From Melioribacteraceae bacterium (GTDB taxonomy: Bacteria; Bacteroidota; Ignavibacteria; Ignavibacteriales; Melioribacteraceae), in the NCBI GenBank assembly GCA_021739765.1, contig JAIPBD010000010.1, positions 62,001-126,000 on the forward strand: a DNA stretch of 64,000 nt, read 5' to 3'. This document shows, one piece after another, positions 1 to 64,000 of the stretch (positions within the stretch are counted from its first letter, which is position 1; each line of letters starts with the position of its first letter). The position numbers and the translations under genes were made by a program. The notes under the pieces are model-generated. The model was not told the origin of the DNA. It ran no database searches and saw only the letters and a list, made by a program, of their open reading frames with translations.

Positions 1-1720
1 CCTGATGTTTATCATCAATTTTTGCATTTATAGGAATAACTTTCGATCTGGCGAATTCTTGTCCGGAATGAATCATAGTTAAACCTTGAGAAGTAAGAAG
101 GAATAGTGCGGCAAGTTTGTTTTGTTTTAACTGCTTTTCATCCAAGGCTGCGTTTTTATCTATATTCTTAATTATTTGATCAGGCTTAACTGATTTGTTG
201 CCGATCCGTATAAAATCACCAAGTGTGTAACCATCATGCGAAGCTAAGTAATTTACAGAATGCTCTTTTCGTTGAAATAAACCAAGTGAATCTCTTACAA
301 GTGTTCCCCGAACGTAACTTTTAATTCTTTCATAATTATTATTGCCAAACCAATTGCCAAAAATCCATCCTAATCCATCTTTAGGGTTTTCCCCTTTAAT
401 TCCATTTCTAATCTGATCATTCCAACTGGCCCAGTCACGCAACGAAAAACCTTTCGGATCGTAACCGCCGCCCCAAGGTTCACAAACGAAAACAACATTA
501 GGATTTATTTTGCGTGCTTCATGAATGATTGCTTCAATTGTTTCCCAATCTAAAAGTTTTCCAAGATCAAATCTAAACCCATCAACATGATAATCTTTCA
601 TCCAATAAAGGATGCTGTCAATAATTAATCTCCGTGTCATCGGAGCTTCAGTTTTAAGATCATTTCCGCAATAACTTTCAGCGATAAAATTTCCCTTCTC
701 ATCCAGCCGGAAATAATATTCCTTATCAATCTCTTTTAGATTTCCAATTTCATATTCGCTTAAATGATTGTAAACCACATCCATAATTACAGCAATTTTA
801 TTTTTATGGAAGGCTTTTACCATATCCTTAAACTGATTTACTTGTTTTGCGTCTCCTCCAATCCACTCATTCCATTTGAATTTATCCCAGTCCTGCGCAT
901 AATAAGAGGCCGGAGCAAAGTAAGCGGCAGTCATATAACCCCAATGATTTCGCTCATAAGGATTCCAGGTATTGAACTTACCATTCATCTTTTCTTTATA
1001 GGGTGCTTCGCAATAGCCAAAATCTTGGGCGGGAAGAAGTTCAACTGTATTTACACCAAGTTTTTTTATGTAGTTGATTCCACCCTTTGCATTTTCGTCT
1101 ATTAAGCCATTATAAGTTCCGGGCTTCTCCGATTTTGAACTCGGATGTGCTGTCATATCCCGGACATGCATTTCATAAATTATTAAATCACGCCAGTCCC
1201 TTTGTATCCACTTATCTTCATCCCAGTCATAATCCTCTTCATAAACAATAGATTTCCTTGGATTGAAATAAGATGTGTAAGTTGCAACAGCTTTTGCATA
1301 AGGATCAATACAGAGTGGTTTTTCACTAATATCTTGAACATCGTTTATATGTTGTAAACGAAATCCATAAAATTTGCCGATCAAATTTTCTTTTATGGAA
1401 AATTCCCAAACGCCGTCGTCAAATTTTGTTAACGGATAAACTCTACCTTCAGAGTCCTCGACATTGTCAAAAACATAAAGATTCGCCGCTAATGCGTTTG
1501 GTGCGAATAGTCGAAAATAAGTCTTGCCATTTTCAATAAAAGAACCGAGTTTTTTTGAGGAATAAAGAGTGGCATTTTCTTCAATTGATGTTTTTTTTGC
1601 ATTCTTTACAGAATTGATTCTGGTATCCACAAACACGGCTTCACTCCCAAACATATTGGTTATTTTTAAAAATATAAAACACGCAGCAAATGCGAGAATT
1701 CCCCTGGACGAAAATTTCAT
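1..1720 (-). CDS. Pullulanase-like GH13 glycoside hydrolase (3' end cut by window)
   Basis: Reading the minus strand from the ATG at 1720 gives about 573 codons that run off the window edge. A hydrophobic N-terminus suggests a signal peptide. It is followed by a CBM48-like beta domain (FRLFAPNA...) and a GH13 alpha-amylase barrel with all four conserved regions visible: DVVYNH, DGFRFDLGKLLDWE, CEPWGGGYDP (acid/base Glu) and NYLASHDGYTLGDF. This order and the domain start fit type I pullulanase or a debranching enzyme that cleaves alpha-1,6 links in pullulan, starch or glycogen; the usual pullulanase YNWGYDP motif reads NHWGYMT here. The gene lies 62 bases downstream of the M1 peptidase on the same strand. 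Family assignment is firm; the exact substrate is inference, and the C-terminus is not visible. Confidence 0.85.
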   Translation of the reverse strand, partial: MKFSSRGILAFAACFIFLKITNMFGSEAVFVDTRINSVKNAKKTSIEENATLYSSKKLGSFIENGKTYFRLFAPNALAANLYVFDNVEDSEGRVYPLTKFDDGVWEFSIKENLIGKFYGFRLQHINDVQDISEKPLCIDPYAKAVATYTSYFNPRKSIVYEEDYDWDEDKWIQRDWRDLIIYEMHVRDMTAHPSSKSEKPGTYNGLIDENAKGGINYIKKLGVNTVELLPAQDFGYCEAPYKEKMNGKFNTWNPYERNHWGYMTAAYFAPASYYAQDWDKFKWNEWIGGDAKQVNQFKDMVKAFHKNKIAVIMDVVYNHLSEYEIGNLKEIDKEYYFRLDEKGNFIAESYCGNDLKTEAPMTRRLIIDSILYWMKDYHVDGFRFDLGKLLDWETIEAIIHEARKINPNVVFVCEPWGGGYDPKGFSLRDWASWNDQIRNGIKGENPKDGLGWIFGNWFGNNNYERIKSYVRGTLVRDSLGLFQRKEHSVNYLASHDGYTLGDFIRIGNKSVKPDQIIKNIDKNAALDEKQLKQNKLAALFLLTSQGLTMIHSGQEFARSKVIPINAKIDDKHQ

Positions 1721-1782
1721 TTACTTATCCTTTACAAAAATCGATCAATGAAGTTAAGAAAATAATTTCATGCAGTAAATGG

Positions 1783-3768
1783 TTACTTTACTAATAACAT
1801 TTTTTTTGAGATCTCAGTATCACCGCTGGTTATTGTGTAAATATAAACCGCACTTGATAACTGTTTATTATAATCGGCTGGGTTGAAATTTATTGTATGT
1901 GTTCCTATGCCATATTTCGAATTAATGAGTGTTAAAATTTTGTTTCCAAGTAAATCATAAATGGCCAATTCGACATTACTTTCCTTTGGCAGTGAAAACT
2001 TAATTGCAGTTGAAGGATTAAACGGATTTGGAAAATTTTGAAATAATTTTATCTGATTTGGTTGAAGATCATTATCCTCATCCACTTTTGTTACTTGTTG
2101 AATATCCCGTAAGATTTTAAATTCCGGATCAATCTCTAAATTGCTGGGATCAGATTGGAAAGTGAAATTAAATTTTTGATTACCGAGATTGTTAAAAACT
2201 GTTACAGTTGTATCTGAATTATCAAAAGAAAATTTAAAGTCAACCGGCATTATAAAATGCCTGGGATCGGAATTTGTAGATTGTTGAAGATCAACTTCGA
2301 CATTAAAACTCTCTCCATTTTTGATTGATGACCATGCGGCAGAGTATTTCGGATAGTTTTCACCATAAATCCATTGACTGAAAAAATAGTCTAAATCTTG
2401 CCCGGAAACCGATTCAACAATTCGCTGAAAATCCTCTGTTTCCGCTACATTATATGCTAAATCCGGGTCGTCGCTGTATGCTTTTAACGATTCAAAAAAT
2501 AATTGATCTCCGATAACATTACGAAGCATGTGTAGAACTACGGCGCCTTTAGAATAAGTTCTGTTTGGATCGAAAATTGAGCTGATCGTATTTATATTAT
2601 TTACATAAATTGAGCCGGTTGCGACTTTGGCTCGCCCCATGTCAAATCTTACGGATGACATATAATCAAGATAACCCGAAGTGAATTCTCTGTATAAAGA
2701 TTCAGAATAAGTTGCAAATCCTTCATTTAGCCAAATATTTTGCCAATTTTTGCAAGTAACTTTATCACCGAACCATTGATGTGCAAGTTCATGAGCGACA
2801 ATGTCTTGGTTATAAGCTCCCATTGAAGAAATTGTTTGATGCTCCATTCCGCCGCCCCAGCCAAATTCCGCATGTCCATATTTCTCATTCGGATATGGAT
2901 ATTCACCAAATAAATCCGAAAAGACCTGTAACATTGGAATGGTTCGATTTAAATCTGAAATCCTATTTGCGTTATAATTTTCGGGATAATTGTAGTGGAT
3001 AACATCCAAAGTTGTGCTATCATTTACGACAAAATTGTGCTCATAAACTGTAAAATTTGAGATAGCCATTGAGATAAGATACTGCGCAATTGGATAGTGG
3101 TTTTTCCATTTGTACGTATTTGTCAATCCGTTATCTACAATTTCAACTAATTTACCGTTTGAAACCGGAATTAATGATTTATCGACTGTTATCCAAACAT
3201 CTGAGGAATCTGCCTTATCAGCAGGAGTATCTTTGCAGGGCCACCAATCGCTTGTACCATAAGGTTGACTTAAAGTATAAATTGAAGCATTGCCATTTGG
3301 GGTTGTTCCGAAAGTAAATGACGCAAATCCGGATGTAATCGGTCTGCCGGAATAACTTATCAAAACCGAATATTGTTCGCCCTTGGTCAGCTGCCGGTGA
3401 GCAGTAATATTTAGTTTATCGGAATTGTGATTAAAACTGACTACTCCGCTTGAATTCCCATCGGAATATTCAACGGAAGAAACAGTAAGAACGCTGCTCA
3501 GATCAAGGAAAAAGGTGTTAAGTTCATCGGAGAGAACCTCGAATTTTACCTCGACAATAGAATTTATTTGCTTGTTAATGTGATCTACACTTATATCGAT
3601 TTTATAATATTTGGCATCAATATTCTCATCACCCGGATATTGAACTTTCGCCAAGTTTAACATATTTGAATTCATTTGCGATTTTAACTCAGAACAAATT
3701 TCCGATCCTCTTTTCTGTCCAAAAGAGAAAGAGGTGATGAAGATTAAAACGATTAGTAATTTTTTCAT
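1783..3768 (-). CDS. Secreted M1 family aminopeptidase with T9SS sorting tag
   Basis: This 661-residue zinc aminopeptidase starts with a signal peptide (MKKLLIVLIFITSFSFGQ). The M1 exopeptidase motif appears as GGGMEHQ (GAMEN-like), and the zinc site is HELAH at residues 326-330 with the third ligand Glu in NEGFATYSE at 349, the canonical 18-residue spacing. The last ~75 residues form a type IX secretion A-type sorting domain (FPNPFNPSTAIKFSLP, then a beta-rich end finishing KKMLLVK). It should therefore cross the outer membrane by T9SS and be anchored or released outside, digesting peptides. It is divergent from the acyltransferase gene at 3920 and upstream of the pullulanase-like gene, which suggests an extracellular polymer-degrading lifestyle. 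Confidence 0.93.
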   Translation of the reverse strand: MKKLLIVLIFITSFSFGQKRGSEICSELKSQMNSNMLNLAKVQYPGDENIDAKYYKIDISVDHINKQINSIVEVKFEVLSDELNTFFLDLSSVLTVSSVEYSDGNSSGVVSFNHNSDKLNITAHRQLTKGEQYSVLISYSGRPITSGFASFTFGTTPNGNASIYTLSQPYGTSDWWPCKDTPADKADSSDVWITVDKSLIPVSNGKLVEIVDNGLTNTYKWKNHYPIAQYLISMAISNFTVYEHNFVVNDSTTLDVIHYNYPENYNANRISDLNRTIPMLQVFSDLFGEYPYPNEKYGHAEFGWGGGMEHQTISSMGAYNQDIVAHELAHQWFGDKVTCKNWQNIWLNEGFATYSESLYREFTSGYLDYMSSVRFDMGRAKVATGSIYVNNINTISSIFDPNRTYSKGAVVLHMLRNVIGDQLFFESLKAYSDDPDLAYNVAETEDFQRIVESVSGQDLDYFFSQWIYGENYPKYSAAWSSIKNGESFNVEVDLQQSTNSDPRHFIMPVDFKFSFDNSDTTVTVFNNLGNQKFNFTFQSDPSNLEIDPEFKILRDIQQVTKVDEDNDLQPNQIKLFQNFPNPFNPSTAIKFSLPKESNVELAIYDLLGNKILTLINSKYGIGTHTINFNPADYNKQLSSAVYIYTITSGDTEISKKMLLVK

Positions 3769-3919
3769 TTTTTCACACTATTTTAATATCAACGTATAAA
3801 ATTCTGATCAACATAAAAAGGAGAAATAATTTCTCCAAATAATAAGAAAACGACAAATTTATTTTTGACCGCACTTTGGTTATCTTTCGCTTCAAATAAA
3901 ATAAGAGAACTTTAAAATA

Positions 3920-5026
3920 TTGCGAAGAATTTTATTCCTTGATTTGATGAGAGCATTTGCTGTGATTATGATGATGCAGGGTCATACTATTGATTCGCTA
4001 CTCGCCGAAAATTACAGATCTTTTGATTCTGTTCTTTACACAATCTGGTACACCGCTCGAGGATTTACGGCGCCTATCTTTATGTTTACTTCCGGCGTTG
4101 TTTTTTCATACCTTCTTCATAGCAGGGGAGTAAGTTTTAAGGAAAACCCGCGGGTACAAAAAGGTCTTAAAAGATTCATGCTTCTTGTCTTCGTTGGATA
4201 TCTGCTCCGTTATCCAACTTGGAGAATTTTTAATTTCGAATATGTTTCCGAAAAGCAGTGGAAGATATTTGCCGGTGTCGATGCACTGCATTTAATAGGG
4301 TTTGGATTACTTTTTATTATTCTGCTTTATTTTATTTCAGAGAAAATCAAAGTTAAATCGGTTTATTTATACTTGTCCGGCTTGCTGTTTTTCTTCATCA
4401 GTTATCCATTTGTAAAAGAAATAAATTGGATTGAGATATTCCCGCTCGCGATTGCTTCATATTTTTATAGAGATATGGGGTCGCTTTTCCCGCTTTTTCC
4501 CTGGGCAGGTTATGTGTTGGGCGGTGCAATTTTTGGTTACATCTTGTCACTCAAAAAATATGATTTTCGAAGCCCAAAATTTGCCTCATCCTTGCTGGGA
4601 ATCGGCACCACATTAATTGTAGTTTCAAATCTGATATATCCGTTTGGTTTTGATAATGGTGAGTCAACGATCTGGTTCAGTTATCATATATTGTTTTTAA
4701 GAATCGGAGTTGTAATATTCCTAAACGGTTTAATGGCGTTTTTATGTTTGAAATTGGAAAGTCTTCCTTCTATAATAAGGCACCTCGGTACTCACACTTT
4801 GTTGATTTATGCTGTTCACCTTGTAATTTTGTATGGAAGCGCCTGGTCACCGGGAATTTCCTGGAAACAGGGAAAAAGTTTATCGCTAAACGAATCATTA
4901 CTTGCGGCGGGGTTAATGATATTCACAATGACGGCATTGGTTTATTTAATCGAATCAATCGATTTTGTGAAATTAAAAATGAATATTAGATTCTACATTA
5001 AAAAAATATTTGCAGTTATTAAATGA
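3920..5026 (+). CDS. DUF1624/heparan-alpha-glucosaminide N-acetyltransferase-like membrane protein
   Basis: This 368-residue polytopic membrane protein opens with [24 protein letters not shown], the N-terminal signature of the DUF1624/HGSNAT_cat family: a charged first segment, then a buried His in helix 1. About ten hydrophobic helices follow. Family members are thought to move acetyl groups across a membrane onto sugars; the substrate here is unknown. The only start in frame is TTG, because a TAA lies five codons upstream. The stop overlaps the ruvB start by four bases (ATGA), so the two genes are probably co-transcribed although functionally unrelated. Confidence 0.7.
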
Positions 5027-6057
5027 TAAGAAAATCTGAGAATACAACTTCCATACTATCTGATGATGAGAAAAATTTAGAAACAACTCTTCGTCCGAAA
5101 ACATTCGGCGAATTTACCGGGCAAGCAAAAATAACAGATAACCTAAAAGTTTTTATTGGTGCGGCATTAAAACGTGGCGAAGCCTTGGATCATGTGTTGC
5201 TGACCGGGCCGCCGGGACTCGGGAAAACTACTCTGGCAAATATAATTGCCGCTGAAATGGGAGTTGGAATAAAAGTAACATCCGGTCCGGTGTTGGAAAA
5301 ACCGGGTGATTTGGCTGGGATTCTGACAAACCTTGAAGAAAAATCTGTTTTATTTATTGATGAAATCCATCGTCTTTCTCCAGTTGTTGAAGAATATCTC
5401 TACTCCGCAATGGAAGATTATAAACTAGACATAATGATTGATACCGGCCCAAATGCCAGGAGCATTCAGATCCAACTTCCTCCGTACACGCTAATCGGAG
5501 CGACAACCCGCGCCGGTTTGTTAACGGCTCCATTACGCGATAGATTCGGAATCAAATCGAGGTTGGATTATTATGACAGCAATTTGATTTCAAAAATTGT
5601 AAAACGGTCTTCGAGTATTCTCAATATCACAATTGAAGAAAATGCCGCAATGGAAATCGCGCGTCGTTCGCGTGGAACTCCAAGAATCGCAAATAGATTG
5701 TTGAGACGAACAAGGGATTTTGCGGATTATGAAAATAGAAACGGAATTGAAATCGATACAGCTAAAAAAGCTTTAAATGCTTTGGAAGTGGATGAATTCG
5801 GACTTGATGAAATGGACAAAGATATTATTCTCGCTATAATTGATAAATTTGGCGGAGGACCTGTCGGATTAAATACTCTCGCGGTCGCGGTAAATGAAGA
5901 CCCCGGAACAATCGAAGAAGTTTATGAACCATTTTTGATTCAACAAGGATTTATTCAAAGAACTCCGCGTGGAAGGGAAGCGAGTCCTTTAGCGTACAAA
6001 AGATTTGACCGGAAGAAACACATCAAACCGGGACAAAACAATTTATTTAATGATTGA
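5023..6057 (+). CDS. ruvB: Holliday junction branch migration helicase RuvB
   Basis: RuvB is the hexameric AAA+ motor that, with RuvA, drives branch migration of Holliday junctions during recombination repair. The 344 residues match the usual family length. Walker [10 protein letters not shown] is at residues 62-70, Walker B DEIH at 113-116 and sensor-1 GATTRAG follows. The C-terminal winged helix carries the family signature [30 protein letters not shown]. It overlaps the upstream acyltransferase by four bases and is followed six bases later by kdsA. ruvA and ruvC are not in the window. Confidence 0.98.
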
Positions 6058-6062
6058 TAAAA

Positions 6063-6884
6063 ATGAGCAGCCAAGTGGTAGAAATAAATGATATAAAAAT
6101 CGGGAATAACAATCCTTTTGTTTTGATGGCCGGGCCTTGCGTAGTGGAAAGCGAGGATTTAATTCTTCGAACCGCGGAATCAATTCAAAAAATCACCGAA
6201 GAATTAGAGATCCCGTTAATATTCAAATCAAGTTATAAAAAAGCGAATCGTACAAGTATGAATTCATTCTCCGGCCTGGGAGATGAAGAAGCGTTGAAAA
6301 TATTGATGAAAGTTAAAGAATCGTTCGGACTTCCGATTGTTACGGATACACATTCACCGGAAGAAGCACGAATGGCCGCGGAAGTTGCGGATATTCTTCA
6401 AATTCCTGCATTCCTTTGCAGACAAACAGAATTACTCGTTGCAGCAGGTGAAACCGGGAAAGTGGTTAATATTAAAAAAGGGCAATTCCTCGCTCCGCCT
6501 GATATGAAATATGCTGCGGATAAGGTGGAATCAACCGGAAACAAGAAAATATTAATGACTGAGAGAGGTACAACATTTGGTTATGGTAATCTCGTGGTTG
6601 ATATGAGAGCTTTAGTAATTATGAGGGAGCTTGGCTATCCGGTCGTTATGGACGCGACACACTCCGTTCAAATGCCGGGAGCCGGTGGAACAACTGGCGG
6701 AGATTCGAAATTTATTCCATATTTAACAAAAGCCGCGACAGCAGTTGGGATTGATGCACTTTTCCTTGAGGTTCATCCCGATCCGCCGAACGCGCTGAGC
6801 GATGCAAAGAGTCAACTACCATTGAGCGAATTAAAACAATTACTGATTGATGTAAAAAAGATTGATGAAATAACAAAAAAATGA
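6063..6884 (+). CDS. kdsA: 3-deoxy-8-phosphooctulonate synthase
   Basis: KdsA condenses phosphoenolpyruvate with arabinose 5-phosphate to Kdo 8-phosphate, the first committed step of the LPS inner-core sugar Kdo. The protein (273 residues from ATG 6063) shows the DAHP-synthase-like barrel signatures LMAGPCVVES, FKSSYKKANRTS, TDTHSPEEA, QIPAFLCRQTELLVAAG and the end motif EVHPDPPNALSDAKSQLP. A TTG nine bases upstream is in frame, but ATG GTG-context (MSSQVVEIND) is the better start. The next gene overlaps the stop by four bases, and kdsD follows one gene later, so this begins an LPS-synthesis operon. Confidence 0.96.
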   Translation: MSSQVVEINDIKIGNNNPFVLMAGPCVVESEDLILRTAESIQKITEELEIPLIFKSSYKKANRTSMNSFSGLGDEEALKILMKVKESFGLPIVTDTHSPEEARMAAEVADILQIPAFLCRQTELLVAAGETGKVVNIKKGQFLAPPDMKYAADKVESTGNKKILMTERGTTFGYGNLVVDMRALVIMRELGYPVVMDATHSVQMPGAGGTTGGDSKFIPYLTKAATAVGIDALFLEVHPDPPNALSDAKSQLPLSELKQLLIDVKKIDEITKK

Positions 6885-7618
6885 ATTACTGGAAAGGAGA
6901 ATATCCGGGTGAATTAAGTCCGCGCGATAAACAAATTCTATTTGAACTTTTGCCTGAACAGAAGCCAGGATACAAAAATTATCGTGACCAAATTGAAGGC
7001 AAATTTGTTATCGGAAAAGGAAGATTCGATGATGGCAATTTTGTGCTGGGTCCAAAGAGTAGTGTTGTTGATTTATCGATTCCTTCATCCTCAGTATTTG
7101 CAATTGGAAATCTATTAGTTAACAAGATCGAAACTTATGTCGTTATTCATGAATTGGATGAAGATCAAATTGAATTTCAAATTTCATTTTCGGATAAAGT
7201 AGAAGTTGAGGATTGCGAAATCTTGAAAGATTGGTCGCTTTCAGATTGGAGACCAACTCACTTTGGTTTCAAAAATGATGAACGAGTATTAAAAGTTGCA
7301 GACGAATTCACACTAAGTATCTCGAAAAAATTCAAACGGATATGGGTTTATTCAAATCAAACTGAAGTGAATACAATTATTCCTTTAACAAATTTTTTTA
7401 ATGAGTTAATGCGAGTTAAAAGAATTCGAGAACCGGAGACAGCTTTAAGACCAAATATGTTTTTTGATACTTTGGAAAAATATTCCGATAACGATTACAG
7501 AATTGCGTTATTATCTTATGATAAATATTTGAGAAGATTTGGCTTGCAGAAGGAGAATATTATTTTGGATGCTAAGCCTCAGAAGAAAAAAATATTTCAT
7601 TTTTTCAAACGGAGTTAA
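6881..7618 (+). CDS. Uncharacterised protein between kdsA and kdsD
   Basis: I do not recognise this 245-residue protein. It has no signal peptide and no membrane segment, is acidic in the first two thirds and ends in a basic tail (PQKKKIFHFFKRS). A mixed alpha/beta pattern is apparent and no nucleotide-binding or HAD (DxDG) motif is visible. It overlaps kdsA by four bases and sits five bases before kdsD, at the position where many genomes carry kdsC (Kdo-8-phosphate phosphatase) next to kdsD. The tight coupling implies a role tied to Kdo or LPS, but the sequence does not show an enzyme of that kind. Confidence 0.75.
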   Translation: MNYWKGEYPGELSPRDKQILFELLPEQKPGYKNYRDQIEGKFVIGKGRFDDGNFVLGPKSSVVDLSIPSSSVFAIGNLLVNKIETYVVIHELDEDQIEFQISFSDKVEVEDCEILKDWSLSDWRPTHFGFKNDERVLKVADEFTLSISKKFKRIWVYSNQTEVNTIIPLTNFFNELMRVKRIREPETALRPNMFFDTLEKYSDNDYRIALLSYDKYLRRFGLQKENIILDAKPQKKKIFHFFKRS

Positions 7619-7622
7619 ATAA

Positions 7623-8600
7623 TTGACAACAGAAGAGATTATTGAAAAAGGCAAAGCGGTAATATCAATCGAAGCTGACGCTGTTTCAAACTTGGTTAAT
7701 AATATTGATAAAAGCTTTGCCGATGCGGTGAATATAATATTTCAATCAAAGGGACGGGTTGTTTTAACCGGATTAGGAAAATCGGGTTTAATCGCGCGTA
7801 AAATTGTGGCTACGTTGAATAGTACCGGAACGCCCTCAATTTACCTCCACCCAACAGATGCATTGCACGGCGATCTCGGAATGGTCAGGAAAGAAGATAT
7901 TGTTATCATTATTTCCAAAAGTGGAAGTACCGATGAATTAAACGAACTTCTGTTAATGTTTAAACGAATAGAAGTTGCTGTTATTTCAATGACAGGCAAC
8001 CTTAATTCAAAATTGGCTACCGAATCGGATATTATCTTAAATGTTGGCGTAAAAGAAGAAGCTTGTCCTCATGATTTGGCGCCAACTTCATCAACAACCG
8101 CGGCGCTGGTAATGGGTGATGCGCTGGCGATTGCTTTACTCGAAAAACGAGGATTTACAGCGGATGACTTTGCGATGTTGCATCCCGCAGGAAGTTTGGG
8201 AAAACGACTTTCTCTTCGTATCTCGGAGATTATGCATAAGGGTGAAGATATTCCGGTCGTTAAAGAAAATACTCCATTAAAAGACGCAATTTTTGAAATT
8301 AGCTCGAAGCGGCTGGGTGTAACAGCGGTTATCAATTCTGAAGGAATTCTCACCGGTGTTATTACCGACGGCGATCTGAGACGTTTGCTCGAAAAATCTC
8401 TCGAGATCAAAAATTTTACGGCAATTGATGTGATGACTAAAAACCCAAAAACAATTCAACAAGAATATCTTGCGTCATTTGCGTTGCAAACAATGGAAAA
8501 TTATAAAATCACTTCGTTGGTGATTGTAAATTCGGAACATAAACCTGCCGGTGTTGTTCATTTGCATGAGCTCGTTAAACTTGGTCTTCAACAAAGATGA
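7623..8600 (+). CDS. kdsD: Arabinose-5-phosphate isomerase (KpsF/GutQ family)
   Basis: This enzyme converts ribulose 5-phosphate to arabinose 5-phosphate, the co-substrate of KdsA. The 325 residues carry an N-terminal SIS sugar-isomerase domain (GLGKSGLIARKIVATLNSTGTPSIYLHPTDALHGDLGMV, ISKSGSTDEL; the signature is cited in part) and two CBS domains after about residue 200 (MHKGEDIPVV..., VMTKNPKTI...). The DLAPTSSTTAALVMGDALA stretch is family-typical. The start is TTG at 7623, supported by GGAG eight bases upstream. It forms the second Kdo step in this operon and overlaps lptC by four bases. Confidence 0.95.
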   Translation: MTTEEIIEKGKAVISIEADAVSNLVNNIDKSFADAVNIIFQSKGRVVLTGLGKSGLIARKIVATLNSTGTPSIYLHPTDALHGDLGMVRKEDIVIIISKSGSTDELNELLLMFKRIEVAVISMTGNLNSKLATESDIILNVGVKEEACPHDLAPTSSTTAALVMGDALAIALLEKRGFTADDFAMLHPAGSLGKRLSLRISEIMHKGEDIPVVKENTPLKDAIFEISSKRLGVTAVINSEGILTGVITDGDLRRLLEKSLEIKNFTAIDVMTKNPKTIQQEYLASFALQTMENYKITSLVIVNSEHKPAGVVHLHELVKLGLQQR

Positions 8601-9124
8601 AAACCTTATTATACTTGATTGTCGCAACATTCCTCTTTTCATGTAAAAGTGAAAAGCTGAATCCGGAAATTGATATGTCGGCAATCGGGGACAGCATCCC
8701 TGCTCAAGAATCATGGAACGCTAAAATATATTTTACTGATCAAGGAGTTCTAAACGCAATTTTACATGCCGAACATATCCTGGTTTATTCCGATCAAAGT
8801 AAAACTTATTTAGAAGAATTAAATATAGATTTTTATAACTCGGAAGAAGTTAAAACAACAAATTTAACTTCGCGACGAGGAAGAGTGAACGAGATTACAA
8901 AAGACATGTACGCAATTGAGGACGTAGTCGCGGTAAGTGATTCCGGTGTTACCCTGCTAACGGAAGAATTAATGTGGCGAAACAAGGATAACAAAATCGT
9001 GACTGATAAATTTGTTACAATATTAACTGAAGACGAAAAGATTGAAGGTTATGGGTTTGAATCCGACCAAAGTCTATCCAATTACACAATTTTCGAAGTT
9101 ACCTACCAAGCCTATACAAAGTGA
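8597..9124 (+). CDS. lptC: LPS export periplasmic protein LptC
   Basis: LptC bridges the inner-membrane LptBFG transporter and periplasmic LptA in LPS export. The 175-residue protein has a short hydrophobic N-terminus ending LFSCKSEK, a lipobox, so it is probably a lipoprotein rather than the bitopic form of E. coli. The beta-strand-rich body (AILHAEHILVYSDQSKTYLEE, LTSRRGRVNEITKDMYAIEDV) fits the LptC/OstA-like jellyroll. The ATG overlaps the kdsD stop and the stop overlaps the lptA-like start, indicating translational coupling. Assignment rests on fold pattern and position between kdsD and lptA/lptB. Confidence 0.85.
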   Translation: MKTLLYLIVATFLFSCKSEKLNPEIDMSAIGDSIPAQESWNAKIYFTDQGVLNAILHAEHILVYSDQSKTYLEELNIDFYNSEEVKTTNLTSRRGRVNEITKDMYAIEDVVAVSDSGVTLLTEELMWRNKDNKIVTDKFVTILTEDEKIEGYGFESDQSLSNYTIFEVTYQAYTK

Positions 9125-10506
9125 CCATTTTGAACTCAATCCTATTTAATATCTTTTTTACATTTTTCTTTTGCGGTTTATTACTCGCCCAGAATGATGA
9201 TGTTCGTGTTGTTGGGGATAAACTTACCGGCAAAGTTATTAATGGTGAAAATGTAAGAATTGTGGATGGCAATGTCGTGATTACTCAGCAGGATGTTCGT
9301 ATTACTTGCGATAAGGCGATTCAGTATTTCACGCAAAAGAAAATTGAGTTGATTGACAATGTTGTAATTACTCAAGATTCGGTAAAGATTGAAACGGAAA
9401 AAGCATTCTATTTTTCTGACAGTAAATACGCGTTTACTGAAACTTTTCTAACGCTGCAGAAGGGAAATTCAAATTTAGAAGCCGATCGAGGCGAGTATTT
9501 TACCGAAGAGGAGCTTGCAATATTTTATGGAAATGTAAGTCTTGTAGATACATCAACGAATTTGAAATCTCAAAAACTATATTACTATTCCGAAATTGAA
9601 AAAATAATTGCGATCCGGGATGTAAATGTATTCGACGATTCATCCTCTTTGTTTGCGGATAGTTTGATCTATTACCGAAATTCAAAATTTACAAATGCTT
9701 TTAAGAATGTATCTATTTTGGATATCGCGAACCGGTTAACAATTTTTGGTGAGGAATTTTTGAGCGAAGGTGATTCGAACAAAACGATAATAACCGGCTC
9801 ACCATTTTTATTTCAAGTTGATTCTTCGGATTCGGGAAGAAAGGACACATTATTTATAAAAGCGGAAAGGTTTGAAACATCCGAAATCCCCGATTCCCGG
9901 TTGGTTGCAACAGATTCCGTTAAAATAATTAGAGGACTATTTTCATCGGTTAGTAACTCCGCAGTACTCTTCCGGGATGATGACATTATCGAAATTAACC
10001 GTTTAGAAAAGGATGTTGATCCACCGGTTTTATGGCATGATAACTCACAATTGGTTGGCGATTCAATTAAAATTTATCTAAAAAGTAATTCCCTCGATTA
10101 TGTCGATATCAGAAAAGACGCATTTATTTTATCTCGAAGTAAAGAATATCCCGAACGGTACGATCAAATCTCTGGCAAAAAAATTATTATAAATTTTGAT
10201 TCTTCGAAAATAAAACGAACGGATGTTACCGAAGATGTATTGAGCATTTATTTCACTTACGATGAAGGGGAGCCAAACGGATTGATAAAATCGAGTGCCG
10301 AAAGAACAATCCTCGACTTTAAAGAAAATCAAGTTGTAAAAGTGAGAATGTACGGGGATCCTATAAGTGAGTATCATCCCGAAAATTTAATTGAAGGGAT
10401 TGAATTGGAGTTTTCACTTCCTTCTTTTTTTATTTATTCTAACAGACCCAATAAAGAATTATTTATAGAATTATTGAATGAGCGAAAAACTAAAACTGCG
10501 AAGTGA
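9121..10506 (+). CDS. OstA/LptA-like periplasmic LPS transport protein
   Basis: The 461-residue protein starts with a GTG overlapping the lptC stop, then a signal peptide ([18 protein letters not shown]). The body repeats the OstA jellyroll pattern, with strands such as [32 protein letters not shown] and [10 protein letters not shown]. These strands carry the LPS acyl chains in LptA-type bridges. It is more than twice the length of E. coli LptA, as is common for OstA-like proteins of Bacteroidota. It overlaps lptB by 29 bases. Role in the LPS bridge is inferred from fold and operon. Confidence 0.85.
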
Positions 10507-11221
10507 AAACCTCGTAAAGATCTATAAGAAACGAACCGTAGTTGACAAAGTCTCCGTTTCGGTTGAACAGGGGGAAGTTGTCGGATTACTTGGTCCCAAC
10601 GGTGCCGGAAAAACAACAACTTTTTATATGATAGTTGGAATGGTAAGTCCCGAACAAGGAAAAGTGTTCCTGGAAGAAAAAGAAATTACAAAGGAACCAA
10701 TGTACATTCGAGCCAAACGGGGTGTCGGTTATCTTCCACAAGAAGCTTCTGTTTTCCGAAAACTATCGGTTGAAGATAACATAATGGCAGTTTTGCAAAT
10801 GATGAAAATGACGCAAAAAGCGCGTGAAGAAAAAATGGAAAAGTTGCTTGATGAACTCAACATTTCGCACATCCGAAAAAGTAAAGGAATGCAGCTAAGC
10901 GGCGGCGAAAGAAGAAGAACGGAAATTGCAAGAGCGCTGGCAACCGATCCGAATTTCATTCTACTCGATGAACCATTTGCCGGAGTTGATCCGATTGCGG
11001 TTGAAGATATAATGAAAATTGTCGCGAATCTTAAACATAAAGGAATCGGAATTTTAATTACTGACCACAACGTTCACGAAACATTAAGTATTGTTGATCG
11101 CGCTTACATTCTTATCAATGGAAAAATATTTAAAACCGGAACCGCACAAGAACTGGCCAACGATGAAGAAGTCCGCAAACTTTATCTTGGCGAGAAGTTT
11201 AAGTTGGAGCGGTATGAGTAG
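10478..11221 (+). CDS. lptB: LPS export ABC transporter ATP-binding protein LptB
   Basis: LptB is the cytoplasmic ATPase that powers LPS extraction by LptFG. The 247 residues show Walker [10 protein letters not shown] (39-47), Q-loop [20 protein letters not shown] signature LSGGE (140-144), Walker [20 protein letters not shown] and H-loop [18 protein letters not shown], all typical of LptB. It begins inside the end of the upstream OstA-like gene and closes the kdsA-kdsD-lpt operon. lptF and lptG are not in this window. Confidence 0.97.
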
Positions 11222-11225
11222 AATT

Positions 11226-13211
11226 TTAAGGAAGTTCGATTATCCCAAACTCTTTTAAATAATTAAAAGTATTCTCATACAATAGTGGGCTTCGGGTATG
11301 ATCAGTTTGGTCTCCTTTGGGCATGAAAATTATCATACCTTGACGCGCCCTTGTCATCAATACTCGATATGCATTTGTTAAATAAATTATAGATTCAACT
11401 TTTTTAATATTTTGCCAATTAGTACCCTTGAAATTTCAATGTCGCCAATTCCCGTCTTCAATGTAGAAATCGGCATCCCAACATAGACAAGTCCAATCTA
11501 ATTCTAATCCTTGAATGTCAAATTCGGTTGCAACCTCTTCGAGAAAGTAGGATGATCGAATATCATTTTTTTTATTCAAGAACCAAATTGGGGCATCAAT
11601 CTGCATTTTGACATTTATCCCAATTGGTCTAAGCCTATGTGCTCCTGATGAAGCCAATAACCCAATCCGTTCAGAACCTCTCGCTTTTTTCTTTAACCAG
11701 TCTTTTGCAGTAGTGAAATTATGAGTTATAAATATTGGATATTTATCAAAAAGTGATGAGTAAAGCTTTTTGCCTTCTTCAGGACTATTCAAAATTACTG
11801 TCTCAACAAAGTCTGCCAATTTCTCTGAACGAAAGGACCTAATCGGTACAGCAAGATGTAAATCTGAATCGGGGAATGAATTCAACTTTTTAAGTTGGCT
11901 AATAGATCTAGAGTCTCTTAAATAATTGCTATTTTCAACTATTTTATTCGAATAGTACACTTCCCAATGTGGGAATTTAGATTTTACAGAAATTATCCAT
12001 TCTTCGATACCAGCTTCACCAGTATTGATTTCTTGTCCCCCACCAATCAGGCAAATGATAGTACACCAATTTTCATGCCTGTTCATAACTTCAATTAAAA
12101 ACTCGGGTTCGGATTTATTGAATTCTACTATCCCTCTTTTTTGTTGCATAAATTTTGATGCCTGATCTTTATCCCAAGCTCGTTGAGCTTCATCAAAAAT
12201 TACAATTTTATTTATGGGTGGATTATTATCTACAAGATATTCATCTCTGAAATGATGAATATTTTGAACAAACGATCGTACTTCTGATCGCGCTTTCTTT
12301 TTTGTTAATTTTTTCTTTGACTGCTTAACTTTATCTCTAGCTAATGCTTCAATTAAAACATCAACGAGTGGACCGTTCCCGGATAGAAAAACAGCATTAT
12401 TATCAATAAGTGCGCTTTTTCTATTGGCAATATTCAATCCTGCCAAGGTTTTTCCTGAACCGGGTACACCAGTTACAAAACAAATTGATTTTGTATTTCT
12501 GGTCTTTGAATGTGAAATAATATTTAAAAGAGAATCCTGAGTTTTTGAAAGATTTATTCTACTTGCCTCTGAACTTGAAATTTCCTTGACATCGTGACCT
12601 CTATAAAGAGCTTTTGCTGCTTCTATTATTGTTGGAGTTGGACGATAAATCGAGTTCAACCATTTATAGGGATTAATTTCTGTTCTTGAGAAATGCATGA
12701 GACATTTTTGAATATCGGTTGCAAAATCTTCACTATTTGAAAGAATTGGGTGGAGGGAATTTTTATTAATTAAGGAATAATCATTCTTGAATCTTTTCGC
12801 TCCAGTCGAAATTAACAAAGGAATTAAAAATGCATCGTGACTTGCTTCATGAAAATTTTTTAGATCATTCACATAATCAACGACTTGTTCAATTGCATAA
12901 TTATCGTGTGCTTTCGCACTCACTTTGAATTCAATGACAAATACTAAGTCTCCAATAATTAAAATATTGTCAACCCTTTTCCCCATTCTTGGTATCGCAA
13001 ATTCAAAAAAAATAAAACCCGAAAAAGATGTTAGATTCTCTTGAAGAGTTTTAATTTGATATTTCCATGCATTTTTTTGGAATTCTTCAAGGGAGTAGTG
13101 ATGATTGTTAGTTAATACTCCAAGTATTGAATCGCGATTATCAATCCTAAAATCGCAAATTGGCTTTGAGTAGTAGGCTCGTTTTATGCTTTGTGTGGAT
13201 GAGTTTATCAA
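11226..13211 (-). pseudogene. DUF2075 helicase/nuclease gene interrupted by an in-frame TGA
   Basis: The minus strand encodes 591 residues to a TGA at 11436-11438. The same frame then continues for 69 more sense codons to TAA at 11226-11228, and those codons hold the expected family end: TNAYRVLMTRARQGMIIFMP (helicase motif VI) and TRSPLLYENTFNYLKEFGI. The N-terminal part has a PD-(D/E)XK-like site (D81, then E94-F-K96). The helicase part has Walker A GVPGSGKT (248-255) and DEAQ (340-343). A single C-to-T change (CGA Arg to TGA) would explain the break. Either the gene is inactivated, the stop is read through, or there is a base error. Such DUF2075 proteins often sit in defence or mobile regions; no partner is seen here. 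Confidence 0.85.
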
Positions 13212-13257
13212 AATTTAAATAGAGCTAGTAATAAAAATATAATTATATGTTATATTA

Positions 13258-14007
13258 CTAATTTTTTCGATTTATGTAAAACCCATAACCATAAAACTCG
13301 GAATAAGATTCGTATAAATTGATCTCTTCTTTTTCATTTTCGATTAGTGTTTTTGCTGCTTCACTATAAGCATGTCTCTCCAAAAAAGCATTAAATCTGT
13401 TCTTCATCGGAGTGTAATAGTTATCAATCCAGCATTCTTTCGGGATTTGAAAATATGCTACCGGTGAGAGGTTGTTTTTTTCAAGTAGTTCAATATTGTT
13501 TGAAGCCGTGTTAATTTGAGGGTAAGCATTTTGCCAATGAGCATCCAAATTCGAGGGACGCGAATCAGTAAACCATGTGATTTCAGAAATTGCCATATAT
13601 CCGCCCGGTTTCAAAAACTTTTTCCAGTACTGAATTCCAGCTTCAAACCCCATATTATAAATTGCGCCTTCCGACCAGATAATATCGAAGGAATTTTCTT
13701 CAAACGGGAGCTTTTCCATAGAAGCTTGCACAGTTTTGATTGCTTCGCCCAACCCAAAAATTAAAGCTCGTTGATCAAGCTTTTCAAGAAATTCCGGGAA
13801 TAGGTCAACGGCTGTTATTTTTGAATCGGTGTTTTGAGCCAGAGAGATCGTTTGAGCTCCGGTTCCGCAGCCGATATCGAGGATTTTAAGATTGTGATTA
13901 TTTCGAGAGGAGATAAAATCGAGAGTTTTAATAGTTGTTTGGTGACTGCCAGGTCCCTGTCTTTGCGCGTCTTTATGGAAATCAACCAACAGTTCTAATT
14001 CATTCAT
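13258..14007 (-). CDS. Class I SAM-dependent methyltransferase
   Basis: The 249-residue protein has the Rossmann methyltransferase motifs: LKILDIGCGTGAQTISLAQ (motif I, SAM binding), ITAVDLFPEFLEKLDQRA (motif II) and FDIIWSEGAIYNMGFEAGI (motif IV), then KPGGYMAISEITWF. Its substrate cannot be read from sequence; the family includes small-molecule and lipid methyltransferases. I start at ATG 14007 (MNELELLVDFHKD), which overlaps the upstream small membrane gene by eight bases; an in-frame start seven codons earlier would lie further inside that gene. It lies 46 bases upstream of the DUF2075 gene. Confidence 0.85.
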   Translation of the reverse strand: MNELELLVDFHKDAQRQGPGSHQTTIKTLDFISSRNNHNLKILDIGCGTGAQTISLAQNTDSKITAVDLFPEFLEKLDQRALIFGLGEAIKTVQASMEKLPFEENSFDIIWSEGAIYNMGFEAGIQYWKKFLKPGGYMAISEITWFTDSRPSNLDAHWQNAYPQINTASNNIELLEKNNLSPVAYFQIPKECWIDNYYTPMKNRFNAFLERHAYSEAAKTLIENEKEEINLYESYSEFYGYGFYINRKN

Positions 14008-14188
14008 CTTTTTTATTCGATTCCTCAAATTTCCGTTTTTTCTGCATTCCCACTATGAACAGAAAACCGCCGAGCGCAATAAAAACAATTCCAAGAGTAC
14101 CGAATTTATCGCTAAGTGAATTCGAAAAAACGACTCCGAGGGAGATAATAATTATACCCATGAAAAGAAACCTTTTGTGACTTTCCAT
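14000..14188 (-). CDS. Small two-helix membrane protein
   Basis: A 62-residue protein with two predicted membrane segments (FLFMGIIIISLGVVFSNSL and TLGIVFIALGGFLFIVGM) and a charged C-terminal tail. The ATG at 14188 is chosen because GGAGG sits eight bases upstream; an alternative TTG start would overlap that ribosome binding site. Its stop overlaps the methyltransferase start, so the two are translationally coupled. No family is recognised. Confidence 0.65.
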   Translation of the reverse strand: MESHKRFLFMGIIIISLGVVFSNSLSDKFGTLGIVFIALGGFLFIVGMQKKRKFEESNKKDE

Positions 14189-14225
14189 TTCAAAAACCTC
14201 CAATCAAATAAATTGAAGAATCATT

Positions 14226-15809
14226 TTAAGACTTAAATTCCTGAATGATTTTTTGTATTTCGGTCTCGCTAATTCCTTCCCCAAAATTTTTCTTCGTATC
14301 CGCTTTTTTAATGGAGTTTGTTTTAGGCGATGAAAAATTAACAGAAGGATTTCCGGCTCTCGCTCTCAAACGACTTTCTATCTGATCCAGATAAGATTCG
14401 GAGGAAGTGAAAGCGCTATGACCGGCGTCTTCAAATGAGGAGACTGATTCTCCTTTATTCACCGGGCGAGTTTCGAACGCGAGTGTTTTAACATTCATCA
14501 AATGATAAGCCGTAACATTTTCAGACACAATTGATCCGCCCCATGTACCGGGTCCAAGTGTCATTGAAGGATTTAGTCCGGTTGTGTAACCGACGGCTCC
14601 GATCGAGCTTGGTGTATTACAAACAATTCTAAACGCGGGTTTTTCTAATGCGAATTTCATTATTATTTCTTTATCACCTGAGTGAATTGCCATTGTATGA
14701 CCGATTCCACCGAACCTTAATAATTCGATGCATTTATGGCATCCTTCCAACCAGCCGTCAACAGAATAGAATGCCAATACGGGAGAAAGTTTTTCCATCG
14801 ATAAAGGTTCTTGTTTACCGACCGAATCACAACTTGCGATTAAAACCCTCGTATCATCTGGGACTTTGAACCCGGAATATTCAGCTATAAATTTTGCGGA
14901 TTTACCGACAATTTCCGGATTTATTTTACCACCGGGTGTAACAGAGTTTTCTAATTTTTTCTTTTCTTCCGCATTTACAAAATATCCGCCGTTCTTTTTG
15001 GCTTCTTCAATTACTTTTTCTTTTATGGGATTATCAACAATCATCGCCTGCTCGGAAGAACAAAGTGTTCCGTTATCGAAGGTTGTTCCATAAATTATAT
15101 CCGCGACTGCTTTTTGGTAGTTAGCGGTTCGTTCAATAAACGCGGGCACATTTCCTGAGCCAACACCGTAGGCCGGTTTGCCTGAACTGTAAGCTGCTCG
15201 AACCATCGGAGTACTTCCGGTTGCCAAAATTACACCGACATTTTTATCCTTCATTAATGCGCTTGTACCTTCGAGAGTTGGAATCGTCATGCAATGAATT
15301 AATCCTTCGGGAGCGCCTGCTTTTACAGCGGCCTCGTCAAGAATTTCCATTGCGGCTTTTGTACAATTTACGGCTTTCGGGTGGGGGCTTGCTACAATGG
15401 CGTTTCTACATTTTAATGAAATTAATGTCTTAAATATTGCGGTTGAAGTCGGATTAGTTGATGGAATTAACGCGGCAACAACACCCATCGGTTCGGCAAT
15501 TTTTACAATTTTGCCCCCTTTTTGGATGTCGATTACTCCAACAGTTTTTAAGTTTTTAATCGATTCGTAAACGTCCTTTGAACCAAATTGATTTTTTACG
15601 ACCTTATCTTGCCATTTCCCAAATCCGGTTTCCTCGTGTGCAATTTTTGCTAATTTTTCGGCGGCCTCAAAACCGGCATCGGCCATCGCTTTTACAATTT
15701 TATCAACTTGCTGTTGATTGAAATGTTTGAATTGAAGTTGAGCTTCTTTTGCTTTTGAGGCTAAATCGCGTGCTTGCTGGATTGATTGGAGGTCTTTATC
15801 AAAGGACAT
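14226..15809 (-). CDS. CoA-acylating aldehyde dehydrogenase with microcompartment-targeting-like tail
   Basis: This 527-residue enzyme belongs to the EutE/PduP group that oxidises an aldehyde to acyl-CoA with NAD. Visible motifs are IPSTNPTSTAIFKTLISLK, ATGSTPMVRAAYSSGKPA, GSGNVPAF and the catalytic Cys250 in NGTLCSSEQAMIV. After the catalytic domain comes a linker (residues ~480-505) and an amphipathic C-terminal helix, GISETEIQKIIQEF, that looks like a bacterial-microcompartment encapsulation peptide. EutN/CcmL vertex genes occur elsewhere in this window (51684-52246), so packaging in a microcompartment is likely. The gene is 37 bases upstream of the small membrane gene. The aldehyde substrate (acetaldehyde, propionaldehyde or lactaldehyde-derived) is not determined. 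Confidence 0.9.
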   Translation of the reverse strand: MSFDKDLQSIQQARDLASKAKEAQLQFKHFNQQQVDKIVKAMADAGFEAAEKLAKIAHEETGFGKWQDKVVKNQFGSKDVYESIKNLKTVGVIDIQKGGKIVKIAEPMGVVAALIPSTNPTSTAIFKTLISLKCRNAIVASPHPKAVNCTKAAMEILDEAAVKAGAPEGLIHCMTIPTLEGTSALMKDKNVGVILATGSTPMVRAAYSSGKPAYGVGSGNVPAFIERTANYQKAVADIIYGTTFDNGTLCSSEQAMIVDNPIKEKVIEEAKKNGGYFVNAEEKKKLENSVTPGGKINPEIVGKSAKFIAEYSGFKVPDDTRVLIASCDSVGKQEPLSMEKLSPVLAFYSVDGWLEGCHKCIELLRFGGIGHTMAIHSGDKEIIMKFALEKPAFRIVCNTPSSIGAVGYTTGLNPSMTLGPGTWGGSIVSENVTAYHLMNVKTLAFETRPVNKGESVSSFEDAGHSAFTSSESYLDQIESRLRARAGNPSVNFSSPKTNSIKKADTKKNFGEGISETEIQKIIQEFKS

Positions 15810-15895
15810 GTTCCACCTAAATTTGATTCATTTTTCAAAATATAAAGATAGGTGGAACAAACATCAATTTGTAAATAATTATATGAAACGTTTTC

Positions 15896-16510
15896 CTAAA
15901 TAAGATATTTGATTGCGACAAATCCACCGATTAATAACACGGTAAACGCGATTGCGAGTAAGTTGAAATATTTATCTATAAATCCTTTTATCTGCTCGCC
16001 GAATTTCCATATAAGAAATGCAACAAGGAAAAATCTTGCACCTCGGCTAATAACTGAAGCGATTACAAACATAACAAGATTAATATCAAACGCGCCGCTG
16101 GAAATTGTAAAAATCTTGTATGGAATTGGTGTAAAACCTGCTGTAAAAATTATCCAAAAATCCCAGTCACGATAAAGAATTTGAACGTTGGTGAATAATT
16201 CTTGTGTAAATCCGGGTACCGTATCAAAGAAAAACATCGCCAACGATGAAAATTCTCTGTCACCTGTCCACCAAGCAAAGTAGCCGATTGAGTAGCCCAA
16301 CAATGCGCCGAGAACCGAACCAATCGTTGAGTTTAGCGCAAAACGGAAAGCTTTTGTACTCGCACCCAAAACAAGCGCAATCAGCAAAGCGTCCGGAGGA
16401 ATCGGGAAAAAGGAAGCCTCCGCGAACGCGAGAAAAAAAAGCGCTATTGCTCCGTAGGGAGTGCTTGCCCAATGCAACATCCAATCATAAATTTTTCTTA
16501 CCCAGCCCAT
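15896..16510 (-). CDS. YqaA-type VTT/SNARE-associated membrane protein
   Basis: The 204-residue protein has the YqaA/DedA-superfamily (VTT domain) pattern: AIALFFLAFAEASFFPIPPD, then GSVLGALLGYSIGYFAW and AGFTPIPYKIFTISSGAF, with several membrane helices. Relatives are implicated in lipid scrambling or transport; the role of YqaA proteins is unsettled. ATG 16510 is chosen because GGAGA lies five bases upstream; an earlier in-frame start lacks such support. It is transcribed toward the aldehyde dehydrogenase gene with an 86-base gap. Confidence 0.85.
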   Translation of the reverse strand: MGWVRKIYDWMLHWASTPYGAIALFFLAFAEASFFPIPPDALLIALVLGASTKAFRFALNSTIGSVLGALLGYSIGYFAWWTGDREFSSLAMFFFDTVPGFTQELFTNVQILYRDWDFWIIFTAGFTPIPYKIFTISSGAFDINLVMFVIASVISRGARFFLVAFLIWKFGEQIKGFIDKYFNLLAIAFTVLLIGGFVAIKYLI

Positions 16511-16763
16511 CAAATCTCCAAAAAATATAAGTTGCAAGTATAGTGATTTCTAATGATTTATTAATTATAAATTGGCTGTGAATTCATTTCCCAGTTATCA
16601 TAATCCGGTACTTCGTGATTGCTTTCATTCGCTAAAATAGTAATTCAGAAAGCAATAAAGCATTTTGCCGGCGTTTCTCTTTGCGTACAAATTAAGTTGC
16701 AAATTTAATAACGCAGAATTAACTTGCACCCACTTTGCAAACTTTGAGAACAGGAGAGTACAT

Positions 16764-18584
16764 ATGGCGGCTTTAAAAAAATTCAAAACCATTCCCGAAA
16801 TGATAAGTTACCTTACGCTTGAATACGGAAAAGGGATGGCACGTCCGGTGCTTCAACATAAAGTAAATGATAAATATGTTGGAATCAGCTACGATGAACT
16901 TCATTCACAATCAGAATCCTTTTCTCTTGGTTTGGCGTCACTTGGAGTAAAAAGAGGTGATAAAGTCGCAATCATCGCTGAAAACAGACCGGAATGGGTC
17001 TATTCCGATGTTGCAATATTAAGCCTCGGCGCTGTTGATGTTCCTCTTTATCCGATAAATACTGCGGATACAATCGAGTATATTGTGAACAACAGTGAAT
17101 CGGTCGGAATTATTGTCTCAAATAAATTCCACTTAAACAAGGTTCTCAAAGTCAGAAAAAATTGTGCATCGTTAAAGTTCATTATCGTTATGAATGAACT
17201 GGAAGAAGAAGCCGGCGAAGGTATTTATTATTTCGGTGATGTACAAAAAATGGGTGAAAAATTCGGCGCCGAAAATCCCGGTTATTTCAAACAAAATGTT
17301 GAATCTTGCAATGAAAACGATCTTTGTACAATCATTTATACATCGGGTACAACTGGTGAACCTAAAGGTGTGATGCTTACACATAAAAATATTATTTCAA
17401 ATGTAAATTCGGCATTGGATGCATTCCCAATCGGTAAGGATGATATTTTCCTCTCCTTCCTTCCTTTATGTCACATATTTGAAAGAATGGGTGGTTATTA
17501 CACAGCTTTTGCTTCCGGTGGAATGATTTGCTACGCGGAAAGCATAGAGAAACTTTCGATAAATATGAAGGAAATTAAACCCACAATTATTACCGCGGTA
17601 CCCCGATTATTCGAAAGAATCTATTCTAAAATTAAGAAGAATGCCGAGAGCCAACCCGAAAAGAAACAAAAAATATTTAACTGGGCGATTGAAGTCGGAC
17701 GTGAATTTGCCGTCGCGAAAAAAGCGGATAATGTTTCTCTTGGTCTCTCAATAAAACATAAATTAGCGGACAAATTGGTATTTACAAAACTTCGTGAAGC
17801 TACCGGTGGAAATATGAGATTTTTTATCTCAGGCGGCGCTGCTTTAGGACGTGATCTCGGCGAATTTTTTGAAGCTGTGGGAATCCTTGTAATTGAAGGA
17901 TATGGATTGACCGAATCTTCACCGGTAATCGCCGCTAACAGAATTAACGATTACAAATTTGGAACAGTCGGAAAAGTGTTCCCCGGAGTTGAAGTTAAAA
18001 TTGCTGCCGATGGTGAAATTCTTGCCGCCGGTCCAAACATAATGCAGGGTTATTATAAAAAGAAAAAAGATACAGAAGAAACCCTGAAAGATGGTTGGTT
18101 ATACACCGGTGATATTGGCGTATTTGATGCTGAAGGATTTTTGATAATTACAGACAGGAAAAAACATCTATTCAAAACCTCCGGCGGAAAATATATTGCT
18201 CCTACACCGATTGAAAATCTGTTCCTTGCTTCTAAATATATTGAGCAATTTATTCTGATTGGTGATCGAAGAATGTTTTTAACGGCACTTATAGTTCCCG
18301 ATTTTGAAGCGTTAAAAGAATACGCCGATGCACATCGAATCAGTTATAAAGACCCGAAAGAACTTACCGAACTTAAACAGATTTACGAAATGCTCGAAAA
18401 AGAACTCGCTGTATTCCAGAAAAAGTTGGCAAATTATGAGCGAGTAAGAAAGTTCACCATTCTTGATACTCCGTTCACGGTTGAAGGTGGTGAAATTACA
18501 CCAACTTTAAAAGTGAAAAGAAAAGTAATCGAAGAGCGTTATAACGATTTGATTGATGATATGTATGAAGGATTTGAAAGATAA
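16764..18584 (+). CDS. Long-chain fatty acyl-CoA synthetase (AMP-forming)
   Basis: This 606-residue adenylate-forming enzyme activates fatty acids to acyl-CoA through acyl-AMP. The AMP-binding motif is TIIYTSGTTGEPKGVMLTH; further motifs are GYGLTESSPVIAAN, GWLYTGDIG and DRKKHLFKTSGGKYIAP, the last typical of FadD15-like long-chain synthetases. ATG 16764 follows AGGAGA closely, so the 33 upstream in-frame codons are not counted. The 253-base gap to the divergent YqaA gene must hold promoters for both. Two palindromes follow the stop. Confidence 0.94.
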   Translation: MAALKKFKTIPEMISYLTLEYGKGMARPVLQHKVNDKYVGISYDELHSQSESFSLGLASLGVKRGDKVAIIAENRPEWVYSDVAILSLGAVDVPLYPINTADTIEYIVNNSESVGIIVSNKFHLNKVLKVRKNCASLKFIIVMNELEEEAGEGIYYFGDVQKMGEKFGAENPGYFKQNVESCNENDLCTIIYTSGTTGEPKGVMLTHKNIISNVNSALDAFPIGKDDIFLSFLPLCHIFERMGGYYTAFASGGMICYAESIEKLSINMKEIKPTIITAVPRLFERIYSKIKKNAESQPEKKQKIFNWAIEVGREFAVAKKADNVSLGLSIKHKLADKLVFTKLREATGGNMRFFISGGAALGRDLGEFFEAVGILVIEGYGLTESSPVIAANRINDYKFGTVGKVFPGVEVKIAADGEILAAGPNIMQGYYKKKKDTEETLKDGWLYTGDIGVFDAEGFLIITDRKKHLFKTSGGKYIAPTPIENLFLASKYIEQFILIGDRRMFLTALIVPDFEALKEYADAHRISYKDPKELTELKQIYEMLEKELAVFQKKLANYERVRKFTILDTPFTVEGGEITPTLKVKRKVIEERYNDLIDDMYEGFER

Positions 18585-18587
18585 TTC

Positions 18588-18650
18588 GTCAGCGCAGCCT
18601 GAAAGCTGCGCCGACATTTTATTTGTGTAAGCTCAACCTTCAGGTTGAGG
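18588..18650. repeat. Two adjacent palindromes after the acyl-CoA synthetase gene
   Basis: The first hairpin pairs GCGCAGC (18592-18598) with GCTGCGC (18605-18611), loop CTGAAA, extended outward by GTC/GAC with one mismatch. The second pairs CTCAACC (18632-18638) with GGTTGAG (18643-18649). The first is followed by ATTTTATTT and could terminate transcription. The pair also resembles the compact palindromic repeats (REP-like) scattered through many genomes. A third GTCGGC-rich stretch follows at about 18662-18690. Confidence 0.6.
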
Positions 18651-18827
18651 ATTTTAAACCTGTCGGCTTGGCTTGTTGAAGTCGGCAGTTGAGAAGTGAT
18701 CACCTTCGTATCATATCTGGTAGATTCTCACAATAAAATAACATCATAATTAAACGAAAAGAAAAATTTGAGAAAAGATTTTACATTAAGTTTAAAACCT
18801 TTTCAAAGGAGATTGCATTAAGATATC

Positions 18828-19526
18828 ATGAAGAAATATGAACTGATTTTATTCGACGCGGACGGAACACTTTTTGATTTTGATAAAGCCGAAGAAATTG
18901 CACTTGAAAAAACATTTGAAGATTACAATCTGGAATACAAGGTTGAGCAACATTTAGAAAAATATAAAGTTCATAATCACAAAGCTTGGTCTGATTTTGA
19001 AAAGGGATTAACCACACCCGATAAATTAAAAGTTGAACGGTTTATATCATTTTTTAATGAATTACAAATTGATCTCGATTTTCACAAATTCAGCGAAACT
19101 TATCTAGATGAACTCTCACAAGTAACCGAATTTTTACCCGGTGCCAAAAATCTCCTTGATTCACTTTATGCAAAAACAAAATTAGTGCTTATTACAAATG
19201 GACTTAAAAAAGTACAAAGGCGCAGATTTTCAAAAGAATGGGTAAACAAATATTTTGCTGCCATCATTATCTCGGAAGAAATCGGATGCGCTAAGCCTTG
19301 CAATGAAATCTTCACTGCCGCTTTTGATTCGGTTAATCACACAAATAAATCGACGGCGATTATTATCGGAGATAAATTAAGTTCCGATATCCTCGGCGGA
19401 ATTAATTTCGGTATAGACTCTTGCTGGTACAATCCGAATTCGGAAAATGGTGACGGGATAACCAAACCAACTTACACCATTAGCGAGCTGTCTCAATTAG
19501 AAAACCTCCTTTTCCCCGAAGAATAG
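18828..19526 (+). CDS. HAD-family hydrolase, YjjG-type nucleotidase
   Basis: The 232-residue protein carries the four HAD motifs: FDADGTLFDF (catalytic Asp pair), LITNGL (motif II Thr), the Lys in GCAKPCNEIF (motif III) and IIGDKLSSDILGG (motif IV). Cap and length fit the YjjG/YfnB subgroup, which dephosphorylates non-canonical pyrimidine nucleotides and other small phosphates. Substrate is inferred from family only. A ribosome-binding-like AAGGAG lies unusually far (about 16 bases) upstream of the ATG. Confidence 0.85.
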   Translation: MKKYELILFDADGTLFDFDKAEEIALEKTFEDYNLEYKVEQHLEKYKVHNHKAWSDFEKGLTTPDKLKVERFISFFNELQIDLDFHKFSETYLDELSQVTEFLPGAKNLLDSLYAKTKLVLITNGLKKVQRRRFSKEWVNKYFAAIIISEEIGCAKPCNEIFTAAFDSVNHTNKSTAIIIGDKLSSDILGGINFGIDSCWYNPNSENGDGITKPTYTISELSQLENLLFPEE

Positions 19527-19646
19527 TTTTCACCAATATTTATTTTGATTATCAAGCGTTTGATTACTGCTCGTTTTTTCCACAGTTAGGAAATCGGATA
19601 TTTGCACTTTTTAATTATTGATTATAAGCAGGAGCTTAAAATTTTC

Positions 19647-19654
19647 TATATTTG
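19647..19654 (+). promoter_or_regulatory. Possible Bacteroidota -7 box (TATATTTG) upstream of metG
   Basis: TATATTTG matches the Bacteroidota primary sigma -7 consensus TAnnTTTG and lies 32 bases before the metG start. No convincing TTTG -33 box is seen at the right spacing, so this is tentative. Confidence 0.35.
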
Positions 19655-19685
19655 TGGCTTAGTTTAATTTAGATTTGGGATTGTT

Positions 19686-21722
19686 GTGCAGAAAGAAAAA
19701 GTATTAGTTACATCGGCTTTACCTTACGCAAACGGACACATTCATCTTGGTCACTTGAGCGGTGCCTATCTTCCGGCGGATATTTATGTACGTTACAAAA
19801 GATTAAAAGGCGATGACGTTTTATATGTCTGTGGTTCTGATGAACATGGGGTACCGATTACAATTACCGCGGATAAGGAAAACGTTAAACCGAAAGAGAT
19901 TATTGATCGTTACCACAATGCTAACACCGAAGCGTTCAAGAAATTTGGAATGAGTTTCGATATTTATTCGCGCACAAGTAAACCTGTTCACCATGATGAC
20001 GCAAAAACATTTTTCCTAAGTTTTCACAATCAAGGATTATTAAACGAGAAAAAAACGCTTCAATTCTATGATGAAAAAGCGAATATGTTTTTACCCGATC
20101 GATATGTTGAAGGAACATGTCCGAATTGCGGAAACGAAGATGCCCGTTCCGATGAGTGTGAAAATTGCGGCGCTTTATATGATCCTTCCGAATTATTAAA
20201 TCCCAAAAGTAAAATTACCGGTGAAACACCTGTCCGAAAAGAAACAACACATTGGTTCTTCCCGCTTGGTAAATATCAAGAAAGACTCGAAGCATACATA
20301 GATGAAATGAATTCCAAATATGGTTGGAAGGATAATGTTCTTCAATATTGCAAAAGTTGGTTCAAGGAAGGATTGAAGGATCGTGCCGTAACTCGGGATC
20401 TGGATTGGGGTGTGAGAGTGCCTCTTGAAAATTCTGAAGGCAAAGTTTTATATGTTTGGTTCGAAGCGGTTTTGGGTTATATCTCAGCAACGAGAGATTT
20501 ATCCGAACAACGAATGGAACCGGATTTATGGAAAGATTATTGGCAAAATCCAAAAACTAAATATGTCGCATTCATCGGTAAAGATAATGTGGTTTTTCAT
20601 ACAATTATTTTCCCGGCAATGTTGATGGCCTGGAACGATGGAAATGACGAAAAATTTGTGCTACCCCAAAATGTTCCCGCAAATGAATTTCTAAATTTTG
20701 AAAGTAAAAAATTTTCTAAATCTCGAGGATGGGGAATTGACGCGAAAGATTTCTTGAATTTATTCCCTGCCGATCCTTTGCGTTATTATTTAGCGGCGAA
20801 CGCTCCCGAAAATAAAGACAGCGATTTTTATTGGAAGGAATTTCAATCCCGCAACAATGATGAATTAGCTGATATTCTTGGCAATTTTGTAAATAGAACA
20901 TTCATATTTGGCGAAAAACATTTTGAGAGCAAAGTACCGGAATTAATAAATCCGACTGAAATCGATTTAAGAATGCTTGAAAGGATTACTGAATATCCCG
21001 CGAAAGTCGGGGCTTTACTGGAAAAATATAAAGTCAAAGATGCCGTTCTTGAAATGATGAATTTTACACGTTCTTGTAATAAATATTTTAATGATTCCGA
21101 ACCGTGGAAATCTGTAAAAACAAATAAAGAACAATGCGGAACTACAATAAATATTTGTTTGCAGGCTATTTATACGTTGGCGGAATTATTTTCCCCTGTA
21201 ATTCCAAATACGACAGTGAAATTATTCAATATGTTAAATGCGCGACCGACAGACTGGTACAACTCGGGTAATCCGACTCTGGCGGCCGGTCACGAACTAA
21301 ATAAACCCGAAATACTTTTTGCTAAAATTGATGATGAGAAAATAGAGGAGCAAACAACCAAATTAGAAGAAGAAAAACTTCCTCCGGTTGAGGACCCTAA
21401 AATTTCATTTGATGATTTCACCAAAATTGATTTAAGAGTCGGGGAAATACTTGAAGTTGAAAAAATACCGAAAAGTAAAAAATTGATTAAACTGAAAGTT
21501 GATTTGGGCGATTCACAAAAACAAATTCTTGCCGGAGTCGCACTAAGTTACACTGCTGAAGAATTGCTCGGTAAAAAGGTTGTGGTTGTTTCAAATTTAC
21601 AACCGGCAAAATTGATGGGAATTGAATCTGAAGGTATGATAATCGCCGCCGACAAAAAGGATGGCGGAGTTCAAATTTTGGAAGTGAGTGCTGAAATTCC
21701 TTCCGGAACAAAGGTTAAGTAA
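19686..21722 (+). CDS. metG: Methionyl-tRNA synthetase
   Basis: MetG charges tRNA-Met with methionine. The 678-residue protein shows the class I HIGH motif as HIHLGH, a zinc knuckle (CPNCGNEDARSDECENCG), and the KMSKS loop as FSKSRGWG. The last ~100 residues form the dimerising EMAP-II-like tRNA-binding domain (FDDFTKIDLRVGEILEVEKI, LVVVSNLQPAKLMGIESEGM-like). Start is GTG 19686, directly followed by the conserved VTSALPYANG block. The DNA methyltransferase gene begins 12 bases after the stop. Confidence 0.97.
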   Translation: MQKEKVLVTSALPYANGHIHLGHLSGAYLPADIYVRYKRLKGDDVLYVCGSDEHGVPITITADKENVKPKEIIDRYHNANTEAFKKFGMSFDIYSRTSKPVHHDDAKTFFLSFHNQGLLNEKKTLQFYDEKANMFLPDRYVEGTCPNCGNEDARSDECENCGALYDPSELLNPKSKITGETPVRKETTHWFFPLGKYQERLEAYIDEMNSKYGWKDNVLQYCKSWFKEGLKDRAVTRDLDWGVRVPLENSEGKVLYVWFEAVLGYISATRDLSEQRMEPDLWKDYWQNPKTKYVAFIGKDNVVFHTIIFPAMLMAWNDGNDEKFVLPQNVPANEFLNFESKKFSKSRGWGIDAKDFLNLFPADPLRYYLAANAPENKDSDFYWKEFQSRNNDELADILGNFVNRTFIFGEKHFESKVPELINPTEIDLRMLERITEYPAKVGALLEKYKVKDAVLEMMNFTRSCNKYFNDSEPWKSVKTNKEQCGTTINICLQAIYTLAELFSPVIPNTTVKLFNMLNARPTDWYNSGNPTLAAGHELNKPEILFAKIDDEKIEEQTTKLEEEKLPPVEDPKISFDDFTKIDLRVGEILEVEKIPKSKKLIKLKVDLGDSQKQILAGVALSYTAEELLGKKVVVVSNLQPAKLMGIESEGMIIAADKKDGGVQILEVSAEIPSGTKVK

Positions 21723-21734
21723 CTCGGTTTCCAT

Positions 21735-22676
21735 TTGGTCAGTTCTAGAAATCGAACCATATCGCTCTCAAACGAAGAAAGAGAATTATTTGTTACGAAA
21801 CTATTAACATTAGATAAAAATGTAAGTATCTCAGAAATTACTAATAAAACGATCAATCAAGATTTATTTGAAGTATTCGACTTTCTGCCGGAAAAAACTG
21901 TTGATTTGCTGTTCATAGATCCGCCCTATAATAAATACAAAAATTTCAATTCGAGGGTTTTCAAAAAACTATCCCATTCCGATTATTCAGATTATCTGGA
22001 AAGTTTTCTTCCGCAGTTGATAAAAATTCTTAAACCGACCGCCTCAATTTATGTTTGCTGCGATTGGTTATCATCCGCATCGGTTGTAACTGTTCTGGAG
22101 AAGTATTTTTTGGTTCGTAACAGAATAACCTGGGAGCGAGACAAAGGAAGGGGATCACTTTCAAATTGGAAAAATAATTCCGAAGATATTTGGTATTGTA
22201 CGATGTCGGAGGATTTTGTTTTTAATGTTGAGGATGTAAAAATCAAGCGGAAAGTTTTAGCTCCTTATAAAGAAAATGGAGCGCCGAAGGATTGGGATGA
22301 AGAAAGTGACGGATTGTTCAGACTTACTTATCCTTCCAACATTTGGAATGATATTTCGATTCCTTTTTGGTCTATGCCCGAAAACACTCCGCATCCTACT
22401 CAGAAACCCGAAAAGCTTTTAGCCAAAATTATACTTGCGAGTACAAACGAAAATGATTTAGTTTTTGATCCATTTTTGGGTTCAGGAACCACATCAGTAG
22501 TATCAAAAAAGCTGAAGAGACAATACATCGGCGTGGAGGTTGACCAGGAATTTTCATTACTGGCTGAAAAAAGACTTCACTTGGTCGATGAAGATATTTC
22601 AATTCAAGGTTATGAAGACGGCGTATTTTGGGAACGAAATTCAATCGTAAAACGTAAAAAGAAAACAAATTCATAA
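21735..22676 (+). CDS. Orphan site-specific DNA methyltransferase (beta-type order)
   Basis: The 313-residue protein has the catalytic motif IV DPPYN at residues 62-66 and, later, the SAM-binding motif I DPFLGSGTT at 245-253 preceded by HPTQKPEKLLAKII. Motif IV before motif I is the order of beta-class amino-methyltransferases, and DPPY favours N6-adenine. No endonuclease gene is adjacent, so this looks like an orphan methyltransferase that marks the chromosome rather than part of a restriction system. Start is TTG at 21735, the best in frame, only 12 bases after metG; it may be co-transcribed with metG. Confidence 0.85.
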   Translation: MVSSRNRTISLSNEERELFVTKLLTLDKNVSISEITNKTINQDLFEVFDFLPEKTVDLLFIDPPYNKYKNFNSRVFKKLSHSDYSDYLESFLPQLIKILKPTASIYVCCDWLSSASVVTVLEKYFLVRNRITWERDKGRGSLSNWKNNSEDIWYCTMSEDFVFNVEDVKIKRKVLAPYKENGAPKDWDEESDGLFRLTYPSNIWNDISIPFWSMPENTPHPTQKPEKLLAKIILASTNENDLVFDPFLGSGTTSVVSKKLKRQYIGVEVDQEFSLLAEKRLHLVDEDISIQGYEDGVFWERNSIVKRKKKTNS

Positions 22677-22686
22677 TTGCATTGAG

Positions 22687-22706
22687 TCAAGGCTTTCCTT
22701 GATTTT
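22687..22706 (+). terminator. Weak hairpin after the DNA methyltransferase gene
   Basis: TCAAGG pairs with CCTTGA around a CTTT loop and is followed by TTTTC. The stem is only six pairs, so termination is plausible but not strong. Confidence 0.4.
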
Positions 22707-22766
22707 CAAGGCATCTATCGGTAAAATTCAAGATTATATTTTTCTGCAAAAGGAGGAAATTTTTTG

Positions 22767-24728
22767 ATGAAAAGATTCCATTATTCAATTACTGCTTTAT
22801 TGTTATTTATTACGATTCAATCTACACATGCGCAAAATTCTGATGTTCTTGCGGAATTTTCCGGTCAAGAAATAAAAATTGAAGAATTCACCAAAGCTTA
22901 TCAAAAAAATGCCGGTAATATTTTTACAAATACCACAGGCGAAACAAACATGAAGGATTTTCTCAATCTGTACGTTAATTACAAAATGAAATTAAAAGAT
23001 GCGGAGGATAGAGGAATTACGAATGACCCGGCACTTGAGAAGGAATATATCGATTATAAAAAACAAGTCGGCGCTTCTTACATAATTGAAAATAACATTA
23101 TCAAACCCGGTATTAGAAAATTATACAATGATACGCAATATGATTATCATGTAAAGCATGTAATGTTTAAAGGTGATTCGGCAATTACCAATGCCGCCAC
23201 AGTGCTTGAGCAAATTAAAACCGGGAAAATTAGTTTTGAAGAAGCAGCGTTTAACTACACTATTGATAATATCACAAAAGCTGATAGCGGTGACATTGGA
23301 TTTATATCTACGGGTATCGCGCTTCCGGCATTCGAAAAAGCTGCGCTAAGTCTTGAAGTCGGTGAAGTTTATCCGGCACCGGTTCAATCCCGTGCGGGAG
23401 TTCATTTAATCAAACTCGAATCAAAAATCCCAACCAAAAAACAAGTTAGAGTAAGTCACATATTAATTAGAGATCCCGCCCCGGATGGAACTGATGTCGA
23501 TGATCCTTTTAAAAAAGCGGAAGGAATTAGACAAAATTTACTTGATGGAGCTGATTTTGCTGAAATGGCAAAAGCACATTCTGCAGATTTACAAAGCGCT
23601 GAAAAAGGCGGTGACTTAGGTTATATTAGAAGAAGACTAACAGTGAAAGAATTTGACGAAGCGGCATTCTCTCTCAAAGTTGATGAAATTTCAGACATTG
23701 TAAAAACCAGATATGGTTACCATATCTTGAAAGTCTCGGATATCAAACGACCGGGTCCTTTTGAAGTGGAAGAAGACGAATTAAAAAAAGTATTTCAAAC
23801 GAAATACTATGATGATTATCTAAGAGATTATTTTGATTCCCTTAAAACTCTATATAATTTCACTTTGAATGATCGTTTAATCGACTCACTAATTTCACAT
23901 AAAGATTCAATACAGTTTAATTCCAGCGGAAAAAAATATTGGGTCGTAAACAAAAATCTGGAAAGTGTTGTATTCTCGGCAGATGGTATGTCTATGAATC
24001 TGGATTCGTTGTTTACCTACGCAATGGTTGATGATAAATTTAAACACCGCAGACCAAATGAAGAAATGATGGACAAACTTATTCTTGAATACGGTTCCAA
24101 AGAACTGCTAAAATTGGAAGCAATGGAATTGGATAAAAAGGATAAACGATTTAGTGATTTAATGAGTGATTATGAAAAAGGAATATATATATTCAAATTG
24201 CAGGAGTTAGAAGTTTGGAATCAACTTGAAATCGATACTAATTCAGTCTACGAATTTTATTTAGCAAATAAGGAAAATTATAAGTTTCCCTCAAAGGTTG
24301 ATTTTAGTGAAATCTACGCAAGAAAAGATTCTTTAATAAACTTCGTTTATGATAAGATTGAGGCCGGAATGCCATTTGATTCGGCAGCTGTAAAATATAC
24401 GGAGCGGGATCAATACCGTGATCAAGCCGGGCGTTACCCGATTATGGAGGTTGCGACAAATAGATTAGCGGCGACCGCCAATCAACTCGAAAAACCGGGT
24501 GATTATACAAGAGCATTCTTTTATGGCGGTGGGTGGTTTATTCTAAAGCTGAATGAGAAAATTCCATCGCGGATTAAAACATTCGATGAAGCGCGAAGTG
24601 AAGTAATTGGCCATTACCAAGAAAGTGAAACCAAACGATTAGAAGCTGAATATATTAGTCGGTTGAAAGAGAAATACAATCCAAAGTATTATTACGATAA
24701 TTTGAAAAATGTTAAAACCCCTGAATAG
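22767..24728 (+). CDS. Periplasmic parvulin-type peptidyl-prolyl isomerase/chaperone (SurA/PpiD-like)
   Basis: A signal peptide (LLLFITIQSTHAQ) precedes a 653-residue protein with two parvulin rotamase modules. The first (about 125-225) is KHVMFKGDS...GDIGFISTGIALPAFEKAA; the second (about 230-330) is RVSHILIRDP...GGDLGYIRRRLTVKEFDEAAFSL...YGYHILKV. A long helical C-terminal region follows. The family folds and escorts outer-membrane proteins. ATG 22767 has GGAGG ten bases upstream; a TTG one codon earlier is also possible. It is first of three SurA-like genes that overlap or abut. Confidence 0.9.
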   Translation: MKRFHYSITALLLFITIQSTHAQNSDVLAEFSGQEIKIEEFTKAYQKNAGNIFTNTTGETNMKDFLNLYVNYKMKLKDAEDRGITNDPALEKEYIDYKKQVGASYIIENNIIKPGIRKLYNDTQYDYHVKHVMFKGDSAITNAATVLEQIKTGKISFEEAAFNYTIDNITKADSGDIGFISTGIALPAFEKAALSLEVGEVYPAPVQSRAGVHLIKLESKIPTKKQVRVSHILIRDPAPDGTDVDDPFKKAEGIRQNLLDGADFAEMAKAHSADLQSAEKGGDLGYIRRRLTVKEFDEAAFSLKVDEISDIVKTRYGYHILKVSDIKRPGPFEVEEDELKKVFQTKYYDDYLRDYFDSLKTLYNFTLNDRLIDSLISHKDSIQFNSSGKKYWVVNKNLESVVFSADGMSMNLDSLFTYAMVDDKFKHRRPNEEMMDKLILEYGSKELLKLEAMELDKKDKRFSDLMSDYEKGIYIFKLQELEVWNQLEIDTNSVYEFYLANKENYKFPSKVDFSEIYARKDSLINFVYDKIEAGMPFDSAAVKYTERDQYRDQAGRYPIMEVATNRLAATANQLEKPGDYTRAFFYGGGWFILKLNEKIPSRIKTFDEARSEVIGHYQESETKRLEAEYISRLKEKYNPKYYYDNLKNVKTPE

Positions 24729-25536
24729 AATCAAAGCCGGTTCATGGATTTTTATTGTACTAATTTTGACGATTTATGCGTGTGATGAAAAACCGCCGCT
24801 TAATAATCGTGTTGTCGCGCGAGTTGGAGATTACGAATTGACCGATCACCAGTTGGATTCGTTAATGGGGGCAAAATTTTACTCCAATAAAATAAAAAAT
24901 GAATTGATCAGGCAATGGATCGAAAAACAAATGGTTTATTCTGAAGCAGTCGAGAACAACGTTTTGGAATCTGAAGATTATAAATTTGTAATCGGTAATT
25001 CGGAAAAGGAGCTGGCCGCTGCTTTGCACTTAAAAGTAATATTGGGCGATAGACTAAACCAAATCTCCGAAAGAGAATTAAAAGAATATTTTGATGAGCG
25101 GAAATCAGATTTCCGTTTGAATAGTGAAGCATTTTCCTTTTATTCGGCTGAGTTTTATGATAAACAAGATGCGATCAATTTTCGAAAAGATGCATTAAAC
25201 GATTGGCAGAATGCGTTAACTGCTCACGAACAAAAAATTGCCGTCAAATATGAAACCGGTTTCGACTATGATTTTAATATCGAGCCGGTACCATTATTAA
25301 GAGTACTGAACGAATTGTATATAAATGAAGTAAGTGTAATATTAAATTTGAAACCAAGGTTGTTCACAGTTGTTCAACTGAAAGATAAGTTCACAAAAGG
25401 TGATATTCCCTCTTTCGAATCTGTAAAATCTCAGATCCGTAAAAGATTAGAGATACAAACCAAGAAGGACATTTATAAAGAATATATCGACAAACTTTAC
25501 TCAAAGTATGAAGTCGAAATAAACGAGGTTAATTGA
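24709..25536 (+). CDS. SurA-like lipoprotein lacking a clear rotamase signature
   Basis: The 275-residue protein has a hydrophobic start ending LTIYACDEKPP, a lipobox, then a SurA-type N-terminal helical domain (RVGDYELTDHQLDSLMG, LIRQWIEKQMVYSEAVEN). The segment where a parvulin domain is expected lacks the GGDLG and YHI(I/L) signatures, so enzyme activity is doubtful and a chaperone-only role is more likely. The gene overlaps its upstream neighbour by 20 bases and its downstream neighbour at the TGATG junction, so translation is coupled. Confidence 0.8.
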   Translation: MLKPLNRIKAGSWIFIVLILTIYACDEKPPLNNRVVARVGDYELTDHQLDSLMGAKFYSNKIKNELIRQWIEKQMVYSEAVENNVLESEDYKFVIGNSEKELAAALHLKVILGDRLNQISERELKEYFDERKSDFRLNSEAFSFYSAEFYDKQDAINFRKDALNDWQNALTAHEQKIAVKYETGFDYDFNIEPVPLLRVLNELYINEVSVILNLKPRLFTVVQLKDKFTKGDIPSFESVKSQIRKRLEIQTKKDIYKEYIDKLYSKYEVEINEVN

Positions 25537-26807
25537 TGAAGAAATTATTGTTTTGTTTTTTGATGATTGTTTATTCAGCTCTGAACGCACAAGAGGTGCT
25601 GGATAAAATTGTTGCTGTAGTTGATGAAGAAATTATTTTAAAATCTGAAGTGGAGCTAAAAGTTGTAATGTTTGCTTCACAAAGAAATTTAGACCCGACG
25701 AGCGAAGACTTAAAAAGGACCGTTCTAAATGAATTAATAAATGAAAAATTATTATTCGCTCAAGCTGAGCTTGATTCGATTGTGATATCGGAGGATGAAG
25801 TAAAAGCGCAACTTGAATATCAGATGAATTATTTTATTCAACAACTTGGTTCGAAAGAAAGAGTTGAACAGGCTTACGGAATGAGTATGGAAAAGATGCG
25901 CCGTGAGCTCAAAGACGAAGTTGAGAAGAATCTGATGACGCAAAGAGTAAAAGCGAAAAAATTTGCTGAAATAAGTGTGACTCGAAGAGAAGTAAAAGAG
26001 TTTTTTGAAAATTATAAAGATTCGCTTGGCCTCATCCCGCAAAAATTTACTCTATCCCACATTTTTATTAATCCGAATACAAACTATAGAGTTAAACAAA
26101 GAGCTTTTGAAACCGCAAAAACTTTGCTGGATTCAATTCAAAAAGGAGCTGATTTTGCGGCTCTTGCTGAAGAATATTCAGACGATCCCGGCAGTGCCGT
26201 AAAAGGTGGTGATTTGGGTTATGTTAAGAGAGGCGTATTCTTCCCCCAATTTGAGGCCGCGGCTTACGCGCTTCAACCGGGCGAAATATCGAAAGTTGTT
26301 GAAACTCCGGTCGGCTATCACATTATTGAGATGCTCGATAGGAGAGGAGAATCGATTAAAACACGACACATATTAATAAAGCCCGAAAGCGACGATGATT
26401 CTGATCTTGAAGCGATTGAGTTTTTGGCTTCGTTAAGAGATAGCATTCAACAAGGCGTAAATACTTTTGAGTATTATGCGAAGGTGTATAGTGATGATAA
26501 GGAAAGCTCTAAAAAATTAGGACAACTTGGAGTATTTGAACTAGATCAACTTGATAAGCCACTTCTTGATCAAGTGTATAAATTGGAAGTCGGAGAAATT
26601 GGATTTCCCAAAAGACTTCAAGTAAATAAAGACACTTACGGATTTCACATCCTAAGATTGGATAAACGAACAAATGCACATAAACCCGATTTTGAAACCG
26701 ATTATGAAGAGATTAAACAACTCGCGGATTTTAATAAAAAACAGCGCTTGTTTAATGAATGGTTGAAAAGCTTGAGGGAAGAAATATTCTGGGAAATTAA
26801 GGCATAG
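25536..26807 (+). CDS. SurA-like periplasmic peptidyl-prolyl isomerase
   Basis: The 423-residue protein follows the SurA layout: signal peptide (LLFCFLMIVYSALNAQ), N-terminal helical domain (LDKIVAVVDEEIILKSEVE), a parvulin domain (LSHIFINPN...GGDLGYVKRGVFFPQFEAAAYAL...VGYHIIEM) and a second domain beginning KTRHILIKPE. SurA receives unfolded outer-membrane proteins in the periplasm and delivers them to the BAM complex. ATG 25536 overlaps the stop of the preceding gene; the alternative TTG is one codon upstream. The third and best SurA match of the cluster. Confidence 0.92.
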   Translation: MKKLLFCFLMIVYSALNAQEVLDKIVAVVDEEIILKSEVELKVVMFASQRNLDPTSEDLKRTVLNELINEKLLFAQAELDSIVISEDEVKAQLEYQMNYFIQQLGSKERVEQAYGMSMEKMRRELKDEVEKNLMTQRVKAKKFAEISVTRREVKEFFENYKDSLGLIPQKFTLSHIFINPNTNYRVKQRAFETAKTLLDSIQKGADFAALAEEYSDDPGSAVKGGDLGYVKRGVFFPQFEAAAYALQPGEISKVVETPVGYHIIEMLDRRGESIKTRHILIKPESDDDSDLEAIEFLASLRDSIQQGVNTFEYYAKVYSDDKESSKKLGQLGVFELDQLDKPLLDQVYKLEVGEIGFPKRLQVNKDTYGFHILRLDKRTNAHKPDFETDYEEIKQLADFNKKQRLFNEWLKSLREEIFWEIKA

Positions 26808-26814
26808 GATAATT

Positions 26815-27813
26815 TTGGATAATAAAGAAACAACTATTGATGATGTTGAATTGGTTGCTAAACTAAATTCAACAGTTGCTGAATTAAAATCGGAAATCGG
26901 TAAAGTAATTATTGGTCAGGAAGAAGTTATTGATAATCTTCTAACAGGACTTTTAGCCCGAGGACATTGTCTTTTAGTCGGTGTTCCCGGACTGGCAAAA
27001 ACGTTATTAATCAAAACTCTTGCCGAAGTTTTAGACTTGAAGTTTAATAGAATCCAATTTACACCGGATTTAATGCCGAGTGATATAACCGGTACTGAGA
27101 TTATTGAAGAAGATCAAGTTACAAAAAAACGATCCTTCAGATTTATTCAAGGTCCTATCTTCGCCAACGTAATTCTCGCAGATGAAATAAACAGAACTCC
27201 GCCCAAAACCCAAAGCGCTTTATTGGAAGCGATGCAAGAGCATAAAATTACCGCTGCCGGACAAACTTATGATCTCGGTGATCCTTTTTTCGTTCTCGCA
27301 ACCCAAAATCCTATCGAGCAAGAAGGAACTTATCCGTTACCCGAGGCTCAACTCGATAGATTTATGTTTAATCTTTGGCTGGGTTATCCCTCTTACGAGG
27401 ATGAAATTAATATCATTAAATCAACAACAAGTGACTATCAACCTAACCTGAAGAAAACTGTTTCTACTTCGCAATTAGTAGAATTTCAAGATCTGGTTAG
27501 AAGGGTTCCGGTTGCCGATAATGTTATCGAATATGCGGTGAAATTTGTAAATGCAACTCGCCCAAACACAAAAAATTCGAAGGAATTTGTTAATGAATGG
27601 GTTAATTGGGGCGCCGGTCCGCGTGCCTCTCAATATTTGATTTTATCGGCAAAAGCTAAATCAATTATGGCGGGACGTTATACACCAAACATTGATGACG
27701 TGAAATCTTCTTTGATTCCCGTTTTAAGACACAGAATTATTCCAAATTTTAATGCCGAGGCAGAAGGAATAAACTCAGTAGAAATTATCAAAAAAATTGA
27801 AGAATCCATTTGA
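26815..27813 (+). CDS. MoxR-family AAA ATPase
   Basis: MoxR ATPases act as chaperones that help assemble or activate other proteins. The 332 residues contain Walker A GVPGLAKTLL, the strongly conserved FTPDLMPSDITG and ADEINRTPPKTQSALLEAMQE (Walker B), FVLATQNPIEQEGTYPLPEAQLDRF and arginine-containing C-terminal elements. MoxR genes usually precede a DUF58/von Willebrand gene; here the next gene is a beta-propeller, so the client is unclear. Start is TTG 26815, eight bases after the SurA-like gene; the PQQ-like gene overlaps the stop. Confidence 0.93.
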   Translation: MDNKETTIDDVELVAKLNSTVAELKSEIGKVIIGQEEVIDNLLTGLLARGHCLLVGVPGLAKTLLIKTLAEVLDLKFNRIQFTPDLMPSDITGTEIIEEDQVTKKRSFRFIQGPIFANVILADEINRTPPKTQSALLEAMQEHKITAAGQTYDLGDPFFVLATQNPIEQEGTYPLPEAQLDRFMFNLWLGYPSYEDEINIIKSTTSDYQPNLKKTVSTSQLVEFQDLVRRVPVADNVIEYAVKFVNATRPNTKNSKEFVNEWVNWGAGPRASQYLILSAKAKSIMAGRYTPNIDDVKSSLIPVLRHRIIPNFNAEAEGINSVEIIKKIEESI

Positions 27814-29273
27814 TTTTCCATAAACGAATTTTTCTTTCGGCTCTGTTTATTATTGCATTTTGTGCTACTTCACTATTCTCACAAGCCCAAATAAGTGATG
27901 ATGAAGTTATTATCGGTACATTCCTCGGAAACGAAAAACGAAATTATTACGGTTCCAATCCCCCGGATAATCTAAATATTAATTGGAAACATTATCTGGG
28001 TGAAGGCATAACAATAATCTCAACAGGACCGGACACATTATTGTGGAAGGGGAGTGGTTGGACGGGGCAGCCTCTGCTTATAAAAGAGAATAATGAGCTT
28101 TATCTCATACAGGCTTCACTCGATCACAATCTGAAAAAAATTAAAGCCACAACGGGAGAGTTGGTCTGGGAATACAAATTTGATGATGTACTAAAGGGAA
28201 CAGGAACGATTTGGGAAAATAATTCCGCAAAAAATCCGGAAGACCGATTTATTATTTTACAAGGCAGCCGCCGGGGTAATGATAAAACGATGTACTCGAA
28301 AATTGTCCCGAGTTTTCGGGCGATTTCATACGGATCCGGCAAAGAATTATGGCGGCTCAACATTCGCAAAACCCGAAGTTATAGTCGAGATATGGATGCG
28401 TCACCTCTAATTATCAACGATACCATTTATACACCGCTCGAAAACTCAACATTCGTTTTAATCGATTTAAAAGCCAAATTTGAAGTTGGCAGAGACGGAA
28501 AAAACTATGCCAATATCATTCAAGAATCCTTGTTATACAAACAGCAAGATGTTTTGAAACATGGCGGGAATCTAGTGGCCGAAAGTTCACCTGCGCGAAT
28601 AAATGATCACCTTTATATTCCGGCAGGTTCTGGTTGGGTTTTTGGATACGATCTGATTAAAAAGAGAATCGATTGGGAGTATTTTATCGGCTCGGATATT
28701 GACGGAAGCCCGGTCGTGACCGGAGATGATTGTATCTTAGTTTCGATTGAAAAGCAATATATCGATGGAAATGGCGGAGTAATAAAACTAAATCCGGCAA
28801 AAGATCCGAAAAATGCCGTAGAATGGTTCTTCCCGACTGAAAATGTAGATTATGAGTCTTGGGAAGGTGGAGTTATAGGATCTGCGAGTGTGAACGATTA
28901 TTACAATAAATCCGGCCGCAAAAATTTGGCTTCGTTTATTGCATTGGATGGATTTCTATATTTAGTGGATTATTCCGAAATTGACAATTCCAAAGGTCAA
29001 GTTTGGGGACCTAATAACAAAATGAAATTCCCAACTCCCAAACTGCTCGATAAATTTGACATTGGTCCATCGATTTCGACTCCAATAATTGTTGATAACA
29101 AAATTATCGCCGCATCTTATAGCGGGCTGTATTTATTCAGGATAACCGAAAATTACACCCTTCAACTAATTGATAAAATAACGGGTTTTGGCTTTGAGGC
29201 GACTCCAATTGTTTATCAAGGAAAATTATACATCGGTGCAAAAGATGGTTATTTGTACTGCCTTGGGAATTAA
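27810..29273 (+). CDS. Secreted PQQ-like beta-propeller protein
   Basis: A signal peptide (SALFIIAFCATSLFSQAQ) precedes a 487-residue protein with repeated propeller-blade signatures: ATTGELVWEYKF, YGSGKELWRLNI, GYDLIKKRIDWEY, and GAKDGYLYCLG at the end. This resembles BamB-like or quinoprotein-like outer-layer propellers; no quinone-binding catalytic residues can be claimed. The TTG start overlaps the MoxR stop by three bases, so the two are coupled. Function unknown. Confidence 0.8.
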   Translation: MIFHKRIFLSALFIIAFCATSLFSQAQISDDEVIIGTFLGNEKRNYYGSNPPDNLNINWKHYLGEGITIISTGPDTLLWKGSGWTGQPLLIKENNELYLIQASLDHNLKKIKATTGELVWEYKFDDVLKGTGTIWENNSAKNPEDRFIILQGSRRGNDKTMYSKIVPSFRAISYGSGKELWRLNIRKTRSYSRDMDASPLIINDTIYTPLENSTFVLIDLKAKFEVGRDGKNYANIIQESLLYKQQDVLKHGGNLVAESSPARINDHLYIPAGSGWVFGYDLIKKRIDWEYFIGSDIDGSPVVTGDDCILVSIEKQYIDGNGGVIKLNPAKDPKNAVEWFFPTENVDYESWEGGVIGSASVNDYYNKSGRKNLASFIALDGFLYLVDYSEIDNSKGQVWGPNNKMKFPTPKLLDKFDIGPSISTPIIVDNKIIAASYSGLYLFRITENYTLQLIDKITGFGFEATPIVYQGKLYIGAKDGYLYCLGN

Positions 29274-29284
29274 TCGAACATAAT

Positions 29285-30544
29285 ATGAAAAAAATATTTT
29301 CACTTATTTATATATCAATTTTTATAATTGGATGTCAATCCAACGAATTACCGGAAAATCAAATCGAAGTTGATTCATTGTCGATAGTCGATACGATTGA
29401 GATTGCTCCAAGTTACACCGTACTTAATCAGAAAGTTGGAAGAAACGAAACATTTTCTGATATTCTCACAAAGTATAACGTCCCGGTCAAAAAAATATTA
29501 CAAATTGCCGAAGTTGCAAAAGACACTTTTGATGTACGAAAAATTCAGCAGAATAAAGAGTACGTAATTTACTTGAACGAAGATTCACTAAAAAGCATCT
29601 CGAAAATAGAATACACTGTTAACCCGCTGGAATCTATAATTTTTGATTTACAAGATACAATCAATGTTTATCGATCAAGAAAACCAATTAAAAGTGTTGA
29701 ACGACAAACTTCAGGCGTAATTTCCGGCAGCCTTTATGAAACTCTTCAAAAGAACAATATTTCAATAATATTGGCGTTAAAACTATCCCAAGTTTTGGCG
29801 TGGCAAGTTGATTTCTATAAAGTTCGCCAAGGCGATAAATTCAAAGTGATTTATGATGAACTTTCCGTTGATGATCAAATAATCGATATCGGCAGAATAA
29901 AAGCAGTTTACTTTAAACATTGGAATCAAGATTATTATGGATTTTATTTCCAATCAGGCGATGTTGAAGATTATTTTGATGAAAAGGGAAATTCGTTAAG
30001 AAAAGCTTTCTTAAAATCTCCGTTAAAATTTGGGCGTTTAGCCTCCCGGTTTTCAAAGAGCAGATTACACCCAATCCTAAAATATTATCGTCCTCATTTG
30101 GGAACGGATTACGCCGCGCCAACCGGAACCCCAATATTATCAATTGGAGATGGAATGGTTACGGAAAGGGGATATACAAAAAGTGCCGGAAATTATGTTA
30201 AAATTAAACATAACGGCGCTTATACAACCAGTTATTTGCATATGTCTAAATTTGCCAAAGCAACAAGTAAGGGATCTCGTGTAAAACAAGGGCAGGTAAT
30301 TGGCTATGTCGGCTCAACCGGATTGGCGACCGGCCCGCATGTACATCTTAATTTCTATCAAAACGGAAAAGCGGTGGATCATCTCAGAGTTAAATTTCCA
30401 TCTGTTAAGCCTATTGATTCAAATCTTAAAGATCAGTATATGTCACATATGAATATTTTAATGAATAGATTAGCGGTAATTCCTCTCGGGGAAGATTCGG
30501 TTTATTCAAAAACCGAATCTGTTGAGTTGACTACAAATCCTTAA
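29285..30544 (+). CDS. M23 family peptidoglycan endopeptidase (lipoprotein)
   Basis: The 419-residue protein has a lipobox (IFIIGCQSN). An N-terminal LysM-like/OapA-like region (VGRNETFSDILTKYNV) binds or positions the peptidase on the wall. The C-terminal LytM domain holds the zinc motif HLGTDYAAPTGTPI and the catalytic HVH in TGPHVHLNF. Such enzymes cut peptide crosslinks or activate amidases during growth and division. Its stop abuts the stop of the converging kgd gene with no gap and no terminator between them. Confidence 0.92.
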   Translation: MKKIFSLIYISIFIIGCQSNELPENQIEVDSLSIVDTIEIAPSYTVLNQKVGRNETFSDILTKYNVPVKKILQIAEVAKDTFDVRKIQQNKEYVIYLNEDSLKSISKIEYTVNPLESIIFDLQDTINVYRSRKPIKSVERQTSGVISGSLYETLQKNNISIILALKLSQVLAWQVDFYKVRQGDKFKVIYDELSVDDQIIDIGRIKAVYFKHWNQDYYGFYFQSGDVEDYFDEKGNSLRKAFLKSPLKFGRLASRFSKSRLHPILKYYRPHLGTDYAAPTGTPILSIGDGMVTERGYTKSAGNYVKIKHNGAYTTSYLHMSKFAKATSKGSRVKQGQVIGYVGSTGLATGPHVHLNFYQNGKAVDHLRVKFPSVKPIDSNLKDQYMSHMNILMNRLAVIPLGEDSVYSKTESVELTTNP

Positions 30545-33500
30545 TTATTTAAAAGCACTTCTGACTAAGTTCTCTTGTGTTTTCATAAACAATTTGCTTG
30601 AACCGTTCGCCGGACTTGGGTTTTCATCTCTTCCGCAATAATCCAGTTTTTTCCCTTTCGGTAAATCATTAATCAATTTTGGGAATAAATAGTACCATGC
30701 TCCCATATTTTGCGGCTCTTCCTGAACCCAGACAATTTTTTTCGCTTTCGGGTAAGTATCAAAAATATTTCTTATTCCGATCGGATCGTATGGATAATAT
30801 TGTTCAAGTCGGATAATCGCGGTGTCTTTAATTTCATTCATATCACGAAATTTCTCAAGTTCGTAATAAACTTTTCCACTGGTGAACAGAATTCTTTCAA
30901 TTTTGTTTTTATCCTTATCCTCAATATTATCATCAATTATATTCCTAAAAGTTCCATCAGTAAAATCTTTAATTTCTGATCTTGCCGCTGGCAGTCGAAG
31001 TAAACTTTTTGGTGTAAGCACGATTAAAGGTTTTTCGATTCTGGTTAGTATTTGCCTTCTCAACAAGTGAAAATACTGAGCCGGTGTTGTCGGATTCGCT
31101 ACCACCATATTGTTTTCGCCGCATAGAATCAAAAATCTTTCCAATCTTGCGCTGCTGTGCTCGGGCCCTTGACCTTCTTGGCCGTGAGGAAGTAACATTA
31201 CAAGATTGTTCGGGAGATTCCATTTCACTTCTGCTGATGCAATAAAGTTATCAATTATAACTTGCGCACCGTTCGCAAAATCGCCAAACTGTGCTTCCCA
31301 AAGTACTAATGCCAGCGGATCAGCCGCGCTAAATCCAAATTCAAAACCGAGAACTGCGTTTTCGGAAAGAAGACTGTCTAATGCTTCAAGCGTTTCTTGA
31401 TTTTCGCGGATATGATTATGCGGTAAAACTTCCTCGCCTGTGTTGATATCCGTAAAGATTAGATGTCTTTGACTAAAAGTACCGCGCGCACTATCCTGAC
31501 CGCTAAGTCTTACCGGAGAACCTTCCAGTAATAATGTTCCGAACGCGAGCGCTTCGCCAAACGCCCAGTCTATTCTGGCGTTTCCTGTAAGCAATTCTTT
31601 TCGTTTATTAATGTGTTTTTTCAACTTAGGATTAAGCGTGAAATTTTCGGGAAAGTTTGTGATACCTTTAACAACTTCAACCAGTCTTTCTTTCGTAACT
31701 CTTGTTTCATAAACCACTTTTGCGTTTTTCAAGGTCTCCATTGAAATCGCGAGTGGTCGATCTGGCTTAAACATTTGTTTTTTGTTTTTTGAAGATTTTA
31801 ATGATTTTTCAAGAGTTTTATATACCTCTTCCTCCATCGATTTTATCTCTTTTTCAGAAAAGGTGTGATCATCAACTAACTTTTTAGCGTAAATATTTTT
31901 AACCGATGGATGCGCTTTGATCTTTTTATACATTAAAGGTTGCGTATAAACCGGATCGTCACCTTCATTATGACCATGTCTGCGGTAACCAAAAAGATCG
32001 ATCACAACATCTTTGTTAAACCGCTGCCGATAATCGAAGGCAAGTTTTGTCACCCAAATTGATGCTTCGGGATCATCGCCGTTTACATGGAAGATTGGAG
32101 CTTGAACCATTTTCGCGACATCCGTTGCATAAGGTGATGACCTGGCATCTTCGGGTGCGGTTGTAAATCCAATTTGATTGTTGATGATCAAATGAATCGT
32201 TCCGCCCGTTCTATATCCTTTTAATTGCGACAAGTTCAAAGTCTCCGCGACGATCCCTTGTCCGGCAAATGCGGCATCACCGTGTATTAAAAGTGGAATA
32301 ATTTTATTGCGGTCCAGATCGTTTTTGCGGGTTTGTTTTGCCCGAACAATTCCTTCAACAACGGGATTAACGAATTCCAAGTGACTCGGATTGGAAGCAA
32401 CCGAAACTTGAATTTCTTTGTTAGTCATAGTTTTATAAGTTCCCGTCGCGCCAAGGTGGTATTTAACATCGCCTGTTCCTTGCGGAGAATCCGGATCAAT
32501 ATCATCTTCAAATTCTGAAAAAATTTGATCGTACGATTTCCCGATTATGTTTGAAAGCACGTTCAATCTGCCTCGATGCGCCATCCCGAGGAAAACTTCT
32601 TCAACTCCATCTTCGGCTGAGAGACTAAGTATGTAGTCGAGAACGGGAATAACGGTTTCTGATCCTTCCAGTGAAAATCTTTTATGACCGATAAACTTTG
32701 TATGAAGAAAATGTTCGAAACTTTCCGCGATAATCAATTTTTCCAGAACTCGTTTTTTTGTTTGATCATCATATTTAGGACTATTTCTGATTGGCTCCAT
32801 TCTGCTCATCAGCCAATATTTTTCTTCGGGATTCTGGATATGCATAAATTCAGCGCCAACTTTTTCGCAATAGGTATGATGTAAAGCATCAAGAATTTCA
32901 CGAAGCGTTGCTTTCTCTAAACCTTGTAAGTTGCCTGTGATAAATTCCCTGTCATAATCCCAAATTGTGAATCCATAACTCGCGGGATCTAATTCAGTGT
33001 AATAATCGGGTTTAAATGCTAATGGATTCAGATTTGCATTTAGGTGCCCACGGACTCGATAAATATTTATCAATAAAGGAATTTGAGCTTGTTTACTGAT
33101 TTCTTCCATATGAGCCGCTGAACCGTAAGATGAAGATGTTGTGTCAACACCCCATGAAACTGGACTCTGAGGAATTTCCAGGTCATCGTAAATTTGTTCG
33201 TAAAAATTATCGTCACCTCTGAGCAAACTATCGATTTCTTTCAAAAATTCACCGGATTCAGCACCCTGGATTATTCGATGGTCATAAGTACTGGTCATGT
33301 TCATCACTTTACCGATTCCCAAACCGGCAAGAGCGGATTGACTCATAGCCTTAAATTCGGCAGGATAATCGATGGCGCCCACAGCAATGATGCAGCCCTG
33401 TCCGGTCATTAATCTTGGCGTTGAAGATACAGTCCCGATTCCTCCGGGATTTGTTAAACTAATTGTTGTTCCTTGAAAATCAGACGGTTCAATTTTACCG

Positions 33501-34186
33501 GTTCTTGTTCTAGTTATAAGGTCATCATAAGCAGCTTTAAATTGTGCGAAATTCATTTGAGACGCTTTTTTGATATTCGGAACGATGAGTGACCGGGTAC
33601 CATTTTTACGAATCATATCAACGGCAATGCCAAGATTGATAAATGGCTTTTTTACGAGGTGTGGTTTGTCATCAACAAGCGCAAAAGAATTGTTTAATGA
33701 TGAAAATTTTCTGATTGCTTTTACAATTGCATAAGCGACAACATGCGAATACGAAATTTTGCCGCCGTTAATTCGTTTTAAATGATGATTGATAATTCGT
33801 CTATTTTCTTCAAGTAGTTTTACCGAAACCGTTCTTAATGAAGTTGCAGTTGGAATTGTTAAACTGCTATCCATATTCTCAATAATTTTTGCACCGATTC
33901 CGGTAATTAATTCCGCTTCATCGTCGGACGAGATTTCAAACGAGGGGGATAGGTTTTGTTTTGCGACAGAAGTTGAAGACTGTTTGGCTACCGGTTTTGA
34001 TTCTTCGGAAGCCGTTCCATTACCAAATTTTGTAATTTTATCGAAATAGCTCTTCCAATACTCCGATACGGATTCTCTATCTTCTAAATATTTTTCCAAT
34101 AAATCAGAAACAAATCCAAAATTGTATCCAAAATGTTCAAATAATTCTTTGTGAAAATCTTCCACCTTTTTCATGTAAGCAGCCAT
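30545..34186 (-). CDS. kgd: Fused 2-oxoglutarate decarboxylase/dehydrogenase E1 with E2 succinyltransferase core
   Basis: The 1213-residue protein matches the actinobacterial OdhA/Kgd fused type. Residues 1-60 (FGFVSDLLEKYLED...) are the E1-type N-terminal helix segment, about 90-340 form the E2 acyltransferase core (VPNIKKASQMNFAQFKAAYD, active site TYDHRIIQG), and the remainder is thiamine-diphosphate E1 (LGMAHRGRLNVL, HGDAAFAGQGIVAETLN, RRHGHNEGDDP). There is no lipoyl domain, so it must use lipoyl groups from a separate E2. The TCA-cycle step is 2-oxoglutarate to succinyl-CoA. The gene stands alone and converges on the M23 gene. The fused architecture is unusual outside Actinobacteria but is known from some Bacteroidota. 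Confidence 0.95.
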   Translation of the reverse strand: MAAYMKKVEDFHKELFEHFGYNFGFVSDLLEKYLEDRESVSEYWKSYFDKITKFGNGTASEESKPVAKQSSTSVAKQNLSPSFEISSDDEAELITGIGAKIIENMDSSLTIPTATSLRTVSVKLLEENRRIINHHLKRINGGKISYSHVVAYAIVKAIRKFSSLNNSFALVDDKPHLVKKPFINLGIAVDMIRKNGTRSLIVPNIKKASQMNFAQFKAAYDDLITRTRTGKIEPSDFQGTTISLTNPGGIGTVSSTPRLMTGQGCIIAVGAIDYPAEFKAMSQSALAGLGIGKVMNMTSTYDHRIIQGAESGEFLKEIDSLLRGDDNFYEQIYDDLEIPQSPVSWGVDTTSSSYGSAAHMEEISKQAQIPLLINIYRVRGHLNANLNPLAFKPDYYTELDPASYGFTIWDYDREFITGNLQGLEKATLREILDALHHTYCEKVGAEFMHIQNPEEKYWLMSRMEPIRNSPKYDDQTKKRVLEKLIIAESFEHFLHTKFIGHKRFSLEGSETVIPVLDYILSLSAEDGVEEVFLGMAHRGRLNVLSNIIGKSYDQIFSEFEDDIDPDSPQGTGDVKYHLGATGTYKTMTNKEIQVSVASNPSHLEFVNPVVEGIVRAKQTRKNDLDRNKIIPLLIHGDAAFAGQGIVAETLNLSQLKGYRTGGTIHLIINNQIGFTTAPEDARSSPYATDVAKMVQAPIFHVNGDDPEASIWVTKLAFDYRQRFNKDVVIDLFGYRRHGHNEGDDPVYTQPLMYKKIKAHPSVKNIYAKKLVDDHTFSEKEIKSMEEEVYKTLEKSLKSSKNKKQMFKPDRPLAISMETLKNAKVVYETRVTKERLVEVVKGITNFPENFTLNPKLKKHINKRKELLTGNARIDWAFGEALAFGTLLLEGSPVRLSGQDSARGTFSQRHLIFTDINTGEEVLPHNHIRENQETLEALDSLLSENAVLGFEFGFSAADPLALVLWEAQFGDFANGAQVIIDNFIASAEVKWNLPNNLVMLLPHGQEGQGPEHSSARLERFLILCGENNMVVANPTTPAQYFHLLRRQILTRIEKPLIVLTPKSLLRLPAARSEIKDFTDGTFRNIIDDNIEDKDKNKIERILFTSGKVYYELEKFRDMNEIKDTAIIRLEQYYPYDPIGIRNIFDTYPKAKKIVWVQEEPQNMGAWYYLFPKLINDLPKGKKLDYCGRDENPSPANGSSKLFMKTQENLVRSAFK

Positions 34187-34446
34187 TTTATTTATTTGTG
34201 TAAGTCGATTAAAATAAGAGTAAATGTTCGATATAAAAATAAGTTTTGTAAACTATATGTGAAAGCAATATTGTCGCGAAAATGAATAAATTTTCATGCA
34301 TTTGAGATGGAAATGGAAAGAGTTAAAGCGCATTTATTCGAGACTATTTATCCGCTTTACAATGTCATAAATTGTCAATAAGTTGAATGATGAGTTTATT
34401 CTAAGCATATTCTCAGCTAATTTATTTTATAATAAGTGAGGTTATT

Positions 34447-34614
34447 ATGGCAGCCGAATGTCCGGTCTGTGGTGCTGATATTGAGTTTCCGGAAGGCACA
34501 GTTGAAAATGAATTAATCGAATGCCCGGATTGCGGAACTGAATTGGAAGTCATCTCCGTCGATCCTCCCAAAGTTGAAGAAGCTCCGAGTGAAGAAGAAG
34601 ATTGGGGTCAGTAA
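34447..34614 (+). CDS. lysW: LysW amino-group carrier protein with C-terminal Gln (EDWGQ)
   Basis: LysW is a small acidic carrier; its terminal Glu gamma-carboxyl is joined to alpha-aminoadipate by LysX and holds the intermediate through LysZ, LysY and LysJ. This 55-residue protein has the zinc-ribbon Cys pairs CPVCG (5-9) and CPDCG (26-30), an acidic linker and the end EEEDWGQ. The canonical end is EDWGE, and here the final codon is CAG (Gln). The ATG follows AAGTGAGG. The 260 bases upstream hold the operon promoter region; I see no convincing sigma boxes or riboswitch there. The TTG of the next gene starts directly after the stop. Confidence 0.93.
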   Translation: MAAECPVCGADIEFPEGTVENELIECPDCGTELEVISVDPPKVEEAPSEEEDWGQ

Positions 34615-35778
34615 TTGTTAAAAATACTTGATACAACCCTTCGCGAAGGTGAACAAACCCCCGGTGTTTATTTCGATCTGCACATAAAATCCGCAATTGC
34701 CGATTTATTGGATGAAATCGGTGTGGATATTATCGAAGTTGGTCACCCGGCTGTTACAGAAGAAATTAGACTGGCTGTTAGTTCGATCGCGAAAAGAGGA
34801 TTAAATGCCAGAGTAGGTGCTCATTCCAGAACAACCTTAAATGATGTTGAACTTGCTTTAGATTGTGGTGTTGGGTTTCTGGGAATTTTCTACTGTGTTT
34901 CCAATGATAGACTTAACGGTGTATTTAAAAAAGAACTTTCTCATGCCATCGGGCAAATTCAAGAAATGATCACACTGATCAAATCTAAAAATTCAGATAT
35001 TATTGTTCGATATACTCCCGAAGATACTGTCAGATCAAAATATGAAAATGTGTTTTCAGCCGCCTCCGCTGCGGTTGAAGCCGGAGCTGATGTAATTTCG
35101 ATCGCCGATACAACCGGATTTATGATCCCGGGAACATCGCATAATATGTACGATCATGTTAAGAGATTAAAAGCTGATCTGGCTGAAAAGAATTTATTCC
35201 CCATGATCGCGGTTCACTGTCATAACGATAGAGGTCTTGCACTTGCCAATGCGTTGGATGCTTATCGCGGAGGGGCTGAGATTATCGATGCTTCCGTAAT
35301 CGGATTAGGAGAAAGGGCCGGTATTGTTGATTTAGCTCAACTCCTTGTAACATTATCATCCGGATTTGGGTTTGAAAACAGATGGGATTTGAAAAAACTA
35401 GTTGAACTTTATGACCTTGTAAGCAAACATTCAGGTGTAACAATTTCTAAAAATTTTCCTATAATTGGTGAAAATGCATTTACACATTGTGCGGGTGTAC
35501 ATACACATGCTGCCGCAATCAATCCAATGCATTACGAAAGTCTTGATCCTGCACTAGTTGGCAGAGAGCGTACATTTGCATTAGACCATATGTCCGGAAT
35601 TGCATCAGTAAAATATGCGCTTGAATTAATCGGTATTTTCAATCCTGATAAAGAAACTATTCAAGAAGTATTATTTGAAGTAAAAAAAGTTGGTCAAAAA
35701 GGACGACTTGTCGATCTTACCGAACTTCCTCATATCGTAAAATCTATAAAACACATCAAGTCTACAGCTGTTAAGTAG
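34615..35778 (+). CDS. Homocitrate synthase (LysS/NifV-like)
   Basis: This 387-residue enzyme condenses 2-oxoglutarate with acetyl-CoA to homocitrate, opening the alpha-aminoadipate route to lysine. The HMGL-like barrel is marked by LDTTLREGEQTPGV (metal and substrate site), HCHNDRGLALANAL (metal-binding His pair), GLGERAG and the family HTHAAAINPMHYE block. NifV is an alternative name for the same reaction, but the operon with lysW, lysX, lysY, lysZ and lysJ supports the lysine role. The TTG start is immediately after the lysW stop with no gap. Confidence 0.9.
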   Translation: MLKILDTTLREGEQTPGVYFDLHIKSAIADLLDEIGVDIIEVGHPAVTEEIRLAVSSIAKRGLNARVGAHSRTTLNDVELALDCGVGFLGIFYCVSNDRLNGVFKKELSHAIGQIQEMITLIKSKNSDIIVRYTPEDTVRSKYENVFSAASAAVEAGADVISIADTTGFMIPGTSHNMYDHVKRLKADLAEKNLFPMIAVHCHNDRGLALANALDAYRGGAEIIDASVIGLGERAGIVDLAQLLVTLSSGFGFENRWDLKKLVELYDLVSKHSGVTISKNFPIIGENAFTHCAGVHTHAAAINPMHYESLDPALVGRERTFALDHMSGIASVKYALELIGIFNPDKETIQEVLFEVKKVGQKGRLVDLTELPHIVKSIKHIKSTAVK

Positions 35779-35815
35779 ACCTTAATAATTACATTTAAAT
35801 TTAAGGTAAATCAGA

Positions 35816-36658
35816 ATGAAAATAGGATTTTTACATTCCGTTATGCGAAGAGACGAAAAGTTATTACTGGAGGCTTTTAATAAGAGACCAAATATTGAAT
35901 TAGAATTAATTGACGATCGAAAGTTAGCTTTTAATATCAGTCATAATAAATTTTCGTACGATACGGTAATTGAAAGAGCAATAAACCACTCACGGGCATT
36001 GCACGCGATAAGGCTTTTCGAAAGTGAAGGTATCAAATGTGTCAATAATTCTAAAGTTGCGACTATCTGTGGAGATAAATTATTAACTTCAATTAATCTG
36101 AAAGAACATAATATTCCTCAACCGGAAGTTAGAGTTGCTTTTACCGAAGAATCCGCGCTTGAAACTATTGAGGACATGGGTTATCCGGTGGTTCTTAAAC
36201 CGGCCGTTGGATCGTGGGGAAGATTGCTCTCAAAAATAAATGACCGTGACGCGGCAGAATCAATTTTGGAGCATAAAGCTATTCTCGGTACATATCATCA
36301 TTCGATTTTTTATATCCAAAAGTATGTTGCAAAACAAGGGCGTGATATCCGCAGCTTTGTAATCGGTGATGAGTGTATTGCCGCAATTTACAGGACTTCC
36401 GAGCATTGGATTACAAATACGGCGCGAGGTGCGGTAGCATCAAAATGTGAGATGAATGATGAGATTTTCGATCTTTCGGTTAGAGCCGCAAAGGCCGTTG
36501 GTGGAGGCGTTGTCGCAATCGATCTTTTCGAAACAGATGAAGGTTACTCAGTAAACGAAGTTAATTATACAATGGAATTTAAGAATAGTATTGATACAAC
36601 CGGAGTTAATATCCCGGATAAAATCGTAGATTATGTAATTAGTGAAGGCACAAAATGA
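35816..36658 (+). CDS. lysX: LysW-alpha-aminoadipate ligase LysX
   Basis: LysX is an ATP-grasp ligase that joins the alpha-amino group of aminoadipate to the LysW C-terminal Glu. The 280-residue protein has the ATP-grasp pattern: [54 protein letters not shown] and [23 protein letters not shown] (metal ligands Glu/Asn). The NTARG element is typical of LysX/ArgX. With LysW ending in Gln, this enzyme would need a Glu-ended form of its partner (see findings). The following gene overlaps by four bases. Confidence 0.93.
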
Positions 36659-37704
36659 TGAACAAAATCTCAGTATCTATTGTCGGCGGCTCCGGATACG
36701 CTGGGGGAGATTTAATCCGATTATTACTCTTCCATCCAAACGTTGAACTAAAACAAGTTACTTCCGAGCGATTTTTAGGTAAAGCACTTTATAAGGTACA
36801 TCCAAATCTTAGAAAGCAAACTGATCTAAAATTTTGTGCTATTGATGAATTGGAGTCGTGTGATGTTATATTTCTGTGTTTGCCTCATGGCAAAGCTATG
36901 GGAAGTATCGAAAAATTTAATTTGCTGGCTGACAAAATAATAGATTTAAGTGCTGACTTTAGACTAAACAATCCTGCTGAATTCAAAAAATGGTATGGCG
37001 AGGATCATAAATTTCCTGAAAAATTGAACGAATTTGTTTATGGAATTCCGGAACTTCACCGTGAGGAAATGAAAACTGCAAAATATATTTCTAGTGCGGG
37101 TTGTAATGCAACGACTACAATTTTAGGTCTTTATCCATTATATAAAGAAGGTTTGGTTGAACCGGATAGAACGGTTGTTGAAGTAAAAGTAGGTTCGAGT
37201 GAAGGGGGAAACAGGTCAACTGAATCCAGTCACCATCCGGTGAAAGATGGGTCGGTTCGTTCATATCAACCTACTCAACACAGGCATACGGCTGAAATAA
37301 TACAAGAGCTCTCTTTTGGCAAAGAGATTAAAATTCATTTTTCCGCCACTGCTCTGGATATCGTACGCGGTATTCTCGCGACTTCACATGTTTTCTTAAA
37401 TCAGGAATTAGAAGAAAAGGATATTTGGAAGCTTTATAGAAAATATTATGCGAACGAATATTTTATTCGTATCGTGAAGGAAAAAGAGGGCAATTACCGT
37501 TACCCCGAACCGAAAATAGTTGCCGGTACAAATTTTTGCGATATTGGGTTTAAGAAAGATGAAGAATCAAACCGATTGGTTGTGATTTCTTCAATTGATA
37601 ACTTGATGAAAGGGGCCGCGGGACAGGCGCTTCAGGCATTTAATATTATGAATGGATTGGAAGAAAAAACCGGGCTTGAGTTTCCGGGTCTTCATCCTTA
37701 TTAA
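36655..37704 (+). CDS. lysY: LysW-aminoadipyl-6-phosphate reductase LysY (ArgC-like)
   Basis: LysY reduces the LysW-bound aminoadipyl phosphate to the semialdehyde with NADPH. The 349 residues show the Rossmann start [17 protein letters not shown] and the catalytic-Cys block [17 protein letters not shown], followed by the ArgC C-terminal signature [17 protein letters not shown]... and [13 protein letters not shown]. ArgC proper works on N-acetylglutamyl phosphate; operon context here favours the LysW-linked substrate. Starts at ATG inside the lysX end; the amidotransferase-like gene begins 11 bases after its stop. Confidence 0.92.
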
Positions 37705-37715
37705 ACCGTCAATTT

Positions 37716-38351
37716 ATGTGTCGATTACTTTATATAAAATCAAAAAATGAATTTGAGATTCCGGAATACCTGAATAGATTTTCTAAAATTTGTAAAAAGA
37801 GCAAAGAATTTCAAGGACACGGATGGGGAATTTCATACATCAAAAATGATGAGTGGATTCACTACAAAAACGTCTCACCGATTTGGGATGATAATCTGAC
37901 ACGGTTCCCAGAATCAAATCAAATAATCGTACATGCCCGAAGTGCTTTTCAGGATAAAGATATTCGCGTCGAAAATAATATGCCGTTTTACGATACTAAT
38001 CGAGTTTTTATTTTTAATGGCGAACTTCGGGGTGTAAAAATTAAAGCTGAAGGAAGAATTGGAGCGGAGAAAATCTTCAATTTTATTAATCGATTTTTCA
38101 AAAATGATTATCTGGAAGCTTTGAAAAAGGGAACTGAAGTAATTATCAAAAGAAGTGGTTATGTTCGTGCGATGAATATTATTGTATCGGACAAATCCAA
38201 TGTTTTTGTCTCATCCACTTTTAATGAAGATCCGGAATATTTTCAAATGAAATTTGCGAATCAAGATGATAGATTAATGATTTGTTCTGAGGAACTGGAA
38301 GGAATTCCAGATTGGAAATTGATCGAAAATAATTCAGTGAGGAAGTTTTAA
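37716..38351 (+). CDS. Class II (Ntn) glutamine amidotransferase-like amidohydrolase inside the lys operon
   Basis: The 211-residue protein begins MCRLL, so removal of Met would expose Cys2 as the Ntn nucleophile. Further class II features are GHGWGISY (35-41), VHARSAF (Arg75, the carboxylate binder), ENNMPF and FIFNGEL (Asn101-Gly102 oxyanion hole), closest to the YafJ/EgtC group. At the place where GlmS has TDTE (Asp123 binding the free alpha-amino group) this protein reads IGAE (116 is Gly). It lies between lysY and lysZ; its stop overlaps the lysZ ATG. Known EgtC cleaves a gamma-glutamyl amide. A role at the LysW C-terminus (deamidation or lysine release) is my inference. Confidence 0.85.
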   Translation: MCRLLYIKSKNEFEIPEYLNRFSKICKKSKEFQGHGWGISYIKNDEWIHYKNVSPIWDDNLTRFPESNQIIVHARSAFQDKDIRVENNMPFYDTNRVFIFNGELRGVKIKAEGRIGAEKIFNFINRFFKNDYLEALKKGTEVIIKRSGYVRAMNIIVSDKSNVFVSSTFNEDPEYFQMKFANQDDRLMICSEELEGIPDWKLIENNSVRKF

Positions 38352-39142
38352 TGATAATCGTGAAAATCGGTGGTGGTGAAAATATTAATATCAGCGGTGT
38401 AATAGCTGATCTCGCGAAACTTGATGAAAAGTTTATTGTCGTTCATGGAGCAAATGCGCTTAGAGATGAACTTGCCCAAAAACTGAATTATGAAAAGAAG
38501 ATTCTTACATCTGTATCAGGCTATCAAAGTGTCTATTCTGATGACGAAGCGCTTGATAGTATGATGATGGCTTATTCAGGATTAAGAAATAAACGCATTG
38601 TTGAAGAGTTTCAAAAAAATGGTGTTAATGCTGTTGGAATTACCGGTTTGGATGGCAAAACAATTCAAGGAAAAAGAAATAAAGGAATCAGGGTTCGTGA
38701 AAATGGGAAGTTGAAAATGCTTCGTGATTTTTCCGGCAAACCCCAGTCTGTCAACACAGATCTTATTAATCTTTTATTGGATAATAATTACACTCCGGTT
38801 TTAACAATGCCAATTATTGATGAAACGGGTTACGCGATAAATTCGGAAAATGATGATGTTGTAGCAGTCCTTCAAAAAGAATTAAAAGCCGGCAAAGTAA
38901 TTCAATTAATTGAAGCAACGGGATTTTTAGAAAATTCGAAAGACGATTCCTCTGTGATACACAAAATCACGAAAGCTGAATTGGAAACTAAAGAGCATCA
39001 AGTAGAAGGCCGTATGAAACGAAAAGTTTTAGCACTAAGAAATTTATTTGAATCTTCCGATACAACCGTTTATATCTCAGACGGTAGAACCGAACATCCG
39101 ATTGAAGACGCACTTAACGGAAAAGGAACGGTGATAGAATGA
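38351..39142 (+). CDS. lysZ: LysW-aminoadipate 6-kinase LysZ (ArgB-like)
   Basis: LysZ phosphorylates the side-chain carboxyl of LysW-bound aminoadipate. The 263-residue amino-acid-kinase-fold protein starts MIIVKIGGGENI and contains VVHGANALRDELAQKL, VGITGLDGK, the Lys/Asn-rich substrate loop VNTDLINLLLDNNYTPVLTMP and INSENDDVVAVLQKEL, closely following ArgB/LysZ. The ATG overlaps the stop of the amidotransferase-like gene (TAATG) and the stop overlaps lysJ (ATGA), so the whole block is translationally coupled. Confidence 0.92.
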   Translation: MIIVKIGGGENINISGVIADLAKLDEKFIVVHGANALRDELAQKLNYEKKILTSVSGYQSVYSDDEALDSMMMAYSGLRNKRIVEEFQKNGVNAVGITGLDGKTIQGKRNKGIRVRENGKLKMLRDFSGKPQSVNTDLINLLLDNNYTPVLTMPIIDETGYAINSENDDVVAVLQKELKAGKVIQLIEATGFLENSKDDSSVIHKITKAELETKEHQVEGRMKRKVLALRNLFESSDTTVYISDGRTEHPIEDALNGKGTVIE

Positions 39143-40293
39143 GCAGAACCATAGACTTGCAAAATAAGTATGAATTTGATGTTTATCCAAAGCGTGATCT
39201 TGTTATAAACAGAGGCAAAGGTGCTAAGGTTTGGGATGAAAACGGACGGGAATTTATTGATTGCATCGGTGGAATTGCCGTTGCTTCAGTTGGTCATGCA
39301 AACGAAAACGTCGTTAAAGCAATAAGCGATCAGGCGGCAAAGCTAATCACTTGTCCCGGTATTTTTTACAATGAAACAAAAGCAAAATTTTTAGAAAAGT
39401 TAATTTCGATTGCGCCGCATCCTTTGAAAAGAGCCTTTATTACAAATTCGGGAACCGAAGCGGTGGAAGCAGCGCTAAAATTCGCAAGATTTTCAACCGG
39501 TAAAACGGATTTTATTTGCGCAATGAAAGGATTTCACGGCAGAACTTTCGGCGCGATGAGCGCAACTTTTAAAAAGGAATATCGGGAAATTTATGAACCG
39601 AACGTGCCCGGGTTTTCATTTGTTCCTTTTAATAATATCGAAAAGTTAAAAGATAAAGTAACCGATAAAACAGCCGCGATAATGTTAGAAGTTATTCAAG
39701 GTGAAGGCGGAATTAATATTGGTGAAAAAGAGTATCTAAAAGAAGTAAACAATTTTTGCAAAGCAAACGGTATTTTGTTGATTGTTGATGAAATCCAAAC
39801 CGGATTTGGTCGGACAGGTAAAATGTTTGCATCGGAATATTATGAAATTGAACCCGATATGATGACTGTTGCAAAAGCTATTGCGGGAGGTTTCCCATTA
39901 GGAGCGGTTTTGTGCGCGGAATCTGTTCAAATCCCTAAGGGAAAACATGGCTCAACCTTCGGCGGCAATCCATTGGCTTGCGCTGCGGGATTGGCGGCAA
40001 TGGAATTTATCACAGCTAACGATCTTCCCCAAAAGGCAAAAGATTCAGGTGAATATTTTATCGCTAAAATAAGGGATATCAAATCGGATAAAATTCGAGA
40101 TATAAGAGGACTTGGTTTGATCATCGGAATCGAGCTAAAAGAAAAAGTTCAACCATACATTCTCAAATTGATGGAAGAAAATATTTTAACGCTCCCTGCC
40201 GGCGTAACTGTCCTTAGACTTGTTCCTCCGCTCGTAATAACAAATGAAGAAATCGATCTTGTTGTTGAAAAATTAAGTACAGTGCTTGCATAA
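39139..40293 (+). CDS. lysJ: LysW-aminoadipate semialdehyde aminotransferase LysJ (ArgD-like)
   Basis: LysJ is a class III PLP aminotransferase that converts the LysW-linked semialdehyde to LysW-lysine. The 384 residues show FITNSGTEAVEAALKFAR, GFHGRTFGAMSAT, VDEIQTGFGRTGKMF and the PLP Lys in TVAKAIAGGFPLGAVL, with GSTFGGNPLACAAGLA downstream. It ends the recognisable lysine operon. No LysK-type M20 peptidase follows: the next gene, 217 bases on, is a lipoprotein. Confidence 0.93.
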   Translation: MSRTIDLQNKYEFDVYPKRDLVINRGKGAKVWDENGREFIDCIGGIAVASVGHANENVVKAISDQAAKLITCPGIFYNETKAKFLEKLISIAPHPLKRAFITNSGTEAVEAALKFARFSTGKTDFICAMKGFHGRTFGAMSATFKKEYREIYEPNVPGFSFVPFNNIEKLKDKVTDKTAAIMLEVIQGEGGINIGEKEYLKEVNNFCKANGILLIVDEIQTGFGRTGKMFASEYYEIEPDMMTVAKAIAGGFPLGAVLCAESVQIPKGKHGSTFGGNPLACAAGLAAMEFITANDLPQKAKDSGEYFIAKIRDIKSDKIRDIRGLGLIIGIELKEKVQPYILKLMEENILTLPAGVTVLRLVPPLVITNEEIDLVVEKLSTVLA

Positions 40294-40509
40294 TTTATAA
40301 CTCAAAACCTGAGCAGAGTAACCAAACCGAATTGGTTTAATTTGGTCGATTGCTGAAAAATTTAACAAATTCCAAAAAAGTTTACAAAATAGGCCTTTAA
40401 TCCATCAAAATCGAGATTAATGACATTAGGGGAATAATGAAAAAAATCTTCAGAAAAGAGTTATTTCTTGTATATTCCGTGTTCTTGAACAATTTTATGA
40501 GAGTTTTTG

Positions 40510-40866
40510 ATGTATAGAAAAATAATACTAGCAGCAATTTTTGCGTCTATCCCATTGGTTTCTTGTTCATCGCAAAAAGAGGGTGAAAGCGGGAATGATA
40601 AAATGCAAGTGGAAAATTTTGAATTTCCAGACAGTCTAATTTTTGATGGAAGGATTACCCGGGTGGGTAACGAACCTTTCACAAAATTGGGTTTAATGTT
40701 GGATGAAAAAACTGTTTATTTAATTGAGTGTGATTCAGAAACTAAAGAAACACTTCTTGATCACCAAGGTCAATTATATAAAATTTATGCGAAAGAAAAG
40801 CTGGAAACCGCAACCGGAATAAAACTGGTGTTAGCGAAAGCGGAAAAATTAATTGAGAAAAATTGA
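40510..40866 (+). CDS. Small lipoprotein of unknown function
   Basis: A 118-residue protein with signal peptide and lipobox (ASIPLVSCSSQK), a short Asp/Glu-rich spacer and one compact beta-rich domain (FDGRITRVGNEPFTKLGLMLD..., YLIECDSE..., GQLYKIYAKEK). This looks like a small OB-like fold, but I do not recognise a family. ATG 40510 is preferred to the TTG one codon earlier. The next gene begins within the stop region, so the lipoprotein and the secreted protease downstream are probably co-expressed. Confidence 0.7.
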   Translation: MYRKIILAAIFASIPLVSCSSQKEGESGNDKMQVENFEFPDSLIFDGRITRVGNEPFTKLGLMLDEKTVYLIECDSETKETLLDHQGQLYKIYAKEKLETATGIKLVLAKAEKLIEKN

Positions 40867-40874
40867 GGTTATAT

Positions 40875-43166
40875 ATGAAATCATTTTTGGTAGTGTTTAT
40901 AATATGTATTCTTAGCTTTGAACCGATATCGGCACAAACTGTTCAATATCAGAAAGCTGAGGAGAAATCTGAAAACAAACCATATCAAATAGATGCCAGA
41001 CACTTTCTGGCAAAAAAAGATGTCCTTATTACTAATTTTCTAAAGGAAAATCCGAATTACTTTCAAGAGATAAAGCTTAAAAAGAAAACTGCCTGGAATT
41101 TTTCCGTCGGTTCAACTAAAAGTTGGTTCGCTGAGGATCTTACGAAAAATGACGGAACTTATTCGGTGCCTTCAACTTGTAGAGCAGTTGGAACTAATTG
41201 TTATATCTTCGTAGAAAATTCAATTTGGAATACAAGAGTTACTCAAGCTAATGTTAACGCGGTTATGGAAGCCTTTGATAACTCTACCCCGGCAAATAGC
41301 CAAAAAGGGATTTATGAAACTGTAACCGAAGTATTTGGAGATGCACCTGATGTAGATGGTGATCCAAAAATAATAATTTTGATTTTAGATATAGTAGATG
41401 GTTATGAGGCCGGTACAAATTCTGGTTATACTGCAGGATACTTCTACGGATTAAATCAATTTGCCACGTCAGGAAGTAATATTGCAGAAATTTATTATGT
41501 TGATGCCGATCCTTTGGATTTAAGCACTGCTAATGGATTAAATACTGCTCTTAATACAACAGCCCATGAATTCCAACACATGGTGCATTTTAATTATCAT
41601 GATGGATCAAGCGGTAAACCATTCCAAACTACTTTTATAAATGAAGGCTGCTCTGAAGTTTCTTCCGTTGTTTGTGGTTATCCGTTACGCGATCAAGGTT
41701 TGTTTAATAATGAATACAATCATTATTTATTAGATTGGAGAAGTGGTGATGCCGTTCTAAATGATTATGCAAGAGCCGCGCGATATATTATTTATCTATA
41801 CGATCAATTCGGACCAAGAATTTTAGGCAATATAGTTCAAAGCATTAATATTGATATACCAAGTATCAATGATGCATTAAATAAATTGAAACCTGCCACC
41901 TCGCTTCGGTTTCCTGAAACTTTAGAGAATTGGATGGTTGCAAATGCGATAAATAGCACAAGTGTCGACCCGGCTTGGGGTTACTTAACCGCCGGAACAA
42001 ATACCGTTAATCCCAGGAAAGTCTCAAATCCGAACTATTCATCTGGAGTAACTAGAGTTGAACGTGCCGCAGCCGATTATATCGAATTCGAAGGCGGCAA
42101 AAACCTCAAAGTAAATTTTGATGATTTTGGCACCGGAAAATTAATCTTCAAAGCAATTAAGAAAACAAGCACAAACCAAATTGATGTTGAAGATATGGTT
42201 GCGAATACAGAATACACTTTTAGTGATTTTGGTTCGGTTTATGAGTCGATCACATTCGCGATAATGAATGTTGACGCTTTTAATACTTATAATTACTCAG
42301 TTACATCTTCCGGTGAATTTGATGCCGGAAATATCGTGCTAGCCTATGATGAAAATCCGCCCACTGGTGTTTTAGGGTTAGCGAATAGAGATACGGTTTG
42401 TGTCTACTTTGATGGAGTTCCCGGCGGAAAGCTGGATTCAATTCGAGTCGCGCTTCGACAAGCCGGTTCAGTTTCCGGTGGAATTTATGAATTTACCGGT
42501 GAATTAAGACCATCCCCATTGGGTAAAGTACTGATGTCAAATTTAACGGTCACGTCCAATATCGCTGAAAGGCCAGTTTATGACCAACAATCACAAAGTT
42601 ACCCGGTTCCATTTCCAAACTGGATTACCGTTGATTTAAAATCCGCGAATATTGATGTCAGTAAACCTTTCGTTGTTGCATTCATGGTAGAAGGAACATA
42701 TCCGGATAAAAATAGAATTATGATTACCGAACAGCCTTATATCGATAATCACAGCTTCACATTTTTTACTCCCACCGGCAGTGAAACACCTAATTGGTAT
42801 AATATTACCGCTTCGGAGACTACTGCTTATGCATATTTAATCAGATCTTATGTTGGTGTTACTGCAACTGATATTGAGGTTGAGTTAGCGGGAACACTAC
42901 CGGATGAATTTACGGTTTCGCAAAATTATCCTAATCCGTTCAATCCATCTACAAAAATTGAATTTGCATTACCCGTACAAGATAATGTTAAGCTCAATAT
43001 TTATAACGGAATGGGCGAACTTGTCCAAACGGTGATTAATGACGAATTTAGTGCCGGAATACACTCCGTAAACTTCGACGGGAGCGATTTTGCCTCCGGT
43101 ATCTATTTTTACCAAATAGTTGTTGGTAACAGAATCGAAACGAAAAAAATGATACTAATGAAATAA
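40875..43166 (+). CDS. Secreted M30-like zinc metallopeptidase with T9SS sorting tag
   Basis: The 763-residue protein has a signal peptide (FIICILSFEPISAQ), a metalloprotease domain with HEFQHMVHFNYHD and the downstream third-ligand context INEGCSEVSSVV, resembling hyicolysin/M30 and related gluzincins. Beta-rich accessory domains follow. The C-terminal type IX sorting domain begins NYPNPFNPSTKIEFALP and ends ETKKMILMK. It is therefore exported by T9SS and probably degrades extracellular protein. ATG 40875 is chosen because GAGG sits six bases upstream and the four earlier in-frame codons precede a normal signal peptide. Confidence 0.85.
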   Translation: MKSFLVVFIICILSFEPISAQTVQYQKAEEKSENKPYQIDARHFLAKKDVLITNFLKENPNYFQEIKLKKKTAWNFSVGSTKSWFAEDLTKNDGTYSVPSTCRAVGTNCYIFVENSIWNTRVTQANVNAVMEAFDNSTPANSQKGIYETVTEVFGDAPDVDGDPKIIILILDIVDGYEAGTNSGYTAGYFYGLNQFATSGSNIAEIYYVDADPLDLSTANGLNTALNTTAHEFQHMVHFNYHDGSSGKPFQTTFINEGCSEVSSVVCGYPLRDQGLFNNEYNHYLLDWRSGDAVLNDYARAARYIIYLYDQFGPRILGNIVQSINIDIPSINDALNKLKPATSLRFPETLENWMVANAINSTSVDPAWGYLTAGTNTVNPRKVSNPNYSSGVTRVERAAADYIEFEGGKNLKVNFDDFGTGKLIFKAIKKTSTNQIDVEDMVANTEYTFSDFGSVYESITFAIMNVDAFNTYNYSVTSSGEFDAGNIVLAYDENPPTGVLGLANRDTVCVYFDGVPGGKLDSIRVALRQAGSVSGGIYEFTGELRPSPLGKVLMSNLTVTSNIAERPVYDQQSQSYPVPFPNWITVDLKSANIDVSKPFVVAFMVEGTYPDKNRIMITEQPYIDNHSFTFFTPTGSETPNWYNITASETTAYAYLIRSYVGVTATDIEVELAGTLPDEFTVSQNYPNPFNPSTKIEFALPVQDNVKLNIYNGMGELVQTVINDEFSAGIHSVNFDGSDFASGIYFYQIVVGNRIETKKMILMK

Positions 43167-43206
43167 GAATATATCTATTGATATAAGATACTTTAAATTG
43201 ATAAAG

Positions 43207-43305
43207 TCGGTCTCGAAAAAAACAGCAATAAATAAAGTTGTTTTCTATCGAGAGAAGAATTAATTTCTCAAACCGTTTTTGACTAAGCGGCATTTTTGAG
43301 ACCGA
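43207..43305. repeat. Long inverted repeat after the M30-like protease gene
   Basis: TCGGTCTCGAAAA at 43207-43219 pairs with TTTTTGAGACCGA at 43293-43305 with one mismatch, enclosing about 73 bases that also hold a smaller GAGAA...TTTCTC palindrome. It could be a long terminator (T-rich tail follows at 43306) or a small palindromic mobile element. It contains no ORF. Confidence 0.5.
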
Positions 43306-43356
43306 TTTTATTTCTCCTCTTTTCAGCCTCCATACTTAGAAATCTTGCATACAAAG

Positions 43357-43364
43357 TATATTTG
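43357..43364 (+). promoter_or_regulatory. Possible Bacteroidota -7 box (TATATTTG) upstream of the DinB-like gene
   Basis: TATATTTG lies 49 bases before the start codon at 43413. A TTAG at 43336-43339 is a weak -33 candidate with a short 17-base spacer. Confidence 0.4.
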
Positions 43365-43412
43365 GATAAAATGTATTATTATATGTGATCATTAATTAAT
43401 TTGGAGAGTGAT

Positions 43413-43961
43413 ATGAGAAAAACTCATTTTTTTGCGATTTTGATCCTCACAATTTCTTTTTTAGCGGTTAAGTCTTACGCTCAAGATTCAGAATTAAGTC
43501 CGTTTCAAAAAGATATATTGATAGGATTCGATTCGCATGTAGATAAAATATCCAGTTTGGCGAATGAATTCCCTGCCGATAAATATGACTGGAGACCGGC
43601 CGAAGGAATTCGCTCGGTAAAAGATTCATTTATGCACTTGGCATCAGCTAATTTTTTCCTTTCCACGTATCTTGGCAAAATGCTGCCGGAGGGAATTAAT
43701 CCGCGTGAACTTGAAAAAACCATCGGCAACAAAGAGGAGGCGCTAAAAATTCTAACCCAAGTTTTTGAACATTCCAGGGATGCAATCAACTCTTTACCCG
43801 CAAGCCAGCTGGACGATGAAGTTGAACTATTTGGACAGAAAGCAACAAAGCGGCGAGTGATTCTCATTATTGAAGATCATATGTCCGAACATCTCGGGCA
43901 ATTAATAGCTTATGCAAGATCAACTGAAGTTACTCCTCCCTGGAGCAAAAAATCTGAATAG
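43413..43961 (+). CDS. Exported DinB-like protein
   Basis: The 182-residue protein has an N-terminal signal peptide (FFAILILTISFLAVKSYAQ) and then a four-helix DinB-like domain: a His in FDSHVDKIS, the YDWRPAEGIRSVKDSFMHL block, and the two-His C-terminal motif HMSEHLGQLIAYAR, which would bind a metal. Cytoplasmic DinB relatives are thiol transferases or damage-inducible proteins; the function of exported forms is unknown. ATG 43413 is preferred (GGAG nine bases upstream). Confidence 0.85.
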   Translation: MRKTHFFAILILTISFLAVKSYAQDSELSPFQKDILIGFDSHVDKISSLANEFPADKYDWRPAEGIRSVKDSFMHLASANFFLSTYLGKMLPEGINPRELEKTIGNKEEALKILTQVFEHSRDAINSLPASQLDDEVELFGQKATKRRVILIIEDHMSEHLGQLIAYARSTEVTPPWSKKSE

Positions 43962-43982
43962 CGGTTTGATTTTAAAAATAAA

Positions 43983-44013
43983 AAAGCGACACAACCATTC
44001 ATTGTGTCGCTTT
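43983..44013. terminator. Bidirectional terminator between converging genes
   Basis: AAAGCGACACAA pairs perfectly with TTGTGTCGCTTT around a seven-base loop (CCATTCA). It lies between the converging DinB-like gene and the gene at 44050 and carries A and T runs on the two sides, so it can stop transcripts from both strands. Confidence 0.85.
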
Positions 44014-44049
44014 ACTTTTGAGAAGAAGAAATATGCAGAGGAAAATTGA

Positions 44050-44526
44050 TTATAATTTAAACAGAGCGTGCACACCTATAGAAGAAAAATCAGTAGCTAA
44101 GAAATCGTAACTTGCTCCTACTTCAAACATTCCCAGTTCAATTCCGGCTCCAAGTCCATAAGATATTCCACTGTTCCCGCTGAATACACCACCGCCTTCT
44201 ACGGTACCGCCAATCACTGAGTAACCGAATTTACCGATTCCGTATATATTATCAGCCAAATAATATTTCGCGAAACTTTGAACAGGTATAACTGTCATTG
44301 TTAGCAAATCTGAAGTATAATAGTAGAAACTTCCGGTTCCTCCGTATGACAAATTGCCATCTTTGCTTATTCCGTATTGAACAGTTGCTCCGAATCCCAT
44401 ACCCAAATCAAAGACATCTACAATTGCACCGGAAGGTATGCTTAGAGAAGCTCCAATATCAAATTGAGCGTTTGATACTGATGTTAAAAAAAAGAGTGCT
44501 ATGGCAACAGAAAATAGTTTTTTCAT
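44050..44526 (-). CDS. Small outer-membrane beta-barrel-like protein
   Basis: A 158-residue protein with a signal peptide (LFSVAIALFFLTSVSNAQ) and alternating polar/hydrophobic strands rich in Gly and Tyr (GMGFGATVQYG, YGGTGSFYYYTS, YGIGKFGYSVIGG, YGLGAGIELGMFEVGASYDF), ending in Phe-Lys-Leu as many barrels do. It is probably an eight-stranded barrel or porin-like protein; no function can be assigned. It has its own promoter region in the 260-base gap upstream and ends at the bidirectional terminator. Confidence 0.75.
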   Translation of the reverse strand: MKKLFSVAIALFFLTSVSNAQFDIGASLSIPSGAIVDVFDLGMGFGATVQYGISKDGNLSYGGTGSFYYYTSDLLTMTVIPVQSFAKYYLADNIYGIGKFGYSVIGGTVEGGGVFSGNSGISYGLGAGIELGMFEVGASYDFLATDFSSIGVHALFKL

Positions 44527-44712
44527 TATTCACCTCAATTGTTGGTAAAAATTAATTAGATAGTTTTCAATTGTTTCAGACTTTTACTTCTATTTTTAAT
44601 AATTGATTTCAAGAGCGAAACAATCATATTAGATTGTTGCGAATATGATGCCAATCTTAAATTGCGCGTTTTTAGGAGGAAAAGAGTCTTTATTTGATCA
44701 ACTTGTTGTCAA

Positions 44713-44744
44713 AATCCGACACTAATAAAATGGACTGTCGGATT
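44713..44744 (-). terminator. Hairpin downstream of the 44788 gene
   Basis: AATCCGACA pairs with TGTCGGATT across 14 bases, 44 bases past the stop of the minus-strand gene at 44788. The T run is short (TTTTG), so strength is uncertain. Confidence 0.5.
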
Positions 44745-44787
44745 ATTGCAACTGTCTCAGTTTTAGTAGAGGTGTTAGGAGGAGAAG

Positions 44788-45117
44788 TTATTCTGCCAAA
44801 AGTTTGCCATCATAAAAAGGGGTAACGCAAATTAAAGGATTATGAGGAACGTTAAAGTACCCGAAAATATCTTCAAATAAACGGAAATGCATTCCCTGGG
44901 TTTCCAATTTTGAAAAATGTTTGTATTTCATAAACTCACCTTTTTTATTTAAAGGTGAGTCGAAGATTTCCGCATTGGCAAAATCTATTTTTGCCATTTG
45001 TTTCAGGTATGAGATTTTGCTTTCATCATCACCTTCAATCAGATATGATTTCGCTCTAAATTCTTTTACGCTGTCATCTTCAATTACCAAAAAGATATTT
45101 AGTATTGTTTCTTTCAA
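44788..45117 (-). CDS. Hypothetical 109-residue protein
   Basis: Start is TTG (45117) with a GGTGG upstream. The protein is soluble, mixed alpha/beta (ILNIFLVIEDDSVKEF..., ISYLKQMAKIDFANAEIFDS) with an aromatic-rich end (FEDIFGYFNVPHNPLICVTPFYDGK). No family recognised. It stands alone with a hairpin downstream, which supports its being a real gene. Confidence 0.55.
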   Translation of the reverse strand: MKETILNIFLVIEDDSVKEFRAKSYLIEGDDESKISYLKQMAKIDFANAEIFDSPLNKKGEFMKYKHFSKLETQGMHFRLFEDIFGYFNVPHNPLICVTPFYDGKLLAE

Positions 45118-45170
45118 TTAACCACCAAAAAAATTCTGAAAGGAAGAGCCAAAAGTACAAAAAATGCAGA

Positions 45171-45178
45171 TATATTTG
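45171..45178 (+). promoter_or_regulatory. Possible Bacteroidota -7 box (TATATTTG) upstream of the sensor kinase gene
   Basis: TATATTTG is 139 bases before the chosen start codon at 45317; no -33 box is obvious. If real, the transcript has a leader of about 130 bases. Confidence 0.3.
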
Positions 45179-45316
45179 AATTCAATTGTTTTTTAGTAAT
45201 TTCTGTGCTGGCATTAGCCCATATTACTTTTGGTTAAGAGATGCTTGAGAGTTATATTAGGAGAGATTTTTGTCTTAATAATAAACGCTCAGGTAATCAT
45301 TTATCCCGAGAATTTT

Positions 45317-47191
45317 ATGAAAAAAATATCTTTATTGCTTTCCATAATAATATTCTGCTCTTGCTCATCCTTATTTGAAACTGAACCCTCGGAAAAAGAA
45401 TTTTTAATCGGCTTTTCGCAATGCACAAGCGAGGACCTTTGGCGTCAAACCATGAATGATGAGATAAATAGAGAAATTTTCTTCTACGAAAATTTATCAT
45501 TAGTAATGACCGATGCGGACAATAGTATTGAAAAACAAATAGCTGACATCCGGTCGCTGGTAGAACAAAAAGTCGATCTGCTGATAGTTTCCCCGGTTGT
45601 TTCAGGACCATTAACCTCAATAATTGATGAAGTTTACAAAATGGGAATTCCCGTAATTCTACTCGATAGGAAAATTGAAGGGGATAGTTATACAGCGTTT
45701 ATTGGTGCTGATAATCATGAAATTGGTTACCAGGCTGGAATCAAAGCAGCGCAATTATTGGAAGGGAAGGGACGTATTTTAGAGTTTTGGGGGCTGAACG
45801 AATCATCTCCCGCAAAAGGAAGGCACGAAGGTTTTGCGGATGCTTTGAATAATTATAAAAAGATAGAAATTGTGGATTCCGGTCCCGGCAACTGGTATCC
45901 GGATAGCGCGGCAATTTTAGCAAAGAAAATGTTTGAAAAGGACAAAAATTTCGATTTAATCTATTCACATAATGATGCGATGGCAAAAGAAGTTTATAAA
46001 GTTGCCAATTCGATGAATGTGGATATTGAGTATTATATAGGTGTTGACGCTTTACCGGGGAATGAGGGTGGAATTCAAATGGTGATCGATGGAATTCTCG
46101 ATGCCACTTTTGTTTATCCGACGTTTGGAAGTCAGGCAATACAAACTGCTGAAAAGATTCTTAAAGGCATATCGTGGAAAAAAGATAACCTCTCAAATTC
46201 AATTGCTGTATTACCTTCCACCGCAAAGATGCTAAAACACCAAACAGATCAACTACTTGCCGACCATAAAAAAATTGAAAGACAGCGTGAAATCCTCAAT
46301 AAACAAATTGTACGAATTGAATCCCAGCGAGATGCGTTATATATACTCGGATTTGCTTCAATGATTATACTTCTCGGCATCTTTTTTGCGGTCAGAGCTT
46401 ATTTTGTTCACAAAAAATTAAATCTGAAGTTGAATAAAAATAATGAAGAACTGAGGTTCTTAAATGCGAAACTCGCCGAGTCTGAAGCATCCTTAATTGA
46501 GCTAAATGCAACAAAAGATAAATTATTCTCCATTATTTCACACGATCTGAAGAATCCGTTCAACATTATACTGAATGCTTCAAAGGAGTTGGCTGAGGAA
46601 TATTCTACTTTTTCCGAAGATGAACGGGTTGAATATATCGGTATGATCAAAGAGGAAGCTGTTAATTCTTATGTGCTATTGGAGAATCTTTTGCACTGGT
46701 CAAGGGCGCAAAGGGGAGCATTAACAGTTTCTAAGGATGTTCAAAATTTAGAAAAATTGATTCAAAAGGGAATTATTAATTGCGTTCAACCGGCAACTAA
46801 TAAAAACATTAAAATTGAGATAGAAATTGATGAAAAGCTAAACGTATTTGTTGATGATACAATGTTGATAACGGTAGTTCGAAATCTGGTCGCAAACGCG
46901 GTTAAATTTACGATGCAAGGAGGAACAATAAAAGTATCATCCCGCATATTAGATGAAAAATTTATTGAAGTGTCTATTAAAGATAATGGCGTTGGAATGG
47001 AACAAGATAAGTTGGATAGATTGTTTTTAGTAAACGAACAGATAACGTCACCGGGAACTGAAAATGAACCGGGAACCGGATTGGGATTAATTATTTGCAA
47101 GGAGTTTGTAGAAAAGAACGGTGGTGAAATTCTGGTTGAAAGCGAATCCGGCGAAGGCACAACCTTTTATATTACATTAACGAGAAATTGA
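45317..47191 (+). CDS. Periplasmic binding protein-histidine kinase fusion
   Basis: The 624-residue sensor starts with a lipobox-like signal (SIIIFCSCSS). Residues about 30-320 form a sugar-type periplasmic binding domain (IGFSQCTSEDLWRQ, VDLLIVSP, GIPVILLDRKI, FDLIYSHNDAMAKEV). A coiled coil and transmembrane helix (LGFASMIILLGIFFAVRAYF) lead to a HisKA domain (SHDLKNPFNIIL) and an ATPase domain (VVRNLVANAVKFT, DNGVGM, GTGLGLIICKEFV). It senses a ligand outside and signals by phosphotransfer. No response regulator is adjacent. I take ATG 45317 rather than a longer in-frame extension lacking a signal-like start. Confidence 0.9.
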   Translation: MKKISLLLSIIIFCSCSSLFETEPSEKEFLIGFSQCTSEDLWRQTMNDEINREIFFYENLSLVMTDADNSIEKQIADIRSLVEQKVDLLIVSPVVSGPLTSIIDEVYKMGIPVILLDRKIEGDSYTAFIGADNHEIGYQAGIKAAQLLEGKGRILEFWGLNESSPAKGRHEGFADALNNYKKIEIVDSGPGNWYPDSAAILAKKMFEKDKNFDLIYSHNDAMAKEVYKVANSMNVDIEYYIGVDALPGNEGGIQMVIDGILDATFVYPTFGSQAIQTAEKILKGISWKKDNLSNSIAVLPSTAKMLKHQTDQLLADHKKIERQREILNKQIVRIESQRDALYILGFASMIILLGIFFAVRAYFVHKKLNLKLNKNNEELRFLNAKLAESEASLIELNATKDKLFSIISHDLKNPFNIILNASKELAEEYSTFSEDERVEYIGMIKEEAVNSYVLLENLLHWSRAQRGALTVSKDVQNLEKLIQKGIINCVQPATNKNIKIEIEIDEKLNVFVDDTMLITVVRNLVANAVKFTMQGGTIKVSSRILDEKFIEVSIKDNGVGMEQDKLDRLFLVNEQITSPGTENEPGTGLGLIICKEFVEKNGGEILVESESGEGTTFYITLTRN

Positions 47192-47283
47192 TTTAATCCC
47201 ATTTTTATAACCGGATGGTGTCTCTAAAATTTGGCAGAACAAAAAATAGAAACAACCACCGGATTAATAAAAAACAATTAAAC

Positions 47284-48060
47284 TTACCCTTTTAGAAGTT
47301 TTAACTCGCCTTTATAAGTTGAAAATTCAATATAATGGCCGCCGCCATTTACTACTCCTCTAACATCATCCCGGGAATGTCTGCCCCTTTCTTCGATATC
47401 AAAATCTGATCTAATGTCACCTTTTTTGCTTAATTCCGCATCGATACTAAATCCGGCAGACTCCGGAATTCGAAGTGCGATTGTTCCTTTATAAGTCTCG
47501 AAACTACAATCGTCATCGAGATTTGTAAAAATGATTTCAACATCACCTTTATAAGTTTCCAAATCAACTGAGCCGTCAATCCCGGACATCAAAACTATCC
47601 CTTTATAAGTCTCAAATTTAATTTTCGAGTTAAGGTTGTTGATTTTGGATTCGGATTTGTAGTCCTTGATTGTTAAGTCTGCACTTTGTGGCATTTTAAT
47701 TTTATAGTGAACGAGTGCTCGAGTATTTGAACCGTTCCATGAATTGTTTTTTTTGTACTCGGTTTCAATGCTTAAAAAATCGTCCGAGGAGTCAAAATCA
47801 ATTCGGACTTCCTCAAGTTGTCTTTCCGGTGAGGTTCCACCGATCCAATCGGAATCATCAGCTTCAATTTTGGCATAAACGGATACTTCATTTTTGTCCC
47901 AAGATTCGATTTCAATGGTTCCTTTGTAAGTATCGATCTGTAACTCGCCGGTGGCGGATAAATTAAAGGATTTTTGAATTTCTCGCTCATGCTGAGCACT
48001 TACTTTGATTGAAATAAAAAATGCGGGAATGAATAGAAAGAGTATAAATTTCTTGAACAT
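47284..48060 (-). CDS. DUF4097-type exported protein with repeated TYKG motifs
   Basis: The 258-residue protein has a signal peptide (FILFLFIPAFFISIKVSAQ) and a parallel-beta-like body in which the motif TYKG recurs five times (TYKGTIEIES, TYKGIVLMS, TYKGDVEII, TYKGTIALR, TYKGELKLL). This rung-like repetition is typical of DUF4097/putative adhesins in anti-sigma or cell-envelope stress contexts. Function is unknown. It is transcribed away from the sensor kinase gene and sits alone. AAGGTGA precedes the ATG. Confidence 0.85.
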   Translation of the reverse strand: MFKKFILFLFIPAFFISIKVSAQHEREIQKSFNLSATGELQIDTYKGTIEIESWDKNEVSVYAKIEADDSDWIGGTSPERQLEEVRIDFDSSDDFLSIETEYKKNNSWNGSNTRALVHYKIKMPQSADLTIKDYKSESKINNLNSKIKFETYKGIVLMSGIDGSVDLETYKGDVEIIFTNLDDDCSFETYKGTIALRIPESAGFSIDAELSKKGDIRSDFDIEERGRHSRDDVRGVVNGGGHYIEFSTYKGELKLLKG

Positions 48061-48131
48061 GGAGTCACCTTAAATTTATGATCGTTCTACTTTAGACTTG
48101 CTTGCGGGGAAAAGGTTGTATCTGGGAAAGG

Positions 48132-48177
48132 AAAAAAGGGGACTGCTTTTCCTGTGCTTAAGATTTAAGCAGCCCCT
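48132..48177 (-). terminator. Rho-independent terminator after the CDGSH gene
   Basis: On the minus strand GGGGCTGCTT pairs with AAGCAGTCCCC (one bulged base) and is followed directly by TTTTTT. It lies just past the stop of the CDGSH gene at 48184. Confidence 0.8.
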
Positions 48178-48183
48178 GTAAAA

Positions 48184-48420
48184 TTATATTTTTGAATGAG
48201 TACCATCACAAAATGGTGCGTTGGCAGAATTTTTACAGCCACACCACGCGACAGTTTTGCTTTCTTTTATTTCTTCAATAACCGGTGAAAACTCTGATCC
48301 TTTATGCGAGCCATCGCAGAATGGTTGATTTGATGATTGACCACAGGCGCACCATGCATATTTTCCGGCTTCAACTTTTAGTACAAATGGGGATTTTTGA
48401 GCAATAATTGGTTCAGCCAT
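48184..48420 (-). CDS. Double CDGSH iron-sulfur domain protein
   Basis: The 78-residue protein holds two CDGSH-type [2Fe-2S] sites, each with three Cys and one His: WCACGQSSNQPFCDGSH and WCGCKNSANAPFCDGTH. MitoNEET-like proteins of this kind act in electron or iron-sulfur transfer. There is no signal or membrane anchor, so it is cytoplasmic. GGAG precedes the ATG by six bases. It follows the fumC and lipoprotein genes and ends at a clear terminator. Confidence 0.93.
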   Translation of the reverse strand: MAEPIIAQKSPFVLKVEAGKYAWCACGQSSNQPFCDGSHKGSEFSPVIEEIKESKTVAWCGCKNSANAPFCDGTHSKI

Positions 48421-48429
48421 TGTTAACTC

Positions 48430-48738
48430 CTACTTTTTAAAGATATTTTTGATTTCAATTAAAACACCCCATTGGTGAAAACTGACTTGATTTTCCAATT
48501 CTTCGTAATCAAAAATTACCTCGAGTCCTTCGATCTGAAATTCCACGGAAAGATTAATTGGATCATAATGCCTATCGTCATTCCCAATTATTCCCCAGAA
48601 ACCACCTTCGAAGTCGAGATACGTCACTTTCCCTTGAGCTGTTCCAAAGCGTTCATTATCTGTTACACAAGCATTTATTAAAAGGCCTGATAGTAGAAAA
48701 ACAATAATCAGAGCAATTGAGTTTCTCAATTCCCTCAT
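48430..48738 (-). CDS. Small lipoprotein of unknown function
   Basis: A 102-residue protein with a lipobox (LLSGLLINACVTDNE) and a compact beta-rich domain (AQGKVTYLDFEGGFWGIIGNDDRHYDPINL). The sequence resembles no family I can name. Its ATG overlaps the fumC stop (TAATG), so it is translationally coupled to fumarase; the reason is unclear. Confidence 0.7.
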   Translation of the reverse strand: MRELRNSIALIIVFLLSGLLINACVTDNERFGTAQGKVTYLDFEGGFWGIIGNDDRHYDPINLSVEFQIEGLEVIFDYEELENQVSFHQWGVLIEIKNIFKK

Positions 48739-50126
48739 TATTTAGGACCAATCATATTTTCCGGTTTAACTTTTTCGTCGAACTCGGTTTCTGTTAGCAG
48801 TCCTAATTCAACAGCTGCTTCTTTCAGTGTAGTATTGTCGTTATATGCTTTCTTTGCCACTTTTGCCGCGTTATCATATCCGATGTGCGGATTCAAAGCC
48901 GTAACTAACATCAACGAATTCTGTAGATTTTTTTTGATGTTGATATGGTTCGCTTCGATTCCGACAACACAATTGTCGGTGAAACTTTCCGACGCATCCG
49001 CAATTAACCGAATTGATTGAAGTAAGTTATAGATCATCATCGGTTTGAATACGTTTAATTCAAAATGTCCGGTTGCGCCTCCTACATTTATCGCGGTATC
49101 GTTACCAATTACCTGCGCGCAAACCATTGTCATTGCTTCAGATTGAGTTGGATTAACTTTCCCGGGCATAATTGAACTTCCCGGTTCGTTGGCCGGAAGA
49201 TTCAATTCTCCGATTCCGCAGCGTGGACCTGAACCGAGTAATCTAATATCATTTGCTATTTTCATTAAAGAAACAGCCAAAGTTTTCAATGTTCCACTCG
49301 CTTCAACAATCGCGTCATGTGCAGCAAGTGCTTCAAATTTGTTCGGCGCAGTTACAAAATTTAGTCCGGTAATTGTAGAAATTTTTTGTGCCGAAAGAAC
49401 AGCAAAATCTTTATGAGTATTTAATCCGGTTCCTACCGCAGTACCACCGAGAGCAAGCTCTGAAAGTCTTGGTAAAAATCCGTTTATTCTATCAAGTCCA
49501 TTTGAGAGTTGCTGAACATAACCGGAGAATTCCTGACCGAGAGTTAATGGAACCGCATCCATTAAATGTGTACGACCGATTTTTATTATGTCACTAAATT
49601 CGCCTGCTTTTTGATTCAGTGCGTCCCTAAGTTTTGTAATCATTGGAATTAATCTTCGATTGACCTCTTCAACTGCAGCTATATGCATAGCGGTCGGGAA
49701 AGTATCGTTGGAGGATTGAGCTTTATTGACATCATCGTTCGGATGAATCGGATTTTTACTCCCCATTTCGCCGCCGGCAATTTCTATAGCCCGATTCGCG
49801 ATAACTTCGTTCGAGTTCATATTAGTTTGAGTTCCGGAACCGGTTTGCCAAATAACCAGAGGGAAGTGTTCATCTAATTTTCCTTCAATAACTTCATCAG
49901 CTGCCTGGATTATCAAATCCGCTTTTTCTTGAGACAATACTCCCAACTCTTGATTAGTTTGTGCAGCCGCTTTTTTTAGAATACCAAGTGCGCGAATCAA
50001 TTCACGCGGCATTTTTTCGTTTCCAATTTTAAAATTCATTATTGATCGTGCGGTTTGCGCTCCGTAATAACGGTCTGCCGGAACTTTTAATTCGCCCATT
50101 GTGTCCGTTTCTAATCTGTAATCCAT
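48738..50126 (-). CDS. fumC: Class II fumarate hydratase
   Basis: FumC interconverts fumarate and malate in the TCA cycle. The protein (462 residues from ATG 50126) shows [32 protein letters not shown] and the superfamily signature [16 protein letters not shown]. The motif SxxMPxKxN is shared with aspartase and argininosuccinate lyase; the remaining conserved blocks and length favour fumarase. ATG 50126 follows GGAG with a six-base spacer; an in-frame TTG four codons earlier is less likely. Confidence 0.94.
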
Positions 50127-50159
50127 GTTATTCTCCAATTTTTTAACAAATACGAAAAT

Positions 50160-50816
50160 TTATTTTACAAAGTTATTGATTCTTCTCGCTCCAACATAGC
50201 GGGATTTGTAATAATTCGACTGAATATTCGAAATTGTAACGCCTTTGGAAACACTCGAATGCGCAAAAAGATCGTCACCGAGGTAAACCCCGACGTGTCC
50301 CGGAAACGACCTTCTTGTTGTATTAAAAAAAACCAGATCCCCAAACTCAAGATTCAGTTGATCATTAATAACATTACCGACCTGATATTGTAATGAAGCG
50401 GTTCGTGGAAGTTCTACATTTAAGGATTCCTTGAATAAGGTTTGTGTAAAACCTGAACAATCGGCACCGCTTTTGGATTCGCCACCAAATTGGTAGGGTG
50501 TATTTACAAACTTTAGAACATCGAAGAGTAATTTTTCTTTGGGATTTGAAATAGTTGCAATTGTGGGATTGGAAAATTTCTGAAGCAATATTTCATTCTC
50601 CACATCGCTCTCTTCCGGTGGCATTTCATCAAACTCGGCATAGGTTGAATCATCATTTTCAGACGAAAACCTTACCGAATTATCTTTAACAGATTCTTTC
50701 TCGGGCGGAGGTTTTTTAAATCTGCTGCTATAGGAAGATGATGAACAACCTGCAAATGTGAAAATCAGAAATAAAAGAAATGAAAATATGATTTTATAGA
50801 AAAATTCTCTAACCAA
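50160..50816 (-). CDS. NlpC/P60 (C40) peptidoglycan hydrolase, lipoprotein
   Basis: The 218-residue protein has a lipobox ([11 protein letters not shown]) and an acidic linker, then the NlpC/P60 papain-like fold. Catalytic Cys120 lies in [13 protein letters not shown] and the catalytic His in [20 protein letters not shown]. It cleaves D-gamma-Glu-diamino acid bonds in peptidoglycan stem peptides. The start (TTG 50816) overlaps the rpoD stop by eight bases, an odd coupling of a cell-wall enzyme to the sigma-factor gene. Confidence 0.88.
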
Positions 50817-51663
50817 GATATGTTCTTAAGTTTTTACTTCTAGTTGTGTGCCTTAGCCGTCTTATTGCCTTTTCTTTAATTTGACGAACTCGCTCCCTTG
50901 TGAGGTTAAATTTTTCGCCAATCTCTTCCAGAGTCATTGAATGTTCTTTATCAAGTCCGAAGTATAATCGAATAACTTCGGATTCCCTGTGCGATAATCC
51001 ACCAAGGGCACGTTTAACTTCTTCTTTTAAGGAGTCTGTCATTAGGGTAGAATCCGGAGCTTTTTCTCCGTCATTTTCTAATATATCTATCAATCTGTTT
51101 TCATCGCCTTGCGCAAAAGGCGCATCGACTGAAATATGCCTTCCCGCAATTCTCAGCGCGTCGGAAACTTCCGCCATTTCCATTTCGAGTTCGGTTGCAA
51201 GTTCACTTGCGCTGGGTTCACGCTCAAATTCTTGTTCTAAATTGCTGTAAGCTTTTCCGATTTTATTTAATGCGCCAACACGATTGAGCGGAAGTCTAAC
51301 TATTCTGGATTGTTCGGCTAAGGCCTGAAGAATTGATTGTCGGATCCACCAAACCGCGTACGAGATAAACTTGAACCCACGGGTTTCATCAAATCTTTTT
51401 GCCGCTTTAATCAACCCTAGATTTCCTTCATTGATAAGGTCACCCAAAGTTAAACCTTGGTTTTGATATTGTTTCGCGACGCTTACCACAAACCGTAAAT
51501 TACATTTTACGATTTTTTCAAGGGCTTTGTCATCACCTTTTTTAATTTTAATAGCCAAATCGATTTCTTCATCGGGAGTTAATAAACTAACCTTCCCAAT
51601 CTCTTGCAGATACTTATCTAATGATTGACTTTCCCTGTTTGTGAACTGTTTAGAAATTTTCAA
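50809..51663 (-). CDS. rpoD: Primary sigma factor, short Bacteroidota type
   Basis: The 284-residue protein has sigma-70 regions 1.2 through 4: [72 protein letters not shown] (cited in part), and the region 4 helix-turn-helix [28 protein letters not shown]. It has no region 1.1 and is half the length of E. coli RpoD, the form seen in Bacteroidota, where it reads TAnnTTTG/TTTG promoters. The start is TTG at 51663, fixed by AGGAGG eight bases upstream. It lies 20 bases after the second EutN gene. Confidence 0.95.
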
Positions 51664-51683
51664 GAATGAAACCTCCTAAATTA

Positions 51684-51950
51684 TTAGCCATTATGAACGG
51701 AATCAACAATTCCCACGATTGAAGCGTCAACCGGCGCCATATTAACATCCAAAGGTATAACTGCCTCACTCGCGGTCACAAAATATATTATTTCCCCGGG
51801 ACCGGCGCCTACGGTATCCAGCGCGACTATCGGGTCACCAATTTTTTCATACTCGCCGTTAAGCGGTTGCACAAACTGCATTTTATAACCGGTTAATGTT
51901 TCGTATTTCTTGGTCGCCCAAATAGTTCCAATCACTCTGCCGAGTATCAT
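51684..51950 (-). CDS. EutN/CcmL-type microcompartment vertex protein (copy 1)
   Basis: The 88-residue protein has the BMC-P pentamer pattern: MILGRVIGTIWATKKYETLTG, LDTVGAGPGEIIYFVTASEA and PVDASIVGIVD. Such pentamers cap the vertices of bacterial microcompartments. Its start overlaps the stop of the second EutN-like gene by four bases, and rpoD follows. No BMC-H hexamer shell gene is in the window, so the remaining shell genes must be elsewhere. The aldehyde dehydrogenase at 14226 is a candidate cargo. Confidence 0.93.
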   Translation of the reverse strand: MILGRVIGTIWATKKYETLTGYKMQFVQPLNGEYEKIGDPIVALDTVGAGPGEIIYFVTASEAVIPLDVNMAPVDASIVGIVDSVHNG

Positions 51951-52246
51951 CCGTTAACCGTTTCTTCAAGTTTTTCTTTGATGGATAAATCCAGCTTGTC
52001 AACAATTGCCATAATTACCGCATCGACCGGTTTGTTGTTTGTTAATGTTGTTTGACGAGCAGAACTACCTTGAGCAACCAAAACAATTTCTCCAAAACCG
52101 GCTCCCACAGAATCCACCGCGACAACAAAATCCTTTTTGGGATTTAATTCCAAATCCAATTCTCTTACAATTAAAAATTTTGCGCCAACCAGATTTTCAT
52201 CTTTTCTTGTGGACCAGACTGTTCCGATTACTTTACCTAAAATCAA
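51947..52246 (-). CDS. EutN/CcmL-type microcompartment vertex protein (copy 2)
   Basis: The 99-residue paralogue reads MILGKVIGTVWSTRKDENLVG, VDSVGAGFGEIVLVAQGSSAR and PVDAVIMAIVDKL, with a longer C-terminal helix than copy 1. Two vertex proteins in tandem are frequent in catabolic microcompartments, where different pentamers may occupy different vertices. It follows the PIN gene by 13 bases and precedes copy 1 with a four-base overlap. Confidence 0.93.
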   Translation of the reverse strand: MILGKVIGTVWSTRKDENLVGAKFLIVRELDLELNPKKDFVVAVDSVGAGFGEIVLVAQGSSARQTTLTNNKPVDAVIMAIVDKLDLSIKEKLEETVNG

Positions 52247-52259
52247 ACTTCACCTCTTC

Positions 52260-52634
52260 TTATAAAACTAATATTTCCAATCCGCTTTCTCTGTATCGAT
52301 CTTTATTAAAAGTTACAATTGACAATTTTGAGGATTTTGCAATTGTTAAAATCAAAGCATCTCTTACGTTTGTAACCTTATCCGAGAATTCGCCGACCAT
52401 TAAACTGTATCTTGAATGCATACCAATAACTTTAATTGCATACATTAATTTATCTACAGATTCTTTTTCATGCACAGATTTTACCGAAAAATATATCTCC
52501 GCTGAATTAATAACAGTGGTAAAACATTTCCCACTTTTCATCAGTTCTTCAAGTTTAGATTCACCTTCCGTCTCATGTTCGATGTGATCGATCAAAACAT
52601 CTGTTTCTATCAAATACTCTTTATTTCCAATCAT
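52260..52634 (-). CDS. PIN-domain protein, probable VapC-like toxin
   Basis: The 124-residue protein fits a PIN-domain ribonuclease: the first acidic residue is Asp12 in LIETDVLIDHI, a Glu follows in NSAEIYFS, and two Asp lie in VTNVRDALILTIAKSS and IVTFNKDRY. VapC toxins cut specific RNAs. ATG 52634 is preferred; an earlier in-frame start would lie in the upstream gene. It overlaps the upstream gene, a probable antitoxin, by 14 bases, the usual toxin-antitoxin arrangement. Confidence 0.8.
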   Translation of the reverse strand: MIGNKEYLIETDVLIDHIEHETEGESKLEELMKSGKCFTTVINSAEIYFSVKSVHEKESVDKLMYAIKVIGMHSRYSLMVGEFSDKVTNVRDALILTIAKSSKLSIVTFNKDRYRESGLEILVL

Positions 52635-52926
52635 ATTGTGCAATTCTTTCTGATAATAAACCTTTTCGTAATTCACCCTTTGCTTTTAAGAAATAATAAA
52701 CCACACTCGGCGGAAGATTCTGAGTTTTCGAAATCGAATTGAACGCTTCAATATTAAGCCCTTCCGATTTTACGGCAGTTAAAGCGTCGCCATAAATCCT
52801 CATCTCGATTTTTTCGAAACCGTCTTTTTTCAATTTTTGGAAAACAGAAAGATCATATTCTATACTTCCACTATCTGAAATTTTGGCGGAGATTGTTCTC
52901 AGCTCTATATAGTTATCATCTTCCAT
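52621..52926 (-). CDS. Probable antitoxin partner of the PIN protein
   Basis: The 101-residue protein begins with beta strands (YIELRTISAKISDSGSIEYDL) and ends with a basic helical region (GELRKGLLSERIAQYDWK). A segment (FNSISKTQNLPPSVVYYFLKAKG) resembles a helix-turn-helix or swapped-hairpin DNA-binding element, but no antitoxin family is certain. The call rests on size, the overlapping stop/start with the PIN gene and the overlap with deoB by 11 bases. It could also simply be a small regulator. Confidence 0.55.
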   Translation of the reverse strand: MEDDNYIELRTISAKISDSGSIEYDLSVFQKLKKDGFEKIEMRIYGDALTAVKSEGLNIEAFNSISKTQNLPPSVVYYFLKAKGELRKGLLSERIAQYDWK

Positions 52927-54082
52927 CTAAAAAACTTTTACCTTTGAGATCATTATTTACTTTGTAGAAATGCGCGATTGTCTGGGCTAAATCCGAAAAT
53001 GTTTCACACGTTCCAAGATTTTTCCCCGCGCGATTTTTTCTGTACAAGAATATCGGGACATACTCCCTGCTGTGGTCGGTACTGATTGTAGTTGGATCGT
53101 TCCCATGGTCGGCAGTAATTGCAAGCACATCACTTTCGTCCAATGCATCAATGATTTCCGGCAGCCGATTATCGAATTCAATCAAAGCGTTGTGAAATCC
53201 ATCGGGGTCGTTTCGATGACCGAAATAAACATCAAAATCTACAAGGTTCGCGAATATAAAACTGTTTTTTGATTCCGCTGAATAGTGAATGATTTTTTCA
53301 ATTCCTTCGCTATTGGATTTTGTCTTGACTTGTTTATTTATTCCACGATAATTGAACAGATCATTTATTTTTCCTATCGCGATGGTATTAATACTTTCTT
53401 CGTGCAAAAAATCCAGTATTGTTTTTTTAGGCGGTGGAATTGAAAAATCCTTTCGATTAGTTGTTCTTTTATATGATCCGCTTTTGCCGACAAAAGGACG
53501 GGCAATTATTCTCCCGACCGAATGTTCATTTATAAAAATTTTGTTTCGTGATATTTCGCATATTTCATACAACCTTTCAATCGGAATAACTTCTTCATGA
53601 GCTGCAATTTGAAAAACCGAATCAGCAGAAGTATAAACAATTGGTTTCCCGGATTGAACATGCTCATCGCCCAATTCTTCTATTATAACTGTTCCCGAAG
53701 CAGCTTTATTTCCAAGAAATCCGGGCAGATTATTCAATTTTATAAATTTATCAAGAATCGAGGGAGGGAAACCATTGTGGTAATAAGGAAAATCAATTTC
53801 AACTTTTAAACCTCCCAGCTCCCAATGGCCCGTAGTAGAATCTTTCCCTTTGGAGATTTCACACATCTTTCCGTAGGAGGCCAGTGGATTGCTAATTGCG
53901 TGCAAACCCTTTAAGTCAAGAATATTGCCGAGTCCGAAATTTTGCAGATTAGGAAGATTTAATCCGCCTACTTTTTCAGCAATATTACCGAGTGTATTGC
54001 TCCCTTCATCCCCATAATTTGATGCATCGGGCAATTCACCTACACCAACTCCATCGAGTACTATGGCAATAAAATTATTCAT
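52916..54082 (-). CDS. deoB: Phosphopentomutase
   Basis: DeoB converts ribose- or deoxyribose-1-phosphate to the 5-phosphate in nucleoside salvage and catabolism. The 388-residue alkaline-phosphatase-superfamily protein shows the metal site IVLDGVGVGELPDA with SNTLGNIAE, GKDSTTGHWELGG and the second metal block ITADHGNDPTTISTDHSRE. It begins one base after the preceding GAF/GGDEF gene, and its stop overlaps the small antitoxin-like gene. Its position beside microcompartment vertex genes suggests nucleoside-derived sugar degradation (inference). Confidence 0.95.
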   Translation of the reverse strand: MNNFIAIVLDGVGVGELPDASNYGDEGSNTLGNIAEKVGGLNLPNLQNFGLGNILDLKGLHAISNPLASYGKMCEISKGKDSTTGHWELGGLKVEIDFPYYHNGFPPSILDKFIKLNNLPGFLGNKAASGTVIIEELGDEHVQSGKPIVYTSADSVFQIAAHEEVIPIERLYEICEISRNKIFINEHSVGRIIARPFVGKSGSYKRTTNRKDFSIPPPKKTILDFLHEESINTIAIGKINDLFNYRGINKQVKTKSNSEGIEKIIHYSAESKNSFIFANLVDFDVYFGHRNDPDGFHNALIEFDNRLPEIIDALDESDVLAITADHGNDPTTISTDHSREYVPIFLYRKNRAGKNLGTCETFSDLAQTIAHFYKVNNDLKGKSFLDGR

Positions 54083-54083
54083 A

Positions 54084-56006
54084 TTAGTTAATTGATTTGA
54101 CCGAATTACCGCCTTTTTCGACAGCTTTCAGTAAAGCTAATTCTGCATCATTAATTAATTCTTTCGAATTTTCTTTATGTAAAGTGGAAGCTATTCCGGC
54201 AGAAATTGTAAATGTAGTTTCTTTACCTTCGAATCGAACAGCTTTACGCGCCACTTTGATTCTTAATCTTTCGGCCCATAAAAATGCATCTTTCGTAGTC
54301 GTGTTAAAGAAATACAGCGCGAATATTTTTTGAGCTATTCGCCCGGTAAATGAAAGCGGCGGCATATCTTCTTTAATTAATCCCACAATTCCTTTCAGCA
54401 CCTTCGGAAACGGATCGCTATCAAACAAAGATTGTTGATCGGCATAATCATCAATCTTTAATAAAATAAGAGTTCCATGCGTTTGAGTAACTTGATTTTT
54501 ACTCAGTTCCTCTTCAACTTTTTTGCCGAATGAAATTTCATTTAGGAAGTTTGTTTCAACGTCGACGCTCAGAAGTCCACGTAACTTTGCCGTAGTTGAG
54601 TATGAATAAACTATAAAAGAAAATAATTTTAAGGATTTTTGCAGAAATTGGATCTCTGACTTTTGGTAGAAACTTTTCTTTAGATGTTCAAAGCAAAACG
54701 CGCCGTAGTTTTGATCCTCAAAAACCAAAGGAATTGTGAGAAACGAACCTTCGAGAGTTAAGTCTTCGTTTTTCTTGAATCTTTTGAACGCGCCTCCTGA
54801 TACATCCTCTATATTAACGGGTTTACCGGTTAATATTGCTTTCCCGACAATTGTGCCGGGAAGATCTAACTCTAAATTTTCGCCGATATATTTTAATGAA
54901 GTTTTGTTAACAATTTTGGAAGTTGTGAATTTTTGCCTGCCAGGATCAAAATAGACAAATGTAAATACATCCCAGTTCACGATATTATTTACCGCGGAGA
55001 CAATTGAATCTTGCAGTTCGTCTAACGATTCAAATTTTCTGTCAGCGTTTAATAATCCAAGTAATGCGTTTAATCTTTGTTCGGCGAACGATTCTTTGAA
55101 CTTTTCTTCGAATAAAGAAATAATTATTGAAATTACTCGAACCAACCTTCCCATCGAATAAATTGTCTCAAGTCCGAACACATCATTTTCTTTTGAATCA
55201 AGCGCAAGAATGCCTGCAACATTTTTCCCATAATAAAGCGGTACACCGACAAAACTTTTAATCCCTTCCGGATAATCGTAGTAACGGATCACATCCTTTT
55301 CGGCTTTTGCGCTTATATCTGTAATTATCTCCGGTTCTTCGGAAGTGGCAATTTTACTGAGAATATCATCTTCCAGATCAAACTTTTTCTCGGTAATATT
55401 TTTCGAAGATGAAATATATTTTTCCAAAGTTAAACGACGTTTTATACCATTGAACCAAAAGAAAATAGCGGTGTGCGCCATAAATGAATCTTTTGCAACT
55501 TGAAGCACTTTTTCTAACAGAAACGAGAATTGCGCGTCGTGACCAATATCTTCGGGCAGTTCCTCCTGGGCAATTTTTTCGAAATTTTGTTTAAGATCGG
55601 AAGGTTTGAAATATGAACGGCGCAAACCACGTTCATCAGGTTTGTAATCCCTGGAACTGATTACATCCATATTACGGTTAGGCGTGAGAACTGTAAATCC
55701 CTCGCCTTCATCACCATCAAAATTATTTTCCCTTGCGACCAGTTCTGATAAAACCTCATCTTTCTCTTCGTTTGGCTTCGGCGATGTTTGCATAGATTCC
55801 TCTTCGGCAATATCGTCATCACTATCCTCAAAGCCTGTTGGTTTAGAATTATCTCGCAGGAAAATTATAAATCCGACATAAATTGTGATAGCGACCGCAG
55901 CGGCTATTTTTAGTACCAAATCGTCGGTAAATATTGGTAAAGCGGCAAGAAGCGGTATTATCGCAAAGATTAATATTCGTTTTTTATATTTTGAAGAGTC
56001 ACTCAT
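54084..56006 (-). CDS. Membrane protein with GAF domains and a degenerate GGDEF-like domain
   Basis: The 640-residue protein has two membrane helices near residues 12-50, an acidic linker, two GAF-like regions (about 165-305 and 320-480, e.g. SFVGVPLYYGKNVAGILALDS) and a C-terminal GGDEF-fold (about 490-640). The catalytic motif is lost: where GGDEF is expected the sequence reads IAQKIFALYF, although the following TISAGIAS and ERLRIKVAR elements remain. It is probably a signal sensor without diguanylate cyclase activity. ATG 56006 is chosen over a TTG three codons earlier. It is one base from deoB. Confidence 0.75.
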   Translation of the reverse strand: MSDSSKYKKRILIFAIIPLLAALPIFTDDLVLKIAAAVAITIYVGFIIFLRDNSKPTGFEDSDDDIAEEESMQTSPKPNEEKDEVLSELVARENNFDGDEGEGFTVLTPNRNMDVISSRDYKPDERGLRRSYFKPSDLKQNFEKIAQEELPEDIGHDAQFSFLLEKVLQVAKDSFMAHTAIFFWFNGIKRRLTLEKYISSSKNITEKKFDLEDDILSKIATSEEPEIITDISAKAEKDVIRYYDYPEGIKSFVGVPLYYGKNVAGILALDSKENDVFGLETIYSMGRLVRVISIIISLFEEKFKESFAEQRLNALLGLLNADRKFESLDELQDSIVSAVNNIVNWDVFTFVYFDPGRQKFTTSKIVNKTSLKYIGENLELDLPGTIVGKAILTGKPVNIEDVSGGAFKRFKKNEDLTLEGSFLTIPLVFEDQNYGAFCFEHLKKSFYQKSEIQFLQKSLKLFSFIVYSYSTTAKLRGLLSVDVETNFLNEISFGKKVEEELSKNQVTQTHGTLILLKIDDYADQQSLFDSDPFPKVLKGIVGLIKEDMPPLSFTGRIAQKIFALYFFNTTTKDAFLWAERLRIKVARKAVRFEGKETTFTISAGIASTLHKENSKELINDAELALLKAVEKGGNSVKSIN

Positions 56007-56092
56007 ATACTGCAATTAAATTTATTGTCATAAATTTAACAATAATTCACTTGAAAATTACACCTATGAGCGTAAAAGAGAATTTAATTTGA

Positions 56093-56836
56093 TCAATTAA
56101 AAATACTCTTCAGGGAAGAATAACCGGACTTACTTACCGGAAGTTTTGTGCCATCCTTGCCCAAAATTTGATATGATTCTTTTGCGACTGACTCAATTTC
56201 TTTGATAAAATCTATGTTTACAATGTAGGAACGGTGGGTTCTGATAAATTTATTTGAATCCAGATGATCTTCGTAAAATTTCATGGTTTTATTTTTAAGA
56301 AAATTCCCTTCGGAACATTTTATGGCGACATAATCATCATTGGCTTCCAAAAAGTTTATGCTTGATACCGGAATAACATGAACTTTGGAATTTTGTTTGA
56401 CCACAATTCTTTCCAATTTTTCTTCCAGATAAACGTCAGCATTGCTGATTTTTTTCGCCGCATTTTCTTCGCTTCGATTTTGAGCCAATTTCTCCATTAT
56501 TTTTTTTACGGTTTGTTCGAATCTTTCTTCGGAGAAAGGTTTTAATAAATAGTCGATGGCGTTTAATTCGAATGCCTTAAGCGCGTATTGATCATAAGCT
56601 GTACTAAAAATAATTTCCGGGGGATCTTCCAGCAATTCAAGCATTTCAAATCCGTTTAGTTTTGGCATCTGAATGTCGAGAAAAATAAAATCCGGTTTAT
56701 TTTGTTGAATGGATTTAATTCCATCGAATCCATTCGAACATTCATCTAATATTTCAATTTCTTCAAACGCTCCGAGAAAATTTTTTATAATTTCTCTGGC
56801 AAGTTTTTCATCATCAATAATTATGCACTTAATCAT
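56093..56836 (-). CDS. LytTR-type response regulator
   Basis: The 247-residue protein has a receiver domain (IDDEKLAREIIKNFL, phosphoacceptor Asp in DFIFLDIQMPKLNGFEML, Lys in YLLKPFSEERFEQT) and a C-terminal LytTR DNA-binding domain (INFLEANDDYVAIKCSEGNFL, FIRTHRSYIVNIDFIKEIE). LytTR regulators bind pairs of short direct repeats. The cognate kinase is the adjacent upstream gene; a suitable repeat pair lies before the operon at 59400-59433. Confidence 0.95.
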   Translation of the reverse strand: MIKCIIIDDEKLAREIIKNFLGAFEEIEILDECSNGFDGIKSIQQNKPDFIFLDIQMPKLNGFEMLELLEDPPEIIFSTAYDQYALKAFELNAIDYLLKPFSEERFEQTVKKIMEKLAQNRSEENAAKKISNADVYLEEKLERIVVKQNSKVHVIPVSSINFLEANDDYVAIKCSEGNFLKNKTMKFYEDHLDSNKFIRTHRSYIVNIDFIKEIESVAKESYQILGKDGTKLPVSKSGYSSLKSIFN

Positions 56837-56850
56837 GATTTACTCCTAAA

Positions 56851-57903
56851 TCAGCTTGAAAATAAGGGAATATATATTGTTGCCGTAAATATCTGTTCTT
56901 TCGATTCTGTTTTAAATAAATCATCTCTACCATAAATTAAACTAAGTCTGTTTCTAATATTTGTCAATCCTATCCCTTCACCTTTTTTGTTTTGGATACT
57001 TTCATCGAATTCATTTTTAACTACAATTTTCAGAAAATTATTCGTCTGTTCGCAACTTAATTCCAGTAGAATTTTTTCGGTTGCTTCATAAACTCCAAAC
57101 TTAATTGCGTTTTCGAATAAAGGCTGTAATATCATACTCGGAACTTTTATTTCGCTGCACTCCGCATTAACTTTTTCAACAAATTCAAATTTATCTTCGA
57201 ATCTTACTTTTTCAATTGCTAAGTAATTTCTGATATTGTTTATTTCATCCCTGAAATAAATCATCTGTTTTTCGTTTGAGGATAACGTGCTTCTCAAATA
57301 TTCAGACAGCTTTATTGTCATTGTCTGAGCTTTTTTGGGATCTAACATTGTTAGTGAACTTATCGAGTTCAAACTGTTAAAAATGAAGTGTGGATTAATT
57401 TGATACTTGAGCGTTTTCAATTCGGTCTCTTTTACGAGCGCGTTTAATTTTGATTCCTTTGTTAATGTTTCATGGAAGTTTTGGTAATAGATTAAGAGAT
57501 AATTTATCGTTACCAGAATTGTATAATAAATTAAACCTAATCCCATTCTCCAGGGAATTGAGCCTCGTAAAAATTTCTCGAACTCAGCATTATCATTACT
57601 CCAAGTATTTACTAAATACGTTGTGGAGAAAACCCAGATTAAAGTTGAAACTATTGCCGCCGCTGAATGATTAGTTACAACTTTGAATGTTGTTGATTTT
57701 TCAAATACTAAAAATTTTGTCGGATACCAAAGACTTAATCCCAGTATGAAATAAAGTCCGTTGCTGATAAGCGCGTCTTTTAGCGAAATTGAAAGTGATA
57801 AACCAAATCCGGTAAACAGTACAATTGCATGCGCGAAAAAAATAACACTCCATACAATTGAATACCCCACGTAATATTTTTTTGTTGAATTTACAATATT
57901 CAT
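56851..57903 (-). CDS. LytS-type sensor histidine kinase
   Basis: The 350-residue protein has about four membrane helices in residues 10-145, a short coiled linker and a His_kinase domain with the characteristic NPHFIFNSLNSISSL (catalytic His) and a C-terminal ATPase domain (ILQPLFENAIKFGVYEA, GEGIGLTNIRNRL). It phosphorylates the LytTR regulator encoded next. It starts four bases after the second LiaF-like gene, so all four genes form one operon sensing cell-envelope conditions. Confidence 0.94.
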   Translation of the reverse strand: MNIVNSTKKYYVGYSIVWSVIFFAHAIVLFTGFGLSLSISLKDALISNGLYFILGLSLWYPTKFLVFEKSTTFKVVTNHSAAAIVSTLIWVFSTTYLVNTWSNDNAEFEKFLRGSIPWRMGLGLIYYTILVTINYLLIYYQNFHETLTKESKLNALVKETELKTLKYQINPHFIFNSLNSISSLTMLDPKKAQTMTIKLSEYLRSTLSSNEKQMIYFRDEINNIRNYLAIEKVRFEDKFEFVEKVNAECSEIKVPSMILQPLFENAIKFGVYEATEKILLELSCEQTNNFLKIVVKNEFDESIQNKKGEGIGLTNIRNRLSLIYGRDDLFKTESKEQIFTATIYIPLFSS

Positions 57904-57907
57904 AATA

Positions 57908-58612
57908 TTAGTTTAAATAGTTGATTCCACCAAAAATTGATACCCCGTTTATCACGATCGTTTTCTCATTTTTCTCTTCGGATGAAAAAATACGTTTATC
58001 GTTCGTTCCGCCGAAAATAGAGATAGTATTATCAATCAGCTTCCATTCCCTCGGAAGGCGTATATCACACCCTCCAAAAATTGATACAGAATCGAAAGTA
58101 ACTTCCTTTCCTTGCATGCCTGCCTCAGTCAGATCAACATTTGTTCCCCCAAATATAGAAATAGCATCAATCTTGACCAGATTTCGACTTTCAACTTTTC
58201 GTCGAACAGAAGTAAAAAGCGCAATATATTCAAATTCGCTTTGATCATTCTCGGCAGAATCCGATTCAGCATCTTTAGGATAAGGTTCACCATTTTTTGA
58301 CTCATTCCTTTTGAGAATAAAATAAGCTCCGATGCCTATTAATATTAACGGCCACATTTGTCCTAAAACTTCCCAAAATGTATAACCAAAATAATAAGCC
58401 ACAAGCATCGCTGCGCCGAGTCCGATGAAAGATCCGCTCACAACTTTATTCTTTGAGTTGAAGTAAATAATTATCCCTATTCCAATAAACAAAGTTGGAA
58501 TTGAAAAAATGTAGTAGAACAAGTCGAGATAGAAAATTTTATCTATTATTAAAAGTAAACCCCATCCAATAAATATTGAGCCCAATATTGATCTTGAATC
58601 ATTCCATTTCAT
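57908..58612 (-). CDS. LiaF/DUF5668-like membrane protein (copy 2)
   Basis: The protein (234 residues from ATG 58612, supported by GGGGG) has several N-terminal membrane helices and a C-terminal domain of repeated FGG units: AISIFGGTNVD, SVSIFGGCDI, TISIFGGTND, GVSIFGGINY. LiaF C-terminal domains have this repetition, and LiaF inhibits its kinase in Gram-positive bacteria. The paralogue at 58627 lies just upstream and LytS/LytR just downstream. A kinase-modulating role here is inference. Confidence 0.85.
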   Translation of the reverse strand: MKWNDSRSILGSIFIGWGLLLIIDKIFYLDLFYYIFSIPTLFIGIGIIIYFNSKNKVVSGSFIGLGAAMLVAYYFGYTFWEVLGQMWPLILIGIGAYFILKRNESKNGEPYPKDAESDSAENDQSEFEYIALFTSVRRKVESRNLVKIDAISIFGGTNVDLTEAGMQGKEVTFDSVSIFGGCDIRLPREWKLIDNTISIFGGTNDKRIFSSEEKNEKTIVINGVSIFGGINYLN

Positions 58613-58626
58613 ATTAACCCCCAAAA

Positions 58627-59337
58627 TTAATTTTTTAACTCTCCGCCGCCAAAAATTACCAATCCCTTAATTGTTAATCTTCGGTCTTCTTGCTTTTCCA
58701 TATCGGGAAAAATTGTTCTTTCATCACTGAATCCACCCAAAAGGGGAGTCACATCCAGAGTGACATTCCAATCTTTGGGGACAGTGAAAGTAGAACCGCC
58801 GAACAAAGCAAACACATTAATTACGCTTTCGCCTTTTGCCAATTTGCTTTCAACAAGGTTTAATTCGCTTCCGCCAAAAATTGATGTAACCCTTCCGCCG
58901 CGAAAGTTATTCGATTGGATCCTTTTTTTTCCACCACCGAAAATGGAAACATCATCAATATAATCCGAGCTGTTTCCTGTTCTTTCAGGATCAATATTTT
59001 CTATGCTTCCGTCGTGTTTCCTTTGGAAAAGAATGTACGCACCGACTCCAATTAAAGCTAATGGCCAAAAATCGCTAATAATTCTAAAAAACCGATATTC
59101 AAAAATTTGTGATAAGATCGATATTCCGCCGATAGCGATAAAAATAACTCCAAGCGTTTTGTTTTTGGAACCACTGTATAAAATTAAGCCTACTACCAGC
59201 ATTATTGTGTACCAAGAAAAAACCCAATGCGGTATGTAAAAATCGAAATAGTATATATTAAGGTTATCTAAAAGAAGCATCAATCCGAAGATGACGAACA
59301 CAGCGCCCAAAAATAATCTTATACCCGACCCTTTCAT
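58627..59337 (-). CDS. LiaF/DUF5668-like membrane protein (copy 1)
   Basis: The 236-residue first gene of the operon has paired membrane helices in residues 5-110, a charged linker and FGG repeats (DVSIFGGGKK, VTSIFGGSEL, VFALFGGSTF, GLVIFGGGEL). It is a paralogue of the next gene and abuts it closely. Upstream lies the putative LytTR operator, so this operon is probably autoregulated. Exact role not known. Confidence 0.85.
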   Translation of the reverse strand: MKGSGIRLFLGAVFVIFGLMLLLDNLNIYYFDFYIPHWVFSWYTIMLVVGLILYSGSKNKTLGVIFIAIGGISILSQIFEYRFFRIISDFWPLALIGVGAYILFQRKHDGSIENIDPERTGNSSDYIDDVSIFGGGKKRIQSNNFRGGRVTSIFGGSELNLVESKLAKGESVINVFALFGGSTFTVPKDWNVTLDVTPLLGGFSDERTIFPDMEKQEDRRLTIKGLVIFGGGELKN

Positions 59338-59399
59338 GTTTCCTCCGTTTTATAATTTCTGACGGAAATGTATTCAATTCGTTTTATGAATTAAATCAT

Positions 59400-59433
59400 T
59401 ATTCGGTGAATGACGGTAAATATTCGGTGAATG
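59400..59433 (-). promoter_or_regulatory. Putative LytTR regulator operator (direct repeats)
   Basis: On the minus strand CATTCACCG occurs twice with 12 bases between copies (plus strand: ATTCGGTGAATG at 59401-59412 and 59422-59433, starts 21 apart). Two 9-base direct repeats spaced by about 12 bases is the usual LytTR-domain site geometry. The site is 63-96 bases upstream of the LiaF-like/LytS/LytR operon, and could also affect the divergent channel gene at 59500. Confidence 0.7.
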
Positions 59434-59466
59434 GGGTCGTTATGTTAGACTAATCCACTAATTAAG

Positions 59467-59474
59467 TATATTTG
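59467..59474 (+). promoter_or_regulatory. Possible Bacteroidota -7 box (TATATTTG) upstream of the channel gene
   Basis: TATATTTG is 25 bases before the GTG start at 59500. TTAG at 59445-59448 is a weak -33 candidate with an 18-base spacer. This is the best placed of the four such boxes in the window. Confidence 0.45.
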
Positions 59475-59499
59475 AATCATAAATTTAGAGAGTGATTTA

Positions 59500-60501
59500 G
59501 TGACCGGATCCGGTAAACAGCTGTTTTTAGCATTTAATTTAATTTTTGCCATTATTGTATTTGGAACCATCGGATACATGTTTATCGAAAATATGTCTTT
59601 GCTGAATGCTTTTTACATGACGATTATAACGGTAACGACAACGGGATTCCGCGAAGTTCAGGAATTAACCGATAACGGCAAACTTTTCACGTCGCTTTTA
59701 ATATTTTCGGGTGTGCTTTCAATTGCCTACGCTGGAAGTAAAGCCGCTCAAATAATCCTCGAAACACAAATGTTTAGGAGAAAAAGAATGAGTAAAACTA
59801 TTGACTCATTAACCGACCATTACATTATCTGTGGTTATGGCAGAATGGGGAGACAGATTGTTGAAGGATTAATGGAAATTAATAAACCGTTTGTTGTAAT
59901 CGAAAATGACCAGGAAAAAATTGACGCTTTAATTGACAGAAAGATTCTGTTTATAAACGGTGACGCGACGAATGACGACACACTTATTAAGGCTCGAATT
60001 GATAAAGCAAAAGGATTTGTAGCGGTAGTAAGAACCGATGCGGAAAATGTCTTCGCGACTTTATCTGCTAAAGAACTGAATCCGAATCTCTACATTGTTG
60101 CCAGAGCGATCGATGATTCCACCGAGTCAAAGTTAAAACGGGCCGGGGCGAATCGTGTTGTTAAGCCATACGAACTTGGCGGAAACAGAATGCTGCAATT
60201 GCTTATTCGTCCGGGAGTAATAGATTTTATCGAAAGTGTAGCAAAAAGTAAAGATGTTGAAATAAATCTGGAAGAAATTACAGTATCGGGAAATTCAAGT
60301 TTGATCGGTTCCACTTTGATGGATTCTCCGATCAGAAGGGAACTGAATATTATAATCGTCGCAATCATCCGAAAGGACGGAAAATTTATTTATAACCCGA
60401 AATCAACCACAACTTTTGAAAATGGTGATAAATTAATTGCCATCGGGGAGTTAAAAAATCTTAACCAAATGAATAAAATTTGCGATATAAAAGAGAGTTA
60501 G
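59500..60501 (+). CDS. Potassium channel-like protein with TrkA-N (RCK) domain
   Basis: The 333-residue protein has two membrane helices (about 8-28 and 62-85) flanking a pore loop read as TVTTTGFRE, then an RCK/TrkA-N domain (IICGYGRMGRQIVEGL, a Rossmann GxGxxG nucleotide site) and a TrkA-C domain ending IAIGELKNL. The TM-P-TM-RCK plan is that of a prokaryotic K+ channel. The usual filter TVGYG is not kept, so ion selectivity is uncertain. Start is GTG 59500. Confidence 0.85.
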   Translation: MTGSGKQLFLAFNLIFAIIVFGTIGYMFIENMSLLNAFYMTIITVTTTGFREVQELTDNGKLFTSLLIFSGVLSIAYAGSKAAQIILETQMFRRKRMSKTIDSLTDHYIICGYGRMGRQIVEGLMEINKPFVVIENDQEKIDALIDRKILFINGDATNDDTLIKARIDKAKGFVAVVRTDAENVFATLSAKELNPNLYIVARAIDDSTESKLKRAGANRVVKPYELGGNRMLQLLIRPGVIDFIESVAKSKDVEINLEEITVSGNSSLIGSTLMDSPIRRELNIIIVAIIRKDGKFIYNPKSTTTFENGDKLIAIGELKNLNQMNKICDIKES

Positions 60502-60637
60502 TCCTCGATAAAAACAACCAAAAATTAATCCCCTTTAATTTCAGAGTGCATTTAGGCTGCTTTTTACAATTATTTACAAATAGATATTAGTCTATCCAAT
60601 AGTTTTATACCAAGAAAAACGAAAAGAAAGGTTTAGA

Positions 60638-63600
60638 ATGGATTTATTAAAAAAACTGGGAATAGCAGAAGATGGTTCTGTTAATACGATCAAGACAAAA
60701 AAAATTGTTCAGTACATCAATCTTAAGTTGGGCGCGTTAGGCCAACCGCATTTTGGAAATAAATCCGATAATAAATTTCTCGAAATCGCCGAGGATTTAC
60801 TTTCTAACCACAGAGAAAAAAATAGACTTCTAACGGACTATCTTTGTCCTTCCGATCAAAGAATTCAAAATTTTATTGATTCATATTTAAGTGAATATAA
60901 AAAGGACATTTCCCCTCGTCTTCCTTCAAAAACTTTTATTCTTGATTTTCACGGGATCGCGAGAGCGTTATCGCTTTCACCCGATAAGGATAAGTTTCAA
61001 TCAAATATAATCGAGTCTTACCGTATAAAACAAGGTGTACTGCATAATCCGAAAAATGACCGGAGAACAACTAAAGGTGTTTTTCATGTTTCCGAAGGTG
61101 GATTGCCGGTTCCATACGATAAAAAGGCAGTTCCTAAATTAGTTTTCGGAAAACTTCTCGAAGCGGCATTAAATCCACCAAAAGAATTGTTGGAATTCCC
61201 ATTCACAAGTTCACAAGATGAACACGCGGAAATGTTTGTATCGTTGTTACTCCGTCCGAAAGTCAGCCCCGAAGTAAAAGGAATAAGCAAAGAAAAGTCG
61301 ATGGAGATTCGGTTTTTCGCTCCCGGCAATTTGGTCAGCAATCTTGATTTTGTCGAGTCAATTTTTGGTAACGCCGGTGATCCGTATCTGCCAAAAAATG
61401 ACGCCGGATTGGATCTTGATCATTGGTCAGGTCACTCGGGATGTATAATTCTAGCTCCCCATCTTATTAGTTTGTCCAAAAAGGAACTTGGTCTTCCAAA
61501 TATTAAAGATGCAACCGAACGTCAAAAACGAGACGGAATGTGTTGGGAAAATGCCGATGAAAAATATAACGATGGGGGCGCGTTTAAAATAACCGCTCGT
61601 AATGATGAAGGAATTATTGTTACCGTTATTGCTGATAATTACTTCGGATATTCAAAGAAGGAAGTTAAAACCCAAATTAGTTATGCGGCGAATTTATTGG
61701 GAAATGTTGAAGAAGAACACGCCGGCGGTGCTATTGCTTTCCCAAGTTATAATCTCGGCGATGAATTCCACGATGATGATCAATTCTTAAAAAAGAACCA
61801 CTCATTCGAAGATAATTTGAAAAGATATTCTGACTTGATGGAATATAAAGAGGAAGGTTATGCTGTTGATAAAAACTTCAAAAACATAATTTATATCCAC
61901 GAAGACGCGAGATTTAGTCTGCGAGAACAAACTTTACGATGGATGAATGATGGAGTTCAACAGACAATAAAACTCAATCCCAAAATTACTTATATCTATC
62001 CCGCGGGCTATAAACTTAGGATGGAAAAAAATCCTTCAGTTCCATCATGGCGTTTAATCGGAACGGTTGCCGAAGGTACTTTTTGTCACAAACCCTCAAC
62101 GGTTTCCGGTGGGGGAAAATCAGAAATTTCGAAATCAATTTCTGATTCAATTTTGTACGGTCCGTTTTTTGTCTCCGATTATGATTCGGATCTTAAAATT
62201 GTTGATGATATTTTGAGCCGCGATTATTTTGACCGTTATAAAACACGTACGAAAAAACCCGGCAGCAGCCGTCCCATTCTCAGCAATGAAAGGTCTCTCG
62301 GATCTGTTATTAAACTATTGACACCTTCCATTGATTACAAGGATGAGTACAACGAATGGTTGAGAGGAATTCCGCATTACATTAAAGGATTGGTATATAT
62401 TATTAAACGATTTTATAAAGAAGATTGGGGCGAAAACTGGAGAGAACATTTCACAGTTGATATTATCGACGGAAGAAACGGTAACGAGCTAAAATTTTCG
62501 GAAAGAAAACTTGTGGCGACTTATCTCCGTGTCGGACTCGAAAAAAACGGCGCTTGGCGAACTTATAAATTACGCCAAGATTTTATCGCTTCCCAAAAAA
62601 TTCAATTCGAAGATGATATTACTGCGTCAATTGTGATTCCTACAGATAAAGTTGAACATTTGGCTGATGATTTTGACAGTCCATGCGCGAAATTTTTAGA
62701 TAATTGCGAGTACAGATTTTTTCAAAGACCGGACGAAGCGATTCACCGTGGATATGATAAACAAGCCGAACTTGATCTGTCTTCGCCTAACACTTTTATT
62801 TCAAACTTCCAAGCGCTCACGGTTGATGACGCGATCGAAATTACCGAGGACGCGATCAATTTTGATAAATATACCGATCCGATTAAAAAGCTGATTCTTG
62901 ATGTAAAAGAAAAGAAAGATTGCACTTATTTTGTATCGTCTTCCCATCCCCGCATCGTTGAAGGTAAGCCTTCAAAAAATATGAGATATTTACAAAACAG
63001 ACTCGATATTCTCGATCCGTTTGATAAATATGTCGCTGAAATAGGAACTCGTCTGTTCAGAAAAATCCCTCTCGATAAACCGGTGTTAAACCCGGTTAAT
63101 TCGGTTCTTGCGGGAAGACGAAACAATCCTCCGGAAGAGGGAATTCGTCCGCTGGCAGTTTACAATCCAATTCATTATCAAGAATTGCCAGAATTGTTTA
63201 TGGATTTTATTTGTAGCCTGACCGGAAAATCTCCATCCACAACGGGAGCCGGAAGCGAAGGAGCATTAACAAAAGCTCCTTTTAACGCTCTTTGCACTAT
63301 AACCGATTTAAATAACGCATTGGTTTCATTTATTCTTACCGGATACGATGGATTCACGACCGCTGCCGGTTATGTCGGTCCAAATTACAGAGTTGATCAT
63401 GATGTCAGTTTATTGATTCCAGAGATTTGGGCGCGATTAAAAGTAAACGAACGAAATCCTAAACACCTCATCGAAAATGGATTTTTGGAAAAATTAAATG
63501 ATTTTGAGTATGAAGGCGAAACAATTTATGCGAGCAGACTCGGATATCGGATAACCGCAAAATTTGTCGCTAATTATTTTGGACGTGTATTTGAAAATCC

Positions 63601-64000
63601 GACAATGGTATTTAACAGTGAAATGTTAAATCCTGAAAAGCAAAGTCTTGCGGTTTTTGTTGATGGTATCAAAAATATTACCGAGGCCCAAAAAAGAGTT
63701 GCCCAATCTTATTTTGAAGATGGAAGTATTGAAGCAGCTTGTCCGCCTTTGAAAGCCCTTTTAAATATTATGGTAAATGGTGAATATGAGGGCAAATTGA
63801 TCGAAGATAAATCAATTCGTGAAATGTTTACTCGCGAATATCTTATAGATAGTGAATGGTACAAAGAAAGATTAATTAATAAACAATTGAATGATATTTC
63901 TCTACTGCAGAAAAAGATAAAATATATTGAAGAAAAGGTTCTCATTACAAACAATCTTGATGAAAAGTTAAAATCTGAACTAAAAGAGCGATTGATTTCC
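60638..64000 (+). CDS. Very large protein, probable PPi-type PEP carboxykinase (3' end cut by window)
   Basis: The frame from ATG 60638 stays open to the window end, 1121 codons. From recalled family features I assign it tentatively to PPi-dependent PEP carboxykinase, an enzyme of about 1130-1180 residues that interconverts oxaloacetate plus PPi with PEP, phosphate and CO2. Support: overall length, conserved blocks such as RFFAPGNLVSNLDFVESIFG and LDHWSGHSGCIILAPHL, and a P-loop-like SGGGKSE at residues 490-496. The rest is a long acidic protein without signal peptide. I could not check homologues, so treat the family call as provisional. The 137-base gap upstream holds its promoter region. 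Confidence 0.65.
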   Translation, partial: MDLLKKLGIAEDGSVNTIKTKKIVQYINLKLGALGQPHFGNKSDNKFLEIAEDLLSNHREKNRLLTDYLCPSDQRIQNFIDSYLSEYKKDISPRLPSKTFILDFHGIARALSLSPDKDKFQSNIIESYRIKQGVLHNPKNDRRTTKGVFHVSEGGLPVPYDKKAVPKLVFGKLLEAALNPPKELLEFPFTSSQDEHAEMFVSLLLRPKVSPEVKGISKEKSMEIRFFAPGNLVSNLDFVESIFGNAGDPYLPKNDAGLDLDHWSGHSGCIILAPHLISLSKKELGLPNIKDATERQKRDGMCWENADEKYNDGGAFKITARNDEGIIVTVIADNYFGYSKKEVKTQISYAANLLGNVEEEHAGGAIAFPSYNLGDEFHDDDQFLKKNHSFEDNLKRYSDLMEYKEEGYAVDKNFKNIIYIHEDARFSLREQTLRWMNDGVQQTIKLNPKITYIYPAGYKLRMEKNPSVPSWRLIGTVAEGTFCHKPSTVSGGGKSEISKSISDSILYGPFFVSDYDSDLKIVDDILSRDYFDRYKTRTKKPGSSRPILSNERSLGSVIKLLTPSIDYKDEYNEWLRGIPHYIKGLVYIIKRFYKEDWGENWREHFTVDIIDGRNGNELKFSERKLVATYLRVGLEKNGAWRTYKLRQDFIASQKIQFEDDITASIVIPTDKVEHLADDFDSPCAKFLDNCEYRFFQRPDEAIHRGYDKQAELDLSSPNTFISNFQALTVDDAIEITEDAINFDKYTDPIKKLILDVKEKKDCTYFVSSSHPRIVEGKPSKNMRYLQNRLDILDPFDKYVAEIGTRLFRKIPLDKPVLNPVNSVLAGRRNNPPEEGIRPLAVYNPIHYQELPELFMDFICSLTGKSPSTTGAGSEGALTKAPFNALCTITDLNNALVSFILTGYDGFTTAAGYVGPNYRVDHDVSLLIPEIWARLKVNERNPKHLIENGFLEKLNDFEYEGETIYASRLGYRITAKFVANYFGRVFENPTMVFNSEMLNPEKQSLAVFVDGIKNITEAQKRVAQSYFEDGSIEAACPPLKALLNIMVNGEYEGKLIEDKSIREMFTREYLIDSEWYKERLINKQLNDISLLQKKIKYIEEKVLITNNLDEKLKSELKERLIS

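Follow-up and report, generated by a model that had tools for sequence, protein, structure and literature searches.

The window analysed here, a stretch of 64,000 nucleotides from a Melioribacteraceae genome of 4.54 Mb in 37 contigs, carries a lysine operon on its forward strand with the gene order lysW, homocitrate-synthase-like gene, lysX, lysY, Ntn hydrolase gene, lysZ and lysJ-like gene. The lysW gene (34447-34614, +) encodes an amino-group carrier protein of 55 aa (TIGR01206, 71.4 bits; cut-off 53.2) with the C-terminus EDWGQ. Its last codon, CAG at 34609-34611 (+), is followed by TAA and specifies the Gln that the original prediction had placed there, at the position held by Glu in described LysW proteins. 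The homocitrate-synthase-like ORF (34615-35778, +), called from TTG, begins directly after the lysW stop; it matches PF00682/HCS_D2 and scores 341 bits against TIGR02146, below the cut-off of 413.55. Next come lysX (35816-36658, +), the carrier-loading ATP-dependent ligase with its GSWGR motif kept (TIGR02144, 343 bits; cut-off 275.6), and lysY (36655-37704, +), a reductase of the argC family (TIGR01850, 403 bits; cut-off 233.6). The Ntn hydrolase gene is followed by lysZ (38351-39142, +), the [LysW]-aminoadipate kinase (NF010659, 246.7 bits; cut-off 223), and a lysJ-like aminotransferase gene (39139-40293, +), which scores 447.6 bits against TIGR00707 (cut-off 410.05) and 459 bits against the LysJ model NF042418, below its cut-off of 700. 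NCBIfam cut-offs in the window are passed by LysW, LysX, LysY/ArgC and LysZ. Upstream of lysW on the opposite strand lies a 1213-aa ORF (30545-34186, -) that by eye resembles a fused 2-oxoglutarate dehydrogenase E2-E1.

The gene between lysY and lysZ (37716-38351, +) encodes a 211-aa Ntn hydrolase (GAT), a proposed LysW-gamma-lysine hydrolase that likely also acts on the C-terminal Gln of LysW. It begins 11 bases after lysY, and its stop codon shares one base with the start of lysZ (TAATG at 38349-38353), in agreement with the original prediction of a class II amidotransferase-like gene with coupled translation at this place. The residues named there, the MCRLL start, Arg75, Asn101-Gly102 and IGAE (115-118), are all present. 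Cys2 (37719-37721, +), Arg75 (37938-37940, +) and Asn101-Gly102 (38016-38021, +) are invariant in 89/89 family members. Cys2 would be the catalytic nucleophile once Met1 is removed, Arg75 is expected to bind an alpha-carboxylate, and Asn101-Gly102 corresponds to the oxyanion-hole motif of the class and presumably has that role. In glutamine-using relatives an Asp binds the free amino group of the substrate; the hydrolase family has Gly116 (38061-38063, +) in its stead, again in all 89 members. The claimed change from Asp to Gly was confirmed by a full-length profile alignment of the family to E. coli YafJ (PF13230; E 7.5e-14 in a single comparison), in which the Cys2, Arg and Asn-Gly motifs are common to both, Arg75 is aligned to the Arg of YafJ HIRQA, Asn101-Gly102 to the YafJ NG, and Gly116 stands opposite the D of TDSE. 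The family profile gave no usable alignment to the N-domain of E. coli GlmS in hhalign, and the GlmS motif SETDTEVI was seen by eye only.

The predicted structure of the hydrolase (pLDDT 93.5) is closest to EgtC among the fold families listed by VIA-align; GlmS and PurF are also among the matches, and the Ntn fold is common to all three. In a Pfam and NCBIfam scan at E 0.001 or better, the protein matched only PF13230 (GATase_4; 21.3 bits, E 1.5e-4, just below the gathering cut-off of 23.0) and the EgtC equivalog TIGR03442 (41.5 bits, far below the cut-off of 218.65), and did not match the LysK family TIGR01902, the M20 zinc hydrolases. A sequence search of the PDB with the single protein returned two matches, with E values of 0.36 and 1, both to other folds; the family profile found EgtC weakly, and among plasmids the sole match to the protein was weak (E 0.4). 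With Cys2 in 89/89 members, and Met1 presumed to be removed, the protein is an Ntn hydrolase of the class II amidotransferase fold. It does not fall among the glutamine-dependent amidotransferases, as the Asp is Gly116 in 89/89 members and neither a synthase domain nor a partner accompanies it: the 211 aa are the Ntn domain alone, and the neighbours are lysY and lysZ. The idea of a basic protein gripping the acidic LysW was also considered; the window hydrolase has a pI of 8.63, and the comparison of the family median (7.60, n=89) with that of LysY (7.22) was uninformative.

We then asked where the hydrolase occurs. The sample of the window's phylum comprised 198 genomes; LysW was found in 14 of them, and the same 14 carry the hydrolase with E 1.9e-48 or better. 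A fifteenth, weak match (G107, E 5e-4) covers one domain of a larger protein (605 aa, starting MCGIFGVI) and was not counted. A contig scan found 234 relatives of the hydrolase, of which the best 80 were examined; lys genes were present in 80/80 of these stretches, and the record titles among them include Ignavibacteria, Calditrichota, KSB1, delta- and gammaproteobacterial MAGs, SAR324, Binatia, Phycisphaerales and Woesearchaeota. The hydrolase lies between lysY and lysZ in 86/96 loci, some of which are the same genome reached twice, so its placement is not a matter of chance. Among the other ten, seven end at a contig edge and three are true splits (L088, and L027/L120 from one genome, G062), with lysZ and lysJ downstream of the hydrolase and lysY not upstream; in G062 another contig holds lysW, lysX and lysY. 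The W-x-T-N-T motif, a candidate payload motif of LysX, is present in operons with the hydrolase and in operons with LysK, including the Deinococcus lysine operon. One LysW operon (L230, genome G330) has two LysX-like genes, and the two ligases may be divided between aminoadipate and a different amino acid. A locus on a Thermomicrobium roseum plasmid has lysX without annotated lys neighbours and was not used.

The prediction of an operon without lysK held for the window and for its whole genome, in which the best match to TIGR01902 reaches 47.7 bits against the curated cut-off of 163.1 that we took to define LysK presence. We compared the two enzymes across LysW genomes in three phylum samples, comprising 198 genomes (the window's own phylum), 279 (the phylum of archaeon AR15) and 294 (Planctomycetota). 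Among the 40 LysW genomes tested in these samples, 20 carry the hydrolase only, 18 LysK only, none both and two neither. In the AR15 phylum, LysW was over cut-off in 5 of the 279 genomes, with the hydrolase in 5/5 and LysK over cut-off in 0/5; the best LysK-model match there is 117.4 bits, in archaeal genome G276. In Planctomycetota, the 21 LysW genomes tested include one with a strong hydrolase match and 18 with LysK over cut-off, and none with both. Not counted as LysW were 14/35 weak planctomycete matches (28.8 bits or less) and 3/8 matches in the AR15 phylum (below 20 bits), and a 25.8-bit match in G675 was left out of the hydrolase family. In one of the two genomes with neither enzyme, G682, a fragment of LysK scores 156.9 bits and so misses the cut-off; it lies at 15-641 of its contig, near the contig end. 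The other, G553, with neither LysK over cut-off nor the hydrolase, has a lone LysW-like protein ending EDWSE (L223), and no other lys gene was matched in 11.6 kb. On a Deinococcus plasmid the genes follow the textbook layout: a [LysW]-lysine hydrolase is annotated, and the Ntn hydrolase gene is absent.

The TIGR01902 search gave no LysK over cut-off in any of the 43 hydrolase-bearing genomes. Weaker M20-type matches below the cut-off occur in 39/43 of them, the best at 106.5 bits against 163.1. Because completeness is not given for the 29 genomes derived from loci, some of these LysK absences could be gaps. The original prediction expected the hydrolase to co-occur with a Gln-tailed LysW and with absence of lysK; the absence of LysK was borne out, and the Gln tail was found in 17/75 operons. 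Its refuting case, genomes with the hydrolase that have Glu tails together with LysK, was seen in one half only: Glu tails are common, and LysK was not found in the genomes tested.

The C-terminus of LysW was examined across the two operon types. Described LysW proteins end in EDWGE, and the last Glu is the attachment point of the amino acid being built (PMC10433800). In hydrolase-type operons the tail is Glu in 58 and Gln in 17 of 75 rows, including G062 (L235), in which the hydrolase is on another contig; after removal of seven duplicate genomes the counts are 51/68 and 17/68. In LysK-type operons the tail is Glu in 20/20 and Gln in 0/20, including G682 and six genomes with LysK on another contig. 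The Gln tails use either of the two Gln codons and are followed by three different stop codons, so they do not trace back to a single copied error. Mapped on a LysY tree, the hydrolase-type operons show at least 10 changes of the tail, and at the same rate about six changes were expected on LysK-type branches, where none was seen (Poisson P ~0.002, without L216). The association of Gln or Glu with operon type gave a Fisher value of 0.019, or 0.010 without the seven duplicate-genome rows. Both the Fisher and the Poisson values treat rows or branches as independent though the rows are related, and they are rough measures of a contrast of modest strength. A comparison of sister pairs for operon type and Gln tail yielded only two independent pairs on supported branches and was without power. 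GSWGR, the LysX motif with a role in tail recognition (PMC10433800), is kept in 17/17 operons with a Gln tail, and LysX therefore presumably meets a Glu tail in these organisms as well.

To place the swap in evolution, we built a joined LysX+LysY+LysZ tree of 60 operons, comprising 40 chosen hydrolase-type rows and all 20 LysK-type rows. The 40 hydrolase-type operons form one clade with a support of 99. The LysK-type planctomycete operon L216 (G528) is sister to this clade on the joined tree and lies inside it, on a long branch, on the tree of LysY only; it may preserve the arrangement that immediately preceded the swap. This topology suggests one replacement of LysK followed by horizontal spread to other bacteria and archaea. 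As the hydrolase-type operons are one clade, the mutual exclusion amounts to something near a single event and is weaker as statistics than its counts.

Our reading is that the hydrolase most likely is a cysteine Ntn enzyme that replaces the zinc enzyme LysK in lysine release. The observations behind it are the gene and its operon, the invariant residues, the predicted fold, the co-occurrence with LysW and, in the samples tested, the mutual exclusion with LysK. After removal of Met1, Cys2 would attack the amide carbonyl in the side chain of the glutamyl residue that ends the carrier; lysine would depart in free form, and water would split the thioester to give LysW with a free terminal Glu, ready for LysX. 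Arg75 would grip the free alpha-carboxylate of the LysW terminal residue, and Gly116 in place of Asp would give room at a point where the alpha-amino group is already within the W-G-E peptide chain. A C-terminal Gln would be cut likewise, to ammonia and Glu, so that one enzyme could also mature a Gln-tailed LysW. From the sequence comparisons we regard this second activity as probable, with less certainty than lysine release. Cleavage of the terminal residue's side-chain amide is the simplest account of how Glu and Gln tails become interchangeable.

The original prediction left open whether the enzyme is a deamidase, a lysine-releasing enzyme or both, and the data bear unequally on these options. 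Lysine release is favoured by the finding that the hydrolase and LysK never occur together in 40 LysW genomes, and deamidation as a second activity is partly upheld by Gln tails seen only in hydrolase-type operons (17/75 vs 0/20). An enzyme acting only as a deamidase, turning the C-terminal Gln of LysW into Glu as Dop does on Pup while another enzyme releases lysine, would also fit this distribution and the Gln tail in the window. However, 58/75 carriers already end in Glu, where a deamidase is needless and the gene is kept all the same, which led us to reject deamidation alone as the general function; with LysK over cut-off in none of the hydrolase-bearing genomes tested, we hold it to be very unlikely. 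Still less credible is an ordinary glutaminase or amidotransferase feeding ammonia to an operon partner. The class II amidotransferase fold, with GlmS and PurF among the structure matches, would suit such an enzyme, but the Asp for glutamine's free amino group is Gly in 89/89 members, the protein is a lone domain of 211 aa without a synthase domain, and the remaining operon enzymes are those of the known LysW pathway, which is not known to require an ammonia donor.

The hydrolase could instead proofread or recycle misloaded or stalled LysW adducts while lysine is freed by an M20 enzyme encoded elsewhere. A below-cut-off M20 enzyme could in principle release lysine, and some M20-family match below the LysK cut-off is present in 39/43 genomes. 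Against this, five archaeal genomes with the hydrolase (G206, G210, G217, G221 and G330) have no LysK-model match at E 0.001, and in the window genome both LysK-model matches pass the cut-off of another family, one as a PepT-like peptidase and the other as a dipeptidase. We judge this alternative improbable. It is also unlikely, if a little less so, that the hydrolase acts in addition as a transferase, with aminoadipate attacking the LysW-thioester on Cys2 to give LysW-aminoadipate and lysine and so recharging the carrier without ATP, in analogy to ArgJ, which recycles the acetyl group in arginine synthesis. Were this so, a Gln-tailed LysW could be loaded directly with loss of ammonia, and LysX would serve for priming only; the retention of lysX in hydrolase-type operons counts against a full bypass of LysX.

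Release of lysine by the hydrolase, the preferred reading, was further examined in the two clearest cases, archaeal gene sets on a 1.16 Mb chromosome record (L107) and in a genome of ~0.9 Mb (L096). Both have in a single run LysW, homocitrate synthase, two homoaconitase-type subunits, a homoisocitrate-dehydrogenase-type gene, LysX, LysY, the hydrolase, LysZ and LysJ. The homocitrate synthases pass the LysS cut-off, and a 2-isopropylmalate-synthase subfamily model, also passed, scores higher; the other early genes, scanned with family models in L096 only, pass at subfamily level or miss the specific models. No separate aminoadipate aminotransferase was identified in either run, which leaves the account of the pathway incomplete. 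Neither genome has a LysK-model match at E 0.001 or LysA over cut-off. Among the carrier-bound steps, release is the sole one without a recognised enzyme, and the hydrolase is the gene left over. Both homocitrate synthases (L096:3970-5346 and L107:3987-5372) have at their C-terminus a stretch that matches the lysine regulator LysM, which suggests built-in lysine feedback and fits lysine as the end product.

LysA is the last enzyme of the diaminopimelate route to lysine. We had expected it to be absent wherever the operon occurs, and the outcome was mixed. LysA was over cut-off in 9/14 own-phylum LysW genomes, in 9/12 LysW-negative relatives and in 35/55 genomes tested overall, and in 0/4 archaeal genomes (G206, G210, G217 and G221); the LysA match of the window genome reaches only 224 bits against a cut-off of 297.9. 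With LysA over cut-off, a genome need not rely on the operon for lysine; many of the genomes may thus obtain lysine from both routes, or the operon may meet a different requirement. A LysA-like gene of ~213-235 bits, below the cut-off (G000:C6:278140-279378 and relatives), is found in several genomes of the phylum and stands in some of them beside an over-cut-off LysA. In the own-phylum locus L029 an ArgC-ArgJ-ArgB set lies downstream, so arginine in that genome has its own route.

The proposed enzyme can be set against several known systems. EgtC cuts a gamma-glutamyl amide in the ergothioneine pathway. It is the closest predicted-structure match (PDB 4zfj/4zfk/4zfl; TIGR03442), yet with 15% identity, and its substrate is a small molecule, whereas that proposed for the hydrolase is the tail of a carrier protein. 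YafJ differs at the position of Gly116, where it keeps Asp. The M20 enzyme LysK (TIGR01902) shares the proposed reaction and pathway position, and in the LysW genomes tested one gene stands in for the other. However, LysK is a zinc hydrolase and the window-type enzyme a cysteine Ntn hydrolase, of a different family and catalysis, and where lysK is in the operon it follows the kinase gene or lysJ, whereas the hydrolase gene lies between lysY and lysZ. In the Dop/Pup system a small tag ending in Gln must become Glu before ligation; the fold of Dop is unrelated to that of the hydrolase, which by our proposal would also detach the product. The nearest published notice found is the Caldithrix abyssi genome paper, which, in the part bearing on the lysine locus, assigns LysWXZYJ together with Hcs to a single locus spanning eight gene numbers, describes the other genes as scattered and does not mention the hydrolase gene (PMC5317091). 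In the portions of open-access PMC articles that the search covered, no description of the hydrolase gene was found.

Since no curated family passes its cut-off on the hydrolase, automated annotation is expected to give a generic amidotransferase and a missing LysK. If our reading is true, the hydrolase fills the missing final step of lysine synthesis in Ignavibacteria, Calditrichota, several proteobacterial groups, Binatota and Woesearchaeota, uncultured and cultured alike. It would mean that product release in a carrier-protein pathway passed to an unrelated fold, and the odd carriers with Gln at the place of the essential Glu would be explained as a by-product of the chemistry of the replacement enzyme.
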